A program made the position numbers and the translations under genes. Shown in pieces: positions 1-64,000 of a stretch of 64,000 nucleotides of DNA; the stretch's first letter is position 1; each line of letters begins with the position of its first letter. This stretch comes from Halanaerobium saccharolyticum subsp. saccharolyticum DSM 6643. Lineage in GTDB: Bacteria > Bacillota > Halanaerobiia > Halanaerobiales > Halanaerobiaceae. The stretch is taken from the NCBI RefSeq assembly GCF_000350165.1, contig NZ_CAUI01000021.1:186001-250000 (forward strand), given 5' to 3'. Under the pieces are notes generated by a model. It saw nothing but the letters and a program-made list of their open reading frames with translations, searched no databases and was not told the origin of the DNA.

Positions 1-1268
1 CGGTACTTGTTGGTACTGCTGATATAGAAAATTCGGAGATGTTAAGTCGAGAGCTTAAAAAAGAAAGAGTACCTCATGAAGTTTTAAATGCTAAAAATCA
101 TGAACGAGAAGCTGATATCATTAAAGATGCTGGTCAGAAAAACAGCATTACCATTGCTACTAATATGGCTGGTCGTGGTACTGATATTGTTTTAGGTGAA
201 GGTGTAGTAGAACTCGGAGGTTTACATGTTTTAGGAACAGAGCGTCACGAAAGTCGTCGGATTGATAATCAGCTGCGGGGACGTGCTGGTCGTCAGGGAG
301 ACCCAGGATCTTCTAGATTTTATGTTTCTTTAGAAGATGATTTATTAAGACTCTTTGGTTCAGATAAAATTAACGGTATTTTAGATAAACTGGGTGTAGA
401 AGAAGATCAGCCGGTTGAGCATAAGCTGATATCTAATTCTATTGAGCGAGCCCAGCAAAAAGTAGAGGGTCGAAACTTTGATCTCAGAAAGGCAATTTTA
501 GAATATGATGATATCTTAAATAAGCAGCGTGAGGTTATTTACGAACAGCGCAAAACTCTGCTGACTACAGATGAATTAGAAGAAAAAATTGCTGGGATGC
601 TGGAACAGCTTTTAGATGATGTAATGGAAATGTTTATTTCAGAAGACTTACACCCAGATGAATGGGATTTAGAAGGAATGTTTGAATATTTACATGGTAT
701 TGGTCTTGCTAAGGAAATAAATGTTGATGATTTAGACTCTATATCAAAAACTGACATTAAAGAAAAAATAACACTCAGTTCTTTAGCTGCTTATGAAGCG
801 AAAAGAGAAAAAGTGGATTCAGATCGTTTCAATAAAATAATTAAATTCTTATCTTTAAGAGTAATAGATCGCAAATGGATGAATCACCTTGATAATATGG
901 ATGAACTTCGACAGGGTATTGGTTTGAGAGCCTATGGGCAAAAGGATCCATTGACAGAATATAAATTTGAATCCTTTGATATGTTTAATGAACTGACTTC
1001 TTCGATTAGAGAAGATATAGTAGAAACTGCCTTTAAAGTTGAGGTTGAAGAAAAAGAAAGAATCCCAAAAGAACAAATTAATCAAAGACAGCTAAATTAC
1101 TCCTCGCCAGAGACAGCTCTAGAAGGTCAAGCCAAGGGCAGAGATAAAGCTAACGCTGGCAATGGAAGTATTGGTCAGAATACTGTAGTTAAGGAAGAAG
1201 AACCTGGTCGTAATGATCCCTGTCCCTGTGGCAGTGGTAAAAAATATAAAAAATGTTGTGGGAGATGA
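1..1268 (+). CDS. secA: Preprotein translocase ATPase SecA, C-terminal part (5' end outside window)
   Basis: SecA is the ATPase that pushes unfolded preproteins through SecYEG at the cytoplasmic membrane. The frame is open from base 3 with no start codon, so the gene begins before the window; the first Met at base 39 is internal. What remains is the end of nucleotide-binding domain 2, with the motifs NMAGRGTDI and QLRGRAGRQGDPGSS, then the helical scaffold and wing regions. An acidic linker leads to the SEC-C zinc-binding tail CPCGSGKKYKKCC at the extreme C-terminus. The stop at 1266-1268 is followed within a few bases by prfB, and secA-prfB is a common bacterial arrangement. The identification is secure; only the N-terminal half is missing. 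Confidence 0.97.
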   Translation, partial: VLVGTADIENSEMLSRELKKERVPHEVLNAKNHEREADIIKDAGQKNSITIATNMAGRGTDIVLGEGVVELGGLHVLGTERHESRRIDNQLRGRAGRQGDPGSSRFYVSLEDDLLRLFGSDKINGILDKLGVEEDQPVEHKLISNSIERAQQKVEGRNFDLRKAILEYDDILNKQREVIYEQRKTLLTTDELEEKIAGMLEQLLDDVMEMFISEDLHPDEWDLEGMFEYLHGIGLAKEINVDDLDSISKTDIKEKITLSSLAAYEAKREKVDSDRFNKIIKFLSLRVIDRKWMNHLDNMDELRQGIGLRAYGQKDPLTEYKFESFDMFNELTSSIREDIVETAFKVEVEEKERIPKEQINQRQLNYSSPETALEGQAKGRDKANAGNGSIGQNTVVKEEEPGRNDPCPCGSGKKYKKCCGR

Positions 1269-1273
1269 TTGGA

Positions 1274-2372
1274 GTGAGCAAAAACTTTAAAGATAAATTT
1301 ACAGAATTAAAGCAGAGATTTCAGGATTTGAGTGATTTACTTTGACCGGGAAAAACTGCTTCAAAACAAAAAAGATATAGAAGCTGAGATGGCTGCTGGT
1401 GGATTCTGGGATGACAAAGAAAATGCACGCAAAAAATCGCAGAAACTTGATCTGATTAAAAAAAGATTAAAAGTTATCGAGCAGCTGGAAGAAAAATTTG
1501 AAGAAGCAGAGGTTTATTTCGAACTGGCAGCAGAAGAAGATGAGAGTTTAGATAGTGAGTTAAAGCTTACTTTAACAGAGCTTGAAAAAGAACTGGAAAA
1601 ACTTGAATTAAAACTGCGGTTAAATGAGCCATATGATGATCATAATGCAATTGTATCTATTCATCCAGGTGCTGGTGGAACAGAATCTCAGGACTGGGCG
1701 CAGATGCTGCTTAGAATGTACAGCCGCTGGGCAGAAACAAATGGATATGAACTGCAGACCCTAGATTTTAATTCTGGTGAAGAAGCTGGAATTAAAAGTG
1801 TGACTATGATGGTTAATGGTGATTATGCTTATGGTTATTTAAAAGGAGAAAAAGGAGTTCATCGTTTAGTCAGGATTTCTCCCTTTGATTCTTCAGGCAG
1901 AAGACATACTTCTTTTGCCTCGGTTGATGTAATGCCAGAAATTGATGATGATATAGAAGTTGATATTAATGAAAATGATTTAAAAATAGATACTTATAGG
2001 GCCAGTGGAGCTGGGGGACAGCATGTAAATAAAACTGATTCGGCAGTTAGAATTACTCACCAGCCGACTGGAGTTGTGGTTCAGTGTCAAAACCAGCGGT
2101 CACAACATAAAAATAAGGAAACAGCGATGAAAATTTTAGCTTCTAAACTACTTGAGCTGAAAGAAGAGGCACAGGCAGAAAAAATTGATGAACTGGGCGG
2201 TGAACATAAGGAAATCGCCTGGGGCAGCCAGATTCGCTCTTATGTTTTCCATCCCTATAATATGATTAAAGATCACCGCACCGATTTTGAGGAAGGTAAT
2301 GTAGATAAGGTGATGGATGGATATATAGATGAATTTATAGAATCATATTTAAAATATAAAAGCGCAAAGTAA
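1274..2372 (+). CDS. prfB: Peptide chain release factor 2 (programmed +1 frameshift)
   Basis: RF2 releases finished peptides at UGA and UAA codons. The gene is in two frames. A 23-codon first frame starts at GTG 1274 (SD GGGAG at 1260-1264, 9 nt away; the same-frame ATG at 1265 abuts the SD and is less likely). It runs to an in-frame TGA at 1343-1345 inside CTT-TGA-C. A +1 shift there continues into the long frame at GAC 1344 through to 2372, giving roughly 366 residues, normal for RF2. The product holds the GGQ loop (SGAGGQHVNKTDSAVRITH) for peptidyl hydrolysis. An open frame beginning at GTG 1332 alone would lack the N-terminus and should not be taken as the gene. The autoregulatory frameshift lets low RF2 raise its own synthesis. 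Confidence 0.95.
1331..1346 (+). promoter_or_regulatory. prfB programmed +1 frameshift site
   Basis: The slippery heptamer CTTTGAC at 1340-1346 matches the canonical RF2 site, with P-site CUU and a UGA followed by C. The internal SD-like element normally found just upstream is weak here: GAGTGA at 1330-1335 rather than AGGGGG. Function is known from the family; the site itself is read directly. Confidence 0.9.
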
Positions 2373-2397
2373 ATATTTTATAGAAAAGGTGAATTTT

Positions 2398-4347
2398 TTG
2401 AAGAAAATACTGATCGGAATTATTTTAATAACTTTTATTGCAGCAGCTTTTACTCTAACAGCAAGAGTTAATAAGGTCGACCAAAAGCCGGGAGTAGAAA
2501 TAGTTATGGATGGTGAAAGTTATACAGAGTTAAAGGCGCTGGCTCCAGGAATAAATCTGCAAAATCTAAAAGAAAATGGAATTACAGCCTTAGCTGTTTA
2601 CCAACAGAGCTTAGAAGATTTTATAGATAAGGGTAGTGTAAAAAGATTAGAAGCTCTGGATATTTTTTTTGCAGGTGAGGAATTACAAAATATGTTAAAA
2701 AATAGTGGAATAGAGGTTGATCAACTCGATAATTCAGCTATTTTTGCAGTTTTTAGTGATTCTCTAAAAAATCAGATTAATAATTTGGCACCAGAACTTA
2801 AAGCAGAATATTCAATTGAGTTAATAAAGACTAACGCTTATGATCTACTTTATTTTCCTAACTGGCATCAAAGCCTTGAAGATTTAAGCTTAGGGTATAA
2901 TTCTAATCAGGTTGAAGAAGCGAAAGAACTTGGTTTAAAGATCGCATACAGGAGCAATAATAAAGTTAATGCTTTCTCTGCTTTAAAAAGTAATCTTGAA
3001 CTGATAAAACCGAAATTTTTAATTTTTGATGGTGAAGAAGTAACCGGTTATCCAAATAAAATTCAAGAAACTGCTTCTTTAATGGAGAAGTATGGTTTAA
3101 CTTTTGGTAAAGTAGAGGCTTTTATAGCTGCTCAAGCTGGAGCAGAAAAATTAGCTGTATTAAATGATTATAAAATGCTTCGTACTCACAGTATGCAGCA
3201 GGAGGAAGTTGAACAGGCAGCTGATCAAGAAATAATAAGCCGTTATTTACTTTCAGTTAGAGAGAGAAATGTAAAAATCATTTATCATAAACCCTATCTT
3301 AAGGGAAATCGGCTGGTTGAAAGAAATTTAAATCTACTTTCTGCTTTGAGTTCTAATTTAGAGACTGAAGGATATAAATTAGGTAATTCTGAAGCAGCCA
3401 AGTATTTTAGTAATTCAAGTTGGCACCTTTTAACAGTTTTGTTAGGAGTAACTGCTGCTGGAATTTTACTTTTAAATTATTTTAGTGCTTTTAATTATTC
3501 AAGTTTTATGAATATTTTCTTCTTATTATCTGCTGGAGCTGGAATGATTTTATTACAGAGTGGAAGAGAAGTTTTGTTAAGACAGATAACTGCTCTTGGC
3601 TCAGCAATAATATTTCCTTCGGTAGCTGTTATTATTTTTCTACTGGAAAAAGATAAAGGAGGGGAAGAACTTGAGGGTGGATTAAGTCTTTCTTATCTGT
3701 TCTTTAATTTTTCTGCAGCTGTTTTAACTGCTTTAATCGGAGGAATATTTGTGAGTGCCGCTCTAAACAGCAGTGATTTTATTTTTAAGATTAATGATTT
3801 TAGAGGTGTTAAAATAGCGTTTTTGCTGCCTTTAATTATTATTTCACTTTATTACTTTATTCAACCAGGTAGAAAAAAACTAACAAAAGAAATACCCAGG
3901 CTGCTGGAAAGTGTTATTAAAATTAAACATTTAATTATTGCAGGAGGCCTGGCTTTAATAGCAATTATTTATATTGGTCGAACAGGCAATTTTCCTCTGC
4001 TGCCGGTACCTGCATGGGAATTAACTGTCCGCAGTTTCTTAGAAAAAATACTTTATGTGCGACCTCGTTTTAAAGAGTTTTTGATTGGACATCCAATCTT
4101 TATATTTTCGTTATATTTGAGTGCTAAAAAACGAAAAGAGCTTTATTTTTATCCATTTTTAATGCTGGCTTCAGTTGGAGTTATTACAACAGTCAACACT
4201 TTTTCTCATCTTCATACACCTGTTATAATATCACTACTGAGAACTTTTCATGCTTATTGGCTCAGTTTTGTAATAGCTTTAGTTTTAATTTTTATTTATA
4301 AATTATTCAATCGTTTTTATAAAAAATATTATTATTTATGGGGTTAA
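2398..4347 (+). CDS. DUF5693-type multi-pass membrane protein
   Basis: A large membrane protein of unknown function that in Firmicutes is typically found directly before csaB, as here. I prefer the TTG start at 2398 (SD AAGGTG at 2386-2391, 6 nt away) over the in-frame GTG at 2389, which lies inside that SD. A hydrophobic segment at residues 3-20 is followed by a soluble, presumably extracytoplasmic domain of about 310 residues. From about residue 340 to the end there are many hydrophobic helices, probably eight or more. The downstream csaB starts 3 bp after the stop, so co-transcription is very likely. The context suggests a role in building or exporting a pyruvylated cell-envelope polymer, but no enzyme motif is recognisable, so that is inference. 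Confidence 0.75.
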   Translation: MKKILIGIILITFIAAAFTLTARVNKVDQKPGVEIVMDGESYTELKALAPGINLQNLKENGITALAVYQQSLEDFIDKGSVKRLEALDIFFAGEELQNMLKNSGIEVDQLDNSAIFAVFSDSLKNQINNLAPELKAEYSIELIKTNAYDLLYFPNWHQSLEDLSLGYNSNQVEEAKELGLKIAYRSNNKVNAFSALKSNLELIKPKFLIFDGEEVTGYPNKIQETASLMEKYGLTFGKVEAFIAAQAGAEKLAVLNDYKMLRTHSMQQEEVEQAADQEIISRYLLSVRERNVKIIYHKPYLKGNRLVERNLNLLSALSSNLETEGYKLGNSEAAKYFSNSSWHLLTVLLGVTAAGILLLNYFSAFNYSSFMNIFFLLSAGAGMILLQSGREVLLRQITALGSAIIFPSVAVIIFLLEKDKGGEELEGGLSLSYLFFNFSAAVLTALIGGIFVSAALNSSDFIFKINDFRGVKIAFLLPLIIISLYYFIQPGRKKLTKEIPRLLESVIKIKHLIIAGGLALIAIIYIGRTGNFPLLPVPAWELTVRSFLEKILYVRPRFKEFLIGHPIFIFSLYLSAKKRKELYFYPFLMLASVGVITTVNTFSHLHTPVIISLLRTFHAYWLSFVIALVLIFIYKLFNRFYKKYYYLWG

Positions 4348-4350
4348 AAA

Positions 4351-5421
4351 ATGAAAAAAATTGTGATTTCTGGTTATTATGGCTTTAATAACCTCGGAGA
4401 TGAGGCGATTTTAGCTGGTATAACTTCACTATTAAAAAAGAAAAATAAAGATTTAGAGATAACTGTTTTGTCAGCTTCTCCAGCCAAAACAGCTAAATTA
4501 TATAATGTTAAGGCGGTTAGCCGCAATTCAATTCTTGAAATTTTATCAGCACTAGCTGAGGCAGATCTTTTTATTAGTGGTGGTGGCAGTCTACTGCAGG
4601 ATGTGACTGGTAATTTTTCTGTACCTTATTATTTAGGACTTGCCTGGTTGGCAAAAATTCAGGGAACAAAAACTGTTTTTTATGCTCAGGGTGCTGGCCC
4701 TTTAAATAAAAAATGGAGCCAGATGTTAACATCTTTTACTTTAAATAGATTTAATTTATTAGGTGTTAGAGATAAAGGTACTGAACAATTATTAAAGAAA
4801 ATTGGAGTCAAAAAAAATATTGAGCTAACAGTTGATCCAGTCTTTGGACTTCATGATCCTTTACATAACAAAAGACAAAGGATTAAAGGTAAGATCGAAA
4901 TCGGAGTTTCTGTTAGGCCCTGGTCAGTAGACTATATTAATCAATTAGCTGCTGCTTTAAATAGATTTTCTCAAGCTAAGAATATTAAATTTATCATATT
5001 TCCAATGCATCAGGGCTCAGATGAAGGAATTTCTCAACAGTTAAAAAATAAATTAAACTCTGAAGCTGAAATTAATAATTTGCCTGAAGCACCTGAAAAA
5101 GCACTAAAAGAATTTTCTCATCTAGATTTATTTATAGGTGTTCGTTTACATAGTCTCATTTTTGCTCTTTTAAATAAAATTCCGCTGCTTGCTTTGAGTT
5201 ATGACCCCAAAATTGAAGGATTAATGTCTGAATTAGATTATTTACCTTTAATAAAATTAGAAAATTTAGAGGTAGAAAAAGTAGTAAATGAATTGGAATA
5301 TATATTTGGTGAAAAATACAGCCTTCGCAAAAAAAATGCAGAATTTTTGAAGCAGAAAAATATTGAAGCAGAGAGTTTTGCTGAGCTTGTTTTAGAGGAG
5401 GTTGACTCTTGCGAAAGCTGA
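4351..5421 (+). CDS. csaB: Polysaccharide pyruvyl transferase CsaB
   Basis: CsaB adds a ketal pyruvate to a secondary cell-wall polysaccharide, creating the ligand for SLH domains of S-layer and envelope-tethered proteins. The 356-residue protein starts with the typical ISGYYGFNNLGDEAIL motif and has SGGGSLLQD near residue 77. FYAQGAGPL and the C-terminal GVRLHSLIFALL segment are both usual in the family. It starts 3 bp after the DUF5693 gene and overlaps the next glycosyltransferase by 13 bp, so the three form one operon. The ligand residues of the polymer cannot be deduced from sequence. The family call is confident; the S-layer anchoring role is from characterised homologues. Confidence 0.93.
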   Translation: MKKIVISGYYGFNNLGDEAILAGITSLLKKKNKDLEITVLSASPAKTAKLYNVKAVSRNSILEILSALAEADLFISGGGSLLQDVTGNFSVPYYLGLAWLAKIQGTKTVFYAQGAGPLNKKWSQMLTSFTLNRFNLLGVRDKGTEQLLKKIGVKKNIELTVDPVFGLHDPLHNKRQRIKGKIEIGVSVRPWSVDYINQLAAALNRFSQAKNIKFIIFPMHQGSDEGISQQLKNKLNSEAEINNLPEAPEKALKEFSHLDLFIGVRLHSLIFALLNKIPLLALSYDPKIEGLMSELDYLPLIKLENLEVEKVVNELEYIFGEKYSLRKKNAEFLKQKNIEAESFAELVLEEVDSCES

Positions 5422-6143
5422 TAAAAATACTTGATGTAAATATCGATCAGGCAAATATGGAGCAGTCAGTTGAGCGAATTAAAGAACTAATTTTTGATCA
5501 CGAAAAAAGTTCTTTAGTTGTAACTCCAAATTCAGAAATGATAGCAATGGCAGCTGAAGATATTGAACTTGCTAGAATCTTAAATTCTGCTGATTTGGCA
5601 ACTGCGGATGGGATTGGAGTTGTTATTGCTTCTAAAATTTTAGGGCAGCCTTTGCCAGAAAGAGTTGCTGGTTTTGATTTGATCAGCTCTTTATTCAAAG
5701 AATTTGCAGAAGAAGATATTAATTTTTATTTTTTAGGCAGCAAACCGGGTATTGTTGATCGAGCAGTAGAAAATTTAAAAAGAGATTATCCAAATTTAAA
5801 TATAGCTGGTTATCACCACGGTTATATAGATTATGATGATCAGCAGAAAATAATTGAAGAAATTAATTCAAAAAACATTGATTTACTGTTGGTGGGAATG
5901 GGAGTTCCACTGCAGGAGAAATTTTTAGATAGTAATTTAAAAAAATTGAAGGTTGGGGCTGCAGTGACTGTTGGTGGTAGTTTTGATGTGCTGGCAGGCG
6001 AAGTCAATAGAGCACCGCTTTGGATGCAGAAGGCTGCCTTAGAATGGTTTTACAGATTACTGCAGGAGCCGTCTCGTTTTGGTAGAATGTTATCATTACC
6101 TAAGTTTATTTTTTTAGTATTAAAATCTAAATATCTAGAATAA
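5409..6143 (+). CDS. WecG/TagA/CpsF family glycosyltransferase
   Basis: This GT26 family transfers N-acetylmannosamine or its uronic acid to a lipid-linked GlcNAc at the inner face of the membrane, an early step in wall-polymer or enterobacterial-common-antigen-like synthesis. The start is TTG 5409, with SD GGAGG at 5397-5401 lying inside the end of csaB; the genes overlap by 13 bp. Family motifs are TPNSEMIAMA, ADGIGVV, FYFLGSKPG and the C-terminal GVGGSFDVLAGEV-like stretch (VGGSFDVLAGEVNRAP), followed by the aromatic ALEWFYRLLQEP tail. The 244-residue length is normal. Coupling to csaB argues that it builds the polymer CsaB pyruvylates. The exact donor sugar is unknown. Confidence 0.92.
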   Translation: MRKLIKILDVNIDQANMEQSVERIKELIFDHEKSSLVVTPNSEMIAMAAEDIELARILNSADLATADGIGVVIASKILGQPLPERVAGFDLISSLFKEFAEEDINFYFLGSKPGIVDRAVENLKRDYPNLNIAGYHHGYIDYDDQQKIIEEINSKNIDLLLVGMGVPLQEKFLDSNLKKLKVGAAVTVGGSFDVLAGEVNRAPLWMQKAALEWFYRLLQEPSRFGRMLSLPKFIFLVLKSKYLE

Positions 6144-6172
6144 GTGTATAAGTTTATCAGGGGGTATAAATT

Positions 6173-7015
6173 TTGAACAAAAAAAATATAATTGAGTATC
6201 TAGGAATTACGGCGGGCTCTTTTTTAATTGCTCTAGCCTTAACTGTATTTTTGGTGCCAAATAGAATTGCAGCTGGGGGAGTAAGTGGTTTAGCAACTGT
6301 TATTTATTACATAACATCTTTTCCAATTGGAATAACTATGTTAATTATAAATATTCCTCTTTTCCTCGCAGGGGTAAAAATTATGGGAAAGAGTTTTGGA
6401 GTTAGAACCATTTATGGAATAGCTTCTCTTTCTATTTTCACTGATCTGCTGCAGCCACATATGACTTCTCTAACTGATGATCTGTTATTAGCTTCAATTT
6501 ATGGAGGCGTGGTCGGAGGTATTGGTCTGGGTCTGGTTTTTAGATTCCGTGGAACTACAGGGGGTACGGACTTAATTGCATCATTGATAAATTATTATAC
6601 AGGCATTTCTGTTGGGGAAGGGTTATTGATTGCAGATGGAATTGTTGTAACCCTGGCCGGAATCTTTTTCAATTTAGAAGTTGCTCTTTATGCAGCAGTT
6701 ACAATTTTTATTACTTCTCAAACTATAGATGTTATACAAGAAGGTTTAAACTTTAAAAAAGGATTACTTATCATTTCTGATAAAGCCGAAGAAATTAATC
6801 AGATGGTAGTTGATGATTTAAATAGAAGTACAACTGAGTTTGCAGCTAAGGGTGGTTATACTGGAGAAAAAAAGAGAGTGCTGCTCTGTATTATTTCCCG
6901 CTCTGAAGTTTCAGAAGTAAAAAGAGCAGTAGCTGATATTGATAAAGATGCATTTGTAATTATTAGTAATGTTCACGAAGTGCTTGGCGAAGGTTTTACA
7001 GAAATAGTACGTTAA
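6173..7015 (+). CDS. YitT family membrane protein (DUF161 + DUF2179)
   Basis: A 280-residue protein starting at TTG 6173 with SD AGGGGG at 6159-6164. Residues 1-190 hold about five to six transmembrane helices with repeated Gly-rich motifs (GGVSGLATVIYY, GGVVGGIGLGLVFRFRGTTGGTD). The C-terminal 80 or so residues form the soluble DUF2179 domain (KRVLLCIISRSE, VHEVLGEGF). YitT proteins are widespread in Firmicutes and no biochemical function is firmly established. It follows the csaB cluster after 29 bp, so read-through is plausible, but no functional link is evident. Confidence 0.9.
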   Translation: MNKKNIIEYLGITAGSFLIALALTVFLVPNRIAAGGVSGLATVIYYITSFPIGITMLIINIPLFLAGVKIMGKSFGVRTIYGIASLSIFTDLLQPHMTSLTDDLLLASIYGGVVGGIGLGLVFRFRGTTGGTDLIASLINYYTGISVGEGLLIADGIVVTLAGIFFNLEVALYAAVTIFITSQTIDVIQEGLNFKKGLLIISDKAEEINQMVVDDLNRSTTEFAAKGGYTGEKKRVLLCIISRSEVSEVKRAVADIDKDAFVIISNVHEVLGEGFTEIVR

Positions 7016-7096
7016 GACTAGAATAAGAATGAAATTATAATTTTTTGTGGTAATTTTTTTGATTTATACAATTATAGAAAGTAGGTGGCAGATTTA

Positions 7097-8332
7097 ATGA
7101 AAAAAATTAGAAAAGCTTTTAACAATAAAATAATATTTTTTAGTTTAATATTATTAATCTTTTTTTCCTTTTCTTTTGTAGTTTCTGCGCAGGATGGAAC
7201 AGTTGATGATCAAATTACAGAAGAACAGCAGGCAAATGATTACACAAAAGCAGATGCTTTTCAAGATGTAATGTTTTTGCTGCAGAATTATTATGTTGAG
7301 GATGTTGATTTTGAAACTTTAATTGAAGGTGCCATAGACGGAATGTTAAATAAAGTTGATCGTTATTCATATTTTATGTCTGCTTCAGAATATGAGGAAA
7401 TGCAGCAGGAATATGAAGGTCATTATGGTGGTATCGGAATTGTAATTACAATGAGGGACAATAAATTGACTATAGTTTCTCCAATAAAAAATACTCCCGG
7501 AGAAAAAGCTGGCTTAAGGGCTGGGGATGTGATTTCTGCCATTGATGGCAAGAAAACAGCAGAAATGTCACAAATGAAAGCTGTAGATATGATGAGGGGA
7601 GAAGAAGATACAGATGTTATTTTGACCATTAAGCGTGGAGATGAAGACCCTTTTGATGTGGAAATAACTCGTAAAGATATTGAAGTTCCTTATGTGGAGA
7701 CTGAAATGAAAACTGAAGACATTGGTTATATATCTTTAGCTCAGTTTATTGAAGATGTAGGAACAGATGTTGAAAAAGCCGTTGCCAACTTAAAAGAACA
7801 GGGAGCCCGTGGAATTATTCTTGATTTAAGAAATAACCCAGGTGGTTTATTGAATGAAGCTGTAAATGTAGCTTCAGTATTTTTAGATGAGGGAGTGGTA
7901 GTTTCTGTTAGACAAAAAGATGAGACTGAAAGAGTTTTAGAAGTTAATGAAAAGATCTCATCTGATACTCAAATTCCATTAATTGTGTTAATTAATCAAG
8001 GATCTGCCAGTGCCTCAGAAATTGTTGCAGGTGCTGTTCAGGATTATGATAGGGGTAAGTTAATTGGAACAACAACCTTTGGTAAGGGTGTTGTACAGTC
8101 AGTTGTACCACTTAAAGATGGTTCTGCTGTCAGCATAACTACTGCGCGTTATTATACTCCTGATGGAAATTATATTCACGAAAAAGGAATTGAACCGGGC
8201 ACAAATGTTGAGTTAGATCTAGAAGCTGCTCAGGAAGACGGTAGTGATAAGCAGTTAGATAAGGCTCTTGAAGAAATGGAAAATATGATTTTTGTCCGAG
8301 ATTTCCAGGATAAAAAAGCTGCCGGAGAATAG
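7097..8332 (+). CDS. S41 family C-terminal processing peptidase (CtpA/CtpB-like)
   Basis: An exported serine protease of the tail-specific family, which trims or degrades envelope proteins from their C-termini. I choose ATG 7097 (SD AGGTGG at 7083-7088, 8 nt spacing); the GTG at 7085 sits inside that SD. A hydrophobic signal/anchor lies at about residues 15-31 (FFSLILLIFFSFSFVVSA). A PDZ domain spans about 95-175, starting around YGGIGIVI. The protease core has the Ser motif NQGSASASEIVAGA and the general-base Lys in TTFGKGVVQS, so the Ser-Lys dyad is intact. The 411-residue length is typical. It stands alone, with a terminator after it. Confidence 0.93.
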   Translation: MKKIRKAFNNKIIFFSLILLIFFSFSFVVSAQDGTVDDQITEEQQANDYTKADAFQDVMFLLQNYYVEDVDFETLIEGAIDGMLNKVDRYSYFMSASEYEEMQQEYEGHYGGIGIVITMRDNKLTIVSPIKNTPGEKAGLRAGDVISAIDGKKTAEMSQMKAVDMMRGEEDTDVILTIKRGDEDPFDVEITRKDIEVPYVETEMKTEDIGYISLAQFIEDVGTDVEKAVANLKEQGARGIILDLRNNPGGLLNEAVNVASVFLDEGVVVSVRQKDETERVLEVNEKISSDTQIPLIVLINQGSASASEIVAGAVQDYDRGKLIGTTTFGKGVVQSVVPLKDGSAVSITTARYYTPDGNYIHEKGIEPGTNVELDLEAAQEDGSDKQLDKALEEMENMIFVRDFQDKKAAGE

Positions 8333-8364
8333 AAAAATCAATAAAAAAAATAAATTTCTAAATT

Positions 8365-8395
8365 AAAGGAACCAGCTCTGTCTGGTTTCTTTAAT
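8365..8395 (+). terminator. Rho-independent terminator after S41 peptidase
   Basis: Eleven-base arms AAAGGAACCAG (8365-8375) and CTGGTTTCTTT (8382-8392) pair with a single G-U pair across a 6-nt loop, with T-rich sequence following. Confidence 0.75.
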
Positions 8396-8467
8396 TGTGT
8401 TAAGGGAATATAATATATAAATAATTAAAAAGAGAAAATTACAAATTAAAACAGGAGGATAAAAAAA

Positions 8468-10486
8468 TTGAAAAAAAATAAAAAAGATTCTTCAAATCAA
8501 GAAAAAATTTCATTTATGAACCGTTTGTCGGTGAAGGCAATTTTAACTGTAGTGGTAATTTTAATTTTAGCCTTTTCAGTCTTAACTTATTTTATTAGTA
8601 ATAAAGTTGAGGAAGAAACAACTAAGCTGGCTTTAGACAGGAATTTAAAAACAGTTGAGTATATTGATAGTGAGGTAGAAAATCAACTAAGAGGGACCAG
8701 AAAGGTTATTGAAACTCTGGCAACAAATAAGAACATAGTTGAGGGTGACTATGAGGAAAAGAAAATAATTTTCAGCAGAGTAGCTGAATATAATGATCAG
8801 TTCAACTATTTGTATTTTAGTACACCACAGGGAGATCATTATCCTTTTCCTGAAGTTTCTTTACCTTCCGATTATGATCCGAGAGACCGCAGCTGGTACC
8901 AAGATGCAAAGTCGAATTCTGAGGTTATCTGGACAGATATCTACGTAGATGCTGCAACTGAAGAACTTGTAATTACTATTGCAACACCTGTTTTTATCAA
9001 TGGTCAGTTTGAGGGTGTTTTAGGTGGAGATGTTAATTTAAACTTTTTAAGTAACCTGGTTAATGACGTTCAGGTTGGGCAGCAGGGCCAATCTTATATA
9101 GTTGATCAAAATGGGCAGTATATAGCTCATCCAGAAATTGAAAAAGTTTTAGAAAAAGAAAATATTGATCAAAACTTCAGCTTAAGTTCATTGACAAATA
9201 ATAATGAACAATATTTTACTTATCAGTTAGAAGCTGAAAAAAGACTGGTATCCTATAGACAATTGGATGAAATCCCAGGTTATATCATGGCTGAGGTTCC
9301 TGAAAGTGAGATTAAAGAAGCTTCTAATACAATAATCAGTCGTATTATATTTGCTTCTATCATTATATTAGTTTTATTAAGTATTATTATTTTTATTGCT
9401 TTCCGTAAATATATTGTTAGTCCAATTAAATCTATCTTAGATTTTGCAAATGATATAGCAAATGGAAATCTTAAATCTGAATTGGAAGTTTCTAAAAATA
9501 AAGATGAGTTTAATCTATTAATGAAAGCCTTAAATAAAATGAGAGAAAGTCTAATTGAAATAATTTCAGATATTTCAAAACAGGCTGATCAGGTAGCGGC
9601 TTCCAGTCAGGAGCTATCAGCAGCTGGAGAACAGGTTGGTGACAGTGCTGAAAATGTTGGCCGCTCTATACAGGATGTAGCTTCTGGGGCGGAAGAACAG
9701 TCTGCTCAAATTGATGAAACTGAAAAAGTTTTTGAGAATTTAGAAGAATATTTGATTGAGATTTCTAAGCGAGCAAGTGTTATGAGAGAAGATACTGAAA
9801 AAGTTATGAATAACATAGAATCTGGAACTAAACAAGTTGATATGTCAGTTGATGGAATTAATGAAGTTAAAAAAGATACTGAAGAAGCATCAGCTACTAT
9901 TAATAAATTAGGTGAGCTTTCTCAGGAAATTGGCGAAATTGTTGAATTAATTAGAGGAATAGCTGATCAAACTAACTTATTAGCTTTAAATGCAGCAATT
10001 GAAGCAGCTCGTGCAGGTGAGTCAGGACGTGGATTTTCAGTAGTTGCTGATGAAATCAGACAGTTAGCTGAAGAGTCACAAAGTGCTACAGATAATATTT
10101 CTAATTTAATTGCTAAGGTTCAGGATAATGTAGAAAATGCAGTTAATAAGATGAATCAAAATAGAAATAAGGTAGATAAGAGTGTAAATAATATTGAAAA
10201 TACAGGTAAAGTATTTGAAGATATTAAAAATGATTCTGAAGCTGTAGTTGAAGGCATCAACGAAATAAATGGCAAGACTAATAAAGTAGAGGAAAACAGC
10301 AGCACAGTTAAAAATTATCTAAAAGAGGTTAATAGTGTAAGTGAGGAAGCTGCTAGTAATGCCGAAGAAGTTGCAGCATCTTCTGAAGAACAGGTTGCTG
10401 CTACTGAAGAAATTATTTCTTCTGCTAAAAATATGGCTCAAATTGCAGAAAGCCTGGCTAAATCAATTAATAAATTTGAATTTTAG
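8468..10486 (+). CDS. Methyl-accepting chemotaxis protein with extracellular Cache sensor
   Basis: A transmembrane chemoreceptor that signals to CheA. It starts at TTG 8468 with SD AGGAGG at 8453-8458. The first TM helix is at about residues 24-44. A dCache-type ligand domain follows to about residue 280 (motifs [12 protein letters not shown] and VLGGDVNL). The second TM is near 292-314 and a HAMP domain near 316-370. The rest is a cytoplasmic coiled-coil with the hairpin tip [20 protein letters not shown]. Cache-type receptors with the DPRDRxWY motif often sense small organic ligands such as amino acids; the ligand here is not predictable. It is monocistronic and closed by a terminator. Confidence 0.95.
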
Positions 10487-10559
10487 ATTTGAAATTCTAT
10501 AATTACGATAAATAGATTTAAAAATTGATCATGTTATTAAAAAAGAATAGTATAAAGAT

Positions 10560-10586
10560 ACTCCCTTGCAAGAGGGAGTTTTTTTT
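10560..10586 (+). terminator. Rho-independent terminator after chemoreceptor gene
   Basis: ACTCCCT (10560-10566) pairs with AGGGAGT (10573-10579) across TGCAAG, followed by a run of eight T. About 70 bases separate it from the chemoreceptor stop, and no gene lies between. Confidence 0.9.
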
Positions 10587-10649
10587 ATGCTCTAAATAGC
10601 TTTTAAATAATTGAAAAGAAAATAATTTTCAAAATTTTATAATAAACTC

Positions 10650-10686
10650 TTGACATAATAATAATAAATTGTTATTATAATAATAA
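10650..10686 (+). promoter_or_regulatory. Promoter with overlapping inverted-repeat operator, ridA-tpl operon
   Basis: The -35 TTGACA (10650-10655) is consensus, and a -10 TATTAT (10673-10678) follows at 17 nt. A perfect 7-1-7 inverted repeat, TTATTAT-A-ATAATAA (10672-10686), covers the -10. That spacing is the layout of PerR/Fur-type boxes, but the tract is AT-only, so chance symmetry is possible. The stretch 10487-10804 (318 bp) otherwise holds the terminator at 10560 and the possible leader ORF at 10746. Confidence 0.65.
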
Positions 10687-10745
10687 GTTATTATCACAAT
10701 AAAAATAATTTATTAATTAATTAAATTCAAATAAGGGGGACTGAG

Positions 10746-10766
10746 ATGGATCAATATAGGAAATAG
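10746..10766 (+). CDS. Possible leader peptide MDQYRK before the tyrosine phenol-lyase operon
   Basis: ATG at 10746 starts six codons (Met-Asp-Gln-Tyr-Arg-Lys) ending in TAG at 10764-10766. An unusually good SD, AAGGGGGA, lies at 10733-10740, 5 nt upstream. It sits in the 5' untranslated leader between the consensus promoter and ridA, and no longer frame explains that SD. The single sense Tyr codon is suggestive because the operon degrades tyrosine, by analogy with the tnaC leader of tryptophanase operons. No terminator hairpin is visible between it and ridA, so classical attenuation is not supported. It may simply be a fortuitous mini-ORF. Confidence 0.35.
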   Translation: MDQYRK

Positions 10767-10804
10767 ATTATTTTAATAAATATATAAAATTAGGAGGATT
10801 TAAA

Positions 10805-11188
10805 TTGAGAGAACAAATTTCTACTAAGAATGCTCCAGCAGCAATTGGAGCATATTCGCAGGCAATTTTAAGTGATGATATTATTTTCACTTCAGGCCAA
10901 TTACCAATGGATCCAGAAACTGGTGAAATGGTTGAAAATGATATTAAAAAACAAACAAAACAATCTTTAGATAATTTGAAATTCATTTTAAATGAGGCTA
11001 ATTCTGACTGTAATAACATTTTAAAAACAACAATATTTTTGAGTGATTTAAATAATTTTAGTGAAGTTAATAAAATTTATGCAGAATATTTTGATGGCGC
11101 ACCACCAGCAAGATCTTGTATTGAAGTATCTAAATTACCAAAAGATTCTTTAATAGAAATAGAAGCAATTGCTAAAAAAAGAAAGTAA
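10805..11188 (+). CDS. ridA: RidA family enamine/imine deaminase
   Basis: RidA hydrolyses reactive enamine/imine intermediates such as 2-aminoacrylate to the keto acid and ammonia, protecting PLP enzymes. The 127-residue protein starts at TTG 10805 with SD AGGAGG at 10792-10797. It shows the family motifs TKNAPAAIGAYSQA and SGQLPMDPETGEMV, and the catalytic Arg in GAPPARSCIEVSKLP. It lies 22 bp upstream of the tyrosine phenol-lyase gene in the same operon. The pairing is biochemically sensible, because beta-elimination of tyrosine passes through aminoacrylate. The family is certain; the specific partnership is inference from context. Confidence 0.93.
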   Translation: MREQISTKNAPAAIGAYSQAILSDDIIFTSGQLPMDPETGEMVENDIKKQTKQSLDNLKFILNEANSDCNNILKTTIFLSDLNNFSEVNKIYAEYFDGAPPARSCIEVSKLPKDSLIEIEAIAKKRK

Positions 11189-11204
11189 AAAAATAGGAGG
11201 CTAA

Positions 11205-12599
<1,395 letters not shown>

Positions 12600-12619
12600 T
12601 CAATCAAATCATAAACTTA

Positions 12620-12650
12620 AAGCAGCTGAGATATAATATCTCAGCTGCTT
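12620..12650 (+). terminator. Perfect 13-bp hairpin after tpl
   Basis: Arms at 12620-12632 and 12638-12650 (AAGCAGCTGAGAT and its complement) are perfect across a 5-nt loop. The downstream T-run is poor (TTAATT), so it may act as a 3' processing or stability hairpin rather than a full terminator. Partial read-through into the antiporter gene is possible. Confidence 0.65.
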
Positions 12651-12724
12651 AATTAAAAAGTTGAAAAATCTGAAAAATAAGAAAATAGTAAAAGGGAAGC
12701 TATACTTGAGAGGAGTATATAATA

Positions 12725-14158
12725 ATGGTAAAGAATAGAGAAAAGCGAGAACCAACTTTTAAGGAATCTATTTTTGCATTATCTCTAGTTATTTTTGTTA
12801 TTTTAATTAGTATTAATACCGCATTAGTATTAGAAACAGCTATGGTTTTAGGTGCAATTACTGCTGCTATATTTGCAACTTATCTCGGTTATAAATGGGA
12901 AGATATTCAAGAAGGCATGATTAGTGGTATAAATAATAGTCTTGGAGTATTAATGATTCTTATAATGATTGGAATGGTTGTAGGAAGTTGGATACTAGGA
13001 GGAACCATACAGACTATGGTCTATTATGGTTTGAAATTGTTATCACCTGGTATTTTCTTACCTAGTGCATTTTTACTCTGTACAATAACCTCACTTTTGA
13101 TTGGAAGTTCATTTGGAACTATTGCAACAATGGGAATTGTAATGATGGGAGTAGCTGAAGGACTTGGAGTACCAGCAGTTGTAACAGCTGGAGCCGTTGT
13201 TTCGGGATCCATTTTTGGTGACAAATTATCTCCTATGTCAGATTCGACTAACTTTGCTGCTGCAATGAGTGATACCGGTTTATTTGATCATATTGGTTCT
13301 ATGATGTATGTTTCAATCCCAACTGCTTTAACAAGTTTAGCGCTCTATACTTTTATCGGCCGTAGTTTTTTGGCTGGACAATCAAATTTAGAACAAGTAA
13401 ATACCCTTTTAAATACTTTACAAAACAATTTTAATATTTCTTTACTTACCTTAATACCTCCATTAGTTGTAATTATATTATCTTTAAATAAAACACCAGC
13501 GGTTAAAACTTTAACTGCAAGCTTTATGACAGCAAGTGTTTTTGCAGTCTTTACTCAAGGAGCTGCTCTTAAAGATTTAATCAATGTGGCTGCCAATGGT
13601 TATGTTTCAAATACAGGTGTTGAACTAATCGATGGCCTTTTAACTCAAGGTGGAGTAAATAGTATGATGAGTACAGTAGCAATTATAATGGCGGCTACTG
13701 CAATGGGTGGTATATTAGAAAAAACTGGAGTTTTAAAAGTGATACTAAATTCTTTAATGAAATATATCAAGACTCCAAGAAACTTAATTTTAGCAACTTT
13801 AGGATCAGCTTATATAATGCTTTTAGCTACTGGTGAAATGATGGTTTCCATGCTTCTGCCAGGAAGAACTTTATCACCAGCGTATAAGGAAATGAATATC
13901 AAAACTAATGTTTTATCTAGAACTTTAGAATCTGCTGCTACTTTAGGCTGTGCAGTATTACCATGGGGAGTAGTTTCAGTTTACATACAAAATGTTTTAG
14001 ATATTAGTTTAGGATATATTCCATATACCTTTACTCCTTTCATTTCTCCACTAATATCTATTATATATGCATTTTTAGGTGTAGCAGTATTTAAATTAGA
14101 TGAAGATAAGGAAATAGGACTTGAAAATCAAGAATTGAAAAAAACACAATCAATGTAA
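12725..14158 (+). CDS. NhaC family Na+/H+ antiporter-type transporter
   Basis: A 477-residue polytopic protein of the NhaC/ion-transporter superfamily, starting at ATG 12725 with SD GAGGAG just upstream. Hydrophobic segments cover most of the length (about 11-12 helices). The family motif GDKLSPMSDSTNFAAAMS lies near residue 165, and a second conserved stretch, GCAVLPWGVVSVYIQNVL, near 410. Members include Na+/H+ antiporters but also carboxylate exchangers such as malate/lactate MleN. The location directly after tyrosine phenol-lyase suggests it could instead move tyrosine or a product. In a halophile, sodium-coupled antiport is equally plausible. Substrate cannot be decided from sequence. 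Confidence 0.9.
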   Translation: MVKNREKREPTFKESIFALSLVIFVILISINTALVLETAMVLGAITAAIFATYLGYKWEDIQEGMISGINNSLGVLMILIMIGMVVGSWILGGTIQTMVYYGLKLLSPGIFLPSAFLLCTITSLLIGSSFGTIATMGIVMMGVAEGLGVPAVVTAGAVVSGSIFGDKLSPMSDSTNFAAAMSDTGLFDHIGSMMYVSIPTALTSLALYTFIGRSFLAGQSNLEQVNTLLNTLQNNFNISLLTLIPPLVVIILSLNKTPAVKTLTASFMTASVFAVFTQGAALKDLINVAANGYVSNTGVELIDGLLTQGGVNSMMSTVAIIMAATAMGGILEKTGVLKVILNSLMKYIKTPRNLILATLGSAYIMLLATGEMMVSMLLPGRTLSPAYKEMNIKTNVLSRTLESAATLGCAVLPWGVVSVYIQNVLDISLGYIPYTFTPFISPLISIIYAFLGVAVFKLDEDKEIGLENQELKKTQSM

Positions 14159-14164
14159 ATAGAT

Positions 14165-14202
14165 AATAGATAAAAGGCTCTTGATTGAGCCTTTTATCTA
14201 TT
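14165..14202 (+). terminator. Rho-independent terminator after nhaC-family gene
   Basis: Sixteen-base perfect arms (14165-14180 and 14187-14202, core AAAAGGCTC / GAGCCTTTT) flank a TTGATT loop. The T-rich part lies within the descending arm. Confidence 0.85.
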
Positions 14203-14220
14203 ACAAACAAAAAATTTAAC

Positions 14221-14250
14221 TTGACCTAAGTCTTTTAAATTAGTTATACT
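14221..14250 (+). promoter_or_regulatory. Promoter of the YheO/DauR-type regulator gene
   Basis: TTGACC (14221-14226), 18 nt, then TATACT (14245-14250), placed directly after a strong terminator and about 105 bp before the regulator start. Confidence 0.6.
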
Positions 14251-14355
14251 ATGATATGAAGGAATACATATTTATAGAAAAGAGCATAGAGTAGTTCAAA
14301 TTAAATAATATTTAATATTATTAGAGTCAAATTTAAATTTTGAGGAGGTAGAATT

Positions 14356-15000
14356 GTGGAGGATAAAATTTTAACTAAATACAAAATATTAACAGAGTTT
14401 TTAGCTGAAGTTATGGGTGAACATTGTGAGGTTGTGCTTCATGATGTTGAAGATTTTGAGAATTCAATTGTTGCTATTGAAAATAATCATATTAGCGGTA
14501 GAAAAATTGGAGATTCTTTAACTGATTTAGCTTTAAATGTGTTAAAAGATGAAGAAAATCTTGAATGTGATTATTTATCTAATTATAATGGCAAAACACA
14601 TGATGGTAAGGAACTTAGATCATCAACTTATTTTATTAGAGATGAGAAGGAAAAGGTTATTGCCATGTTATGTATAAATATTGATTTGAGCAGATATATT
14701 GAAGCTAGAGATCTTTTAAATACTATGATCGGGAAAAGAAATGATATTGAAGAAAATAATACTGACAAAAATTTTGCTGAGAATTTCACTTCTTCTATTG
14801 AAGAATTAATTGATTCAATGATTGAAAATTCGATTGGTAGCAAATCAATTCCACCAAGCAGAATGACTGCTGAAGAAAAAAAAGAAATTACTAAAAAGCT
14901 AGATAAAAGAGGAGTCTTTTTGTTAAAGAATTCAGTTTCTAAAGTTGCAAAAAAACTCCAGACTTCAGAAGCAACAGTTTATAGATATTTAAATCATTAA
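14356..15000 (+). CDS. YheO-like PAS / DauR-type HTH transcriptional regulator
   Basis: A 214-residue regulator starting at GTG 14356 with SD GAGGAGG at 14342-14348. The N-terminal half is a YheO-like PAS domain (GEHCEVVLHDV near residue 20; RSSTYFIRDE near 90). The C-terminal third is the DauR-type helix-turn-helix (SRMTAEEKKEITKKLDKRG, then SKVAKKLQTSEATVYRYL). DauR controls D-arginine catabolism in Pseudomonas, and other relatives sit beside amino-acid catabolic genes. The position just downstream of the tyrosine phenol-lyase locus makes control of that locus a reasonable hypothesis. It has its own promoter and a bidirectional terminator. Family assignment is good; target is inferred. Confidence 0.87.
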   Translation: MEDKILTKYKILTEFLAEVMGEHCEVVLHDVEDFENSIVAIENNHISGRKIGDSLTDLALNVLKDEENLECDYLSNYNGKTHDGKELRSSTYFIRDEKEKVIAMLCINIDLSRYIEARDLLNTMIGKRNDIEENNTDKNFAENFTSSIEELIDSMIENSIGSKSIPPSRMTAEEKKEITKKLDKRGVFLLKNSVSKVAKKLQTSEATVYRYLNH

Positions 15001-15013
15001 TATATTAATAATT

Positions 15014-15070
15014 AAGAGGATAAAAACAGTCTTGTAAAATTAGATTACAGATTGTTTTTATCCTCTTTTT
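15014..15070. terminator. Bidirectional terminator between convergent genes
   Basis: A 15-bp stem, AAGAGGATAAAAACA (15014-15028) with its complement at 15053-15067, is flanked by A-rich and T-rich sequence. It serves the plus-strand regulator and the minus-strand HAD gene. Confidence 0.8.
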
Positions 15071-15084
15071 GATATCGATAATTT

Positions 15085-15909
15085 TTATAAACGGTTTATA
15101 ATTCCTCCGACATCTTCGAAAACATAATTAAAGTATTTTTGATTATCGTTTAAATCTTTTAGATCTTCTCGCTTAGTTTCGCCGCTTAAGACTAAAATGC
15201 CGGTGATGCCTGCCTCATGAGCCATTTTCATATCAGTATATAAACGATCTCCTACCATAGCTAATTCGGATTTTTTTAAATTAAATCTTTTTAAAATAAA
15301 TTCTACAGTAAGTTTAGAAGGTTTACCAACAATTAGAGGCCTCATGCCTGTAGAGGCGGCTAGTAATTCTATCATTGAACCTGTATCCGGTTGTGTTTTT
15401 CCACCTCGTAAGGGGCAGACTAAATCTGGATGAGTTGCGATATACTTTACACCTGATAATATTAATTGATGTGCATCCCACAGTTTTTGATAGGTTAAAG
15501 TTTTATCAAATCCTAAAACTACATAATCAACTTTCTCTGGCTTTTCTCTAATCTTTTTTTCCTTGTTTATAATCTGATGTCCAAAACGTTCCATTTCTTT
15601 TTTTAGAGAATCTGTTCCCAAAAGATAAATTCTTTTTCCTTTTTTTCGACCTTGAGCTGCCAGGTAAGCAGCAGTAGTTTCTCCAGAATTAATTATTTTT
15701 TCTGGAGGAAGATTAATATTCATTTTTGAAAGTTTTTGCTGATAATCATTTCTGTTTTTAGAAGAATTATTAGTCAACAATATGTAATCTTTATTTGTTT
15801 TTTCAAGTTTTGCTAAAAAATCAAGTGTTTTTGAAAGTATTTTATCTTCAAGATAAATGGTGCCATCCATATCTAATATAAAAAAGTTTATTTCTTTTAA
15901 ATCACTCAT
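15085..15909 (-). CDS. HAD-IIA family sugar/nitrophenyl phosphatase (NagD-like)
   Basis: A 274-residue haloacid-dehalogenase hydrolase. Motif I is FILDMDGTIYLED with the nucleophilic Asp and the acid/base Asp. Motif II is LLTNNSSKNR. A C2-type cap follows, then a Lys region (GKPSKLTVEFILKRF), and motif III/IV is AMVGDRLYTDMKMAHEAGI. This is the NagD/AraL/4-nitrophenylphosphatase subfamily of cytoplasmic, promiscuous sugar-phosphate phosphatases. It is well preceded by an AGGGAG SD on the minus strand. It follows the ugp genes on the same strand, separated by a hairpin, so a role in phosphoglycerol or sugar-phosphate metabolism is conceivable but not shown. Confidence 0.9.
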   Translation of the reverse strand: MSDLKEINFFILDMDGTIYLEDKILSKTLDFLAKLEKTNKDYILLTNNSSKNRNDYQQKLSKMNINLPPEKIINSGETTAAYLAAQGRKKGKRIYLLGTDSLKKEMERFGHQIINKEKKIREKPEKVDYVVLGFDKTLTYQKLWDAHQLILSGVKYIATHPDLVCPLRGGKTQPDTGSMIELLAASTGMRPLIVGKPSKLTVEFILKRFNLKKSELAMVGDRLYTDMKMAHEAGITGILVLSGETKREDLKDLNDNQKYFNYVFEDVGGIINRL

Positions 15910-15994
15910 CGGCTTCTCCCTTCAATTGCTTCAACTATTTAACTATATTTATAGGTATAATTATTTTACAGTAAATTAGCGCTATAATTATGAG

Positions 15995-16030
15995 AAGAGA
16001 GCCCAACTAAAAAGTTAAGGCTCTCTTTTT
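15995..16030. terminator. Terminator-like hairpin between ugpB and the HAD gene
   Basis: AAGAGAGCC (15995-16003) pairs with GGCTCTCTT (16019-16027), with an inner AACT/AGTT extension. The T-run follows on the plus strand, while the upstream gene that needs it (ugpB) runs on the minus strand, where only mixed CT sequence follows. Confidence 0.6.
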
Positions 16031-16069
16031 GAGCTTATAACATTTATCTTTTAAATATTATTGATAATT

Positions 16070-17365
16070 CTAATTACCAAATAGCTCTGTATAATCTTCC
16101 AGTACACTATCAGCCTGATCATCAGCTTTGTCTAAAGCTTCCTCAGCTGAAGAAACTCCTGTAAATGCTTCTTCTACAGCTGTATCAACAATATCTCTAA
16201 TTTCTACAAAGTTACCTAAGAGCACACCATTAGCTGCTGGTGATTGAACTCCACTTAAAACCTGTAGGAAAGCAGTTAGGTAGTTAGGATTGTCACTGAA
16301 CCAGCGATTATCCATTAAAGTTTTAACAGCTGCATTTGTAGCAGGAAAATATCCTGTATCTTTATGCCACTGAATTGTTACATCGGTTGAACTCAGATAT
16401 TTAAAGAATTCTACTACTGCTTCATATTCTGCATCACTGTGTCCCTGCATTACCCAGAGTGATGCTCCACCAATAACTGAGTTACCAATACCCTGTCCTT
16501 CAAAACGAGGCAAGAAAGTGGTGCCAACTTCAAAATCAGCAGATTCTATAATAGAACTTAGAGAAGAAGTTGATTGAATTAACATTGCAACTTCACCGGC
16601 TAAGAAGTCTTGATTAGCTGAATATTCTCGTCCACCATAAGCAATCACATCTTTTTCTACTAAATCTGTCCAGGTTCCTAGTACCATTTTAGCAAAGTCA
16701 CGATCAAGGTAAACTTCACTTGCTCGACCACTTCTGCCATTATCATTATTGGCATAAGGTTGGTTATGATAAGCATGCATTTGTTCTAAGATCCAGGCTG
16801 GCCAACCAAATGATAAACCGTGATTAGCTGCGTCATTCTCAATTATTTGCAGACCCATTTCTTCAATATCAGCCCAGGTTCCAGGGACAGTTTCTATACC
16901 GGCTTCTGCAAATGCATCTTTGTTATAATAAAGCATAGCAGTTGAAGAGTTAAAAGGCATAGAATATAATTTACCATCAACACTGTAGTAATTTAAAATA
17001 GGCTGAATAACACTGCCAAAGTCAATTTTACCTTCGGCTATTTCGTAAACAGGCACAATTGCTTCACTATCTAACATAGTTTGAGTACCTACTTCATAAA
17101 CCTGAATAATGTGGGGTGGATTACCTGACCGTACAGCAGAAATCCCCTGTGTTAAAGTTTCTGCATAACTACCTGTAAATTGAGCTGTTACATTAATATC
17201 ATCATGCTCTGCATTAAATCCATCAACAATTCTTTCTACTGCAGCAGTACGACCACCACTCATGGCATGCCAAAATTCCAATTCTATTGTCTGAGCAGAA
17301 ACCATAGCTGCACTAAAAGTAAAGAGAGTGACTAAGGTTAAAATAATAATAGATTTTTTAAACAT
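16070..17365 (-). CDS. ugpB: ABC transporter substrate-binding protein, UgpB-like (glycerol-3-phosphate / glycerophosphodiester)
   Basis: A family-1 extracellular solute-binding protein of 431 residues. The signal peptide at residues 1-25 (SIIILTLVTLFTFSAAMVSA) ends in an Ala-X-Ala-like site with no lipobox Cys. It continues with LEFWHAMSGGRTAAVERIV, resembling UgpB, and later motifs include YSMPFNSSTAMLYYNKDAF and GWPAWILEQMHAYHNQPYA. It is the last of three minus-strand transport genes, after two permeases, and its mRNA start has an unusual hairpin between SD and ATG. The divergent GDPD gene at 19.5 kb supports a glycerophosphodiester or glycerol-3-phosphate substrate. An in-frame TGA just upstream rules out a longer N-terminus. 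Confidence 0.88.
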   Translation of the reverse strand: MFKKSIIILTLVTLFTFSAAMVSAQTIELEFWHAMSGGRTAAVERIVDGFNAEHDDINVTAQFTGSYAETLTQGISAVRSGNPPHIIQVYEVGTQTMLDSEAIVPVYEIAEGKIDFGSVIQPILNYYSVDGKLYSMPFNSSTAMLYYNKDAFAEAGIETVPGTWADIEEMGLQIIENDAANHGLSFGWPAWILEQMHAYHNQPYANNDNGRSGRASEVYLDRDFAKMVLGTWTDLVEKDVIAYGGREYSANQDFLAGEVAMLIQSTSSLSSIIESADFEVGTTFLPRFEGQGIGNSVIGGASLWVMQGHSDAEYEAVVEFFKYLSSTDVTIQWHKDTGYFPATNAAVKTLMDNRWFSDNPNYLTAFLQVLSGVQSPAANGVLLGNFVEIRDIVDTAVEEAFTGVSSAEEALDKADDQADSVLEDYTELFGN

Positions 17366-17372
17366 AAATTTT

Positions 17373-17407
17373 CTTCATTTATTTGAATAAATGAAGATTA
17401 CACCTCC
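17373..17407 (-). promoter_or_regulatory. ugpB ribosome binding site separated from ATG by a perfect hairpin
   Basis: On the minus strand the SD GGAGGTG (plus 17401-17407) lies 35 nt before the ugpB ATG (17365). Between them is a palindrome with 11-bp perfect arms (17373-17383 and 17386-17396). Folding it would shorten the effective SD-start distance to about 11 nt. The 206-bp gap 17366-17571 otherwise holds no gene, though another SD-like AAAGGAGGGA lies near its upstream end. Confidence 0.6.
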
Positions 17408-17571
17408 TTTTTTTGATGAAAAATGAAAATGACATAGACAAGATAATTTTGAGATAATCATTCAACTTCTCAAATTGAACTTTTTTAATCTCACCCCCAA
17501 TTAAATATTAATCTTTTGATTTCAGCTCAGCATATCCCTCCTTTAATATAGATCATAAATTATATCTATCT

Positions 17572-18399
17572 TTATTTATCTTGCTGCATGGCAAATCCTT
17601 CAACCAGACTTTTCTGCAGAGTCAAATAAACTAATAATGGTGGTATAACACCAATGATTAAAGCTGCCATGATTACGTTCCACTCTGGTTGAGCATCTGA
17701 AGGAATTAACATTTTTAAACCGATTTGAACTACACGTACATTGGCACTATTTGTTGTTACCAGCGGCCATAAATATTGGTTCCAAACCCAGATAAATTCT
17801 ATTGTAAATAGAGCAACAATATTACTTTTAGAAAGTGGAATTAAAATAGACCAGAGAAATCTCAAAGGTGTAATCCCATCCATTAGACTTGCTTCTAAAA
17901 GTGATTCTGGTATTGTCATATAAAATTGTTTGAATAAAAGCACCCCTGTAGCGCTGGCGAAAAAAGGAATTGTCAGTGCATAATAGGTATCGAGCCAGCC
18001 TAAATTGTCCATTAATTGATAAGTAGGAACAATTCTAATTGGCAGTGGCAGCATATGAGTAATTAAAATCATAATAAAAAGTATGTTTTTGCCCGGGAAA
18101 TCACCAAAATAGACAAAGGCAAAAGCAGCACAAATGGAAAGAACAATTTTCCCAACTGCTGTAACTATAGAAATAAATGCACTGTTAAAGAGAAGTTTGT
18201 CCATATTTGAACGCTGCCAGGCTGCTTTGTAATTATTAATCATATTATTTCCAAGCTGTATTTTTGGTGGGGAAGAATAGACTTCATTTACATTAAGCGT
18301 GCTGACCATAAAAGCATACAGTATTGGAAATGAGACTAAAAGTACAGAAATGATTAAAAATATATGAATAAAAATTGTGGTTGATTTTTTGCGCTTCAT
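17572..18399 (-). CDS. ugpE: ABC transporter permease, UgpE-like (CUT1)
   Basis: The inner-membrane permease partner of UgpA, 275 residues, with six predicted helices starting at about residues 9-31. The CUT1 coupling (EAA) loop is EASLMDGITPLRFLWSILIPLS near residue 170. The C-terminus, LVEGFAMQQDK, matches the usual GAVKG/GLTxGAVK-type ending position. The start is ATG with SD AAGGAG on the minus strand. It begins 15 bp after ugpA, so they are co-transcribed. No ATP-binding subunit lies in the operon, so it presumably borrows an UgpC/MsmX-type ATPase encoded elsewhere. Confidence 0.88.
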   Translation of the reverse strand: MKRKKSTTIFIHIFLIISVLLVSFPILYAFMVSTLNVNEVYSSPPKIQLGNNMINNYKAAWQRSNMDKLLFNSAFISIVTAVGKIVLSICAAFAFVYFGDFPGKNILFIMILITHMLPLPIRIVPTYQLMDNLGWLDTYYALTIPFFASATGVLLFKQFYMTIPESLLEASLMDGITPLRFLWSILIPLSKSNIVALFTIEFIWVWNQYLWPLVTTNSANVRVVQIGLKMLIPSDAQPEWNVIMAALIIGVIPPLLVYLTLQKSLVEGFAMQQDK

Positions 18400-18414
18400 T
18401 TCGAATTCGCTCCT

Positions 18415-19302
18415 TTACTGATAGAATACTTTTTCGCCAGCATATTTAAATTGAATAATTGTTATAATTGCAACAAAGACAAAGAGGATAATTGATTGAG
18501 CAGATGCATAACCAGTTCTCATACTTAAAAAGGCGTCTCTAAATAATTTATAGGTTACTATATCTGTAGCGCGAGCTGGACCTCCTTGAGTTAAAACATC
18601 TACAACTCCAAAGGTTAAAAAGAAGACCTGAAGAGTGTTCATGATCAGCAGAAAAAATGTTATCGGTGAAATTAAAGGAAATGTAATGCGCCAAAATTTT
18701 GTAAAAGGGCTTGCACCATCAATATCTGCAGCTTCTAATAAAGTTGGAGAAACATTTTGTAAAGCAGCAATGAAAAAAATGAAATTATAGCCAAGCATTC
18801 TCCAGCTGGAAGCAATAATTATTAAGATAAAGGCTGCTGTACCATTGTTAATCCAATTGAAATCAATGGTAGTCAATACTTTAAGATAATAAGACATCAG
18901 CCCAACATTGGGGTGCATTAAAACTCCCCAGATGATACCGGAAAAAGCGAAAGAAAAAGCAAAAGGCCAAATTAAAAGACTTTTATAAATTTTTGCACCT
19001 CTAATTTTCTTATTTGTAACTACTGCAAGCACTAAAGCAGAGGCAATAGAAATAAAAACTGTAATTGCTGTAAAAACAAGCGAGCGAGTCAAACTATTCC
19101 AATAGGCAGGTGAAGTTAACAGTCGGTGAAAATTTTGAAAACCCACATACATTTGTCTGTTACCAAAAGGAGTAGAGCGGAAAAAACTTAAATAAAGTGA
19201 TTGGACTGAAGGATAAATTAAAAAAGTTGTAACAATAATGATCGATGGAGTAATTAAAAGGTAAGCCAAATATCTATATTTTTTAGCAAACTTGCTGTTC
19301 AA
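18415..19302 (-). CDS. ugpA: ABC transporter permease, UgpA-like (CUT1)
   Basis: The first gene of the minus-strand ugp-type operon, 295 residues. It starts at TTG 19302 with SD GGAGGT 8 nt upstream on that strand. It has about six transmembrane helices (first at residues 11-31) and the EAA loop EAADIDGASPFTKFWRITFPLI near residue 205. The TQGGPARATDIVTYKLFRDAF segment is characteristic of the UgpA/MalF group. Operon order A-E-B and the divergent GDPD gene point to uptake of glycerol-3-phosphate or glycerophosphodiesters. As with all CUT1 permeases, the exact substrate is set by the binding protein. Confidence 0.88.
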   Translation of the reverse strand: MNSKFAKKYRYLAYLLITPSIIIVTTFLIYPSVQSLYLSFFRSTPFGNRQMYVGFQNFHRLLTSPAYWNSLTRSLVFTAITVFISIASALVLAVVTNKKIRGAKIYKSLLIWPFAFSFAFSGIIWGVLMHPNVGLMSYYLKVLTTIDFNWINNGTAAFILIIIASSWRMLGYNFIFFIAALQNVSPTLLEAADIDGASPFTKFWRITFPLISPITFFLLIMNTLQVFFLTFGVVDVLTQGGPARATDIVTYKLFRDAFLSMRTGYASAQSIILFVFVAIITIIQFKYAGEKVFYQ

Positions 19303-19450
19303 TCTGATTACCTCCTATAATTATAATATTTTTAATTTTTCAAATAGAGTTATAATAATCTTACATTTTTATATTTCTCTATGGAAAAGAAAAGACCTGC
19401 TTAAAATATGGTAAAAAAATAAATTATTTTCACATATTAGTAGATATAAT

Positions 19451-19479
19451 TTGCAGCTTCACCAAAAAAGTTGTATTAT
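19451..19479 (+). promoter_or_regulatory. Candidate promoter of the GDPD gene
   Basis: TTGCAG (19451-19456), 17 nt, then TATTAT (19474-19479), about 57 bp before the GDPD start. It lies in the 233-bp divergent region shared with the ugp operon. That region is AT-rich and contains several TATAAT-like hexamers on both strands. Confidence 0.45.
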
Positions 19480-19535
19480 ATAATTGAATTATTAAAGTCA
19501 GATAAAGTAAAGTTTTATAAAAGGAAGTGAATATT

Positions 19536-20267
19536 ATGAAGACAAAAATTATTGGACACCGTGGTGGTGTGGCTGGATATCCAGAAAATACTTTGGCTGC
19601 CTTTAAAAAAGCAGTTGAATTGGGAGCAGATGGGGTAGAATTTGATGTGCAGTTAACAAAAGATGGAGAAATTGTAGTCATTCACGATGAGTTTATTGAC
19701 AGGACAATGGATGGTAGTGGTTTGGTCAAAGATCATACCTTTGCAGAATTAAGAGACATGAGCGTGGGTGAATTTTTTAGTAGTGAGTTTAAAAATCAAA
19801 AAATACCTACTTTAAGAGAGGTTCTAGAAATAGTTAAGGATATGGAGATTATAAATATAGAATTAAAAAATCATCTTTCTTACCCGAATTTGGAAACAAA
19901 AGTATTAAAGCTTGTAGATGAGTTTAAAATTCGAGATAAGGTTATTATTTCTTCTTTTAACCATTACAGTTTAGAAAAAATTAAAAAAATACAACCTGCA
20001 ATTAAGACTGGAGCTCTTTTGATGGCTAAAATTATTAATCCTGCTGATTATGCTTTTAAGCGTGGATTTGATGCTTTACATATGCATTTTTTAACAATTG
20101 ATCAAAAGACAATCGAAAAGGCTCATTTTATGGGGATGAAAATTTGTGCATACACTGTTAATTACTCAGAATCAGTTGTAGATTTACTGGAAAAAGGAGT
20201 CGATATGATCATAACAGATAATATTGAGATGATTCAAAAATTAAGAAAAAATGCCAAAAATATTTAA
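19536..20267 (+). CDS. Glycerophosphodiester phosphodiesterase
   Basis: A cytoplasmic GDPD (UgpQ-type) that hydrolyses glycerophosphodiesters to sn-glycerol-3-phosphate and an alcohol. The start is ATG 19536; the in-frame GTG at 19527 falls within the SD AAGGAAGTGA. The 243-residue TIM-barrel shows the signature IIGHRGGVAGYPENTLAAF and the second metal/catalytic cluster DGVEFDVQLTKDGEIVVIHD. It also shows MEIINIELKN and the final VDMIITDNIEM. No signal peptide is present, so substrates must be imported. Its divergent placement from ugpA-ugpE-ugpB strongly links import and hydrolysis. Confidence 0.94.
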   Translation: MKTKIIGHRGGVAGYPENTLAAFKKAVELGADGVEFDVQLTKDGEIVVIHDEFIDRTMDGSGLVKDHTFAELRDMSVGEFFSSEFKNQKIPTLREVLEIVKDMEIINIELKNHLSYPNLETKVLKLVDEFKIRDKVIISSFNHYSLEKIKKIQPAIKTGALLMAKIINPADYAFKRGFDALHMHFLTIDQKTIEKAHFMGMKICAYTVNYSESVVDLLEKGVDMIITDNIEMIQKLRKNAKNI

Positions 20268-20288
20268 TTAAGTTTTAATTTATATAGT

Positions 20289-20317
20289 TTGAATTTTTGC
20301 TCAATAAATAGTATAAT
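20289..20317 (+). promoter_or_regulatory. Promoter of the PRC-barrel gene
   Basis: TTGAAT (20289-20294), 17 nt, then consensus TATAAT (20312-20317), leaving a leader of about 105 nt before the start codon. I recognise no riboswitch in that leader. Confidence 0.6.
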
Positions 20318-20428
20318 TAACTTACAGGGAGTTGGCTTTAAGGAAACTAATATAGATTAGGACAAAATATTTAGTTTAGATAGTGCTGTCAGTTGTTTTA
20401 GGCTAAAAATTATAAAGAGGTGAGCCAA

Positions 20429-21217
20429 ATGTTAAGAAAACTACATTCCCTTAAATCGTTTGTAGTAAATGGTAAAAATGGTAAATTGGGTAAAGTTGAT
20501 GATTTTTATTTTGATCAAAATCAGTTTGTAGTTCGTTATTTAGTTATTGATACTGGAAACTGGCTAGAACATGAACAGACTCTAATTTCAACTCATGCTA
20601 TTGACAATGTTGATTTTGACAATAGTGAAATCCATGTTAATTTATCCTCAGAACAGCTTGAAGATTCACCAAGTATAGAACAAAACGAGCCTATCTCAAA
20701 AGCAAAAGAAAAAGCACTTATTGAATATTTTGGTTGGCCTGACTATTGGAAAAAAACTCATTCAAGTGACAGTGAGCTTATTCATGCAGGAATAACAGAA
20801 CGGAAGAAGTTGCTTGATTTTAAAACCATTAAGAAAGAAGAAAAAGCCAAGCAAAAAGCAGATATAGTTGCAACTAATTTAAGAAGTTTAGAAGAAGTTA
20901 GAGGTTATAAAATCCACGCGAAAGATGATAAATTTGGTCATCTAGAAGATCTTTTTGTTGAGGAAGAAGACAGCTGGATCATAAGATACCTCTTAATTGA
21001 CACTAGAAATATTATGGAAGGTAAATCTGTTTTAATTGCTCCAGACTGGATTGAAAGTATTAGCTGGTTTGATCAAGAAATTTTTGTTAATAAAGACAAA
21101 AAAGAAATCGAAGATTCACCAGAATACAAAGAACCAAAAGAAGCAAAAGATTTCATCGATAAGAATTATGAAGAATTACTTTATGATCATTATGATGAAA
21201 AGAAATATTGGGAATAA
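20429..21217 (+). CDS. Protein with two PRC-barrel domains
   Basis: A 262-residue protein with two PRC-barrel-like beta domains. One is at residues 1-80 (SLKSFVVNGKNGKLGKVDDFYFD ending VRYLVIDTGNWL). The other is at about 155-235 (VRGYKIHAKDDKFGHLEDLFVE ending IRYLLIDTRNIM). A charged linker lies between them. The repeats share the pattern KxGxLxDxxFDxxxWxVRYLVIDT, indicating internal duplication. PRC barrels occur in photosynthetic reaction-centre H subunits, RimM and many small bacterial proteins, and no activity is known for this double form. ATG 20429 is chosen over GTG 20420, which lies in the SD AGAGGTGA. It is monocistronic, with its own promoter and terminator. Confidence 0.85.
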   Translation: MLRKLHSLKSFVVNGKNGKLGKVDDFYFDQNQFVVRYLVIDTGNWLEHEQTLISTHAIDNVDFDNSEIHVNLSSEQLEDSPSIEQNEPISKAKEKALIEYFGWPDYWKKTHSSDSELIHAGITERKKLLDFKTIKKEEKAKQKADIVATNLRSLEEVRGYKIHAKDDKFGHLEDLFVEEEDSWIIRYLLIDTRNIMEGKSVLIAPDWIESISWFDQEIFVNKDKKEIEDSPEYKEPKEAKDFIDKNYEELLYDHYDEKKYWE

Positions 21218-21228
21218 AATAGTATTAT

Positions 21229-21257
21229 AAGGGCCCTTAGTTGGGCTCTTTTTTTTT
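21229..21257 (+). terminator. Rho-independent terminator after PRC-barrel gene
   Basis: AAGGGCCC (21229-21236) pairs with GGGCTCTT (21243-21250), including one G-U pair, followed by a run of T to 21257. Confidence 0.88.
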
Positions 21258-21370
21258 GTCTTTAGTTTTAATATAAATTAAATAAGGCTTTAAATTAGTA
21301 ATGATTATTGATATAATAATATAGTATAACTAAACATATATTCACTTTAATAAAAATGTCTCAAATTTTA

Positions 21371-21439
21371 CTGATATTTTTATTAAAACAGGGTATAATA
21401 ATTTTAACTTTGAAAAATTATCGGATATTAATTTTCAAA
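21371..21439 (+). promoter_or_regulatory. uvrB promoter region with inverted repeat
   Basis: The TATAAT at 21394-21399 has a weak -35 (CTGATA, 21371-21376) at 17 nt. Just downstream, TTTGAAAA (21409-21416) and TTTTCAAA (21432-21439) form an 8-bp inverted repeat with a 15-nt spacer, placed where a repressor would block transcription. The region 21258-21478 holds nothing else that I recognise. Confidence 0.5.
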
Positions 21440-21478
21440 AATAATAATTTGATTTAAATAATATGGAGGGGATAGTTT

Positions 21479-23506
21479 GTGAAGGATGGACAGTTTAATT
21501 TAAAGGCCCCTTTTGAGCCAAAAGGTGATCAGCCTGAGGCTATAGACAATCTGGCTGCAGGAATAAGAAAAGGATATAGCCATCAGACATTGCTTGGAGC
21601 AACAGGTACAGGTAAGACTTTCACAATGGCTAAACTGGTGGAAGAAGTTAATAAGCCAACTCTGGTTATAGCCCATAATAAGACTCTGGCAGCTCAGCTT
21701 ACCAGTGAATTTAAGGAGTTTTTTCCTGATAATGCAGTAGAATATTTTGTTAGTTATTATGATTATTATCAGCCGGAAGCTTATGTACCTCAAACAGATA
21801 CTTATATAGAAAAAGATGCTTCTGTCAATGATGAAATTGAAAAACTTAGACTTTCTGCTACGACTTCTCTCTTTGAAAGACGAGATGTATTAATCGTAGC
21901 TAGTGTGTCCTGTATTTATGGTCTAGGTTCTCCAGATGACTATTTGAATTTATCACTGGATCTTGAAGTTGGCAAAATTATGGATAGGAAAGAGATTACC
22001 AGAAGCCTGACTTTTATGCAGTACAGCCGCAATGATATGGATACTTCTCGTGGACATTTTAGAGTTAAGGGAGATGTAATTGATATTTTTCCTGCTTATA
22101 GAGATGTTGCAATTAGAGTGGAACTCTTTGGAGATGAAATTGAGCGGGTTACTCGAATTAATACTGTGACAGGTGAAGTTGAAGCTGAGATAGATGAAAT
22201 GACAATTTATCCGGCCAGCCACTTTGTTACTCCAAAAGATAAGGTTGAGCGAGCAATCAAAACGATTTCAGCTGAGCTGGAAGAACGTTTGAAAGAACTA
22301 CGAGCAGAAAATAGACTGGTTGAAGCACAGCGATTGGAACAGCGAACCCGCTATGATTTAGAAATGCTGGAGCAGATGGGTTTTTGTTCTGGGATTGAGA
22401 ACTATGCCCGTCATTTAGCAGGGCGTGAGCCTGGCTCCAGGCCGATGGCACTTTTAGATTATTTTCCAGATGATTTTATGGTAATAATTGATGAATCTCA
22501 TATGACAGTCCCACAGATTGGAGGAATGTTCGCTGGAGATCGCTCTCGCAAAGAGAAGTTGGTAGAGTATGGATTTAGACTTCCATCTGCTCTTGATAAC
22601 AGGCCTCTTAATTTTGAAGAGTTTCAGCAGGTAGTACCACAGGCTGTTTATGTATCCGCAACTCCAGGTCCTTATGAGAGAGAACACAGCCAGCAAATTG
22701 TTGAGCAGATAATCCGCCCAACTGGTCTTGTCGATCCGGAAATCGATGTGCGACCTACTAATGGTCAGATTGATGATCTGCTGGAAGAGATACGCCAAGT
22801 TGTTGGCGATGGAGAAAGAGTTCTGGTTACAACTTTAACTAAAAAAATGTCAGAGGATTTAACTGAATATCTGGCTGAAGCTGGAATTAGAGTTCGTTAT
22901 CTTCACTCAGACATTGATACAATTGAGCGTTCAGAAATCATTCGTGATCTTCGTCTGGGAGAATTTGATGTACTTGTTGGGATTAATCTTTTACGAGAGG
23001 GACTTGATTTACCTGAGGTTTCCAGGGTGGCAATCTTAGATGCCGATAAAGAAGGCTTTCTTCGTTCACAGCGGGCATTGATTCAGACTATTGGCCGTGC
23101 GGCTAGGAATGTTGGTGGTAAAGTAATTATGTATGCTGATAAAATTACTAATTCCATGAAAACCGCTATTGATGAAACTGAAAGAAGAAGAGAAATACAG
23201 ATTCAGCATAATAAAGATAATAATATTACTCCAGAAACAATTATTAAACCTGTAAGAGATGTTGTAAAACCAGTCGATATGGTGGTTTCTGAAGATAAGA
23301 GTCGTTATTATGACAAGAGTCAAAACAATGAAGATCCTGATGATAATAGTCAAAATTATGATGATATGACTCGCAAAGAAATACAACATTTAATTATAGA
23401 TTTAGAAGCTGAAATGGAAGATGCAGCAGGTGATTTAGAATTTGAAGTTGCTGCTCAGATTAGAGATGAAATTGAAGAATTGGAAGAGAAATTAGAAAAA
23501 ATGTAA
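21479..23506 (+). CDS. uvrB: Excinuclease ABC subunit B
   Basis: The damage-verifying helicase-like subunit of nucleotide excision repair. It starts at GTG 21479 after a GGAGGGG SD. The 675-residue protein contains Walker A GATGTGKT near residue 41 and the beta-hairpin region [20 protein letters not shown] that clamps DNA. It also has the DEAD-like box IIDESH and helicase motif VI (QTIGRAARN). The C-terminal UVR motif (residues about 630-675) binds UvrC. It is followed after about 105 bp by uvrA, and with uvrC the whole excinuclease is encoded here. All expected motifs are intact. Confidence 0.98.
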
Positions 23507-23613
23507 TAGAGCACCGGACATTTATAATAAATTTAAAAGGAATAACTATTCAAATACAGTTGATTTTTAACAAGAGTCCGGGATCAATAATATAAAAGAG
23601 GTGGATTTTTAAA

Positions 23614-26424
23614 ATGGGATTAGAACGTTTAATAGTTAAGGGTGCTGAAGAGCACAATTTAAAAAAAATAGATTTAGATATACCACGGGATAAATTAATT
23701 GTGATAACAGGTTTGAGTGGTTCAGGTAAATCTTCATTAGCCTTTGATACAATTTATGCAGAAGGCCAGCGTCGATATGTGGAATCACTATCTGCTTATG
23801 CGCGTCAATTTTTGGGTCAGATGGAAAAACCAAAGGTAGAATATATAGAAGGACTATCACCTGCAATTTCAATTGATCAGAAAACAACAAGCCGTAATCC
23901 ACGCTCAACTGTAGGTACAGTAACTGAAATCCATGATTATTTGCGGTTACTTTATGCCAGAGTTGGAATTCCTCACTGCCCTATCTGTGGTAAGGAAATT
24001 AAATCTCAAACAGTAGATGAAATAGTTGATCAGGTTCTGGAATTACCAGAACGAACCAAAATACAGGTTCTGGCACCTATTGTGCGCGGTCGCAAGGGAG
24101 AACATGAGCGTGCTTTTCTGCAAGCTCAGAGAGATGGATTTGTTAGAGCAAGAGTTGATGGAGAAACAATTCTCCTGGAGGATGCAGAAAAATTAGATAA
24201 GAATTTTAAGCATGATATAGAAATTATAGTTGATCGATTGGTAGTTAAATCAGGAATCAGAGAACGTCTGGCTGATTCTGTTGAAACTGCTTTAGAATAT
24301 GCAGATGGATTAGTTATGATTGACGAAATAGAAGGTGAACTGACAACTTACAGTGAAAAATTTGCTTGTCCAGAGCATAATATAAGTCTTGAAGAAATGT
24401 CTCCAAGGATGTTTTCCTTTAATTCACCTTATGGAGCCTGTGAAAATTGTGATGGTTTGGGGGTTAAAAAAGAATTTGATCCTGATTTAATTTTAGATAA
24501 AGAAAAATCAATTGATGATGGGGGAATTATTCCCTGGGCCAGTTCTTCAAGCCGTTATTACCCTGCTCTTTTAAAAGCAATGGCTGAAGAATATGATTTT
24601 AGTTTAGAAACAAAAATCAAAAATTTAGATGACAAAATATTAAACAAGTTGATTTATGGTGATGATCATAAAATTACCTTTCCTTATACTAACCGTTATG
24701 GTAGAACCAGAGATCACACAACAAGATTTAAAGGAATTACAGGTTATTTAAAAGAAAGAATGGAAAAATCTGATAGTACAAGTGCTCATAGAAAGCTAGA
24801 AAGGTATATGAATGAAATTCCCTGTCAAGTTTGTCATGGACAGCGTTTAAAACCGGAGGTGCTTGCAGTAACAGTTGGAGGAATTTCTATTGCTGAGTTT
24901 AGTTCATATACAATAAAAGAGGCGCATGAGTTTTTGAAAGGCGTAGAACTTGATGATCGTCGAGCTCAAATTGGTAAAGAGATTTTAAAAGAAATTAGGG
25001 AAAGATTAAGATTTCTACTGGATGTTGGACTTGATTATTTAAGTCTTGAACGTTCAGCTGGTACTCTTTCTGGTGGTGAAGCACAGCGGATAAGGTTGGC
25101 AACTCAGATTGGATCTGGTTTGATGGGAGTATTATATATTTTAGATGAACCCAGTATTGGTCTGCACCAGAGGGATAATAACCGTTTAATTAGCACTTTA
25201 AAGCATATCAGAGATTTAGGGAACACTGTTATTGTAGTTGAACATGACGAAGAAACAATAAGAGCTGCAGACTACATCATTGATATGGGACCTGGTGCTG
25301 GTAAACACGGAGGAGAAATTGTTGCTGAAGGTTCTTTAAAGGATATTTTAGCTGAAGAGCGATCACTTACCGGACAGTATTTATCAGGAAAAAAGAAGAT
25401 TCATGTACCTGAAGATCGATATCAAACTGGCGAAAAGTGGCTCAGTATTAAAGGGGCCAGGCAGCATAATTTAAAAAATATAGATGTTAATTTTCCTCTG
25501 GGTACCTTTACTTGTGTTACAGGAGTTTCTGGTTCAGGTAAAAGTACTTTAATTAATAATACTCTTAAGAGAAAAATGATGCGGGAACTTCATGATTCAA
25601 CTCTGCATCCAGGTGAGCATGATGAGGTAGAAGGAATGGACCAGATTGACAAAGTGATAAATATTGACCAGTCACCAATTGGTAGAACTCCTCGTTCTAA
25701 TGCTGTAACTTATACAAAAGTTTTTAATTATATTAGAGATGTTTTTGCAAGTACTCCTGAAGCCAAGCAGCGCGGCTATGAAATTGGACGCTTTAGTTTT
25801 AATGTTAAAGGAGGTCGCTGTGAAGCCTGCAAAGGTCAGGGGATTGAAGAAATCGAAATGCATTTTTTACCTGATGTCTATGTTCCCTGTGATGTCTGTG
25901 ATGGTAAGCGCTATAATCGTGAAACCCTAGAAATAAAATATAAAGGCAAAACAATTGCAGATGTGCTTGAGATGACTGTAGAAGAGGCAGTAGAATTTTT
26001 TGAAAATATTGAACCAATTCGCCGCCGCCTGCAGACACTGTATGATGTGGGGCTTGGTTATATAAGACTAGGTCAGCCAGCTACTACTTTTTCTGGTGGT
26101 GAAGCACAGAGAATTAAAATTTCCAAAGAGCTAGGTAAAAGAAGTACAGGGGAGACTCTTTATTTATTAGATGAGCCAACAACTGGACTCCATTTTGCTG
26201 ATATCAAAAAATTACTAGAAGTTTTACATCGTTTACGTGAAGATGGTAATACAGTGATTGTTATTGAACACAATCTCGATGTAATTAAATCAGCTGATTA
26301 TATTATTGATTTAGGGCCAGAAGGTGGAGAAAAAGGTGGAGATGTTGTTGCCACAGGTACTCCAGAAGAGGTAGCTCAAAATAAGAATTCATATACAGCT
26401 AAATTTTTAAAAGAAGTGCTGTAG
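23614..26424 (+). CDS. uvrA: Excinuclease ABC subunit A
   Basis: The DNA-damage recognition ATPase of excision repair. The 936-residue protein has two ABC ATPase modules. Walker A motifs are GLSGSGKS near residue 32 and GVSGSGKST near 635. Signature motifs are [12 protein letters not shown] and [12 protein letters not shown]. The zinc modules are [15 protein letters not shown] plus CQVCHGQR, and CEACKGQG plus CDVCDGKR. The start is ATG 23614 with SD AGAGGTGG. It lies in the uvrB-uvrA order on the same strand; uvrC follows, but a transposase element intervenes. A normal-length, intact gene. Confidence 0.98.
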
Positions 26425-26439
26425 TGAATAAATTGATAT

Positions 26440-27150
26440 ATTGGTACCGGGTACAGAATAAATATTTCACATTTGCTTTTAATTGTTTGTGGATTTGTGA
26501 TATAATTTTATACAACAAATCCAATAAATGGAAGGTGAATGACTATGGCTCGAAAAAAGAGAGTTTGGTATCCGGGGGCAGTTTATCATATTGTCAGTAG
26601 AGGCAATCGCAAATGTCATCTATTTCAAGACAGAAGAGATTACAGTTTTTATCTTGATATTTTAAGAAAAGTTAAAGACAATTGCGGTTTTTCTCTACTT
26701 TCCTATTGTTTAATGACTAATCATATTCATCTACAGATCAAGACTGAAGAAGTTGAAATTTGGAAATTAATGCACCGGATTAATCTTTTTTACGCAAAAT
26801 ATTTTAACTATAAATATGATTTAGTGGGGCATCTTTTTCAAGGCAGATATTTTTCTAAATTAATTGAAGATAACTTGTATAATTTGGGAGTTAGCCGCTA
26901 TATTCATTTAAATCCAGTTACAGCTTCAATAGTGAGTAGAGCTGAATTATATAGTAAAAGTAGTTATACTGTTTATCTAGGAATCAAAGAGAACAGCCTT
27001 GTTAATGAAAAGATAATTTTATCTTATTTTGACAATAATAGATATCTATATAGAAAGTATGTTGAATTAGAAGAAATTAATAAAAAATTGGACCGAGATA
27101 TTAAGTTGGAATGTGAGTTGTGAAAAAAATATTTATAACCAGGTACCAAT
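26440..27150 (+). mobile_element. RAYT-type element between uvrA and uvrC, bounded by inverted repeats
   Basis: ATTGGTACC at 26440-26448 is mirrored by GGTACCAAT at 27142-27150. The similarity continues inward: both ends read ATTGGTACC-N-GGT, then after a short gap ATAAATATTT (26458-26467 on the left; complement at 27128-27137 on the right). Inside the left end, 26491-26522 is a 32-bp near-perfect palindrome (arms starting GGATTTGT) that also contains a TATAAT with an extended -10. The enclosed gene is a Y1 transposase. The 711-bp unit looks like a single-gene insertion of the IS200/RAYT class, whose ends are hairpins rather than classical terminal repeats. No target duplication was identified. 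Confidence 0.6.
26545..27123 (+). CDS. REP-associated tyrosine transposase (Y1/HUH family)
   Basis: A single-strand DNA transposase of the IS200-like Y1 superfamily. I prefer ATG 26545 (SD GGAAGGTG, 7 nt) to ATG 26539, which nearly touches the SD. Motifs in the 192 residues are PGAVYHIVSRGNRK at the start, the metal-binding HxH in LMTNHIHLQIK, a Tyr-rich helix (INLFYAKYFNYKY) that should carry the nucleophile, and GHLFQGRYFSKLIED plus SRYIHLNPV, typical of RAYT proteins. The protein seems intact. It splits uvrA from uvrC and is bordered by inverted repeats, so it is either a mobile insertion or a domesticated RAYT. Confidence 0.88.
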   Translation: MARKKRVWYPGAVYHIVSRGNRKCHLFQDRRDYSFYLDILRKVKDNCGFSLLSYCLMTNHIHLQIKTEEVEIWKLMHRINLFYAKYFNYKYDLVGHLFQGRYFSKLIEDNLYNLGVSRYIHLNPVTASIVSRAELYSKSSYTVYLGIKENSLVNEKIILSYFDNNRYLYRKYVELEEINKKLDRDIKLECEL

Positions 27151-27169
27151 AAATAAAAGGATGATACAA

Positions 27170-29020
27170 ATGACAGATAATGAATATAGTAAAAAACATA
27201 TTGAAGCCCAGTTGAAGGAGCTTCCCCGCCAGCCCGGGGTTTATCTGATGAAAGATGAAACGGGAATGATTATTTATGTAGGGAAGGCTAAATCTCTCCG
27301 CAGCCGGGTTCGTTCTTATTTTCGCAAAAATGATCAGACTTATAAAACCAGAATGCTGGTTAAATATATAGATGATTTTGATTATATAATGACTGATACA
27401 GAAGTGGAAGCTTATATCTTAGAGGCTAATTTAATTAAAAAACATCAGCCTAAATTTAATATTCGGCTTAAAGATGATAAGACATATCCTTTTATTAAAG
27501 TAACTAAAAATGTTGATTTTCCAAGAGTTTTTAAAACTAGGATAGTAAAAAATGATGGAGCAGAATATTTTGGTCCATTTGCTGATGTGGATGCAATTTA
27601 TAAGACTTTAGATGTAATTAAGGATATTTTTAAACTCAGAAGCTGCAAAAAAGAATTAAAAGCAGATCAACCGGAAGAGCGTCCTTGTTTAAATTTTCAT
27701 ATAGACAAGTGTCTGGGTCCTTGTATTGGAGCAGTTGGTAAGGAAGATTATCATGAATTAATCGATCAGGTCTGTCTGTTTTTATCCGGACGTCAAAAAG
27801 AATTGAAACAGCAGGTTGAAGAAAAAATGAAGGAAGCGGCAGCTGAAAGAAATTTTGAAAAGGCAGCCCGTTTTCGAGATGCACTGCAGGCTTTTGAGAA
27901 GTTAAGTGAAAGCCAAAAAGTAATGACTGATAAAAATATTGATCAAGATGTAGTTGCTTTGGTTCAAAGTGAAGAGGATACTGCTTGTGCCCAGATGCTG
28001 CTTGTAAGAAATGGTCGGTTGATTGGTCAGGAATATTTTATTTTGCAGGGAACAGAAGAAGAAAGTAAGGCAGAAACGATGGCTTCATTTTTGCAGCAGT
28101 ATTATGAACAGGCTGCTGGAATTCCGGATGAACTTTTGTTAAATACAGAAATTAATTATCAAGATTTGCTGGCCGAACGCCTTGCAGATATTAAAGGAAA
28201 AAAAGTGAGTATTCAGTATCCTCAAAAAGGTGATAAAAAGAAGATGCTGCAGATGGCTGAGCGTAATGCTGAGCAAAATCTTAAAAAGGAAGATATACGC
28301 AGCAAATATGAAGAAAAAAGAACTTCAGGTGCAGTAGAAAAACTTGGAGAAATTTTGGGGATGAAAAATGATCCTTATCATATTGAAGGCTTTGATATAT
28401 CTAATATTCAGGGTACAGATTCAGTAGCTTCAATGGTAGTTTTTAAAAATGGTCGCCCTTCTAAGCAGGATTATCGTCGTTTTAAAATTAAAACTGTAGA
28501 AGGCCCAGATGATTTTTCCAGTATGAAAGAAGTTGTCGAAAGAAGATATGCTAGATTATTGCGGGAAGATAAGAAATTACCGGATTTGATATTAATAGAC
28601 GGGGGTAAAGGGCAGCTAAGTGCTGCTTATGAAATTTTAGAGTTATTAGGAATAGAAGATCTTCCGATTATAGGACTGGCTAAACGAGAAGAAGAAATTT
28701 TTAAACCTGGAGAGAGTAAGCCTATAACTTTACCACATCACACTCCAACTCTGCAGCTGCTGCAGCGGGTGAGAGATGAAGCGCATCGTTTTGCAGTTAG
28801 CTATCACCGCAAGTTAAGATCACGTAGATTAACTCATTCAATGTTAGATGAGATTCCGGGAGTAGGAGAGACCAGACGGAATGCTCTGCTGCAGCATTTT
28901 GGTTCTCTGGCTAAAATTAGAGAAGCTAAGATCTGGCAGTTAAAAGAAGTAGATGGTATAAGTGGAAAAACGGCCCGCAAAATTTATGATTATTTAAGAG
29001 ATAATATGAGAGCTTATTAA
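27170..29020 (+). CDS. uvrC: Excinuclease ABC subunit C
   Basis: The dual-incision nuclease of excision repair. I choose ATG 27170 (SD AAAGG at 27156-27160), since longer in-frame readings extend into the transposase element; this gives 616 residues, normal for UvrC. Domains in order: GIY-YIG nuclease (PGVYLMKDETGMIIYVGKAKS, residues about 15-95) and a Cys cluster around CKKELKADQPEERPC. Next come the UVR motif (about 205-240), the RNase H-like nuclease (DISNIQGTDSVASMVVF and LILIDGGKGQL), and tandem helix-hairpin-helix motifs (LDEIPGVGETRRNALLQHFGS). The start lies only 20 bp from the right repeat of the transposase element, so its translation signals may derive partly from it. Confidence 0.97.
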   Translation: MTDNEYSKKHIEAQLKELPRQPGVYLMKDETGMIIYVGKAKSLRSRVRSYFRKNDQTYKTRMLVKYIDDFDYIMTDTEVEAYILEANLIKKHQPKFNIRLKDDKTYPFIKVTKNVDFPRVFKTRIVKNDGAEYFGPFADVDAIYKTLDVIKDIFKLRSCKKELKADQPEERPCLNFHIDKCLGPCIGAVGKEDYHELIDQVCLFLSGRQKELKQQVEEKMKEAAAERNFEKAARFRDALQAFEKLSESQKVMTDKNIDQDVVALVQSEEDTACAQMLLVRNGRLIGQEYFILQGTEEESKAETMASFLQQYYEQAAGIPDELLLNTEINYQDLLAERLADIKGKKVSIQYPQKGDKKKMLQMAERNAEQNLKKEDIRSKYEEKRTSGAVEKLGEILGMKNDPYHIEGFDISNIQGTDSVASMVVFKNGRPSKQDYRRFKIKTVEGPDDFSSMKEVVERRYARLLREDKKLPDLILIDGGKGQLSAAYEILELLGIEDLPIIGLAKREEEIFKPGESKPITLPHHTPTLQLLQRVRDEAHRFAVSYHRKLRSRRLTHSMLDEIPGVGETRRNALLQHFGSLAKIREAKIWQLKEVDGISGKTARKIYDYLRDNMRAY

Positions 29021-29080
29021 AAAAAATTAAAATTTTTGCAGGAGATTTGATCTCAGTCTTGAAGTTGTAATATAGAGCAT

Positions 29081-29093
29081 CTGATATATCACA
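29081..29093 (+). promoter_or_regulatory. Candidate GntR operator upstream of its own gene
   Basis: CTGATATATCACA contains the perfect 10-bp palindrome TGATATATCA (29082-29091), 23 bp before the GntR start codon. The identical 13-mer recurs at 29889-29901 ahead of the glucosidase operon, implying autoregulation plus control of that operon. Confidence 0.6.
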
Positions 29094-29115
29094 GAAAATA
29101 TTAGGAAGTGTTATT

Positions 29116-29742
29116 ATGGTTATTAATAAACAAAGCTTGACAGATCAGGTATATACAATGATCAAAGAACAGATTTTAAATAGAGAATTAGAACTTGGTG
29201 AACAGCTTAATACTAGAAAAATAGCTGAGGAGAATGGTATTTCTCTGATGCCTGTAAGAGATGCATTGCGCCGACTGGCAAATGAAGAACTTGTAGAAAA
29301 CAAGCCACGTGTAGGATTTTTTGTCAAGAATTTTTCTGAAGCAGAGATTAATAATATTTTAGAAGTTAGAAAGATGCATGAATTATACTGTCTTGATAAT
29401 TATTTTGATCAAATAGATAAAAAAGAGTTAGCTAAACTTAAGGAAAAATTTAAAAATGGCAACCAGAAATATTTTAGTAATTATGATACTCAGCTGCATA
29501 AAGAGGTTATTTTTGCCTCAAATAATGATTATTTGATTGACAGTTATTTAAAGATGATTAATCATTATACTATGCTTTTTAGTTATTTAAATTATAAGAG
29601 ATCTGAAACATCTAGACAGGAACATATAAGGTTAATAGATTGCATTCTGGAAGGAAATAAAGAAAAGGCCCGCAGTATTTTATTCAGGCACCTAGATCAA
29701 GTTCAAATTTCAGAGGACGCTGAAATTAAAAAAAGAACTTAA
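29116..29742 (+). CDS. GntR family transcriptional regulator (FadR/VanR subfamily, FCD domain)
   Basis: A 208-residue regulator with an N-terminal winged helix (SLTDQVYTMIKEQILNRELELG, then RKIAEENGISLMPVRDALRRL). An all-helical FCD ligand domain follows (ILEVRKMHELYCLDNYF, then HKEVIFASNNDYLIDSYLKMI and a final RHLDQ). FCD regulators usually bind sugar acids or carboxylates and repress adjacent genes. It starts at ATG 29116 with SD GGAAG and stands between uvrC and the alpha-glucoside operon. The shared 13-bp motif makes it the likely regulator of that operon. An acid ligand would fit the decayed dgoD-like gene and the downstream IlvD/Edd dehydratase better than a glucoside. Confidence 0.9.
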   Translation: MVINKQSLTDQVYTMIKEQILNRELELGEQLNTRKIAEENGISLMPVRDALRRLANEELVENKPRVGFFVKNFSEAEINNILEVRKMHELYCLDNYFDQIDKKELAKLKEKFKNGNQKYFSNYDTQLHKEVIFASNNDYLIDSYLKMINHYTMLFSYLNYKRSETSRQEHIRLIDCILEGNKEKARSILFRHLDQVQISEDAEIKKRT

Positions 29743-29757
29743 AAAATTGAAAAAGAT

Positions 29758-29781
29758 TGTAAATTAAAGGTGTAATTTACA
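29758..29781 (+). repeat. Inverted repeat after gntR
   Basis: TGTAAATTA (29758-29766) and TAATTTACA (29773-29781) are perfect complements around AAGGTG, 15 bp after the gntR stop. No T-run follows, so it is an unlikely terminator; it could be a protein-binding site. Confidence 0.5.
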
Positions 29782-29888
29782 GTTAAATATTATAATAATA
29801 AAAATAAAAAGAAAATTACAATTTAATTGGCATTACTTATAAATAATGTAGTTAAGTCTTTATTTAAAATAAAAAAATTTTATTTAAT

Positions 29889-29946
29889 CTGATATATCAC
29901 ATATCAAATAAAGAATATTTGATGTCAAAAAAGCTAATAAGATAAT
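29889..29946 (+). promoter_or_regulatory. Operator and promoter region of the alpha-glucoside operon
   Basis: This 58-bp stretch holds the second copy of CTGATATATCACA (29889-29901). A perfect 8-bp inverted repeat follows immediately, ATCAAATA (29903-29910) and TATTTGAT (29916-29923). A plausible promoter, TTGATG (29919-29924), 16 nt, GATAAT (29941-29946), has its -35 inside that repeat. The gene-free interval 29743-30008 otherwise contains only the inverted repeat at 29758 and AT-rich sequence. Confidence 0.5.
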
Positions 29947-30008
29947 AAAGTTTGATTATAATTTTAAAAATTTAATTTGGTTTATCTTTTAGGGCGGAGC
30001 TGATAGTT

Positions 30009-30184
30009 TTGAAAATTACTAAGTTAGAATTATTTAAAGTTCCATAACTCTGGCTTTTTCTTAAAATATCAACTAATTAGGAAATTTTCAGCTGGGAGAA
30101 CCTGAAGTTGAAAGTAAGACTGATAATGGGGGATGGGTATATCAAGATAAATATTCCCTAAAAAAAACATCTTTCAGATATTAA
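30009..30184 (+). pseudogene. Decayed N-terminal remnant of a D-galactonate dehydratase-like (mandelate racemase family) gene
   Basis: After an SD-like AGGGCGGAG, TTG 30009 opens MKITKLELFKVP. It is interrupted by TAA at 30045 and resumes in frame as LWLFLKISTN, then TAG at 30078 and EIFSW. A one-base deletion shifts the frame to EPEVESK from 30098. Read through, this matches the N-terminus of DgoD-type enolase-superfamily enzymes, whose start resembles MKITK...VPPRWLFLKIETDEG...GWGEPV. Two stops plus one frameshift within about 100 bp show it is dead. The remaining frame runs on to TAA 30182 as a sequence I cannot place, so most of the gene is deleted. It sits directly upstream of the first alpha-glucosidase. 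Confidence 0.6.
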
Positions 30185-30209
30185 ATCATAAGATTAAAGG
30201 AGGAATATT

Positions 30210-31832
30210 TTGAATAGAAAATGGTGGAAAGAAGCAGTTGTTTATCAAATTTATCCAAGGAGTTTTAATGATAGTAACGATGATGGAATTGGGGACTTAA
30301 GGGGTATAATAGAAAAAATTGATTATATAGAAGACTTAGGTGTAGATGTTATTTGGTTAACTCCAATAAATGAATCACCAAATTATGATAATGGTTATGA
30401 TATAAGTGATTATAAAAAAATAATGAAAGAATTTGGAACTTTAAATGATTTTAAAAGTTTATTAAAAGAAGCTAAAAAAAGAGATATTAAGATTATAATA
30501 GATTTGGTTATGAATCATACATCTCATAAACATATCTGGTTTCAAAATTCTAAAAAAGAATTGAATAAAAAAAATGATTACTATATTTGGAAAAAACAAA
30601 AACCTAATAATTGGAAATCGTTTTTTTCTGGTCCAGCCTGGGAATATGATGAAGAACGTGATGAATATTATTTACATTTATATTCTAAAGAACAGCCTGA
30701 TTTGAATTGGGAGAATGAAGATGTAAAGAACGAATTCAAAAAAATAATTAATTGGTGGATAGATCTAGGAGTTTCTGGATTTAGATTAGATGCTATTCAT
30801 CATTTGGGAAAAAGTCAAGAATTTACAGATATAAATATTAATGATTTTGATGATGAAAGCCAGCTTTTTGCAGCTCCAGAATATACTCATAGAAAAAAAG
30901 TTCATGAATTATTAAATGAATTTAATGAAGAATTATTTACTCCTAATAATCTTATGACTGTTGGAGAAATAGGTTATGCTGATTTAGATACAGCCTATAA
31001 TTATACATGTGAAGAAAATAAAGAAGTTAATATGGTAGTTCAGTTTGATCATTTAAAACTTCCTGACTTTAAAGGACATAACCTTGATAATTTTAAAAAA
31101 ATTCAACAGAATTGGTATGATAAATTATTTAAAAATGCTTGGATTGCTCAATATCTAGAAAATCATGATCAACCGCGTTCAATTACAAAATATGGAGATG
31201 CAAATTTCAGAAGAGAATCAGGAACTTTATTAGCTACAATGTTATTAACATTACCTGGGACTCCATTTATTTATCAGGGGCAAGAGATTGGAATGACAAA
31301 TGTAGACTTTGATTCTATAGAGGACTATGATGATATAAAAACTATTAATAAATACTGGGACTTAATTGAAACTGGTTATTCTGAAGAAGATTTTTTCCAA
31401 AAATTGAAGTATAAAAGTAGAGATAATGCACGTACACCTATGCAGTGGACAGCTGAAAAGTATGCCGGCTTTAGTAATACCAAACCTTGGCTTAAAATTA
31501 ATCCTAATTATAAAAAGATAAATGTTAAATCAGCTCAGAATGATGAGAATTCTATATTAGAAACATATAAAAAATTAATTAATTTAAGAAAAAAATATAG
31601 TAATTGTTTAGTTTATGGATCATATAAAGAAATAAGTTCTGGAAATAATAAATATATATATTTGAGAAAGTCCAAGACAACTAAAATGAAAATAATATTG
31701 AATTTTTCAGATTCTGAAATAGAATTAGATCAAAATATATCTGAAGATTATAAATTAGTTTTTAATAATTATAATAATCAAGTTGATCATTTGTGCCCTT
31801 ATGAAGCACAAATTTTAATAAAAAAAATTTAA
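30210..31832 (+). CDS. GH13 alpha-glucosidase, probably alpha-1,4-type
   Basis: A cytoplasmic glycoside hydrolase of the oligo-1,6-glucosidase/maltase subfamily, 540 residues. It starts at TTG 30210 with SD AAGGAGGA. Conserved regions: DLVMNHTS, the nucleophile Asp194 in GFRLDAIHH, the acid/base Glu253 in TVGEIG, and the third carboxylate Asp320 in ENHDQPR. The residue after the nucleophile is Ala195; in this family Ala or Thr there goes with alpha-1,4 cleavage and Val with alpha-1,6. No signal peptide is present, so it acts on imported oligosaccharides. It leads the operon containing a binding protein, two permeases and a second glucosidase. Family certain; linkage preference inferred from one position. 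Confidence 0.93.
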   Translation: MNRKWWKEAVVYQIYPRSFNDSNDDGIGDLRGIIEKIDYIEDLGVDVIWLTPINESPNYDNGYDISDYKKIMKEFGTLNDFKSLLKEAKKRDIKIIIDLVMNHTSHKHIWFQNSKKELNKKNDYYIWKKQKPNNWKSFFSGPAWEYDEERDEYYLHLYSKEQPDLNWENEDVKNEFKKIINWWIDLGVSGFRLDAIHHLGKSQEFTDININDFDDESQLFAAPEYTHRKKVHELLNEFNEELFTPNNLMTVGEIGYADLDTAYNYTCEENKEVNMVVQFDHLKLPDFKGHNLDNFKKIQQNWYDKLFKNAWIAQYLENHDQPRSITKYGDANFRRESGTLLATMLLTLPGTPFIYQGQEIGMTNVDFDSIEDYDDIKTINKYWDLIETGYSEEDFFQKLKYKSRDNARTPMQWTAEKYAGFSNTKPWLKINPNYKKINVKSAQNDENSILETYKKLINLRKKYSNCLVYGSYKEISSGNNKYIYLRKSKTTKMKIILNFSDSEIELDQNISEDYKLVFNNYNNQVDHLCPYEAQILIKKI

Positions 31833-31907
31833 GGAAAGGGGGATAGTTATTAAGTGTTTTTGAGTATAGTATGAACATATTAACTTAAAATATAGGAGGA
31901 TTAAAAA

Positions 31908-33188
31908 ATGAAAAGATTAATTAAAATTTCACTTTTCTCATTATTGATTATTTCACTATTTTCAATACCTTTATTAGCTCAGGACCAAGAGATTGTAACT
32001 ATAGCTGTTGGTGGTAATTCAGTTGATTCAGCTAAAGAACTTGCCAATATGTATATGGAGAAAAATCCTGAAACTAATGTAGAGATATTAGAAACTCCTT
32101 CATCATCCACTGAAAGACTAGATTTATATCTACAGTTTTTTGAGGCGAAAAGTTCTGAGGTGGATGTTTATACTGTTGATGTTGTTTGGCCAGGAATATT
32201 AGCTGATCATTTAATAGACTTTAATGATTATGGTGCTGAAAAAATTGTTGATAAACATTTTGATGCCATAGTAGAAAATAATACGTTAGATGGTCGACTG
32301 ATAGCAATGCCCTGGTATACTGATGGAGGATTATTATATTACAGAACAGATTTATTAGAAGAATATGGTTATGATGCTCCTCCGAAAACTTGGGATAAAT
32401 TGGAAGAGATGGCTGCAACTATTCAAGCTGGAGAAAGAGAAAAAGGTAATCAAGATTTCTGGGGATTCTTATGGCAAGGAAATGCTTATGAAGGTTTAAC
32501 TTGTGATGCTTTAGAATGGGTTGCATCACATAATGGTGGTCAAATTGTAAATAGTAATAAAGAAATTACTATTTATAATGATCAGGCAATTAAGGCTATT
32601 GATAGGGCTGCTTCTTGGGTTGGAGAGATTAGTCCTCCTTCCGTAACTGGATTGCAAGAAGAAAGTTCTAGACATATTTGGCAAAATGGTAATGCCGCCT
32701 TTATAAGGAATTGGCCATATATATATAGTTTAGGAAATTCTGAAGATAGCGCTATTAAAGGTAAATTTGATGTTTCTCCGCTTCCGGGTGATGAACCAGG
32801 AATGTCAGCTTCTACTTTAGGTGGATGGCAGCTTGCAGTAAGTAAATACAGTCAAAATAAAGAGGCTGCAGCTGATGTAGCAATGTTTATGGCATCGGAA
32901 AAGGCACAAAAATATCGTGCAATTGAAGAGTCATACAATCCAACTATTAAATCATTATATGAAGATGAAGAAGTTTTAGCAGCAAGGCCCTTTTTTGAAG
33001 ACTTATATGGAGTATTTATGAATGCAGTTCCAAGACCTTCAACTGTGACTGCTCCTAATTATAATGAAGTATCTACAAGTTTCTTTCAGTCAGTACATTC
33101 TGTTTTGAATGGAGAACAGGAAGCAGCAGAAGCATTAGGAAATTTACAATATGAAATTCAAGATATTACTGGATTTGAAATTAAATAG
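31908..33188 (+). CDS. ABC transporter sugar-binding protein (alpha-glucoside/trehalose type)
   Basis: A family-1 extracellular solute-binding protein of 426 residues with a signal peptide at 1-25 (ISLFSLLIISLFSIPLLA) and no lipobox Cys. ITIAVGG-like, DVYTVDVVWPGILADHLIDF, MPWYTDGGLLYYRTDLLEEYG and NAAFIRNWPYIYSL segments resemble AglE/ThuE/LpqY proteins that bind alpha-glucosides or trehalose. The genetic context of two alpha-glucosidases agrees. The gene has a strong SD (TAGGAGG). A perfect 17-bp hairpin directly after it probably keeps its transcript more abundant than that of the permeases. The exact sugar is unknown. Confidence 0.9.
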   Translation: MKRLIKISLFSLLIISLFSIPLLAQDQEIVTIAVGGNSVDSAKELANMYMEKNPETNVEILETPSSSTERLDLYLQFFEAKSSEVDVYTVDVVWPGILADHLIDFNDYGAEKIVDKHFDAIVENNTLDGRLIAMPWYTDGGLLYYRTDLLEEYGYDAPPKTWDKLEEMAATIQAGEREKGNQDFWGFLWQGNAYEGLTCDALEWVASHNGGQIVNSNKEITIYNDQAIKAIDRAASWVGEISPPSVTGLQEESSRHIWQNGNAAFIRNWPYIYSLGNSEDSAIKGKFDVSPLPGDEPGMSASTLGGWQLAVSKYSQNKEAAADVAMFMASEKAQKYRAIEESYNPTIKSLYEDEEVLAARPFFEDLYGVFMNAVPRPSTVTAPNYNEVSTSFFQSVHSVLNGEQEAAEALGNLQYEIQDITGFEIK

Positions 33189-33200
33189 ATGACAGATATT

Positions 33201-33236
33201 ATCTTAGTTTTCCCTGATTTCAGGGAAAACTAAGAT
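33201..33236 (+). terminator. Intra-operon hairpin after the sugar-binding protein gene
   Basis: Perfect 17-base arms (33201-33217 and 33220-33236) close on a 2-nt centre (realistic loop four or more). The T-run after it is short, and the permease SD follows at once. Such hairpins between a binding-protein gene and permease genes typically stabilise the upstream mRNA or partially terminate. Confidence 0.75.
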
Positions 33237-33255
33237 TAATTTTAGGAGGTTTAAA

Positions 33256-34266
33256 ATGTCTCAAATTACTAACAATTTATTTAAAAAAGAACAAAGTTTA
33301 GCTTATAAAATGCTAATTCCAACAATATTAATTTTATTAATTGTGGCGGTTTATCCTTTAGGTCAAGTAGTTTATACAAGTTTTACTAATAGAGTATTTG
33401 CTGGGGTTGAAGAAACAGAATTTGTTGGTTTGGATAATTATACTTCTTTATTTTCTTTAACTATAAAAGAAATGCCTGAAGATACATATGCATTTGAAGT
33501 TCTTCCAAGAGAACCAAAGCGGTATAAAGAATTAAAAACATTCTCGCTTTTGAATAAACAATATGTTATAGGTTCTATTCATCCAGATTTTATCGAATCA
33601 ATTATAAACACTATTATTTTCACTTTTTTTGCTGTTTTTTTGGAAACGCTATTTGGATTTATAATTGCTTTAGTAGTTAATAGTAAATTTATTGGGAGAG
33701 GAGTTATGAGGGCAATAATGTTGTTGCCATGGGCAGTAATAACTGTTGTCTCAGCAAGAATATGGGAGTGGATATTATTTCCGAGTAGAATTGGATTTTT
33801 AAATATGTTTTTAAGTAAGTTAGGAATCGGAAACGGACAGATTTCTTTTTTGACTGAAAGTAGTTTGCAACTTCCTTCCTTAATTATGGTTGATGTATGG
33901 AAAACAACTCCATTTATGGCATTACTAATTCTAGCTGGTTTACAATTGATTCCAAATGAATTGTATGAAGCATCTCGAGTAGATGGGGCTGGAAAAGTAA
34001 AACAGTTTTTTTCTATAACACTTCCGTTATTAAAACCTTCATTAGCGGTGGCTTTAATATTTAGAACTCTAGCTTCACTAAGAGTTTTTGGTTTATTTCA
34101 GGTTTTAGTTGGACAGCAAAAATATTCAATGGCTAGTTATAATTATTATCAATTAATTGGTAATAGAGCTATGGGATTAGCCTCAGCAATAAGTGTAGTA
34201 ATCTTTATAATAATTTTCATCTTTGCTGTAATGTATATGAAAACCTTGGGGGTAGAAAACGAATGA
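33256..34266 (+). CDS. ABC transporter permease (CUT1, AglF/ThuF-like)
   Basis: A 336-residue sugar permease with a first TM helix at about residues 19-38. A longer than usual extracytoplasmic stretch of about 75 residues comes before TM2, which explains the extra length over typical 290-residue partners. The EAA loop is EASRVDGAGKVKQFFSITLPLL near residue 235. It starts at ATG 33256 with SD AGGAGG and overlaps the next permease by 4 bp (ATGA), indicating translational coupling. It pairs with the downstream permease to form the channel for the binding protein at 31.9 kb. No ATPase gene is present nearby. Confidence 0.9.
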   Translation: MSQITNNLFKKEQSLAYKMLIPTILILLIVAVYPLGQVVYTSFTNRVFAGVEETEFVGLDNYTSLFSLTIKEMPEDTYAFEVLPREPKRYKELKTFSLLNKQYVIGSIHPDFIESIINTIIFTFFAVFLETLFGFIIALVVNSKFIGRGVMRAIMLLPWAVITVVSARIWEWILFPSRIGFLNMFLSKLGIGNGQISFLTESSLQLPSLIMVDVWKTTPFMALLILAGLQLIPNELYEASRVDGAGKVKQFFSITLPLLKPSLAVALIFRTLASLRVFGLFQVLVGQQKYSMASYNYYQLIGNRAMGLASAISVVIFIIIFIFAVMYMKTLGVENE

Positions 34267-35129
34267 TTAAAAATCTAGATAAGATTATTCAAAACATATT
34301 ATTTGTTGCTGTTTTATTAATTATTGTAGTGTATTTGGTATTTCCATTTTATTGGGCAGTTAACTCATCTTTGAAAACAGAATCTCAATTACAGATGTCA
34401 CCAACTACAATTGTTCCTAAAAATACTGAGAATAATTCAGTTGATTTGTCATTTAAAAATTATATTAATATTTTTCGAAATGATCAATTTTTGAGAGGTA
34501 TGATTAATAGTACAATTGTAGCTATAAGCACAACAGTTTTATCTTTATTATCAGGTTCTTTTTCGGCATTTGCTCTTGGTAAATTAAGATTTAAAGGAAA
34601 AAAAATAACTTTATATACTATATTGGCTATGACTATGTTTCCACAGGTAACAGTATTATCTGGTTTATATGCAGTAATAAACACATTAAATATTGATGCT
34701 ATACCAAGTATGATACTATCATATATGATATTTACTTTACCGTTTACAACCTGGGTGATGACGTCATTTTTTAGAGAATTGCCAAAAGAATTAATGCAAT
34801 CAGCTCAAGTAGATGGAGCTACTCCCTTTCAAACATTTTATATGATTTTGCTACCTTTAACTGCTCCTGCTTTAGTTACTACAGGATTGCTGGCATTTAT
34901 TCAAGCTTGGAATGAATATCTATTTGCTTTAACCTTTACTTCCATTGATCCTGCAGCAAGAACTATACCTGTTGCAATAGCTTTATTTTCAGGGGAAGTT
35001 ACAAGACAAATACCTTATGGAGAAATAATGGCTGCTGCTGTCGTCGTAACTATTCCGATAGTATTACTTGTTTTTATTTTTCAAAAGAAAATAGTTGCTG
35101 GTCTAACTGCTGGTGCAATTAAAGGTTAA
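34263..35129 (+). CDS. ABC transporter permease (CUT1, AglG/ThuG-like)
   Basis: A 288-residue MalG-type permease with six predicted helices, first at about residues 13-35. The EAA-type loop is QSAQVDGATPFQTFYMILLPLT near residue 178. It ends with the family-typical VAGLTAGAIKG. It is translationally coupled to the preceding permease by an ATGA overlap, and its stop lies within the SD of the second glucosidase gene. The GA-I-KG ending and the length are standard for CUT1 inner-membrane components. Confidence 0.92.
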   Translation: MIKNLDKIIQNILFVAVLLIIVVYLVFPFYWAVNSSLKTESQLQMSPTTIVPKNTENNSVDLSFKNYINIFRNDQFLRGMINSTIVAISTTVLSLLSGSFSAFALGKLRFKGKKITLYTILAMTMFPQVTVLSGLYAVINTLNIDAIPSMILSYMIFTLPFTTWVMTSFFRELPKELMQSAQVDGATPFQTFYMILLPLTAPALVTTGLLAFIQAWNEYLFALTFTSIDPAARTIPVAIALFSGEVTRQIPYGEIMAAAVVVTIPIVLLVFIFQKKIVAGLTAGAIKG

Positions 35130-35139
35130 GGAGGACAAA

Positions 35140-36771
35140 ATGAATAAAAATAGAAAATGGTGGAAAGAAGCTGTAGTATATCAAATATATCCTCGTAGTT
35201 TTAAGGATAGTAATAATGATGGAATTGGAGATTTAAATGGTATAACTGAAAAGTTAGATTATCTTAAAAATTTAGGAATAGATGTTATTTGGTTAAGTCC
35301 AATTTATCAATCACCTAATGATGATAATGGATATGATATTTCTAATTATTATAGTATTATGGAAGAATTTGGTACAATGGATGATTTTAATAATTTGTTA
35401 GAAAAAATACATAAAAAAAACATGAAATTAATTATGGATTTAGTAATTAACCATACATCAGATGAACATCCCTGGTTTAAGGAATCATCTAAAAGTAAAA
35501 ACAATAAATATTCAGATTATTACATTTGGAGAGATCCAGTAGATGGAGAACCTCCAAACAATTGGGAATCAAGATTTAGCGGATCTGCTTGGACGTATTG
35601 TGAATCAAGAGGTCAGTATTATTTACATTTATTCTCCAAAAAACAGCCTGATCTTAATTGGAAAAACGAAAAAGTGAAAACCGATATCTTTAAAATGGTA
35701 GATTGGTGGTTAAATAAAGGGATTGATGGTTTTAGAATGGATGTGATTAATTTTATAGCAAAAGAACAAGGCCTTCCTGATAGTAAAAGACCAGATAGTC
35801 CAGAAAAATGGAGTAGTTTACCCAAAAGTCATAAGATATTAAATGAATTAAAAAATGAAGTGATAAGTAAATATGATGTAATGACAGTTGGAGAAACTCC
35901 ATTTGTAACTCCTGAAGATGGTCATAAATATGTTAATGAAAATAGAAATGAATTGGATATGATATTTCATTTTGAACATGTTAATTTAGACAATTATGAT
36001 GGTAAAAATTTTTTAAAGTTTAAAGATATTCAATCTAAATGGTATAAAGTACAGGAACAAGGTGGATGGTTAAGCCAATATTTTGCTAATCATGATCAAC
36101 CCCGTCCAATTTCCAAATTTTTCAATGATGAAGAATATCGCGAAGAATCAGCACAACTAATTGCAATGATGTTGTTAACACTTCCTGGCACACCATATAT
36201 TTATCAGGGGGAAGAAATAGGAATGATAAATGTGGGGTTTAATTCTATTGAGGAGTATAATGATATTAGAACCATCAATAAGTATTATGATATGCTGAAT
36301 AAAAATTTGGCTGAGGAAGACTTTTTTGATAAATTAAAGGAAAAAAGCAGAGATAATGCACGGACACCAATGCAGTGGTCAGATCAAACACATGCTGGGT
36401 TTACTAATGGAGAACCATGGTTAAAAGTTAATTCCAATTACAAAATTATTAATGTAAAACGCAGTATAAATAATCCAAATTCTGTATGCAATTTTTATAA
36501 AGAATTAATTTATTTTAGAAAAAATAATAAGGATCTAATATATAGTGATTACAAAGATTTACTTAAAAAAGATAAAGAGGTGTACTATTTCAAGAGAAGC
36601 TCTAATAAAAATGTTTATTATATAATATTGAATTTTACTGGGAATTTAATTGATTTAAGGAAAAAGAAGATAAAGTTAGATCTAAATAAATTAGAATTAT
36701 GCAATTATAATAATTATGATTGTAAAAAGTTGCAGCCTTATGAAGCTCGATTGTATATCTCTAAAACATAG
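35140..36771 (+). CDS. GH13 oligo-1,6-glucosidase-type alpha-glucosidase
   Basis: The second GH13 glucosidase of the operon, 543 residues. It starts at ATG 35140 with SD AAGGAGGA overlapping the permease stop; longer in-frame readings into the permease are not supported. Catalytic residues are Asp201 (GFRMDVINF), Glu252 (TVGETP) and Asp319 (ANHDQPRP). The residue after the nucleophile is Val202, the hallmark of alpha-1,6-cleaving family members such as Bacillus oligo-1,6-glucosidase. The paralogue at 30.2 kb has Ala. The long KEQGLPDSKRPDS insertion after the nucleophile is also typical of this type. Together they should hydrolyse mixed-linkage alpha-glucosides. Confidence 0.94.
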   Translation: MNKNRKWWKEAVVYQIYPRSFKDSNNDGIGDLNGITEKLDYLKNLGIDVIWLSPIYQSPNDDNGYDISNYYSIMEEFGTMDDFNNLLEKIHKKNMKLIMDLVINHTSDEHPWFKESSKSKNNKYSDYYIWRDPVDGEPPNNWESRFSGSAWTYCESRGQYYLHLFSKKQPDLNWKNEKVKTDIFKMVDWWLNKGIDGFRMDVINFIAKEQGLPDSKRPDSPEKWSSLPKSHKILNELKNEVISKYDVMTVGETPFVTPEDGHKYVNENRNELDMIFHFEHVNLDNYDGKNFLKFKDIQSKWYKVQEQGGWLSQYFANHDQPRPISKFFNDEEYREESAQLIAMMLLTLPGTPYIYQGEEIGMINVGFNSIEEYNDIRTINKYYDMLNKNLAEEDFFDKLKEKSRDNARTPMQWSDQTHAGFTNGEPWLKVNSNYKIINVKRSINNPNSVCNFYKELIYFRKNNKDLIYSDYKDLLKKDKEVYYFKRSSNKNVYYIILNFTGNLIDLRKKKIKLDLNKLELCNYNNYDCKKLQPYEARLYISKT

Positions 36772-36792
36772 TTATAAATAGGAGTTGTTTAT

Positions 36793-38511
36793 ATGCTTAG
36801 AAGTCAAAAAATAAGAAAACAAGGTGCAGAAATTGATGCACTACGGATGGGAATGGACTGGAAAGCAGAAGATCTAGATAAAATGCAGATTGTAATAGCC
36901 AATACTTATGGTAATGGTCATCCGGGAAGTTTTCATTTGGATAAATATGTTTCATTGTTAAAAAATGAATTAAAAGATATCGATGTAATGGGGAGCAGAA
37001 TGACAACCTCAGATATTTGTGATGGGATTGCTCAGGGTCATGATGGAATGAATTATTCTCTGGTTTCTAGAGAAATGATAGCCAACATGGTTGAAATTCA
37101 GGCAATGGCAGCTCCTTATGATGGAATAGCACTATTTTCCAGCTGTGATAAATCTGTGCCTGCACATCTAATGTCAATTATGCGCCTTGATCTACCTGCA
37201 GTTCATATTCCAGGAGGATCAATGGCACCAGGTCCGGATGGTTTAACCCTGGAAATGATAGGAACCTATTCTGCAAAACTGCAGCGGGGTGAGATTACAG
37301 AAGATAAATTTAAAGAATATCAACATTCAGCCTGTCCCAGTTGTGGAGCCTGTCAGTTTATGGGGACAGCATCTACAATGCAGCTGATGGCGGAAGCACT
37401 CGGTTTAGCTTTACCGGGAGCAGCTTTAATTCCTTCAACCAGTCCAGCTCTGGCAGAGATGACAAAAGAAGCAGGCCATTATTTAGTAGATTTAGTCAAA
37501 AAAGGACTTAAACCTTCTGATATTATTACACGCAAATCATTTGAAAATGCAATGATGATTCATGCAGCAATCGGTGGCTCTACCAATGCTCTTTTACATA
37601 TTCCAGCAATTGCACATGAGTTTGGAATTGAAATTGAGCTGGATGAGTTTGACGAGATACACCGCAAGATTCCTTTTATTGCCAATATTAAAACCAGTGG
37701 CAAGTATCCAACCCATTATTTTTGGTATGCAGGTGGACTGCCGGCAGTAATGAAGGAGCTTAAGGATTATCTTCACATAGATCAGCTGACTATCACCGGT
37801 AAGACTCTAGGAGAAAATCTGGCTGAACTAGAAAGTTACAGCTATTTAGAATACATGTCATCTGAGGCTCCAGCCAATTTACCGGATGATGTAATTTTTC
37901 CGGCTGCTGAGCCAATTAATGATGAGGGTTCTCTAGCAGTGCTCAAGGGGAATCTGGCACCAATGGGAGCAGTTGTCAAACATTCTGCTGTTGAGCAGGA
38001 AATGCATAAATTTAAAGGAAAGATCAAAGCTTTTGATACAGAAGAGAAGGCTATGGAAGCAGTGCTTTCAGGTGATATAGTTTCCGGTGATGCAGTGATT
38101 ATTCGTTATGAAGGCCCAAAAGGAAGTGGAATGCCGGAAATGTTTTATACCAGTGAGGCAATAGCTTCTGATGAAGTTTTAAATACTTCTACTGCGCTGA
38201 TTACAGATGGACGTTATTCAGGGGCTACACGTGGTCCGGCAATCGGTCATGTTTCCCCAGAAGCGATAGATGGTGGGCCAATTGCTCTGATTGAAGATGG
38301 AGATTTGATTGAGATTGATATTCCAGAACGCAAATTGAATATTATCGGTATTGCCGGTGAAGAAAAATCGGCAGCAGAAATTGAAGCTGTGCTGTCTCGA
38401 AGAAAAGAAAAATGGGTCAAACCAGAATTCAAATTTAATAGTGGAACTCTGGGGCTTTATGTCCGCCATGCTGTTTCGGCTGCTAAAGGTGCTTATATTG
38501 GTATGGATTAA
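36793..38511 (+). CDS. IlvD/Edd family dehydratase (dihydroxy-acid or sugar-acid dehydratase)
   Basis: An iron-sulfur dehydratase of 572 residues, starting at ATG 36793. Cluster-ligand regions are SSCDKSVPAHLM near residue 115 and SACPSCGACQFMGTASTMQ near 180. GGSTNALLHIPAIA and the C-terminal TDGRYSGATRGPAIGHVSPEA are conserved family blocks. IlvD (branched-chain amino acids), Edd (6-phosphogluconate) and sugar-acid dehydratases share this fold. The CPSCGACQFMGTAS form, and the placement after sugar genes rather than with ilv genes, favour a sugar-acid substrate. It follows the second glucosidase by 21 bp and precedes a GldA-like dehydrogenase. Substrate is unproven. Confidence 0.88.
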   Translation: MLRSQKIRKQGAEIDALRMGMDWKAEDLDKMQIVIANTYGNGHPGSFHLDKYVSLLKNELKDIDVMGSRMTTSDICDGIAQGHDGMNYSLVSREMIANMVEIQAMAAPYDGIALFSSCDKSVPAHLMSIMRLDLPAVHIPGGSMAPGPDGLTLEMIGTYSAKLQRGEITEDKFKEYQHSACPSCGACQFMGTASTMQLMAEALGLALPGAALIPSTSPALAEMTKEAGHYLVDLVKKGLKPSDIITRKSFENAMMIHAAIGGSTNALLHIPAIAHEFGIEIELDEFDEIHRKIPFIANIKTSGKYPTHYFWYAGGLPAVMKELKDYLHIDQLTITGKTLGENLAELESYSYLEYMSSEAPANLPDDVIFPAAEPINDEGSLAVLKGNLAPMGAVVKHSAVEQEMHKFKGKIKAFDTEEKAMEAVLSGDIVSGDAVIIRYEGPKGSGMPEMFYTSEAIASDEVLNTSTALITDGRYSGATRGPAIGHVSPEAIDGGPIALIEDGDLIEIDIPERKLNIIGIAGEEKSAAEIEAVLSRRKEKWVKPEFKFNSGTLGLYVRHAVSAAKGAYIGMD

Positions 38512-38589
38512 TCTTAAAATTATGAGTTTAGTAAAGCTTTCTGTAGTACAATTAGTTATATATAAATAATTTTTATATGAGGTGAAAAA

Positions 38590-39720
38590 ATGGCTAAAAA
38601 AGTTAAGTTAGATCCCCAGAGAGCATATTTGCAGGCTGCACCGGCCCAGTATGTAAATGAAAAAGGGATTCTCAAAAAAGCTGGGGCCTATGTTAGTGAA
38701 TGGGGAGAAAGAGTTTTAATCAGTGGAGGTGTGAGAGCACTTAAAGCTGCAGAAAAGGATTTAACTGAATCTTTAGATCAGCACGGTATTTACTGGCAAA
38801 AAAATATTTTTAAGGGTGAGGTTTCACAATCAAATATTGATTTGATAAAAGAAGAGGCAGAAAAGATGAAGGCTGATCTAATTATCGGTGTTGGTGGTGG
38901 AAAAGCGATTGATACTGCCAAAGCAGCTGCCGAAGATCTGAGACTGCCTGTGTCAGCAGTTCCAACAATTGCAGCCACCTGTGCTGCCGGCTCAGCTTTT
39001 GCTGTAGTTTATACTGAAGACGGTCAGTTTGAAAGAGATTATTTTATGACTCAGAACCCTCGTCTGGTAATGGTTGATCCTCAAATTATTGCTGAGGCAC
39101 CTGCTAAATATTTAAAATCTGGAATTTTAGATTCATTGGCTAAATGGTATGAGGGTCAAGCAGTGGCAAGTGGAATAGATAATACCAGCCTGGAAACAGT
39201 TGTAGCTATGAACTTAGCTGAGATTTTATATTATAAGATGAGAAATGAAGCTATTAAGGCTGTTAAGCAGTGTGAAAATAATGAGCTTGGGTTGGAGTTA
39301 AAAGAAGTTATTGATTTAAATATCTACCTGACCACAATTATTCAGAGTCTCGGCCAGAACACTTCTCGAGGAGCAGCGGCCCACGCTATCCACAATGGGA
39401 TGACTGCTTTAGCAGAATCACATGAACTTTTACATGGCCTAAAAGTTGGCTATGGGATTATAGTTCAGCTCTACTTAGAAGAAAAGCCACAGGACTATAT
39501 AGATGATGTGATAAACTATTTCAATCAGCTTGGTTTGATTCCCTCTTTTAAAGGGCTTGGACTTTCTTTGACAGAGGAAAATATGAAGAAAACAGCATCT
39601 AAATCAGTTAATGATACAGTTATGTTAAAAATGCCGATGAAGGTAACCGAAACAATGATTGTTGAGGCAATGAAAAGAGCAGAAGCAAAAGTTAATTATT
39701 TTGAATTAAAAGGTGAATAA
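38590..39720 (+). CDS. Glycerol-dehydrogenase-like alcohol dehydrogenase (GldA family)
   Basis: A 376-residue NAD-dependent dehydrogenase of the iron/zinc-containing family. The nucleotide-binding motif is IIGVGGGKAIDTAKAAA near residue 99, and metal-ligand regions are KSGILDSLAKWYEG and AHAIHNGMTALAESHELLHG (two His). It resembles GldA, but its place directly after the IlvD/Edd-type dehydratase suggests it may reduce or oxidise a keto-sugar acid or a related compound. The start is ATG 38590 with SD GAGGTG. The 78-bp gap from the dehydratase has no terminator, so it is probably the last gene of the operon. Confidence 0.87.
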   Translation: MAKKVKLDPQRAYLQAAPAQYVNEKGILKKAGAYVSEWGERVLISGGVRALKAAEKDLTESLDQHGIYWQKNIFKGEVSQSNIDLIKEEAEKMKADLIIGVGGGKAIDTAKAAAEDLRLPVSAVPTIAATCAAGSAFAVVYTEDGQFERDYFMTQNPRLVMVDPQIIAEAPAKYLKSGILDSLAKWYEGQAVASGIDNTSLETVVAMNLAEILYYKMRNEAIKAVKQCENNELGLELKEVIDLNIYLTTIIQSLGQNTSRGAAAHAIHNGMTALAESHELLHGLKVGYGIIVQLYLEEKPQDYIDDVINYFNQLGLIPSFKGLGLSLTEENMKKTASKSVNDTVMLKMPMKVTETMIVEAMKRAEAKVNYFELKGE

Positions 39721-39771
39721 AAATTAGTCATTTAAAAATAAATATAAAAAAATAACGCTATAAATTTATAT

Positions 39772-39832
39772 AATCTCCTGCTGGTAGATAGATTAAATAA
39801 CAAAATCTGTCTATCAAAAAGGAGATTTATTT
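39772..39832 (+). terminator. Terminator-like nested hairpin after the GldA-like gene
   Basis: AATCTCC (39772-39778) pairs with GGAGATT (39821-39827), enclosing a second stem of TAGATAGATT-type arms, with T-rich sequence after. The gene-free interval 39721-40077 (357 bp) also contains the promoter at 39921 and a second SD-like GGAGGTGG near 39995 with no useful frame. Confidence 0.6.
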
Positions 39833-39919
39833 ATCTAATAGACTTTAATAAATTTATTTAAATTATAGCTTGGATTATCCATAATTTTCGAAATAATCTT
39901 TTAATTTTCATCTGATATG

Positions 39920-39928
39920 ATATAATAA
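39920..39928 (+). promoter_or_regulatory. Extended -10 promoter of the 40-kb sugar transporter operon
   Basis: TGA-TATAAT (39920-39928) is an extended -10 element with only a weak, T-rich -35 about 17 nt upstream. The transcript would have a leader of about 140 nt before the binding-protein ATG. Confidence 0.5.
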
Positions 39929-40077
39929 TATTGAAGTGAGTTTTTGTAAATCTATATCTTGTTTAGCTAAATTATCAAATTAAATAATAAATACGGAGGT
40001 GGTAAGTTCATTTAAATATAATTTTACGATTTAAACATTTATTGAAGTCTGAATAAAAAAATAAGGAGGACAAAAAA

Positions 40078-41337
40078 ATGTTATTTAAAAAGAGAATGTT
40101 GTTAAGTGTATTATTAGTGGTGGCTTTGCTTTTTGTCTCAAGTTTTTCAGTTATGGCTCAAGATGAGGAAGTTGAAATTTTTAGTTGGTGGACCGGTGGT
40201 GGAGAAGAAGAAGGTCTAAATGCTCTAATTGAACTTTTCAATGAAGAATATCCTGATGTTGAAGTTATTAATGCTACAGTTGCTGGTGGTGCAGGTTCTA
40301 ATGCTAAAGCTGTACTTAAAACCAGAATGGTTGGGGGAAATCCTCCAGATTCATTCCAGGTACACGGGGGTGCAGAGTTAGTTGATACCTATGTTGAAAC
40401 TGGAATGATGCAGCCAATTACTGGTCTGCTGGAAGAATGGGGAGTAAAAGACAAATTTAATCAACAAATTTTAGAAATGTCTTCTTATGAAGGCGAATAT
40501 TATTCTATTCCTGTTAATGTTCACCGCTCAAACGCTACATTTTACAATAAAGAAGTACTTGCAGAAAATAATGTTGAACCTCCAACAGATTTAGCTAGCT
40601 TTAAAGATGCTTTAGCTAAATTGGATGAAGCAGGTGTAGTTCCACTTGCTTTAGGTGATACTAATAAATGGCCTGCTGGTCAAGTTTTTGAGACATTATT
40701 AGTAGCAACTCTAGGACCTGATGGATATAATGGTCTTTGGAATGGCGAGACAGCTGCTGATGATCCAGCAATTAGAGAAGCACTTGTACACTTTAAAGAT
40801 CTAATGCAGTATGTTAATGAAGATCACTCTGCTCTTACCTGGCAGGATGCAACACAGATGGTTCACGAAGGTGAAGCAGCATTTAATATTATGGGTGACT
40901 GGGCAGAAGGTTACTTAAAAACATTAGGCTGGACACCAGGTGAAGATTTTGGTTGGATGCCAGTTCCAGGTACAGAAGGTTCTTTTGTAGTTGTAACTGA
41001 TACTTTTGGCCTACCAAAAGGTGCTCCAAATCCTGAAAATGCTAAAAAATGGTTGAAAATAATCGCATCTAAAGAAGGTCAGGATACATTTAATCCAATT
41101 AAAGGTTCAATACCTGCTCGTTTAGATGCTGATAAGAGTAAATATGATCCTTATTTAACAGATACTATGGATGATTTTGCAAATGATACCTTAACACCTT
41201 CTATTGTTCATGGTTCTGCTGCACCAGAAGGCTTTATTACAGCAATGAATGATACAATTAATTCATTTATTACAACTGGTGATGTAGATCAAGCGTTTGA
41301 AAACTTCCAGGCAAATCATGAAGAATATGTGCAGTAA
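40078..41337 (+). CDS. ABC transporter sugar-binding protein
   Basis: A family-1 extracellular solute-binding protein of 419 residues, starting at ATG 40078 with SD AAGGAGG. The signal peptide at 1-27 ends SSFSVMAQ, and no lipobox is visible. The mature start EVEIFSWWTGGGEEEGLNALI, then GGNPPDSFQVHGGAELVDTYV and YSIPVNVHRSNATFYNKEV, are typical of glucose/mannose-type (GtsA-like) binding proteins. It opens a cluster of transporter, Gfo/Idh dehydrogenase, galT and GntR. The nearby galT hints at a galactose-containing substrate, but that is inference only. Confidence 0.9.
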   Translation: MLFKKRMLLSVLLVVALLFVSSFSVMAQDEEVEIFSWWTGGGEEEGLNALIELFNEEYPDVEVINATVAGGAGSNAKAVLKTRMVGGNPPDSFQVHGGAELVDTYVETGMMQPITGLLEEWGVKDKFNQQILEMSSYEGEYYSIPVNVHRSNATFYNKEVLAENNVEPPTDLASFKDALAKLDEAGVVPLALGDTNKWPAGQVFETLLVATLGPDGYNGLWNGETAADDPAIREALVHFKDLMQYVNEDHSALTWQDATQMVHEGEAAFNIMGDWAEGYLKTLGWTPGEDFGWMPVPGTEGSFVVVTDTFGLPKGAPNPENAKKWLKIIASKEGQDTFNPIKGSIPARLDADKSKYDPYLTDTMDDFANDTLTPSIVHGSAAPEGFITAMNDTINSFITTGDVDQAFENFQANHEEYVQ

Positions 41338-41407
41338 CTAAATGTTATTAAATAGTTATTAAAATGTGATATTAATCCAGTAATTATTTAAAGCAAGAAT
41401 TAAAATA

Positions 41408-41440
41408 TCTCCCCTCCTTTAATTTAGTGGGAGGGGAAGA
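41408..41440 (+). terminator. Intra-operon hairpin after the sugar-binding protein gene
   Basis: CCCCTCC (41411-41417) pairs with GGAGGGG (41430-41436), flanked by an additional CT/AG pairing with one bulge. It lies between binding-protein and permease genes, as in the operon at 33.2 kb. Confidence 0.65.
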
Positions 41441-41461
41441 TTTATTTATGGAGTGGTAAAA

Positions 41462-42382
41462 ATGAAAAGAAAACAGAAAGAATCTCTTACTTCACTTGCA
41501 ATTTTATCACCGTCAATTATAACCCTGGCAGTTTTTGTATATGGTTTTATTAGTCGTAGTGTTCAAATTTCAATGCTTGACTGGGATACTTTTTCTGCAT
41601 TTATGAAAAAGGCTCAAGATTATGTGGGCTTAGATAATTATGTAGGTCTGCTGCGGGAATCAAGATTTCAGACAGATCTTTGGAATACTCTTTATTTTAC
41701 TCTCTTTTTTATTCTCGGCTGTCTGGCGATTGGAATCTTATTATCATTAATCTTAAATAATAAACCTAAAGGCGGTTACTTTTTTCAGAACCTTTATCTA
41801 TTTCCGATGGCAATTTCTTTTGTTGTAACAGGTACAGTCTGGCGCTGGATTTTTGCTCCTGGACGTCTGCCCAATAATCCTCAGGGGATCAACCTGCTTT
41901 TTGAGCAGCTTGGATTAAATTCACTGCAGTGGGGATGGTTTACTAGCACTACAAATATTTTAGGTTTTAACATTGCCTTGATTGCAGTTGTTATAGCTGC
42001 TGTCTGGCAGTATTCCGGCTATACAATGGCCATGTGGCTGGCTGGTCTTCGAGGAATTGATCAGCAGTTAATTGAGGCAGCTAGGATTGATGGTGCCAGT
42101 AAGTGGCAGATATTTACTAAAATACTATTTCCAATTCAAAAGCCAATTACTCTTTCGGCGATTATAGTTCTGGCTCATGTTTCACTTAAAGCCTTTGCTT
42201 TAATCTATGCAATGACAGGTAGTGGACCGAATAATGTTACAGATATACCGGCGGTTTATATGTTTGAGGCAACCTTTAGATCCAATCGCTATTCAACAGG
42301 TTCAGCAATTGCGATTGTGCTTCTAATGATGGTTGGACTGCTAATTATTCCATATCTAGTCCACAGCTTTAAGGAGGATTAG
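41462..42382 (+). CDS. ABC transporter permease (CUT1, GtsB-like)
   Basis: A 306-residue sugar permease. ATG 41462 is preferred (SD GGAGTGG at 41450-41456); the in-frame GTG at 41453 falls inside the SD. The first helix is at about residues 11-31. The EAA loop is EAARIDGASKWQIFTKILFPIQ near 203, and SGPNNVTDIPAVYMFEATF is typical of glucose/mannose permeases. It lies 3 bp before the next permease, so the pair is co-translated. No ATPase gene is present. Confidence 0.9.
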   Translation: MKRKQKESLTSLAILSPSIITLAVFVYGFISRSVQISMLDWDTFSAFMKKAQDYVGLDNYVGLLRESRFQTDLWNTLYFTLFFILGCLAIGILLSLILNNKPKGGYFFQNLYLFPMAISFVVTGTVWRWIFAPGRLPNNPQGINLLFEQLGLNSLQWGWFTSTTNILGFNIALIAVVIAAVWQYSGYTMAMWLAGLRGIDQQLIEAARIDGASKWQIFTKILFPIQKPITLSAIIVLAHVSLKAFALIYAMTGSGPNNVTDIPAVYMFEATFRSNRYSTGSAIAIVLLMMVGLLIIPYLVHSFKED

Positions 42383-42385
42383 CCA

Positions 42386-43213
42386 ATGAATAACAAAATG
42401 ACTACACAAGAAAAAGTAATAAGATATGCTATTTTGATTATTTTTGCCTTGTTTTTTCTAACTCCGATGTATGTTCTTTTATCTACGAGTTTAAAAAGTT
42501 TTTCCGAAGTATCAATTAATACTATGTGGCAGTTTCCATCCTCTTTTTCTCTTGCAGGATTTAAAGAGGCTTTTGCTAAGCTGGCTCCAAATGTACTTAA
42601 TAGTTTTTATCTGGTAATTCCAGCTACACTGCTTTCAGCGATTATGGGGTCAATGAATGGTTATGTATTATCTCACTGGAAGTTTAAAGGTTCAGATACT
42701 CTTTTTGCTCTGATTTTATTTGGAATGTTTATTCCATATCAGAGTGTGCTTTTTCCACTGGTACAGTTTATGCAATCAATTGGTCTTTATGGCTCAATCC
42801 CAGGTCTAATTTTAGTTCATGTTGTTTATGGACTGCCGATTACTACCTTGATGTTTAGAAATTATTATCAGGATGTGCCGGATGCACTGACCGAAGCGGC
42901 TAAAGTTGATGGAGCTAATATCTTTAGTATCTATAGACACATCTTTTTCCCAATTTCTATTCCCTCATTTGTAGTTGTTTTTATCTGGCAGTTTACAAAT
43001 ATTTGGAATGAGTTTCTTTTTGCTGTAACCTTAACTGATACTCAAAGTCAGCCGATAACTGTAGCCCTAACTAATCTTGCAGGAAGTCAGGTTGTTGAGT
43101 GGAATGTGCAGATGAGTGGAGCTATTATAACTGCACTGCCAACACTTTTAGTTTACATTATTTTTGGTCGTTACTTTATTAAAGGTATGTTGGCTGGATC
43201 TGTAAAAGGTTAA
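42386..43213 (+). CDS. ABC transporter permease (CUT1, GtsC-like)
   Basis: A MalG-type permease of 275 residues starting at ATG 42386 with SD AAGGAGG overlapping the previous stop. It has six predicted helices. The EAA loop is [22 protein letters not shown] near residue 170, and the family ending is [10 protein letters not shown]. It completes the membrane part of the importer whose binding protein is at 40.1 kb. A hairpin with trailing T follows, separating it from the Gfo/Idh gene. Confidence 0.92.
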
Positions 43214-43238
43214 ATTTAGAACATATAGAGCTAGGTAT

Positions 43239-43268
43239 ACTCAGTCTGAGATAGGCTGAGTTTTATCT
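43239..43268 (+). terminator. Terminator after the permease pair
   Basis: ACTCAG (43239-43244) pairs with CTGAGT (43256-43261), followed by TTTTATC. The loop is 11 nt, making this modest in strength. Confidence 0.6.
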
Positions 43269-43396
43269 TTATCTCATAATTTAAAAGTAAATAGACAAAG
43301 AGGAAATTAATATTTTTTCAAGAATTAATTATTATGAGCAATAAACAAAAATTAAAATTACGACTTTTAGAATAATATAATAGGAGTGACTAAATA

Positions 43397-44413
43397 ATGA
43401 AAAAAATAAAATGGGGTATTTTAGGTTGTGCAAATATAGCAAGAAAGGCTGTAATTCCTGGTATTTTAGGCGCAGATAACTCTGAACTTTACGCTGTATC
43501 AAGCCGCAGTCGAGATAAGGCTCAAAAATTTGCGGATGACTTTGGAGCGACAGTCTATTATAATGATTATGATAAACTGCTTGCTGATGAAAAAGTTGAA
43601 GCAGTGTATATTCCGCTTCCAAATGGATTACACAAAGAATGGGTAATTAAAGCAGCTGAGGCAGGAAAACATATTTTGTGTGAAAAGCCTCTTTCAGGTA
43701 AGAATAAAAAGGAAGCTGAAGCGATGTTTGCAGCAGCTAAAAAAAATAAGGTAAAACTTATGGAGGCTTTTATGTATCGTTTTCAGCCTTTTGTAATTAG
43801 ATTAAAAGAAATGATTGACCAGGGAATAATAGGTGAAATTAAAGAAATTAAGAGTAATTTTGCTTTTGATATCACCCACCGTAAGGATGATATTCGACTT
43901 AACGCTGATTTAGATGGAGGAGCCTTAAATGATATTGGGTGCTATACAGTAAATGTTTCTCGCTATCTAATGGGAGAAATGCCCAAAAAGGTTGCTAATT
44001 TTTTTCAAAAAAAGACAACAGAAGGAGTAGATTTAAGCGGGAGCGGAACTCTTTACTTTACAGGAGGCCGTTTTGCCAGTGCATATTATAGTATTAACTC
44101 CTACAATGAACAGGACCTTGAAGTTATTGGTACAGAAGGAATTATTCGGATTCCAGAGTTTTTCAGCTGGAAAGAAGATAATTATTTTTTAATAGAAAAA
44201 AATGGAGAAGTAGAAAAAATGTCTGCTGAAACCGGTCCTCAATACCAGTTGGAAGTTGAAGCTTTTGCAGAAGCAGTAATCAACGATAAAGAAGTTCCTT
44301 TAAAAGTAGAGACAGAAACTTATGCGAATCTTGAGGTAATGGATGCAATGCGAAAATCAGCAGCTGAAGAACTTATTGTTAAATTGAGAGATGATTTTCA
44401 CATAAAATCTTGA
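43397..44413 (+). CDS. Gfo/Idh/MocA family NAD(P)-dependent oxidoreductase
   Basis: A cytoplasmic sugar or inositol-type dehydrogenase of 338 residues. The Rossmann motif WGILGCANIARKAVIPGI is at the start. The family signature is LCEKPLSGKNKKEAEAM near residue 95, with the catalytic Lys in EKP. YRFQPFVIRLKEMID and GGALNDIGCYTVNVSRYLMGE are characteristic of the substrate domain. It follows a sugar importer and precedes galT, implying oxidation of an imported sugar or derivative. Substrates in this family cannot be predicted from motifs. The start is ATG 43397 with SD TAGGAG. Confidence 0.92.
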   Translation: MKKIKWGILGCANIARKAVIPGILGADNSELYAVSSRSRDKAQKFADDFGATVYYNDYDKLLADEKVEAVYIPLPNGLHKEWVIKAAEAGKHILCEKPLSGKNKKEAEAMFAAAKKNKVKLMEAFMYRFQPFVIRLKEMIDQGIIGEIKEIKSNFAFDITHRKDDIRLNADLDGGALNDIGCYTVNVSRYLMGEMPKKVANFFQKKTTEGVDLSGSGTLYFTGGRFASAYYSINSYNEQDLEVIGTEGIIRIPEFFSWKEDNYFLIEKNGEVEKMSAETGPQYQLEVEAFAEAVINDKEVPLKVETETYANLEVMDAMRKSAAEELIVKLRDDFHIKS

Positions 44414-44551
44414 TTTTGCTGGATTTTTATCTTCAAATCAAATAGAATATTAATTAAGATATATTTATATAATTTTTAAAAAGCAAAATTATTAAAGCTT
44501 AATTTGATAATTTAGTCAGATTTGATGATGGTTATGACAGGAGGTTAAATT

Positions 44552-46114
44552 GTGAAAACAGAAAAAGTTAATCAGATAATAGAAAAAATATTGGTTTATG
44601 GTGAAATAAATAATTTATTGGGGCCCTGGGATAAAGTTGCTGCTAGAAATGAAATTAGAGATATTTTAAAAATAGAAGAATGTCCAGAACCAGCTTTAAC
44701 AAAAGAAGAATTTGATGTTCCAGAAGATCCTCAAGGGTTGCTTGATCATCTTTTAGATTTTGCTGTAAAAAAAGATTTGATTAATGATCGAGTTACAGAA
44801 AGAGATCTCTTAGATACAAAAATAATGGGAGCTATGACTCCTAGACAGTCTGAAATTAGTCGTCGGTTTTATGAGACTGCAGAAAGAGAAGGTATCAAAA
44901 GAGCAACTAATGAATATTATCATTTTGCTAAGGCCAGCAATTATATTCGTCAAGCTAGAATTGCAAGAGACTTAAACTGGAAAGCAGAAAGTGAATACGG
45001 TCCGATTGAAATTACTATTAATCTTTCTAAACCAGAAAAAGATCCAGATGAGATAGCTAAAGCAAGACAGGAACCACAGAGCAATTATCCTAAATGTTAT
45101 CTGTGTCTTGAAAATGTTGGTTTTCCAGGATCATTTAATCATCCTGCTCGCCAAAACCATCGAGTAGTACCTTTGAAATTGCAAAATGATGACTGGTTTT
45201 TGCAATATTCTCCTTATGTTTATTATAATGAGCACTGCATAGTGTTTTACAAAAAACATATTCCAATGCAAATTAATAAAAATACATTTGCAGTTTTACT
45301 TGATTTTATTGATCAGATTCCTCATTATTTTATTGGTTCTAATGCTGATTTGCCACTTGTTGGTGGTTCAATCTTAAATCATGATCATTATCAGGGTGGA
45401 CGCCATATTTTCCCAATGGAAGAGGCAGAAAGTGAAGCATATTATCACCACCCAACCTTCCCAGATTTAGAGATTAGTCGGATTAAATGGCCTATGTCTG
45501 TGATTAGATTAAAAGCAGAAGCACGAGAGGATATTATAAATTTAGCAGTTAAAATTTTAGATAATTGGCGTCAATATTCTGATCCAGAATTAGATATTTT
45601 AGCCTTTAGTCAAGTAGATGGCAAACAGAAACCGCATAATACTATAACACCTATAGCTAGAAAAAAAGATGATCATTACGAATTAGATCTGGTTTTGAGA
45701 AATAATCGTAAAAGTGATGAATATCCAGATGGGATTTTTCATCCACATCAAGAATTACATCATATTAAAAAAGAGAATATAGGTTTAATTGAGGTAATGG
45801 GTCGAGCAATTTTGCCTGGGCGCTTGAAAAAAGAGTTGAATTGGATTTCAAGTTATTTAAGTGGAAATCTGGAACTGGATGAGCTTAAGCAAAAAGATGG
45901 ACTGAAAAAACACTTAGATTGGACAGCTGAAATAGAAAAAGAATTTGGGAGAAAATTAAGTGAGGAGGAAGCTGAAAGAGTAGTTGAAGTTGAGGTGGCT
46001 AAAAAGTTTAGTCAAGTTTTAGAGGATGCAGGTGTTTACAAAAATAATTCTATAGGTTATAAGGGTTTTGAGAGATTTCTGCAAAGTGCAGGAATAGAAA
46101 AGACAGAACTATAA
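44552..46114 (+). CDS. galT: UDP-glucose--hexose-1-phosphate uridylyltransferase (class II GalT)
   Basis: The Leloir-pathway enzyme exchanging UMP between UDP-glucose and galactose-1-phosphate. The 520-residue length and the sequence mark the Firmicute class II GalT (GalT family 2), not the 350-residue class I. Motifs: YPKCYLCLENVGFPG with Cys pairs, and SILNHDHYQGGRH near residue 275 with the active-site His region. It starts at GTG 44552 with SD AGGAGG. galK and galE are not in the window, so the rest of the pathway must be elsewhere. The downstream GntR gene begins 20 bp later, suggesting a shared transcript. Confidence 0.94.
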   Translation: MKTEKVNQIIEKILVYGEINNLLGPWDKVAARNEIRDILKIEECPEPALTKEEFDVPEDPQGLLDHLLDFAVKKDLINDRVTERDLLDTKIMGAMTPRQSEISRRFYETAEREGIKRATNEYYHFAKASNYIRQARIARDLNWKAESEYGPIEITINLSKPEKDPDEIAKARQEPQSNYPKCYLCLENVGFPGSFNHPARQNHRVVPLKLQNDDWFLQYSPYVYYNEHCIVFYKKHIPMQINKNTFAVLLDFIDQIPHYFIGSNADLPLVGGSILNHDHYQGGRHIFPMEEAESEAYYHHPTFPDLEISRIKWPMSVIRLKAEAREDIINLAVKILDNWRQYSDPELDILAFSQVDGKQKPHNTITPIARKKDDHYELDLVLRNNRKSDEYPDGIFHPHQELHHIKKENIGLIEVMGRAILPGRLKKELNWISSYLSGNLELDELKQKDGLKKHLDWTAEIEKEFGRKLSEEEAERVVEVEVAKKFSQVLEDAGVYKNNSIGYKGFERFLQSAGIEKTEL

Positions 46115-46134
46115 TAAAAAGGAAGTGTTGGATT

Positions 46135-46821
46135 ATGAGTAAATTTAATTTAAATGCGATTGATTCTTATAGTTATGAACCATTAAGGAAACAAGTTTAT
46201 AAGGTATTGCGCGAGGCAATATTAAAGGGAGAACTGATGATTGGTGAAAAAATAACTGAAATGGAAATTGCCGATGAACTCAGTGTTAGTAGAACTCCAG
46301 TTAGGGAAGCTTTTAGAATGCTTGAACAGGAAGAATTAATTAATATTATTCCTCAGCAGGGAGTTTTTGTGGCTGGAGTAGAAACTGAAAAAGAGATAGA
46401 TGATATTTTTCAACTGCGAGCAGAATTAGAGGGTTTAGCAGCTTATCTTGCAGCTGAAAAAATAAATGAAGAGCAAAAAGATTTGTTAAAAGAATATACA
46501 AAGGAACTTGAAGAATGCATAGAAAATAATGATCAACGTGGGTGTATAAGGGTGGATATTGCTTTTCATAGAATAATAAAAGAGGCTTCAAACAATAAAT
46601 GGTTAGAAAAATTTTTAGATACTCTTTTTGAACAGGCAACCCGTTTTCGAAGCAGCAGTTTTTCCCGCAAAGGTAGAATGCAGGAATTTTTATCAGAACA
46701 TATGGAACTTGCTGATGCGATTAACAGTGGTGATTCGGATAGAGCACGCAAATGTGCTGAAGATCATATTAAAGCCGCCTGGGATAGTATTATTACAGTT
46801 TTTGAAAAAGAAAATAAGTAG
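46135..46821 (+). CDS. GntR family transcriptional regulator (FCD domain)
   Basis: A 228-residue FadR-subfamily regulator. The winged helix at residues 15-80 reads PLRKQVYKVLREAILKGELMIG then EIADELSVSRTPVREAFRML. A helical FCD effector domain follows (IFQLRAELEGLAAYLAAEKI, then DIAFHRIIKEASNN and a final EDHIKAAWDSI, with the metal-binding His set). It is the last gene of the galT transcript and probably regulates the 40-46 kb sugar cluster. The sequence differs clearly from the GntR at 29.1 kb. Only 8 bp separate its stop from the convergent gene at 46830, with no room for a terminator. Confidence 0.92.
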   Translation: MSKFNLNAIDSYSYEPLRKQVYKVLREAILKGELMIGEKITEMEIADELSVSRTPVREAFRMLEQEELINIIPQQGVFVAGVETEKEIDDIFQLRAELEGLAAYLAAEKINEEQKDLLKEYTKELEECIENNDQRGCIRVDIAFHRIIKEASNNKWLEKFLDTLFEQATRFRSSSFSRKGRMQEFLSEHMELADAINSGDSDRARKCAEDHIKAAWDSIITVFEKENK

Positions 46822-46829
46822 CAAATTTA

Positions 46830-49166
46830 TTAATCAGATTTTAATTTATAAATTATATGTTCTAATGGAATTGGCCGACTGTAGTAGTAACCCTGTATAA
46901 TATCACAGCCAAATGTTTTTAATTGTTGGGCTTGCTCTTTATTTTCTACACCTTCCGCAACTACTTTTAAATTCAGATTATGGGCGAGGGTGATAATTGT
47001 GTTAACAATAGCACGGTTATTATTATTATTAATAAAATCATCAATAAAAGATTTATCAATTTTCAAAGTGTTAAGTGCAAATCTTTTAATATAATTTAAA
47101 GATGAATAACCAGTACCAAAATCATCAATTGCTGTTTTGACACCTCTTTTATTTAATTTATTTAAAACATCTATTGTATAATCTATATTTTCTACAGTTG
47201 TTCTTTCCGTAATTTCTAATTCAAGATTTTCAGCTTTTAATTCAGTTTTTTGAAGCACATTTTCAACAGTTCTAATAAAGTCCTTATCAATAAACTGCTC
47301 AGGGCTTACATTAACTGAGAGATAGTAGTCACTATCAAAATAATCATTTAGTTTTTTGATTTCTCTACAACTTCTTTCAAGCACCCAGTTACCAATTTCC
47401 TTAATAAATCCATTTTCTTCTGCGAGTGGAATAAAGACTCCAGGTGGTATTAAGCCTTTTGTTGGGTGCTGCCATCTGATTAATACTTCAAATCCTATAA
47501 TTTTTTCATTTTGACTATCATTAAAACTTTGATAATGTAATATAAACTCTTCATTTTTGAGAGCAGCAGCAAGGTCATTTTCTAATTTTTTCTTTTCTGA
47601 AATATTTTTATCAACATTTATTGAATAAAAAGACATTTTATCAGAACTACTTTTCTTAACTGAGTGCATAGCTAAACTTGCATTTTTAAGAAGTGTATCC
47701 ACTTTTTTGCTGTCATCAGGATAAACTGAAACTCCCAGGCTTGATTTAAGATAAATAATATTTTCATTTATAAAGTAGTCACTATTAATATGGCTTAAAA
47801 TCTTATGTAAACGTTTTTCAGCTATTGTTTTTGATTTGAATTTTCTTTCTTTTATATAAAAATAAAACTCATCGCCGACTCGACTGATTAAATGCTCAGA
47901 TTTAAGCTCATTAGATAGTCTATCTGCTAATTTTTGTAAGATCTGATCCCCAGTATTATGACCAAAACTATCATTTATAGATTTAAAATCGTCAATACCA
48001 ACAGCACAGAGGTATAATTTATCATTTTTTAATTCATATAAATGATTCTCTAGTTCTTTTTTGAAAAAACTAATATTAGGTAATCCAGTTAGTGAATCAT
48101 TATAAGTTAAGTCTTTAATTACCCCCATCATTTTATTGAAACTCTCTGCAGCTTCGCCAATCTCGTCATTACTATTTATTTCAGACCTTATATTTAAATT
48201 TCCAGAAGCACCTTTTTGAAAGGTGTTTTTTAATTGGATGATTGGTTTAGCAATATTATGTGAGAGATAAAAACTTAAAATAAAAGCTAAAATAATTGTT
48301 ATTACAGATATTATAATTATTATTTTATTGACTTTATAGATAGATTTTTGGAGATAGTTTTGTGGTAAAATACTTACTATTTTCCAGTTTTCAGTTCCCG
48401 GAATTGTTTGATAAAAAGCATGCATCTCAGTTTCATTTTCTCTAAAGGTTAAATTGCCTTTTTCTTTATTTTTTATTTTTTCAATAAAATCATATCGATA
48501 ATCAAAAAAACTACTGTAATTATAAAAAAGATGGTTGTTAAGATTGCTTTGATTTGGATGAGCTACGATATTTCCCTGGCTGTTGATTAAAAAAGAATAG
48601 ATTCCCTCCTGAGTGTTGGTATATCTGTTGATATAGCTTGATAAACTTTTGATTTCGATTGTCCCAGCCAGCAAAGAAAGATTATTACCTGCTATTGGCG
48701 AAGATATAACAATAATTGGCTTATCTGTAGATTTAGAAATAACTGGCTCTGAAATCACAGTTTTGCCACTTAAAACCTTGCTAAAATAATCGCGATCACT
48801 TATATTACCAGCATTATTCTTGATTGTAGTGCTGTAATTTCCATCCTGATCGGCAATAAAAAAGAAAGAATAATTATTTTCTCTTTTTTGTAATTCTGTT
48901 CGCAAATAAGACAATTTTTCCTGCCAGCTGCCGTGCTGAACCACTTGCGTATTTGCATAAATTTCCATATCAGATTTCTTTTCTTCAAACCAGTTGGCTG
49001 TTAATTCTGATTTCTGAGCTACATTATTTATTTCATTCTGAAATATTATATCTTCTAAAATCCAGTTAAAACTATTTGTGATTGCGATAATTACTGTTAA
49101 AGTGAAAATGACAATGATTGTTGAAATTAGAATTAGAATTTTATTACGAAAATTAATACTTTGCAT
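46830..49166 (-). CDS. Membrane sensor with dCache, HAMP, degenerate GGDEF and EAL domains
   Basis: A cyclic-di-GMP signalling protein of 778 residues. TM1 is at about 11-32. The extracellular Cache domain runs to about 280 (IADQDGNYSTTIKNNAGNISDRDYFSKVL), TM2 about 283-305, and HAMP about 307-360. The GGDEF domain at 365-525 has its signature changed to RVGDEFYF, so the first Gly is Val and cyclase activity is doubtful. The EAL domain at 535-775 keeps EVLIRW, NVSPEQF, ELEITERT, DDFGTGYSSL and VAEGVEN, so the phosphodiesterase residues look intact. Net function is likely c-di-GMP degradation gated by an extracellular ligand. It is convergent with the GntR gene. Confidence 0.93.
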   Translation of the reverse strand: MQSINFRNKILILISTIIVIFTLTVIIAITNSFNWILEDIIFQNEINNVAQKSELTANWFEEKKSDMEIYANTQVVQHGSWQEKLSYLRTELQKRENNYSFFFIADQDGNYSTTIKNNAGNISDRDYFSKVLSGKTVISEPVISKSTDKPIIVISSPIAGNNLSLLAGTIEIKSLSSYINRYTNTQEGIYSFLINSQGNIVAHPNQSNLNNHLFYNYSSFFDYRYDFIEKIKNKEKGNLTFRENETEMHAFYQTIPGTENWKIVSILPQNYLQKSIYKVNKIIIIISVITIILAFILSFYLSHNIAKPIIQLKNTFQKGASGNLNIRSEINSNDEIGEAAESFNKMMGVIKDLTYNDSLTGLPNISFFKKELENHLYELKNDKLYLCAVGIDDFKSINDSFGHNTGDQILQKLADRLSNELKSEHLISRVGDEFYFYIKERKFKSKTIAEKRLHKILSHINSDYFINENIIYLKSSLGVSVYPDDSKKVDTLLKNASLAMHSVKKSSSDKMSFYSINVDKNISEKKKLENDLAAALKNEEFILHYQSFNDSQNEKIIGFEVLIRWQHPTKGLIPPGVFIPLAEENGFIKEIGNWVLERSCREIKKLNDYFDSDYYLSVNVSPEQFIDKDFIRTVENVLQKTELKAENLELEITERTTVENIDYTIDVLNKLNKRGVKTAIDDFGTGYSSLNYIKRFALNTLKIDKSFIDDFINNNNNRAIVNTIITLAHNLNLKVVAEGVENKEQAQQLKTFGCDIIQGYYYSRPIPLEHIIYKLKSD

Positions 49167-49411
49167 AAATCTATAGGCACCTGCTTTAGTAAATATATTT
49201 ATATAAATAAAAATGACTGCAATTAATATATTTCTAGATATCTATAGAATTACCTGTATTTTATTTTAAAATTTATATTTTTTAAGTCAATATAGTTCCT
49301 ATAATATTAATTATTAATCTGATTTATTCTAAATAAACTGTTTTCATTGGAGCGAAACAAATATCAGAAAATTAATAAATCAAAATAATACTTTTGCTTG
49401 ATAAAGGATTG

Positions 49412-49420
49412 TGTTATAAT
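49412..49420 (+). promoter_or_regulatory. Extended -10 promoter of the amino-acid transporter
   Basis: TGT-TATAAT (49412-49420) is an extended -10 with no good -35, about 80 bp before the binding-protein start. The 336-bp gene-free stretch 49167-49502 separates divergent genes and is otherwise AT-rich with no further recognisable feature. Confidence 0.55.
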
Positions 49421-49502
49421 AATTCTTAAGATATTTTTTATCATTTTCGCATATAAATAGTAGCGAGAAGATAGAATTCTAATTTAAAGGAGGAAAAATT
49501 TA

Positions 49503-50234
49503 ATGAAAAAGAGTTTAGTATTAATTTTAGTTCTGTTGGCAGTAGTAACTTTAAGTACCGGTGTAATGGCTCAGCGCTATGTAGTAGGAACAAATGCAAG
49601 CTTTCCACCCTTTGAGTATGTAGAAGATGGTGAAATTGTAGGTTTTGATATTGATTTAGTTAAAGAAATTGCTGAACTTCAGGGTTTTGAAGTGGAATTT
49701 AGAGATATTAGTTTTGATTCTTTAATTCCTGGTTTAGCTTCGGGAAGTCTTGATATTGTTGCAGCGGGTATGACAATTACTGAGGCAAGAAAAGAAGTTG
49801 TAGCTTTTTCTGATCCATATTATTCCGCCAATCAGTCAGTTCTAGTACATCAAGATTCAGAAGAAGATCTAACTGTTTTATTTGGTGATAATGATATTGG
49901 TGTTCAAACTGGAACAACTGGAGACACCTGGGTTAGAGAAAAATTGATGGAGCGAGATATTTTAACAGGGGATATCAGAAACTATGATTCCTATGTATTT
50001 GTTATTCGAGATTTAGCAAATGAAAATATTGATGCAGCAGTTTTAGACAAACCAGTTGCAGAAACTTATAGTAAAAATAATCCTGTTAAAGTAGTTGCAG
50101 AATTAATTACTGGTGAAGAATATGGTATTGCAGTATCTAAAAATAATTCAGAGCTGCAGAAAGAAATCAACGAAGGTCTTGCAAAAGTGATAGAAAATGG
50201 AACAATGGATGAATTAATCGAGAAATATTTTTAA
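49503..50234 (+). CDS. Polar amino acid ABC transporter substrate-binding protein
   Basis: A family-3 periplasmic-type binding protein of 243 residues. The signal peptide at 1-23 (LVLILVLLAVVTLSTGVMA) has no lipobox Cys. The mature protein begins RYVVGTNASFPPFEYVEDGEIVGFDIDLV, followed by ITEARKEVVAFSDPYY and GVQTGTTGD. These are hallmark motifs of HisJ/GlnH/ArtJ-type proteins. A hairpin after it separates it from the permease-ATPase-permease genes. The exact amino acid (Gln, Arg, His or Cys type) is not predictable. Confidence 0.93.
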   Translation: MKKSLVLILVLLAVVTLSTGVMAQRYVVGTNASFPPFEYVEDGEIVGFDIDLVKEIAELQGFEVEFRDISFDSLIPGLASGSLDIVAAGMTITEARKEVVAFSDPYYSANQSVLVHQDSEEDLTVLFGDNDIGVQTGTTGDTWVREKLMERDILTGDIRNYDSYVFVIRDLANENIDAAVLDKPVAETYSKNNPVKVVAELITGEEYGIAVSKNNSELQKEINEGLAKVIENGTMDELIEKYF

Positions 50235-50245
50235 TAGAATATAAT

Positions 50246-50290
50246 TAGGCTTTCCCTTTATAAATTAAATTCATAAAGGGAAGCCTTTTA
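50246..50290 (+). terminator. Hairpin terminator after the amino-acid-binding protein gene
   Basis: Left arm 50246-50260 and right arm 50272-50285 pair over 14 bp with one bulged T, followed by TTTT. It probably reduces read-through into the permease genes, giving excess binding protein. Confidence 0.8.
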
Positions 50291-50431
50291 AATTTTTATT
50301 TTTGTGAAGATATTACTTTTTTGAAAAATAATTTTACTTTTGAATGTTTAATAAGCAACTATAAATTAAGCTTTGTAGAGTGGAATTATTAATTTGATTT
50401 TTTTAAAACTAAAATTGGGAAAGGATCGATT

Positions 50432-51118
50432 ATGGATAAATTAGAATTAATTCAAGAAGCACTACCTTATCTATTAGAAGGAACATGGATTACGGTTCAG
50501 CTTAGTTTCTGGAGTCTTTTAATTGGTATAGTAGTAGGTCTTCCGATAGCTTTTGCTCAGGTATATGGGAATAAAATATTAAAAGGATTTGTTGCAGTCT
50601 ATGAACGATTGGCGAGAAGTATTCCATTATTAGTGATGCTTTTGCTTTTAAATTATGGGCTGCCAATGTTGGGTTTAAGAATACCTGTTTTTAGAGCTGC
50701 GGTGCTTGGGATTGGACTTAGGTCAGCAGCTTATCAATCTCAAATTTATAGAGGCGCTATTCAGTCAGTTGGAGGTTCACAGATGAAAGCTGCGCTTTCA
50801 CTTGGAATGAGTAAAATGAAAGCTTTTTTTCATATTATAGCACCACAGGCAATTAGAATTGCAATTCCTCCAGTTGCTAATGAATCAGCAATAGTACTAA
50901 AAGATACTTCTCTTGCTTTTACAATAGGTGTTGTAGAGCTTTTAAGACAGGGAGAATATTTTATTGCAACTTCGAATGAGCCAATGGTTATTTATTTAAC
51001 TATTGCAGCAATTTATTTTATTTTAACAACTATAGTTAATGGAGGTCTATCCCTTTTTGAGAAAAAATATCAGATTCCAGGGATAGGTATTGAAGGAGGA
51101 CATTCAGATGCCTACTAA
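50432..51118 (+). CDS. Polar amino acid ABC transporter permease 1
   Basis: A HisQ/HisM-type permease of 228 residues starting at ATG 50432. The start PYLLEGTWITVQLSFWSLLIGIV is typical, with about five helices. The coupling loop is GSQMKAALSLGMSKMKAFFHIIAPQAIRIAIPP near residue 110-140. Its 3' end overlaps the ATPase gene by 11 bp. It forms a heterodimer with the permease at 51866. The 197-bp gap before it contains the binding-protein hairpin and no other clear feature. Confidence 0.93.
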   Translation: MDKLELIQEALPYLLEGTWITVQLSFWSLLIGIVVGLPIAFAQVYGNKILKGFVAVYERLARSIPLLVMLLLLNYGLPMLGLRIPVFRAAVLGIGLRSAAYQSQIYRGAIQSVGGSQMKAALSLGMSKMKAFFHIIAPQAIRIAIPPVANESAIVLKDTSLAFTIGVVELLRQGEYFIATSNEPMVIYLTIAAIYFILTTIVNGGLSLFEKKYQIPGIGIEGGHSDAY

Positions 51119-51866
51119 GCATTTATTAAAAATAGAAGATTTACATCACAGTTTTGGAGAAGAAGAGGTACTCAAAGGAATCTCTTTTTCGCTTGACAAA
51201 GGAGAAACTAAAGTAATTGTTGGTCCGAGTGGGACAGGCAAAAGTACAATTTTAAATAATATTATTCGTCTTGTACCACCCAAAAAGGGTAAAATTTATT
51301 TGGAGGAGACTGAGATTACAGCTGCTAAAAAAATAAATAAAATCAGACAGCAAATTGGATTTGTTTTTCAGGATTTTGGTTTATTTAATCACCTGACAGC
51401 AAAAGGGAACATAATGATTGGTTTGACTAAAGTTAAAAAAATGAATAAAAAAGAGGCGGAAGAACTTGCTCTTTTCGAACTTGACCGGGTAGGATTAAAA
51501 CAGTATGCTGATTCTTATCCTTCTCAATTATCTGGAGGACAAAAACAGCGAGTCGGAATTGCTAGGGCATTAGCTATGCAGCCTAAACTTATTTTATTTG
51601 ATGAACCTACTTCTTCCCTGGACCCTGAGCTAACTGGTGAGGTACTTAAAGTTATGCGCAATTTGGCTGAAGAGGGAATGACAATGCTGGTTGTGACACA
51701 TGAGATGGGTTTTGCGCGCAGTGTTGCTGATGAATTAATTTTTATGGAAGCTGGCAATATTGTAGAACAGGGTGATCCAGAAAAATTATTTACAGAGCCA
51801 GAGCATCAACGAACCAGAGAATTTCTTTTTCAATTGACTGATTTATATGGTGAGGGTGAGAACTAA
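51108..51866 (+). CDS. Polar amino acid ABC transporter ATP-binding protein (GlnQ-like)
   Basis: The ATPase of the amino-acid importer, 252 residues. ATG 51108 is supported by SD AAGGAGGA (51093-51100); longer readings would place the start inside the permease before that SD. Motifs: Walker A GPSGTGKST near residue 38, Q-loop FVFQDFGLFNHL, signature LSGGQKQRVGIARAL, Walker B LILFDEPTSSLDPE, switch His in VVTHEMGF. It is sandwiched between the two permeases with overlaps on both sides. Unlike the sugar importers in this window, this system carries its own ATPase. Confidence 0.95.
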   Translation: MPTKHLLKIEDLHHSFGEEEVLKGISFSLDKGETKVIVGPSGTGKSTILNNIIRLVPPKKGKIYLEETEITAAKKINKIRQQIGFVFQDFGLFNHLTAKGNIMIGLTKVKKMNKKEAEELALFELDRVGLKQYADSYPSQLSGGQKQRVGIARALAMQPKLILFDEPTSSLDPELTGEVLKVMRNLAEEGMTMLVVTHEMGFARSVADELIFMEAGNIVEQGDPEKLFTEPEHQRTREFLFQLTDLYGEGEN

Positions 51867-52510
51867 TGCTAGATATTTTTATGGAGTATTACCCCTTATT
51901 TTTAAGAGGGCTAGGAGTTACAGTTTTTGTAACAATAATTTCCTGTTTTTCAGGAACAATTTTAGGTACTTTACTGGCTTTAGGAAAAATTTATGGAAAT
52001 AAATATATATCAGCTTTGACTAGGATTTTTATTTCTATTATTAGAGGAACTCCACTTTTAGTTCAGCTTTTTATAATATATTATGGTCTGCCTTCTTATG
52101 GTGTTAGATTAACTCCAATCACAGCAGCAATTATTAGTTTTATAATTAACAGTGGGGCTTATCAGGCAGAGTATCTGCGCGGATCTATCCAATCAATCAG
52201 CGGCAGTCAGTTAAAGGCTGCACAATCAATTGGAATGACAAAATGGCAGGGAATTAGACATATAGTTTTACCTCAGGCATTGAGGCGTGTTATTCCTTCC
52301 TGGACTAATGAATTTATTTATATGATTAAATATTCTTCACTTGCTTATGTTATTGGGGCTAAAGAATTAATGACAGAAGGTAAATTAATAGCCAGCCGCA
52401 ACTACCAGTTTTTTAATGTCTATTTTGTAGTAGCTTTGATTTACTTAATTGTAATTATAATTTTTGTTTATTTATTTAATCGTTTGGAGAAAAAAGTTAC
52501 AATTCCTTAA
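51866..52510 (+). CDS. Polar amino acid ABC transporter permease 2
   Basis: The second HisM-type permease, 214 residues. Its ATG 51866 shares one base with the ATPase stop. The start YYPLFLRGLGVTVFVTIISCFSG is typical, with the coupling loop GSQLKAAQSIGMTKWQGIRHIVLPQALRRVIPS near residue 120-150. It resembles the first permease but is clearly diverged, indicating a heterodimeric channel. It ends the operon; a terminator with two G-U pairs follows. Confidence 0.93.
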   Translation: MLDIFMEYYPLFLRGLGVTVFVTIISCFSGTILGTLLALGKIYGNKYISALTRIFISIIRGTPLLVQLFIIYYGLPSYGVRLTPITAAIISFIINSGAYQAEYLRGSIQSISGSQLKAAQSIGMTKWQGIRHIVLPQALRRVIPSWTNEFIYMIKYSSLAYVIGAKELMTEGKLIASRNYQFFNVYFVVALIYLIVIIIFVYLFNRLEKKVTIP

Positions 52511-52569
52511 ATCTTAAACAGAGATGCAACTAAAAATATATTTTATATGTTATATAAACTTCGAATTTG

Positions 52570-52600
52570 AGGCTTGCTAATTATTTAGTAAGTCTTTTTT
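52570..52600 (+). terminator. Rho-independent terminator after the amino-acid ABC operon
   Basis: AGGCTTGCTAA (52570-52580) pairs with TTAGTAAGTCT (52585-52595), including two G-U pairs, then a T-run to 52600. Confidence 0.78.
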
Positions 52601-52746
52601 GCTTAATTATAAGAGAAATCAAAGAAATATTCGCTCTTGTATTCTAAAATTTAAAATGCTATAATTAATTAAAGGAAATATATGTAATCTAATTCTACCA
52701 ATAATTCTAGTTCATGGAAATTATTAAGAGCAGGGTGGTGAAAATT

Positions 52747-53112
52747 TTGGACCAAGATCTTCTTGAAGCGATGAGAAAGATTATTGTTACAGAAACTAAA
52801 AAGATTGTGCAGCAAGAGACCAGAAAAATTGTACAGGAAGAGACTAAGAAGATTGTGCAACAAGAGACCAGGAAGATTGTACAGTCAGAAACAGCAAAAT
52901 TGAGTGCTCAGGTGAAAGAAAATACACAAATTCTCAGGTCTTTAGAGTCAAATAAAGATATTCAAAATGCTCGCATGGACAGAATGCAACATGATTTGGC
53001 CCAATTGACCGGCTGCTGCAAAAAAATTGAAGATTTGGAAGATAGATATATTCACCACAGCCATCGGATAGTTATAGATACAAGTGAGGCAGTTGAAAAA
53101 GATGCCAGTTAA
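52747..53112 (+). CDS. Small coiled-coil protein with tandem octapeptide repeats
   Basis: I do not recognise a family. I place the start at TTG 52747, with SD AGGGTGGTG (52732-52740) upstream; ATG 52714 in the same frame lacks an SD. The 121-residue protein has four near-identical eight-residue repeats of the type ETKKIVQQ / ETRKIVQE (residues about 16-47). A charged helix follows (LSAQVKENTQILRSLE and MQHDLAQLTG), with a CC pair near residue 86. The whole reads as one long amphipathic helix, likely oligomeric. It has no signal peptide or TM segment. It lies between two terminators, so it is monocistronic. Similar short anti-phage or structural helices exist, but nothing supports a function. 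Confidence 0.75.
   Translation: MDQDLLEAMRKIIVTETKKIVQQETRKIVQEETKKIVQQETRKIVQSETAKLSAQVKENTQILRSLESNKDIQNARMDRMQHDLAQLTGCCKKIEDLEDRYIHHSHRIVIDTSEAVEKDAS
52792..52887 (+). repeat. Four tandem 24-bp repeats within the coiled-coil gene
   Basis: Units start at 52792, 52816, 52840 and 52864. Units 1/3 and 2/4 resemble each other most, so a 48-bp unit probably duplicated. The period is a multiple of 3, keeping the frame. Confidence 0.9.
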
Positions 53113-53123
53113 CCGAATTAATG

Positions 53124-53155
53124 AAGGCAGTTTCCAGTCTGGAGCTGTCTTTTTC
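53124..53155 (+). terminator. Terminator after the coiled-coil gene
   Basis: An imperfect stem of AAGGCAG...CCAG (53124-53137) with CTGG...CTGTCTT (53139-53151) is followed by TTTTC. Confidence 0.7.
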
Positions 53156-53227
53156 TTATAGAAATCAGCTCCTCATTTCAATTTATTAGCTTCGCGAACG
53201 GTAGGTGAAACAAGAAAGGGTGATTAA

Positions 53228-53764
53228 ATGAAAATTTATACTAAAAGTGGAGACAAAGGAAAAACCAGTCTTTTCGATAATACAAGGGTAGCCAAAGATT
53301 CACTTCGGGTCGAAAGCTATGGAACTATAGATGAGCTCAATTCTAGTCTGGGTTTTGCCAAAAATTTTGTTGAAGATGAAAAGGTGTATAATATTATTCG
53401 CTCTGTGCAGCGGCAGCTTTTTAATTTAGCTGGTGAGTTGGCAACTTCTGATGGAAAAAGTTTTCCTGAAAAAATAACAAAGGAAGATATAGAGCTTTTA
53501 GAAGAAAAAATAGATTATTTTTTATCGCAAATGAATAAAAAAGAAAAATCAATGTTTATTATTCCGGGAAGTTCAAAAGCCAGTGGAGCCTTACATCAGT
53601 CAAGGACTATTTGCAGGAGAGCAGAGCGCAGAATTACTACTCTGGCAGGAGATGTAGATATTAGTACTGATCTGCAAAAATATATTAATCGTCTTTCAGA
53701 TTTAATTTATACTTTGGCCAGATACTCTGAATCTGAACTTGATTATGTGGAGTTTAAAAAATAA
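53228..53764 (+). CDS. Cob(I)alamin adenosyltransferase, PduO type
   Basis: Transfers adenosine from ATP to cob(I)alamin to make adenosylcobalamin. The 178-residue single-domain protein starts at ATG 53228 with SD AAGGGTGA. The N-terminal ATP-binding motif is MKIYTKSGDKGKTSLFDNTRVAKDS, followed by SYGTIDELNSSLGFA, and the C-terminal motif is SRTICRRAERR. All are signature elements of the PduO/MMAB family. It overlaps the DUF188 gene by one base and appears to lead a small operon. No cobalamin riboswitch is visible in the 115-bp upstream gap. Confidence 0.95.
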   Translation: MKIYTKSGDKGKTSLFDNTRVAKDSLRVESYGTIDELNSSLGFAKNFVEDEKVYNIIRSVQRQLFNLAGELATSDGKSFPEKITKEDIELLEEKIDYFLSQMNKKEKSMFIIPGSSKASGALHQSRTICRRAERRITTLAGDVDISTDLQKYINRLSDLIYTLARYSESELDYVEFKK

Positions 53765-54198
53765 TGAGCATTTTAGTTGATGGAGATGGGTGTCCGGTGA
53801 TTTCAATTATTACTGAAATTGCAGCTGAAAAGAAGCTAAAATTAATAATTTATACAGATTTGAATCATCAGCATCAGCTTGATTACGGGACTTTAAAAGT
53901 AGTTGACCAGGGCTTTCAATCAGTTGATATGATTCTTTGTAATAATATTGAACCAGGAGATATTGTTATAACTTCAGATTATGGATTAGCTGCTCTGTCT
54001 TTAAGTAGAGGGGCTAAAGTTTTGGGCTTTTCAGGGAGGGAATTTACGGATCAAAATATAGAAAGATTATTAGCAAAAAGACATCGTCAATTTAAGGAAA
54101 GAAAACGCAGTGGCCGTCACACAAGTCACAAGAAAAGAACTGAGCATGATGACCAAAGATTTAAAAAAGAGCTTTTAAAACTTGTTAATAATAAATAA
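53764..54198 (+). CDS. YaiI/YqxD family protein (DUF188)
   Basis: A 144-residue protein of the YaiI/YqxD family, which has a PIN-like NYN-type fold. Conserved motifs are ILVDGDGCPVI at the N-terminus (usually DADACP) and NIEPGDIVITSDYGLAALSLSRGAKVL with acidic residues in the middle. LLAKRHRQFKERKRSGRHTSHKKRT is near the end. The acidic cluster hints at nuclease-like metal binding, but the function in cells is unknown. It is translationally coupled to the adenosyltransferase, which is probably not a functional link. Confidence 0.93.
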   Translation: MSILVDGDGCPVISIITEIAAEKKLKLIIYTDLNHQHQLDYGTLKVVDQGFQSVDMILCNNIEPGDIVITSDYGLAALSLSRGAKVLGFSGREFTDQNIERLLAKRHRQFKERKRSGRHTSHKKRTEHDDQRFKKELLKLVNNK

Positions 54199-54210
54199 GA
54201 AGGTGAGTCA

Positions 54211-55482
54211 ATGGATAAGCAGAAAAGAACAGTTTACGCTTGGGCTATGTATGACTGGGCCAATTCCGCTTTTGCCACAGTAATTTTGGCCACAGTACTA
54301 CCTATTTTTTATAAAGATGTAGCAGGAATTGATCTTCCTGGAAATTTAGCTACTTCATATTGGGGCTATACTCAAACAATTGCTATGGTTATTATCGCTT
54401 TTGTTTCTCCAATTCTGGGAGCAGCTGCCGATTATTCAGACTCTAAAAAAATTTTTTTGAAATTCTTTGTTTTTCTGGGTGTTTCAGGTACAGCCCTTTT
54501 GTTTTTTGTTAATGAAGGTAACTATTTGCTGGCCTCATTCTTTTTCATTATTGCTAACATTGGATTTTCTGGAGGTAATGTGTTCTATGATGGTTTTTTA
54601 ACTGAGATTAGTGATTCTAAATCCATAGATTATATCTCAAGTCTTGGTTATGCAGCCGGTTATTTAGGTGGTGGTTTACTTTTAGCAATTAACCTTTTGC
54701 TGATTTCTAAACCGAGCCTTTTTAATATCAGTTCAGTTACTTCAGCAATTCAGATTTCTTTTGTTACAGTTGCAGTCTGGTGGTTAATATTCTCTCTGCC
54801 AGCTTTTAAATTTCTACCAGAACCCAAAAAAAGACTTGAAAAAATACCTTTGAATAAATATGCTAAAATGGCCTTTGGCAGGCTTAAATCAACCTTTATT
54901 CACATCCGCAAATATAGAGAATTATGGAAATTTTTGCTCGCCTTTTGGCTTTATAATGATGGTATTGGAACAATTATTAGAATGGCAACAATTTATGGTC
55001 GGGAAGTAGGGATTGGACAGACTGATTTAATAGGTGCCCTACTTTTAACTCAATTTGTTGGCATTCCCTTTGCTTTGATTTTTGCTAAAATTGCTGGTAA
55101 AATTACTGCTAAAAAAGGAATTTATCTGGCTTTAATTATCTATACAGGAATTACTTTTTACGGTTATTTCTTAGATTCAGCTCTTGATTTTTGGATTTTA
55201 GCCGGCATTGTAGGAATGGTTCAGGGAGGTGCGCAAGCCTTAAGCCGCTCTTTATATGGTGTTATGGTGCCTGAATCCAAATCAGCAGAGTTCTTTGGAT
55301 TTTTTGGTGTTTCTAGTAAATTTGCAGCAATTATCGGACCTACTGTTTTTGCATATACCGGTCAATTAACCGGCTCCAGCCGTTATGGTATTCTTGCTGT
55401 TGCTGCTTTCTTTATCTTAGGCATGTTCTTTTTGAGTCGGGTAGATGTAGAAAAGGGTAAATTAGAGGCAAAAAATCAATAG
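54211..55482 (+). CDS. MFS transporter, UMF1 family
   Basis: A 423-residue major facilitator transporter with about 12 helices. The N-terminal signature VYAWAMYDWANSAFATVILATVLPIFYKDV is diagnostic of UMF1 (Atg22-like) proteins. GAAADYSDSKKIFLKFFVFLG forms the loop between helices 2 and 3, and the second half contains GGAQALSRSLYGVMVPESKSAEFFGF. Bacterial substrates are unknown; fungal relatives export vacuolar amino acids. The gene lies 12 bp after the DUF188 gene, in the same direction. Confidence 0.93.
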   Translation: MDKQKRTVYAWAMYDWANSAFATVILATVLPIFYKDVAGIDLPGNLATSYWGYTQTIAMVIIAFVSPILGAAADYSDSKKIFLKFFVFLGVSGTALLFFVNEGNYLLASFFFIIANIGFSGGNVFYDGFLTEISDSKSIDYISSLGYAAGYLGGGLLLAINLLLISKPSLFNISSVTSAIQISFVTVAVWWLIFSLPAFKFLPEPKKRLEKIPLNKYAKMAFGRLKSTFIHIRKYRELWKFLLAFWLYNDGIGTIIRMATIYGREVGIGQTDLIGALLLTQFVGIPFALIFAKIAGKITAKKGIYLALIIYTGITFYGYFLDSALDFWILAGIVGMVQGGAQALSRSLYGVMVPESKSAEFFGFFGVSSKFAAIIGPTVFAYTGQLTGSSRYGILAVAAFFILGMFFLSRVDVEKGKLEAKNQ

Positions 55483-55500
55483 TTAATAGGGGGTAGTAAT

Positions 55501-56391
55501 ATGCCTGATTTTTGGACACATTTAATTGCTGGAGAAGAGATAGTTGCTGGAATTGAAGATAAGAAAATAAAATCACTGCTTGATCAAAATTATCAGTTAT
55601 TTAATTATAGCTGTCAGGGAGCAGATTTCTTCTTTTATAATGATTTGTGGCCCTGGCAGAAAGCTAAAAGAGGCCCTAAAAAGGGTCAACAAGTTCATTC
55701 TCTTAGCGGCAAAAAATTATTTAATGAAATCCTAAAAAATTATAAAAAGGAAGGGCTTTATGCTCAATCGCAACTGCCTGATTCTTATTTTTGGCAGCAT
55801 AATCTAATTTATCTGCTGGGATTTATTTCTCATTATGCTCTTGACCGAGAGTGTCATCCTTTTATTATTAAAAATGGAGGCAAAAATGAAAAACACAAAT
55901 TGATTGAGGCGGGCATTGACATTTATATTATGGAGCAGAAGTGGAATAAAAGTCCGAAAGCAATTAATCCTCTGCCCTATTATCAGCTTCAGGAAGAACA
56001 TTTTGAAACCCTTAATTATTTCTATCAATTAATTTTCAAAAGTATTTTTAAGGAAGAGCTGGAAGCCCAATTAATCCGTGATTCTTATTTAGATTTGAGG
56101 AAATATCACAAATTTTTTTCAACTAAAGATTCAAAAAAATATTATCTATTTAAATTGTTAAATTTAATTTTGCCTCAAAATTTAAGTCAGCATTGTTATG
56201 CTTTGAATGAAAAAGAAAATATTTGGCCCAAAAAAAAATATCGAAAATTTGAAAAGAGCTTTGATCAGGGAATAGAATCTGCCCAAAAACTAATTGAGCA
56301 GACTTTAGAATATTTTAAATCAGAGACATCACTAACTGAATTATTAACTTTATTCAGTCAAAAGAACTTTTTGGGAGAAGAGCAGCAGTGA
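55501..56391 (+). CDS. Zinc-dependent phospholipase C family protein
   Basis: A 296-residue helical protein beginning MPDFWTHLIAGEEIVAGI with the metal-binding His. It has NYSCQGADFFFYNDLWPW, LLGFISHYALDRECHPFI and KHKLIEAGIDIYIMEQKW, matching the pattern of His and Asp residues in the zinc-dependent phospholipase C superfamily of Firmicutes. There is no signal peptide, so it may not be an exported phospholipase. Its function in this intracellular subgroup is unknown. It lies 18 bp after the UMF1 gene and converges on the rhodanese at 56402. Confidence 0.87.
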   Translation: MPDFWTHLIAGEEIVAGIEDKKIKSLLDQNYQLFNYSCQGADFFFYNDLWPWQKAKRGPKKGQQVHSLSGKKLFNEILKNYKKEGLYAQSQLPDSYFWQHNLIYLLGFISHYALDRECHPFIIKNGGKNEKHKLIEAGIDIYIMEQKWNKSPKAINPLPYYQLQEEHFETLNYFYQLIFKSIFKEELEAQLIRDSYLDLRKYHKFFSTKDSKKYYLFKLLNLILPQNLSQHCYALNEKENIWPKKKYRKFEKSFDQGIESAQKLIEQTLEYFKSETSLTELLTLFSQKNFLGEEQQ

Positions 56392-56401
56392 TTTTTTAAA
56401 T

Positions 56402-57322
56402 TTAATTTTTTTCAAGGGGAAGATCACTTCGATTGCTCCAGCCAACCCAAGCTTCATCGTATAATTTAAGGTTTTCATAACCGAGTAGTTTTAGTGCAAA
56501 AAATGTATGAGCTGCTCTGACTCCCGTGTGAGAGATGAGTGCAACGACTTCTTTTTCTCTAGTTATACCGTTTGCCTCATAAATCTCAGCAATTTTTGCA
56601 GCAGACTTGAAACTATAATCATCATTTAAGACTTCTGTCCAATTAATATGAATAGCATTTGGAATTCGACCTTTGCGAGGAGCAGCAGAATTTGTTTCTT
56701 CACCCATAAATTCAGCTTCAGATCTTGTGTCTAAAATAACGAAATCTTTATTATTTAGATTTTCAGCTATAGTATCAGAATTTACTATCCAATTATTATT
56801 CACATCACTTACAATAAAGTTTCCCTTTTTATTTTTATGAGGGAGTATTTTTGTTTCATAGCCTTTATTTTTCCAGGCATCATAGCCGCCTTCTAAAATT
56901 TTTATATTTTGATGATCATAAACTTTGAAAACCCACCATAATCTTGCAGCCCAGAGGTTGCTGTTGTTATCATAAACAATAATTTGCGAATTTTTATTAA
57001 TACCCTTTTCTTGTGCAGCAGCAGCAAATGCACCTGGTTTAGCAATTAATCCTTTAACCCAGCCGTCTGGATCAGTAAAATCGTCATCCCACATATTGAC
57101 AGCGCGCGGCAAATGTCCTAGAAGATACTTTGTGCTGTTACGGACATCAAGTATTTTGAGATTTTCTTTTTCTTCTTCTATCATTTGATTTAATTCTTCT
57201 GCAGAAATTAAAAACTCACTGCTTTCAAAATTGCGTTCCTCGGCAGTAGCAAAAGATGTTATTAGAATAAGAGTAGATAAAATAATAGATAAAATTATAA
57301 AAAAATTAGTGAAGTTATTCAT
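56402..57322 (-). CDS. Exported two-domain rhodanese with Ser in place of the catalytic Cys
   Basis: A thiosulfate-sulfurtransferase-like protein of 306 residues. The ATG at 57322 has SD AAGGAGG on the minus strand; the longer frame upstream lacks one. The signal peptide or anchor is at about 5-25, and tandem rhodanese domains cover about 33-160 and 170-300. The first domain shows LKILDVRNSTKYLLGHLPRAVN and IVYDNNSNLWAARLWW. The second shows FVILDTRSEAEFMGEE and the active loop LISHTGVRAAHTFF. Aligned to the paralogues at 60.2 and 61.3 kb (YCQSAVRSSH), the catalytic Cys is Ser at about residue 264. It is probably inactive as a sulfurtransferase, or altered in chemistry. It is divergent from the nucleoside hydrolase. 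Confidence 0.9.
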   Translation of the reverse strand: MNNFTNFFIILSIILSTLILITSFATAEERNFESSEFLISAEELNQMIEEEKENLKILDVRNSTKYLLGHLPRAVNMWDDDFTDPDGWVKGLIAKPGAFAAAAQEKGINKNSQIIVYDNNSNLWAARLWWVFKVYDHQNIKILEGGYDAWKNKGYETKILPHKNKKGNFIVSDVNNNWIVNSDTIAENLNNKDFVILDTRSEAEFMGEETNSAAPRKGRIPNAIHINWTEVLNDDYSFKSAAKIAEIYEANGITREKEVVALISHTGVRAAHTFFALKLLGYENLKLYDEAWVGWSNRSDLPLEKN

Positions 57323-57499
57323 TTTCAGGCCTCCTTGAGCTGGTTCTTTTCTTATATATATTATTATATACCTTGAATAAAAAAAATTCATCCGTTTCAA
57401 GATTTTAATTAGAAAAAATATCAAAGGCAGGATTTTTATAATCTTTGTTGAAATTAATATAAGAGTAAATAGATAAAAATTGACTGTTAGGAGGACAAA

Positions 57500-58414
57500 A
57501 TGAAAAAAGTAATATTAGACTGTGATAATTCAATGGGTTTAGAAAAAAAAGATGTAGATGATGGACTTGCCTTTTTATTTCTATTAGGTCGAGAAGATAT
57601 TGATTTAATGGCTGTTACCAGTGTTTTTGGTAATAGTAATTTAGAAGATACTTTCAATACTACTGAGAAAATGTTGAATGATTTTAAATTAAAAGATAAA
57701 ATAAAGCATTTAAAAGGTGCTGCCAAAGCAGGTGACTATAAGACTGAAGCTGCTGATTATTTGGTCAAAGCTGCATCAGAAAATAAAAATGAAATAACTC
57801 TAATTGCTATAGGACCTCTTACTAATTTGTATGCTGCCTGGGAAATAGATAATGACTTTTTCAAAAATTTAAAGGAAATAATTATTATGGGTGGGATTAC
57901 AGAGCCCTTACAAATTGGAAATAAAACTATTGATGAGCTCAATTTAAGCTCTGATCCAAAAGCAGCAGAAAAGGTCTTAAAAGCTGAAGTTCCTGTTGCC
58001 TTAATGTCTAGTAATCTCTGTCTTGCTGCCCGATTTGGTGAAAAATCATGGCGTCGAGTTAATAGATCTAAGAATAAAGCTGTAAGAGCCTATATTAAAC
58101 ACAAGATTAACCATTGGTATCAATATTCTTCAGAAATGATCGGTTTAACTGGTTTTTATATGTGGGATGTTGTAGCTGTGGTTTACATGATTGCTCCCGA
58201 AATCTTTCCATATAATAAAAGAAAATTTGTTTCAAGTGTTGAAGATTTAAAAAATGGGATGATTAAAACAGAAAAGGCAGAGGGAATGCTCCAAGATGAA
58301 GCAGTAATCAATTTACCTTCTACTATCCTTGATACAAAAAGGTTTAAAGACCTGGTCTTTTCAGCTTGGGATAAAATCGAAATTGAAACGGAAAGTTATA
58401 AAGATGCTGAATAA
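57500..58414 (+). CDS. Inosine-uridine preferring nucleoside hydrolase family protein
   Basis: Hydrolyses ribonucleosides to base and ribose. The 304-residue protein starts at ATG 57500 with SD AGGAGG. The N-terminal metal site is KKVILDCDNSMGLEKKDVDDGLAFLF, a variant of the family's DTDPGxDDA motif. TLIAIGPLTNLYAAW and IIIMGGI are classical family blocks, and the late FYMWDVVAV supplies the last Asp. The C-terminal end overlaps the PucR-type regulator by 11 bp, so the two are co-transcribed. That supports a nucleoside or purine salvage role. Confidence 0.92.
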   Translation: MKKVILDCDNSMGLEKKDVDDGLAFLFLLGREDIDLMAVTSVFGNSNLEDTFNTTEKMLNDFKLKDKIKHLKGAAKAGDYKTEAADYLVKAASENKNEITLIAIGPLTNLYAAWEIDNDFFKNLKEIIIMGGITEPLQIGNKTIDELNLSSDPKAAEKVLKAEVPVALMSSNLCLAARFGEKSWRRVNRSKNKAVRAYIKHKINHWYQYSSEMIGLTGFYMWDVVAVVYMIAPEIFPYNKRKFVSSVEDLKNGMIKTEKAEGMLQDEAVINLPSTILDTKRFKDLVFSAWDKIEIETESYKDAE

Positions 58415-59678
58415 AGACGAGCTTCAGGATTTATTTTTTATTCAACATGATTTAACAGATAAGCTTTTAAGTGATGCTGGTCTTAGAACTTTTGCTTCTA
58501 TTTTAACTAAAAATCTAGGGGCAGATGTATATATATATGATCGATTTCGGGACGATTTAATATATGCTGACAGGAAAATAAAAAGAGATAGTCAATTTAA
58601 TAACTATATAAAAGAGAGAAAGTTAAAGCGTAAGGATACTGCCTTTAAATGTTGTATGGTAGAAATTTTTGAATATCATTATCAATGGCAGGGAGAAATA
58701 TATACGGAACTTCAGCTGGATTTGGGAAGAGATGAAATTGTTGCTGTTTTAGCGATTAGTAACTATGAGGAAATGAGCGAATATGAATTTAGAATTTTGA
58801 TTATTGTTGCTCAATCTCTTGCCTTAAAAATTCATCAAAATAAACTTGTATCTGAGATGGCTCAAAAATGCAGCAGTGAATTAATTGAAGATATTATTAA
58901 CAATAGAATTGAAGACAAGTCTGAAATTATTCAGCGAGGACAACTTGCTAATTGGAATTTGAACTTAAACTACCAGCTTTACTTAATTTCGGTTAAAGCT
59001 GAAAAAAATATTTCTGATCAAGATGCATATTATTTTTATGAAATTAAAGAAAGGATAATGAAAAAACTTCACGGTGTTTTACAAAACAAAATTTCTCGGG
59101 AATATATTTTATTTTCCTATGATAAAAATATAGTGCTGCTGATTAATTATGATAAAGAGACTGAAATTAATAAAGATGATATTAAGATAATTAAAGATGA
59201 ACTTACAGAAAAAATTGATAAATTCTATTTTAATATTGGTTCAGGTATATATATTAAAGAGGTTACTGAAATTGCTGAAAGCTATCAGCAGGCTTCTTAT
59301 GTACTTGATTTTCTTGAGGCAACGGAAAGAAAAAATGTAATTTATTATTATAAACAATTAGGGATAATGAGGCTGCTTTGGAAAATAAACCAAGAAGAGT
59401 TAAAAGAATTTACCACAGAATATTTAACAAAGCTAATAAAATATGACAAAGGCAACAGTACAGAATGGCTTGATACACTTGGAGTCTATCTAGAAGAGGG
59501 TGGAAGCATACAGCAGGCTGCTAAAAGATTGTTTATTCATCCAAATACAATGAGCTACCGTGTCAAAAGAATTAAAGAAATTTTAGAAATTGACCTTCAG
59601 GATCAAGAAGTACAACTCAACTTACTGGCTGCATATAAAATTTGTAAATATATTTTAGAAGATGATCTTGATATTTAA
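58404..59678 (+). CDS. PucR/CdaR family transcriptional regulator
   Basis: A 424-residue regulator. ATG 58404 (GGAAAG upstream) overlaps the nucleoside hydrolase stop; the longer frame inside that gene has no SD. The N-terminal 150 or so residues look like a GAF-type sensor region (FRDDLIYADRKIKRD), then a PucR-like domain. The C-terminal HTH is LEEGGSIQQAAKRLFIHPNTMSYRVKRIKEIL, typical of PucR/CdaR regulators. PucR in Bacillus controls purine catabolism and CdaR sugar diacids. Here the nucleoside hydrolase upstream fits purine control, while tusA and the rhodaneses downstream are also possible targets. The final codons lie in a 24-bp palindrome that probably terminates transcription. Confidence 0.92.
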   Translation: MLNKDELQDLFFIQHDLTDKLLSDAGLRTFASILTKNLGADVYIYDRFRDDLIYADRKIKRDSQFNNYIKERKLKRKDTAFKCCMVEIFEYHYQWQGEIYTELQLDLGRDEIVAVLAISNYEEMSEYEFRILIIVAQSLALKIHQNKLVSEMAQKCSSELIEDIINNRIEDKSEIIQRGQLANWNLNLNYQLYLISVKAEKNISDQDAYYFYEIKERIMKKLHGVLQNKISREYILFSYDKNIVLLINYDKETEINKDDIKIIKDELTEKIDKFYFNIGSGIYIKEVTEIAESYQQASYVLDFLEATERKNVIYYYKQLGIMRLLWKINQEELKEFTTEYLTKLIKYDKGNSTEWLDTLGVYLEEGGSIQQAAKRLFIHPNTMSYRVKRIKEILEIDLQDQEVQLNLLAAYKICKYILEDDLDI

Positions 59679-59695
59679 ATATCAAGATTTTCTTC
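59665..59695 (+). terminator. Terminator overlapping the end of the PucR-type gene
   Basis: A perfect 24-bp palindrome at 59665-59688 covers the last four sense codons and the TAA (59676-59678), and is followed by TTTTCTT. Confidence 0.75.
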
Positions 59696-59737
59696 AAAAG
59701 ACTTTGTTCAAAGATTAACAAAACTGGAGGTTTTAAA

Positions 59738-59995
59738 ATGATTATTAATATAGATTGTATAGGCGACCCTTGTCCAATTCCATTAATTAAAGCTGAAAAA
59801 AAATTATTAAAACTTGGAGTTAGCGATCAAATTTGTTTAGAGACTGATCATAATTGTGCTTTAAATATTGTTCCCGAGTGGGCTAGAAATAAAGGGTTTA
59901 AAGTAGAAATTGAAGAGACTCCATATTTAGAGTGGAAGATATATATTAAAAGAGAACAAAAAAAAGAAGTCAATGAAGAAGTTGTGCTTAAATAG
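59738..59995 (+). CDS. tusA: TusA/SirA family sulfur carrier protein
   Basis: A small sulfur-relay protein of 85 residues starting at ATG 59738 with SD TGGAGG. Its active-site motif CIGDPCPIPLIKAEK has the CPxP Cys at about residue 12 that carries persulfide. NCALNIVPEWARNKGFKVEIEE and a final beta strand complete the IF3-like fold. TusA-type proteins receive persulfide from rhodaneses or desulfurases and pass it on. Here it sits between three rhodanese genes, which is a typical sulfur-transfer grouping. It is cytoplasmic, whereas the neighbouring rhodaneses carry signal peptides, so direct handover is not obvious. It has its own terminator-separated unit. Confidence 0.92.
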   Translation: MIINIDCIGDPCPIPLIKAEKKLLKLGVSDQICLETDHNCALNIVPEWARNKGFKVEIEETPYLEWKIYIKREQKKEVNEEVVLK

Positions 59996-60014
59996 CTTAA
60001 AGATTTATCTATGG

Positions 60015-60051
60015 TATTTATTTAACATGTTAATAAAGTATTTATTTAACA
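60015..60051 (+). repeat. Direct and inverted repeats upstream of the rhodanese promoter
   Basis: GTATTTATTTAACA occurs at 60015-60028 and again at 60038-60051, start to start 23 bp. TTAACATGTTAA (60022-60033) is a perfect 12-bp palindrome overlapping the first copy. They lie about 80-120 bp upstream of the -35, in the 214-bp gap between tusA and the first rhodanese, and could be activator sites. Confidence 0.6.
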
Positions 60052-60132
60052 AAACAGACCATAATAAACCATTCTAAGCTTTTCTTTGTTTTTGACAACG
60101 AAAATATAGATTTTTTTTATATTTCACCACCA

Positions 60133-60183
60133 ATGACAATGTGATATATTTAACTATATAATAGTATTGTGAAAAATAAAACA
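60133..60183 (+). promoter_or_regulatory. Promoter and conserved leader of the first rhodanese gene
   Basis: ATGACA (60133-60138), 18 nt, TATAAT (60157-60162), then four bases and TTGTGAAAAATAAAACA (60167-60183). The same 17-mer stands at the same distance from TATAAT before the next rhodanese gene. Confidence 0.7.
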
Positions 60184-60209
60184 CTACTAAATTATTGGAG
60201 GGAATAATA

Positions 60210-61151
60210 TTGTTAAAAAGCAAAAGAGAAAGTTTATTAGTTTTATCACTTGTTTTAGTTATGGTTATTAGTTTTTCCTTGATGGCGGCAGCAGAATTTG
60301 TGCCAATCGAAGATCGTGGTTATGCAAATCCTGATGTTTTAATTAGTGCAGCTGAATTGGAAGAAATTATGGACAGAGATGATGTTAAGATAGTTGATTT
60401 CCGTAATCTGGCTATGTATATGACTGGACATATTCCTGGATCTACCAATGTTTGGCGTTCTGATCAATCAGATGAAAATGCTGAATTTGCAGGTATGAGA
60501 GCAAATGCAGAGCAGATGGCTGCTATGTTAAGCGAAAAAGGTATTGCTGAAGATGACCTAGTTGTTATTTACGATGCAAAAGGTGATTATGATGCATCAA
60601 GAATGTGGTGGATCTTAAAAATGTACGGTCATGATAAAGTGAGATTACTTGATGGTGGATTAGAAAGATGGAAAGCTTTAGACAAAAAGACAAGTGTTTT
60701 TCCAAGTAGTTATGAGGAAACAAACTATACTTTTGATGAGTCTGAATTTGACTTTTCAATGTTAGCTACAATGGAAGATGTTGAAGCAGCTATTGATAAT
60801 GATAATGCTTTAATTTTAGATACTAGATCTGAAGGCGAACATACTGGAGCTGACCTTAAGAGTGGTGCAGAAAGAAAAGGATGTATTCCAAAAAGTGTTT
60901 GGATCGAATGGACTGAAGCCTTAAATGATGATCTAACATTTAAGTCTGCTGCAGATTTAGAGGAAGTATATGGCGAAGCAATTGAAGGTAAAGAATTAAT
61001 TATTCCATATTGTCAGTCAGCAGTTAGATCTTCACATACTACATTTGTTTTAACCCAGTTATTAGGTGTAGATGCAGAAGTTAAAAATTATGATGGTTCC
61101 TGGATTGAATGGAGTGCTACCGAAGAATTACCAGTAGAAAATGGTGAATAA
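60210..61151 (+). CDS. Exported two-domain rhodanese (thiosulfate sulfurtransferase)
   Basis: Transfers sulfane sulfur, classically from thiosulfate to a thiol or cyanide acceptor. I set the start at TTG 60210 (SD GGAGGGA at 60197-60203); TTG 60195 lies upstream of that SD. The signal peptide spans about 6-30 (LLVLSLVLVMVISFSLMAA) without lipobox. The first rhodanese domain (VLISAAELEEIMDRDDVKIVDFRN, VVIYDAKGDYDASRMWW) lacks Cys, as usual. The second holds IILDTRSEGEHTG-like ILDTRSEGEHTG and the active loop YCQSAVRSSHTTF, with Cys near residue 268. A close paralogue follows in tandem with its own similar promoter. It is extracytoplasmic by prediction, making it a candidate thiosulfate-using enzyme. 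Confidence 0.92.
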   Translation: MLKSKRESLLVLSLVLVMVISFSLMAAAEFVPIEDRGYANPDVLISAAELEEIMDRDDVKIVDFRNLAMYMTGHIPGSTNVWRSDQSDENAEFAGMRANAEQMAAMLSEKGIAEDDLVVIYDAKGDYDASRMWWILKMYGHDKVRLLDGGLERWKALDKKTSVFPSSYEETNYTFDESEFDFSMLATMEDVEAAIDNDNALILDTRSEGEHTGADLKSGAERKGCIPKSVWIEWTEALNDDLTFKSAADLEEVYGEAIEGKELIIPYCQSAVRSSHTTFVLTQLLGVDAEVKNYDGSWIEWSATEELPVENGE

Positions 61152-61183
61152 TAAATATAAATTAAATAATTAAGATTTTATTT

Positions 61184-61210
61184 AGGCGAGAGGATATCCT
61201 CTCGCCTTTG
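61184..61210 (+). terminator. Terminator after the first rhodanese gene
   Basis: A 24-bp perfect palindrome at 61184-61207 (arms AGGCGAGAGGAT) is followed by TTG. Confidence 0.75.
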
Positions 61211-61255
61211 TTGATTAAACACTAAATTTTCTATAAAAATTGTTAATTTTTAATA

Positions 61256-61305
61256 ATGAAAAACGTAGCAGCTGAAGATATAATTTAATTGTGAAAAATA
61301 AAACA
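61256..61305 (+). promoter_or_regulatory. Promoter and conserved leader of the second rhodanese gene
   Basis: ATGAAA (61256-61261), TATAAT (61279-61284), four bases, then TTGTGAAAAATAAAACA (61289-61305), identical to the leader before the first rhodanese gene. Confidence 0.7.
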
Positions 61306-61327
61306 ATTTTAAAAAGGGGGATTTATT

Positions 61328-62239
61328 TTGCGTAAAATGAAAAATTATTTAGTTGTGCTTGGTCTTGTTTTTTTAATTGCAGTTGGATTTAGTTTTATGG
61401 TGGGGGCCGAATATGTAAAGATTGAAGATAGAGGTTATGCAAATCCTGAAGCTTTGATTAGTGCTGAGGAGTTAGCAGAAATAATTGACAGAGATGATGT
61501 TGTAGTTGTTGATAACAGGGGTAAAATTGGTTATGCTGCTGGTCATATTCCTGGTGCAATTAAAATTGAAAAATCAGAAATGAAAGCTAGTGGAGGCATG
61601 AGACTTTCTAAAGAAAATTTTGAAAAATTATTTTCTGAAAAAGGTATAAAAAATGGAGATACAATTGTTGTTTATGATGATCATGGAGATTTGTATTCAG
61701 CCTGGTTATGGTGGTCAGCAAAGATTTATGGACATGAAGATGTAAGAATGTTAGATGGTGGTATTGACCGCTGGAATGCACTGAATTATGAGACAAAAAT
61801 GTTTCCAGACAGTTTAGCTGAAAGTAATTATAAAGCTGAGGCTCTTGATGAAAGTTTATTAGCACATAAAGAGGATGTTTTGGCAGCAATTGAAGAGGAT
61901 AATATAATAATTCAGGATACTAGAGCAGAAGCAGAACATAATGGAGAAAAACTATTATCTGGTGCAGGACGTAAAGGTAGAATTCCAAGTTCTATTTGGT
62001 TAGAATGGGATGAGTCACTAAACGAAGATCATACATTTATGACTGCTGAGGAACTTCAGGATCTTTATACTGCCAGAGGAATTATTGATGATAAAGAGAT
62101 CATTACTTACTGTCAGTCAGCTGTAAGATCATCACATGCATTATTTACTTTAACTCAGTTACTTGGTTATGATGATGTTGAAAACTATGATGGTTCTTGG
62201 GTTGAATGGAGTAATGATGAGTCTTTACCAGTAAAATAA
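61328..62239 (+). CDS. Exported two-domain rhodanese, tandem paralogue
   Basis: A second thiosulfate-sulfurtransferase-like protein, 303 residues, starting at TTG 61328 with SD AAGGGGGA. The signal peptide (YLVVLGLVFLIAVGFSFMVGA) is followed by YVKIEDRGYANPEALISAEEL, nearly matching the preceding gene's VPIEDRGYANPDVLISAAEL. The first domain lacks Cys (IVVYDDHGDLYSAWLWW). The second has IIQDTRAEAEHNGE and the intact active loop YCQSAVRSSHALF with Cys near 262. The two genes clearly arose by duplication and kept the same promoter-leader block. A strong terminator follows, so each is monocistronic. Confidence 0.92.
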   Translation: MRKMKNYLVVLGLVFLIAVGFSFMVGAEYVKIEDRGYANPEALISAEELAEIIDRDDVVVVDNRGKIGYAAGHIPGAIKIEKSEMKASGGMRLSKENFEKLFSEKGIKNGDTIVVYDDHGDLYSAWLWWSAKIYGHEDVRMLDGGIDRWNALNYETKMFPDSLAESNYKAEALDESLLAHKEDVLAAIEEDNIIIQDTRAEAEHNGEKLLSGAGRKGRIPSSIWLEWDESLNEDHTFMTAEELQDLYTARGIIDDKEIITYCQSAVRSSHALFTLTQLLGYDDVENYDGSWVEWSNDESLPVK

Positions 62240-62268
62240 CTAGATTTTAAAATTAAATTATTTTGATT

Positions 62269-62297
62269 AAAGAGAGGGGGATTCCCTCTCTTTTTTT
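62269..62297 (+). terminator. Rho-independent terminator after the second rhodanese gene
   Basis: AAAGAGAGGG (62269-62278) pairs with CCCTCTCTTT (62284-62293) across a 5-nt loop and leads into a T-run. Confidence 0.93.
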
Positions 62298-62339
62298 ATT
62301 GCTTTAAAAAAAAGATTATTTTATGATTTAGCAAAATTA

Positions 62340-62348
62340 TGCTATAAT
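62340..62348 (+). promoter_or_regulatory. Extended -10 promoter of the glycosyltransferase pair
   Basis: TGC-TATAAT (62340-62348) lies 42 bp before the TIGR04283-type gene and just after the preceding terminator; no clear -35. Confidence 0.5.
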
Positions 62349-62389
62349 AGAAACAAGTTTTATTTATTTGAAAGGCGGAAAATTTAATT

Positions 62390-63082
62390 ATGGAATTTCA
62401 ACTTTCAGTTATTATTCCCACATTAAATGAGGAAAAGAATATTGCTGATATAATTGATTTTATAAATCAAGAGAAAATAAAAGTAGAAATTATTATTTCA
62501 GATGCTGATAGCACTGATAAAACTAAACAAATTGCGGCTGCAAAAGGAGCAAAAATAGTTAATTCTAAAAATGCAAGTCGTGGTAAACAGCTTAATAAAG
62601 GTGCTAAGATTGCAAATGCGCCAATTTTATTGTTTTTACATGCGGATTCTACTTTAGATAAAGGCTCGTTATCTCTATTAGTTAATAAAATGCAAAATCA
62701 AATAGATAAAATAGGAGGCTGTTTCACTTTGGAAATTAAGTCCGAGCATCCTCTTTTAAAATTTATAAGTGGGTCTTCTAATCTGCGATCAAAATACTTT
62801 AAATTGATTTTTGGTGATCAGGGAATTTTTATAAGAAAAGGAATTTTTAATGAGTTGGGTGGCTTTCCTGATATAGAATTAATGGAAGATTGGGAATTCT
62901 CTAAAAAGATGAGCGAGTTTGGAAAAATGCTTTTTTTAGATAAAAAAATTTACACATCAGCTAGACGCTGGGAAAAATTTGGAGTTTTAAAAACAATTCT
63001 TTTAATGCATAAAATAAAAATTTTATACCTATTAGGTTATAGTCCAGAAAAACTCAAAAAAATGTATCATGACGCCCGTTAA
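62390..63082 (+). CDS. TIGR04283-type family 2 glycosyltransferase
   Basis: A GT2-fold glycosyltransferase of 230 residues starting at ATG 62390. It has LSVIIPTLNEEKNIADII, IIISDADSTDKTKQIAAAKGAK, the family-specific NASRGKQLNKGAKIANAPILLFLHADSTL, and FGDQGIFIRKGIFNELGGFPDIELMEDWEFSKKM. These match the TIGR04283 family, named after arsenosugar clusters but also found without arsenic genes. It is followed by its usual partner, a TIGR04282 (DUF2064) protein, then a kinase-like gene. No arsM or radical-SAM arsenosugar gene is visible here, so the product is unknown. Confidence 0.88.
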   Translation: MEFQLSVIIPTLNEEKNIADIIDFINQEKIKVEIIISDADSTDKTKQIAAAKGAKIVNSKNASRGKQLNKGAKIANAPILLFLHADSTLDKGSLSLLVNKMQNQIDKIGGCFTLEIKSEHPLLKFISGSSNLRSKYFKLIFGDQGIFIRKGIFNELGGFPDIELMEDWEFSKKMSEFGKMLFLDKKIYTSARRWEKFGVLKTILLMHKIKILYLLGYSPEKLKKMYHDAR

Positions 63083-63113
63083 TTAAGTTAATATATGACA
63101 GGAGGAGATTACT

Positions 63114-63797
63114 TTGCAGGCTGCAGTAATAATTATGAGTAGGGCACCAATAGCAGGGAAAACCAAAACAAGGCTTGAAAGTCATTTAAAAAAAGATGAA
63201 TGTGCTGAGCTGCATCAGGCTTTTTTAAAAGACATAAATTTTAAACTTTTAAAACTCAAAAAGATTAATTCTCAGATTGATTTATATCTTAGTTTTACTC
63301 CTAGAGAGCAAGAAACAATATTTTCTGAAATTATAGATGAGCACTTTACTCGTATTCCACAACGAGGACAAGATTTAGGAGAAAAAATGTTTAATGCTCT
63401 TAATGATGCTTACCTGTTAAGTGATTTACCTGTAATTATAACTGGTTCTGATATTCCATTATTAGATATTGATATTTTTACTGAAGCAATTGCCGGTTTA
63501 AAAGAGCGTGATTTAGTAATTGGTCCAGCAGATGATGGAGGATATTATTTAATAGGAATGAAAAAACCTAAAAAATTTATTTTTGATTTTGAAAACTGGG
63601 GAAATAGTGCTGTTTTAGATAGAACAATCAAAGAAGCCAGCAAACATAATCTTAAAATTCACTTTTTACCAGAAGCTTCTGATGTAGATACTTTTCAAGA
63701 ATTATTAAAGTTAAGGTCTAAATTAATAAATGGAGAAATTAATTCAAGTTATCCTAAAAACACGGAAGCTGTAATTAAAAAAATATTTGCATATTAA
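63114..63797 (+). CDS. TIGR04282-type (DUF2064) nucleotidyl/glycosyltransferase-like protein
   Basis: A 227-residue protein starting at TTG 63114 with SD GGAGGA. The N-terminus VIIMSRAPIAGKTKTRLESHL matches the nucleotidyltransferase-like fold (GT-A). Central motifs are IITGSDIPLLDIDIFTEAI and VIGPADDGGYYLIGMKKP, and LPEASDVDTFQEL is near the end; all are typical of the TIGR04282/DUF2064 family. The partnership with TIGR04283 is conserved widely and implies the two act on one substrate, which remains undefined. The fold resembles cofactor nucleotidyltransferases such as CofC, so NTP activation of a small acid or sugar is an alternative to glycosyl transfer. Confidence 0.87.
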   Translation: MQAAVIIMSRAPIAGKTKTRLESHLKKDECAELHQAFLKDINFKLLKLKKINSQIDLYLSFTPREQETIFSEIIDEHFTRIPQRGQDLGEKMFNALNDAYLLSDLPVIITGSDIPLLDIDIFTEAIAGLKERDLVIGPADDGGYYLIGMKKPKKFIFDFENWGNSAVLDRTIKEASKHNLKIHFLPEASDVDTFQELLKLRSKLINGEINSSYPKNTEAVIKKIFAY

Positions 63798-63815
63798 TAA
63801 TACAGGAGGAAAGTT

Positions 63816-64000
63816 ATGTCTTTTAAAGATGATTTATCAAAAAAATTAAAAGCATATATCAGCGAACGAGATTTTATGCAGGCAACAGGTATCAGTAGAA
63901 GAGCCAAATTAGAGTTTTTGGCTCAAGGAGAATATAATATAAATTATTTGATTAATGATGGGGAAGAAAAATATGTATTGCGAGTAAATTTAGGCAGTCA
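63816..64000 (+). CDS. APH-family phosphotransferase, N-terminal part (3' end outside window)
   Basis: ATG 63816 has SD AGGAGG upstream, and the frame stays open to the window edge (61 complete codons). The visible part includes LEFLAQGEYNINYLI and KYVLRVNLGSQ. These fit the N-lobe nucleotide loop and the Lys-containing strand of aminoglycoside-phosphotransferase/choline-kinase-like proteins. It starts 18 bp after the TIGR04282-type gene, so it shares that operon and probably phosphorylates a metabolite linked to those glycosyltransferases. Resistance to antibiotics is not implied. The C-terminal catalytic residues are not visible. Confidence 0.75.
   Translation, partial: MSFKDDLSKKLKAYISERDFMQATGISRRAKLEFLAQGEYNINYLINDGEEKYVLRVNLGS

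Follow-up and report, generated by a model that had tools for sequence, protein, structure and literature searches.

A repeated block at the promoters of tandem rhodanese genes in Halanaerobium is most likely an operator of the redox repressor Rex

The Halanaerobium genome under study (G000, 2,871,925 bases) carries two tandem rhodanese genes, here called A and B, preceded by a gene for a TusA-like sulfur carrier and a gene for a PucR-type regulator (Table 1). Positions are those of the window, the whole stretch of 64,000 nucleotides that was analysed (C20:186001-250000). The TusA-like protein falls short of the cut-offs set for YedF and TsuB/YeeD in NCBIfam. Rhodanese A probably starts at its TTG codon rather than at the longer ORF start at 60195. 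Its N-terminus resembles a signal peptide by eye, its closest solved relative is the thiosulfate sulfurtransferase 3p3a (3.6e-46) and its closest named relatives belong to H. saccharolyticum (83%) and a Halanaerobium MAG (71%). Between 59600 and 62400 a search for the sigma-70 consensus yields no overall excess of promoters (18 vs 14.2 +/- 4.2 in shuffles); the promoter of A reaches 11/12 when read one base earlier as ATGACA-N18. Terminator-like hairpins are over-represented in the same region (5 vs 1.0 +/- 1.3 in shuffles), and the hairpin between A and B fits separate transcription of the two genes. The PucR-type gene was considered as a local regulator for its proximity, and no result ties it to the site described below.

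Table 1. Genes, promoters, terminator-like hairpins and candidate operator sites around tusA and the rhodanese genes (positions in the window).
Feature	Position	Strand	Remarks
PucR-type regulator gene	58329-59678		adjoins tusA on its upstream side
Near-consensus Rex operator (candidate) before tusA	59704..59721	+	TTGTTCAAAGATTAACAA; 1 mismatch to TTGTTAAN4TTAACAA
tusA-like sulfur carrier gene	59738..59995	+	85 aa; Pfam TusA 9.6e-17
Operator-like site between tusA and rhodanese A, function unsure	60011..60028	-	13.65 bits, rex-site matrix
Operator-like site between tusA and rhodanese A, function unsure	60035..60052	-	11.06 bits, rex-site matrix
Rhodanese A promoter	60134..60162	+	TGACAA-N17-TATAAT; kept in G002 and G004
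Second operator-like site, rhodanese A -35/-10 spacer	60139..60156	-	ATGTGATATATTTAACTA on + strand
Rhodanese A downstream operator (candidate)	60167..60184	+	TTGTGAAAAATAAAACAC; starts 4 nt after -10 box, overlaps predicted transcription start
Rhodanese A	60210..61151	+	Pfam Rhodanese, 2 stretches; TTG start 60210, Shine-Dalgarno GGAGGG
Terminator-like hairpin between A and B	61184..61207	+	10-pair stem, 7 G-C pairs
Rhodanese B promoter	61256..61284	+	ATGAAA-N17-TATAAT; sigma-70 consensus scan 10/12
Rhodanese B operator (candidate)	61289..61306	+	TTGTGAAAAATAAAACAA; inverted arms AATTGT-N10-ACAATT
Rhodanese B	61328..62239	+	Pfam Rhodanese, 2 stretches; 52% identical to A
Terminator-like hairpin after B	62269..62295	+	

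The initial annotation drew attention to an identical block, TATAAT-N4-TTGTGAAAAATAAAACA, before both rhodanese genes, and its coordinates (60157-60183 and 61279-61305) are exact on re-reading of the sequence. The copy of A consists of TATAAT (60157-60162), AGTA and the 17-mer (60167-60183), that of B of TATAAT (61279-61284), TTAA and the 17-mer (61289-61305); the run common to both intergenic regions is actually 18 bases long (ATTGTGAAAAATAAAACA). A search of the 2.87-Mb genome for further copies, which the annotation had called for, returns the exact 17-mer at these two places only, each time 4 nt after TATAAT. With up to two mismatches the 17-mer occurs at eight places (five forward, three reverse) vs five for a reversed control pattern.

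A block shared by tandem paralogues could be a functionless relic of gene duplication or of local gene conversion. A recent duplication requires high identity across the whole A/B unit, and such identity had been named beforehand as the result that would undo the argument for selection. The unit has in fact diverged, as first claimed: the coding sequences are identical at 566 of 906 positions (62.5%), third codon positions at 49% and the proteins at 158 of 302 residues (52%). No run of at least 17 bases appears in 1500 first-order Markov pairs of the two intergenic regions, the longest simulated run being 14. Another 17-base identical run falls in the A/B coding alignment, where protein conservation can explain it, so length alone is not unique and it is the position outside the genes that needs explaining. 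A relic is also at odds with the retention of the element in the orthologues of two other genomes, where most other upstream DNA has changed, and is a very improbable origin of the block. Chance deserves hardly any credence: the window is AT-rich (32.5% GC) and chance alone predicts copies of the 17-mer at three mismatches (2.59 expected vs 5 found), but the simulations (0/1500) rule it out at the level of the Markov model and the sole two exact copies in the genome share their place past TATAAT.

The two orthologues of rhodanese A that keep the element belong to the Halanaerobium genomes G004 (TTGTGAAATTTAAAACAT) and G002 (ATGTGAAAAATAAAACAT). Kept along with it are TGACA, the spacer sequence ATGTGATAT-N-TTTAAC and the -10 box. 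The site in this spacer is conserved in G002 and G004, with a similar one in the paralogue G000_C. The block as first described, though exact, left out this second conserved site and the stronger one before tusA. The site at 60011-60028 has no clear conservation in the upstream regions of G002 and G004. In G007 and G010 the element (TTGTGAAAAAAAAGACAA) sits 17 nt after a TATAAT box, vs 4 nt in G000. Five more distant genomes (G044, G050, G053, G054 and G056) have a related TTGTGA...TCAA element near the ribosome site and, by eye, further from the likely promoter; it ends in TCAA, not AACA, and from its sequence may belong to another regulator. A second dyad, perhaps the site of a CRP/FNR-type regulator, lies upstream of this element in G044 (TTTGTGATACTAATTACAAAG; L012 1241-1261) and in G050 (TTTGTGAAAATAATGACAAAG; L013 1286-1306).

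When upstream pieces of 170 nt with approximate start points are compared with 300 Markov copies each, p is 0.013-0.043 for G000_A, G000_B, G002, G004, G007, G010 and G050, and 0.08-0.17 for G000_C, G044, G053, G054 and G056a. Two genomes counted as lacking the element give p = 0.010 (G039) and 0.20 (G022), both with unlike sequences. Most other rhodanese paralogues tested have no such site (best scores 0.26-4.33, p 0.39-0.89), namely the gene at 56402-57424 in G000, the second paralogues of G004, G007, G010 and G056, and those of G001, G003, G005, G006, G008 and G009; the upstream region of a G011 paralogue scores 9.73 bits (p 0.11). In G012, which belongs to a different genus within the family, a distant rhodanese is preceded on the other strand by a strong rex-like site (TTGTTAAAAAAAGTACAA; L030; 16.3 bits, 0/300 copies). 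The promoter region of a further G000 paralogue (C20 near 288000) contains a pair of ATGTGAT...AACAT dyads at a distance of 21 bp (L040 4949-4966, 4970-4987). The selection on the block that had been suggested is supported by the lack of whole-region identity and by the retention of the element in G002 and G004, and a conserved regulatory site is taken to be real.

Both 17-mers start with TTGTGAA, which corresponds to the TTGTKAA left arm of the Rex operator (ROP). On this sequence the block would join a -10 box to a downstream operator of 18 bp, with TTGTGAA as its left and AACA as its right arm, at which Rex, a repressor that senses NADH, would bind. This reading is held to be probable, and a Rex operator is the most likely identity of the conserved site. 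Rex of S. aureus is described as binding TTGTGAAW4TTCACAA (PMC2883068), and the Rex motif given for Thermoanaerobacterium is TTGTTAN6TAACNN (PMC5886521). The sites share with these Firmicutes operators the length of 18, a TTGT(G/T)AA left arm, an AT-rich centre and a position near redox-balance genes; they differ in the right arm, which is AAACA or TAACA here vs a clean TTCACAA or TTAACAA, and in their targets, which are rhodaneses and tusA. The right arms AAAACAC (A) and AAAACAA (B) give 3 and 2 mismatches to the relaxed Rex consensus vs 1 at the tusA site. Over 17 sites, 16 of them at rhodaneses, the fit is imperfect to every consensus, with 2-5/14 mismatches to relaxed Rex and 2-4/12 to the CRP/HcpR type. 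The tusA site itself matches a Rex-type operator better than both copies of the 17-mer. Directly before it, at the end of the PucR-type gene, stands a perfect 18-bp palindrome (TTGATATTTAAATATCAA, 59668-59685).

In G000 one of the two rex genes starts 22 nt downstream of a copy of the 17-mer with two mismatches (TTGTTAAAAATATAACA, C18:157423-157439). Directly before this paralogue a TTGTTAA...TAACA-type site is present in 12 of 14 family genomes; in one exception (G003) the upstream sequence ends with the contig and the other (G008) has one Rex only. The site stands on the strand opposite to the rhodanese orientation, and the shared site class is found at one of the two rex paralogues only. 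The C18 protein matches the Pfam domains Put_DNA-bind_N and CoA_binding, scores over the cut-offs of NF003995, NF003994 and NF003996 (three of the nine NCBIfam Rex models listed) and misses that of NF003990 by 2 bits. At 33% identity, the two Rex proteins of G000 belong to separate clades (support 100/99), with one long branch, G050_26, of unsure place. In the complex of T. maritima Rex with DNA, Arg48 is described as recognizing one G of the arm and Lys49 the following G and A, and binding of NADH pulls the recognition helices off the DNA (PMC8836258). The Arg-Lys pair (RKD) is present in both G000 proteins. The second-clade Rex of G044, G053, G054 and G056 has RQD in the recognition helix, vs RKD in Halanaerobium (L226, L227). 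An A-like rhodanese (E <= 1e-80) occurs in 12 genomes, ten of which have the element; in this count of related genomes nine of the ten also have a second-clade Rex, the tenth (G050) has its second Rex on the long branch of unsure place, and the two genomes without the element (G039 and G022) are also without a second-clade Rex.

Alternatively, the first transcribed bases or the leader RNA could be under selection, through start choice, promoter escape, mRNA stability or a hairpin formed by AATTGT-N10-ACAATT. The block does lie directly 3′ of the -10 box in both genes, and a hairpin over the element is part of the best fold in four of six leaders (A, B, G002 and G010). The fold of the G002 leader is more stable than those of its shuffles (-6.2 kcal/mol, z -2.85), but this leader is the only one of the six with z below -2; the other five range from -0.90 to +0.52, the best folds of G004 and G053 are without the hairpin, and a conserved, thermodynamically favoured structure is thus not seen. 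Rfam gives no match at gathering score in 57000-62400, only sub-threshold ones. The spacing to TATAAT that varies between 4 and 17 nt and the opposite strand at rex are not expected of an RNA or start-site element, and this explanation is improbable. Of the two causes first proposed for the preservation of the block, a regulator site holds up, given G002 and G004 and the presence of the site class at rex and some Rex-type genes; transcription initiation is disfavoured by spacing and strand.

The HcpR-like operator motif of the CRP/FNR family is TTGTGA-N6-TCACAA. The block could be the operator of another dimeric regulator, most likely a member of this family, serving as a start-site repressor or as an activator elsewhere. 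The TTGTGA left arm is the same and so is the 18-bp dyad, most rhodanese sites have as many mismatches to this motif as to that of Rex or slightly fewer, G000 has nine HTH_Crp_2 matches, and the sites of the five more distant genomes end in TCAA. However, in all 12 Halanaerobium sites counted (10 distinct) the C that TCACAA requires is replaced by A or G in the right arm, which excludes the TTCACAA form of the Rex operator too but still fits the TTAACAA form. A TGTGA-N6-TCACA dyad is accordingly lacking at these sites, and symmetric TTGTGAN6TCACAA has no exact match in G000 and is found at two places in 12 Halanaerobium genomes, as is the reversed control (2). The tusA site is without a TGTGA arm, a repressor would fit the place directly behind the -10 box, and rex too is preceded by this class of site. 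Ownership by a CRP/FNR-type regulator is on balance unlikely, and Rex is retained as the preferred regulator.

The pattern TTGTKAAAWWWWWAACA has four exact matches in G000. Three are upstream of rex and of the two rhodanese genes, A and B, and the fourth precedes an AgcS amino-acid carrier that comes after the gene for component C of glycine/sarcosine/betaine reductase. Twelve Halanaerobium genomes contain 21 exact matches vs 2 for the reversed control. Eight precede rex, two rhodanese A (G000 and G004), one rhodanese B, two AgcS next to reductase component C (G000 and G008) and one an iron alcohol dehydrogenase (G011), and further ones belong to a divergent NADH-dehydrogenase-like/ApbE pair (G010) and, by eye, to an FMN-binding-like protein (G004). 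Of the five others, two are in G007, one upstream of a regulator that has a sugar-binding domain and one within the end of a gene, 31 nt ahead of a short-chain dehydrogenase. A match in G003 precedes a DUF305 protein, one in G011 is intragenic and one in G004 has no gene close by, so that two of the five fall inside genes. The pattern was composed with knowledge of the sites, and the eight rex matches, which suggested it, and the three rhodanese matches are not independent; the ten that remain still exceed the two control matches. At one mismatch the excess in G000 is small (21 vs 14 control). Genes typical of Rex control, for alcohol and NADH dehydrogenases and amino-acid reduction, are thus among the carriers of the site class (one alcohol dehydrogenase, one NADH-dehydrogenase-like/ApbE pair and two AgcS in 12 genomes), with none of the dehydrogenase cases in G000.

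Broader searches of G000 are less specific. TTGTGAAN4TTCACAA at fewer than two mismatches is absent from the genome, and the Rex consensus at three mismatches is uninformative, with 246 matches per strand, below the control (292). TATAAT-N0-8-TTGTGA occurs at 24 places vs 13 for the control, 16 of the 24 being without a downstream start according to a simple gene-start finder. One such arrangement, TATAAT-N4-TTGTGA with an upstream TTGTAAAGCAGTTGACAA dyad, precedes a small gene that is ferredoxin-like by eye (G000:C22 near 136311, L162) and from its sequence possibly another member of the regulon. A conserved TTGTGAAATATATAACA site lies between the reductase component C gene and the AgcS carrier in two Halanaerobium genomes (L003, L293).

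A matrix built from nine rex sites (four distinct sequences, with G000, G002 and G004 left out) concentrates its matches at the locus. Six of the seven intergenic matches of at least 9 bits in the window fall in the upstream regions of tusA, A and B, which make up 812 of its 10,996 intergenic positions; at a 5-bit threshold the share is 6/24. The ten best matches of the window are those at 59704, 61289, 60011, 60167, 60139 and 60035 and four in coding sequence. With 60 column-shuffled matrices the top ten intergenic matches held at most three in this block (mean 0.93), vs six observed. The site at 61289 scores 13.97 bits (second), that at 60167 11.66 bits (rank 7) and that at 60139 11.16 bits on the - strand. 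A second matrix has no Halanaerobium input and consists of six predicted Rex sites of Thermoanaerobacterium saccharolyticum and their reverse complements, taken from those given in PMC5886521; it ranks, among 63,983 positions, 59704 first, 61289 third, 60167 ninth and 60139 tenth, the six input sites having been chosen for fit to the stated motif and for energy-metabolism genes. The tusA site therefore ranks first in the window with both matrices, and the sites at 60011 and 60035 are outside the top 14 of the window scan with the published-site matrix.

Under control by Rex, the NAD+ form of the repressor would cover the transcription starts of both rhodaneses, as a dimer at 60167-60184 or 61289-61306 would overlap the predicted start; at rhodanese A the second site, between -35 and -10, would be available as well. 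High NAD+ would lead to repression, and accumulation of NADH would make Rex leave and allow expression. The tusA gene and both rhodaneses would then be expressed when electrons need a sink, for example thiosulfate or sulfane sulfur. The sequence, its conservation, the site class common to rex and a few alcohol-dehydrogenase, NADH-dehydrogenase-like and amino-acid-carrier promoters, and the concentration of sites at this locus are observed; we infer binding of Rex at the block, relief by NADH and a role of the rhodaneses in electron disposal.

The candidate operator is of a known sort, and rhodanese and tusA would be, within the literature searched, newly predicted targets of Rex. Control of a rhodanese by Rex does not appear in the titles and abstract starts among the matches listed, the main survey of Rex regulons (Ravcheev 2012) being outside the search. 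Tables in two papers on L. sakei (PMC5669474, PMC3146418) contain an ArsR-type rhodanese and Rex, and tables in one on S. xylosus (PMC6167427) a rhodanese and Rex, in each case unlinked there. No paper naming Rex together with Halanaerobium was found in the literature searched, which covers few subscription journals.

In the published account of the thiosulfate-to-sulfide system of Halanaerobium, several rhodaneses are present per genome, three are more abundant with thiosulfate in a Halanaerobium other than G000, and rhodaneses are proposed to begin the thiosulfate reduction through which the organism gives rise to sulfide in shale wells (PMC5497025). The main text of that account contains none of the words promoter, regulat- and Rex. 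A parallel exists in T. saccharolyticum, for which a Rex site is predicted before asrABC (PMC5886521), so that genes of a sulfur electron sink are under predicted Rex control in both cases. They differ in the gene, a rhodanese here and a sulfite reductase there. The AsrA profile TIGR02910 has no match in G000 and matches in 6 of 15 genomes, over the cut-off in three; a full thiosulfate-to-sulfide operon in G000 was discarded as a candidate for want of that match.

A wider proposal, put forward tentatively and more likely wrong than right, is that a second, lineage-specific Rex in Halanaerobium and its relatives may place exported rhodaneses and a TusA-type carrier under direct control of NADH through mixed TTGTGAA/AACA operators, making the use of sulfur a sink switched by Rex. 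If the sites are Rex operators, these genes would be turned on when a salt-loving anaerobe needs an outlet for electrons, and the use of sulfur by Halanaerobium would be tied to the NADH/NAD+ ratio, which yields a testable prediction of the timing of sulfide. Souring and corrosion in fractured shale are linked to the use of thiosulfate or sulfane sulfur, which, should the wider proposal hold, would be an electron sink switched by Rex.
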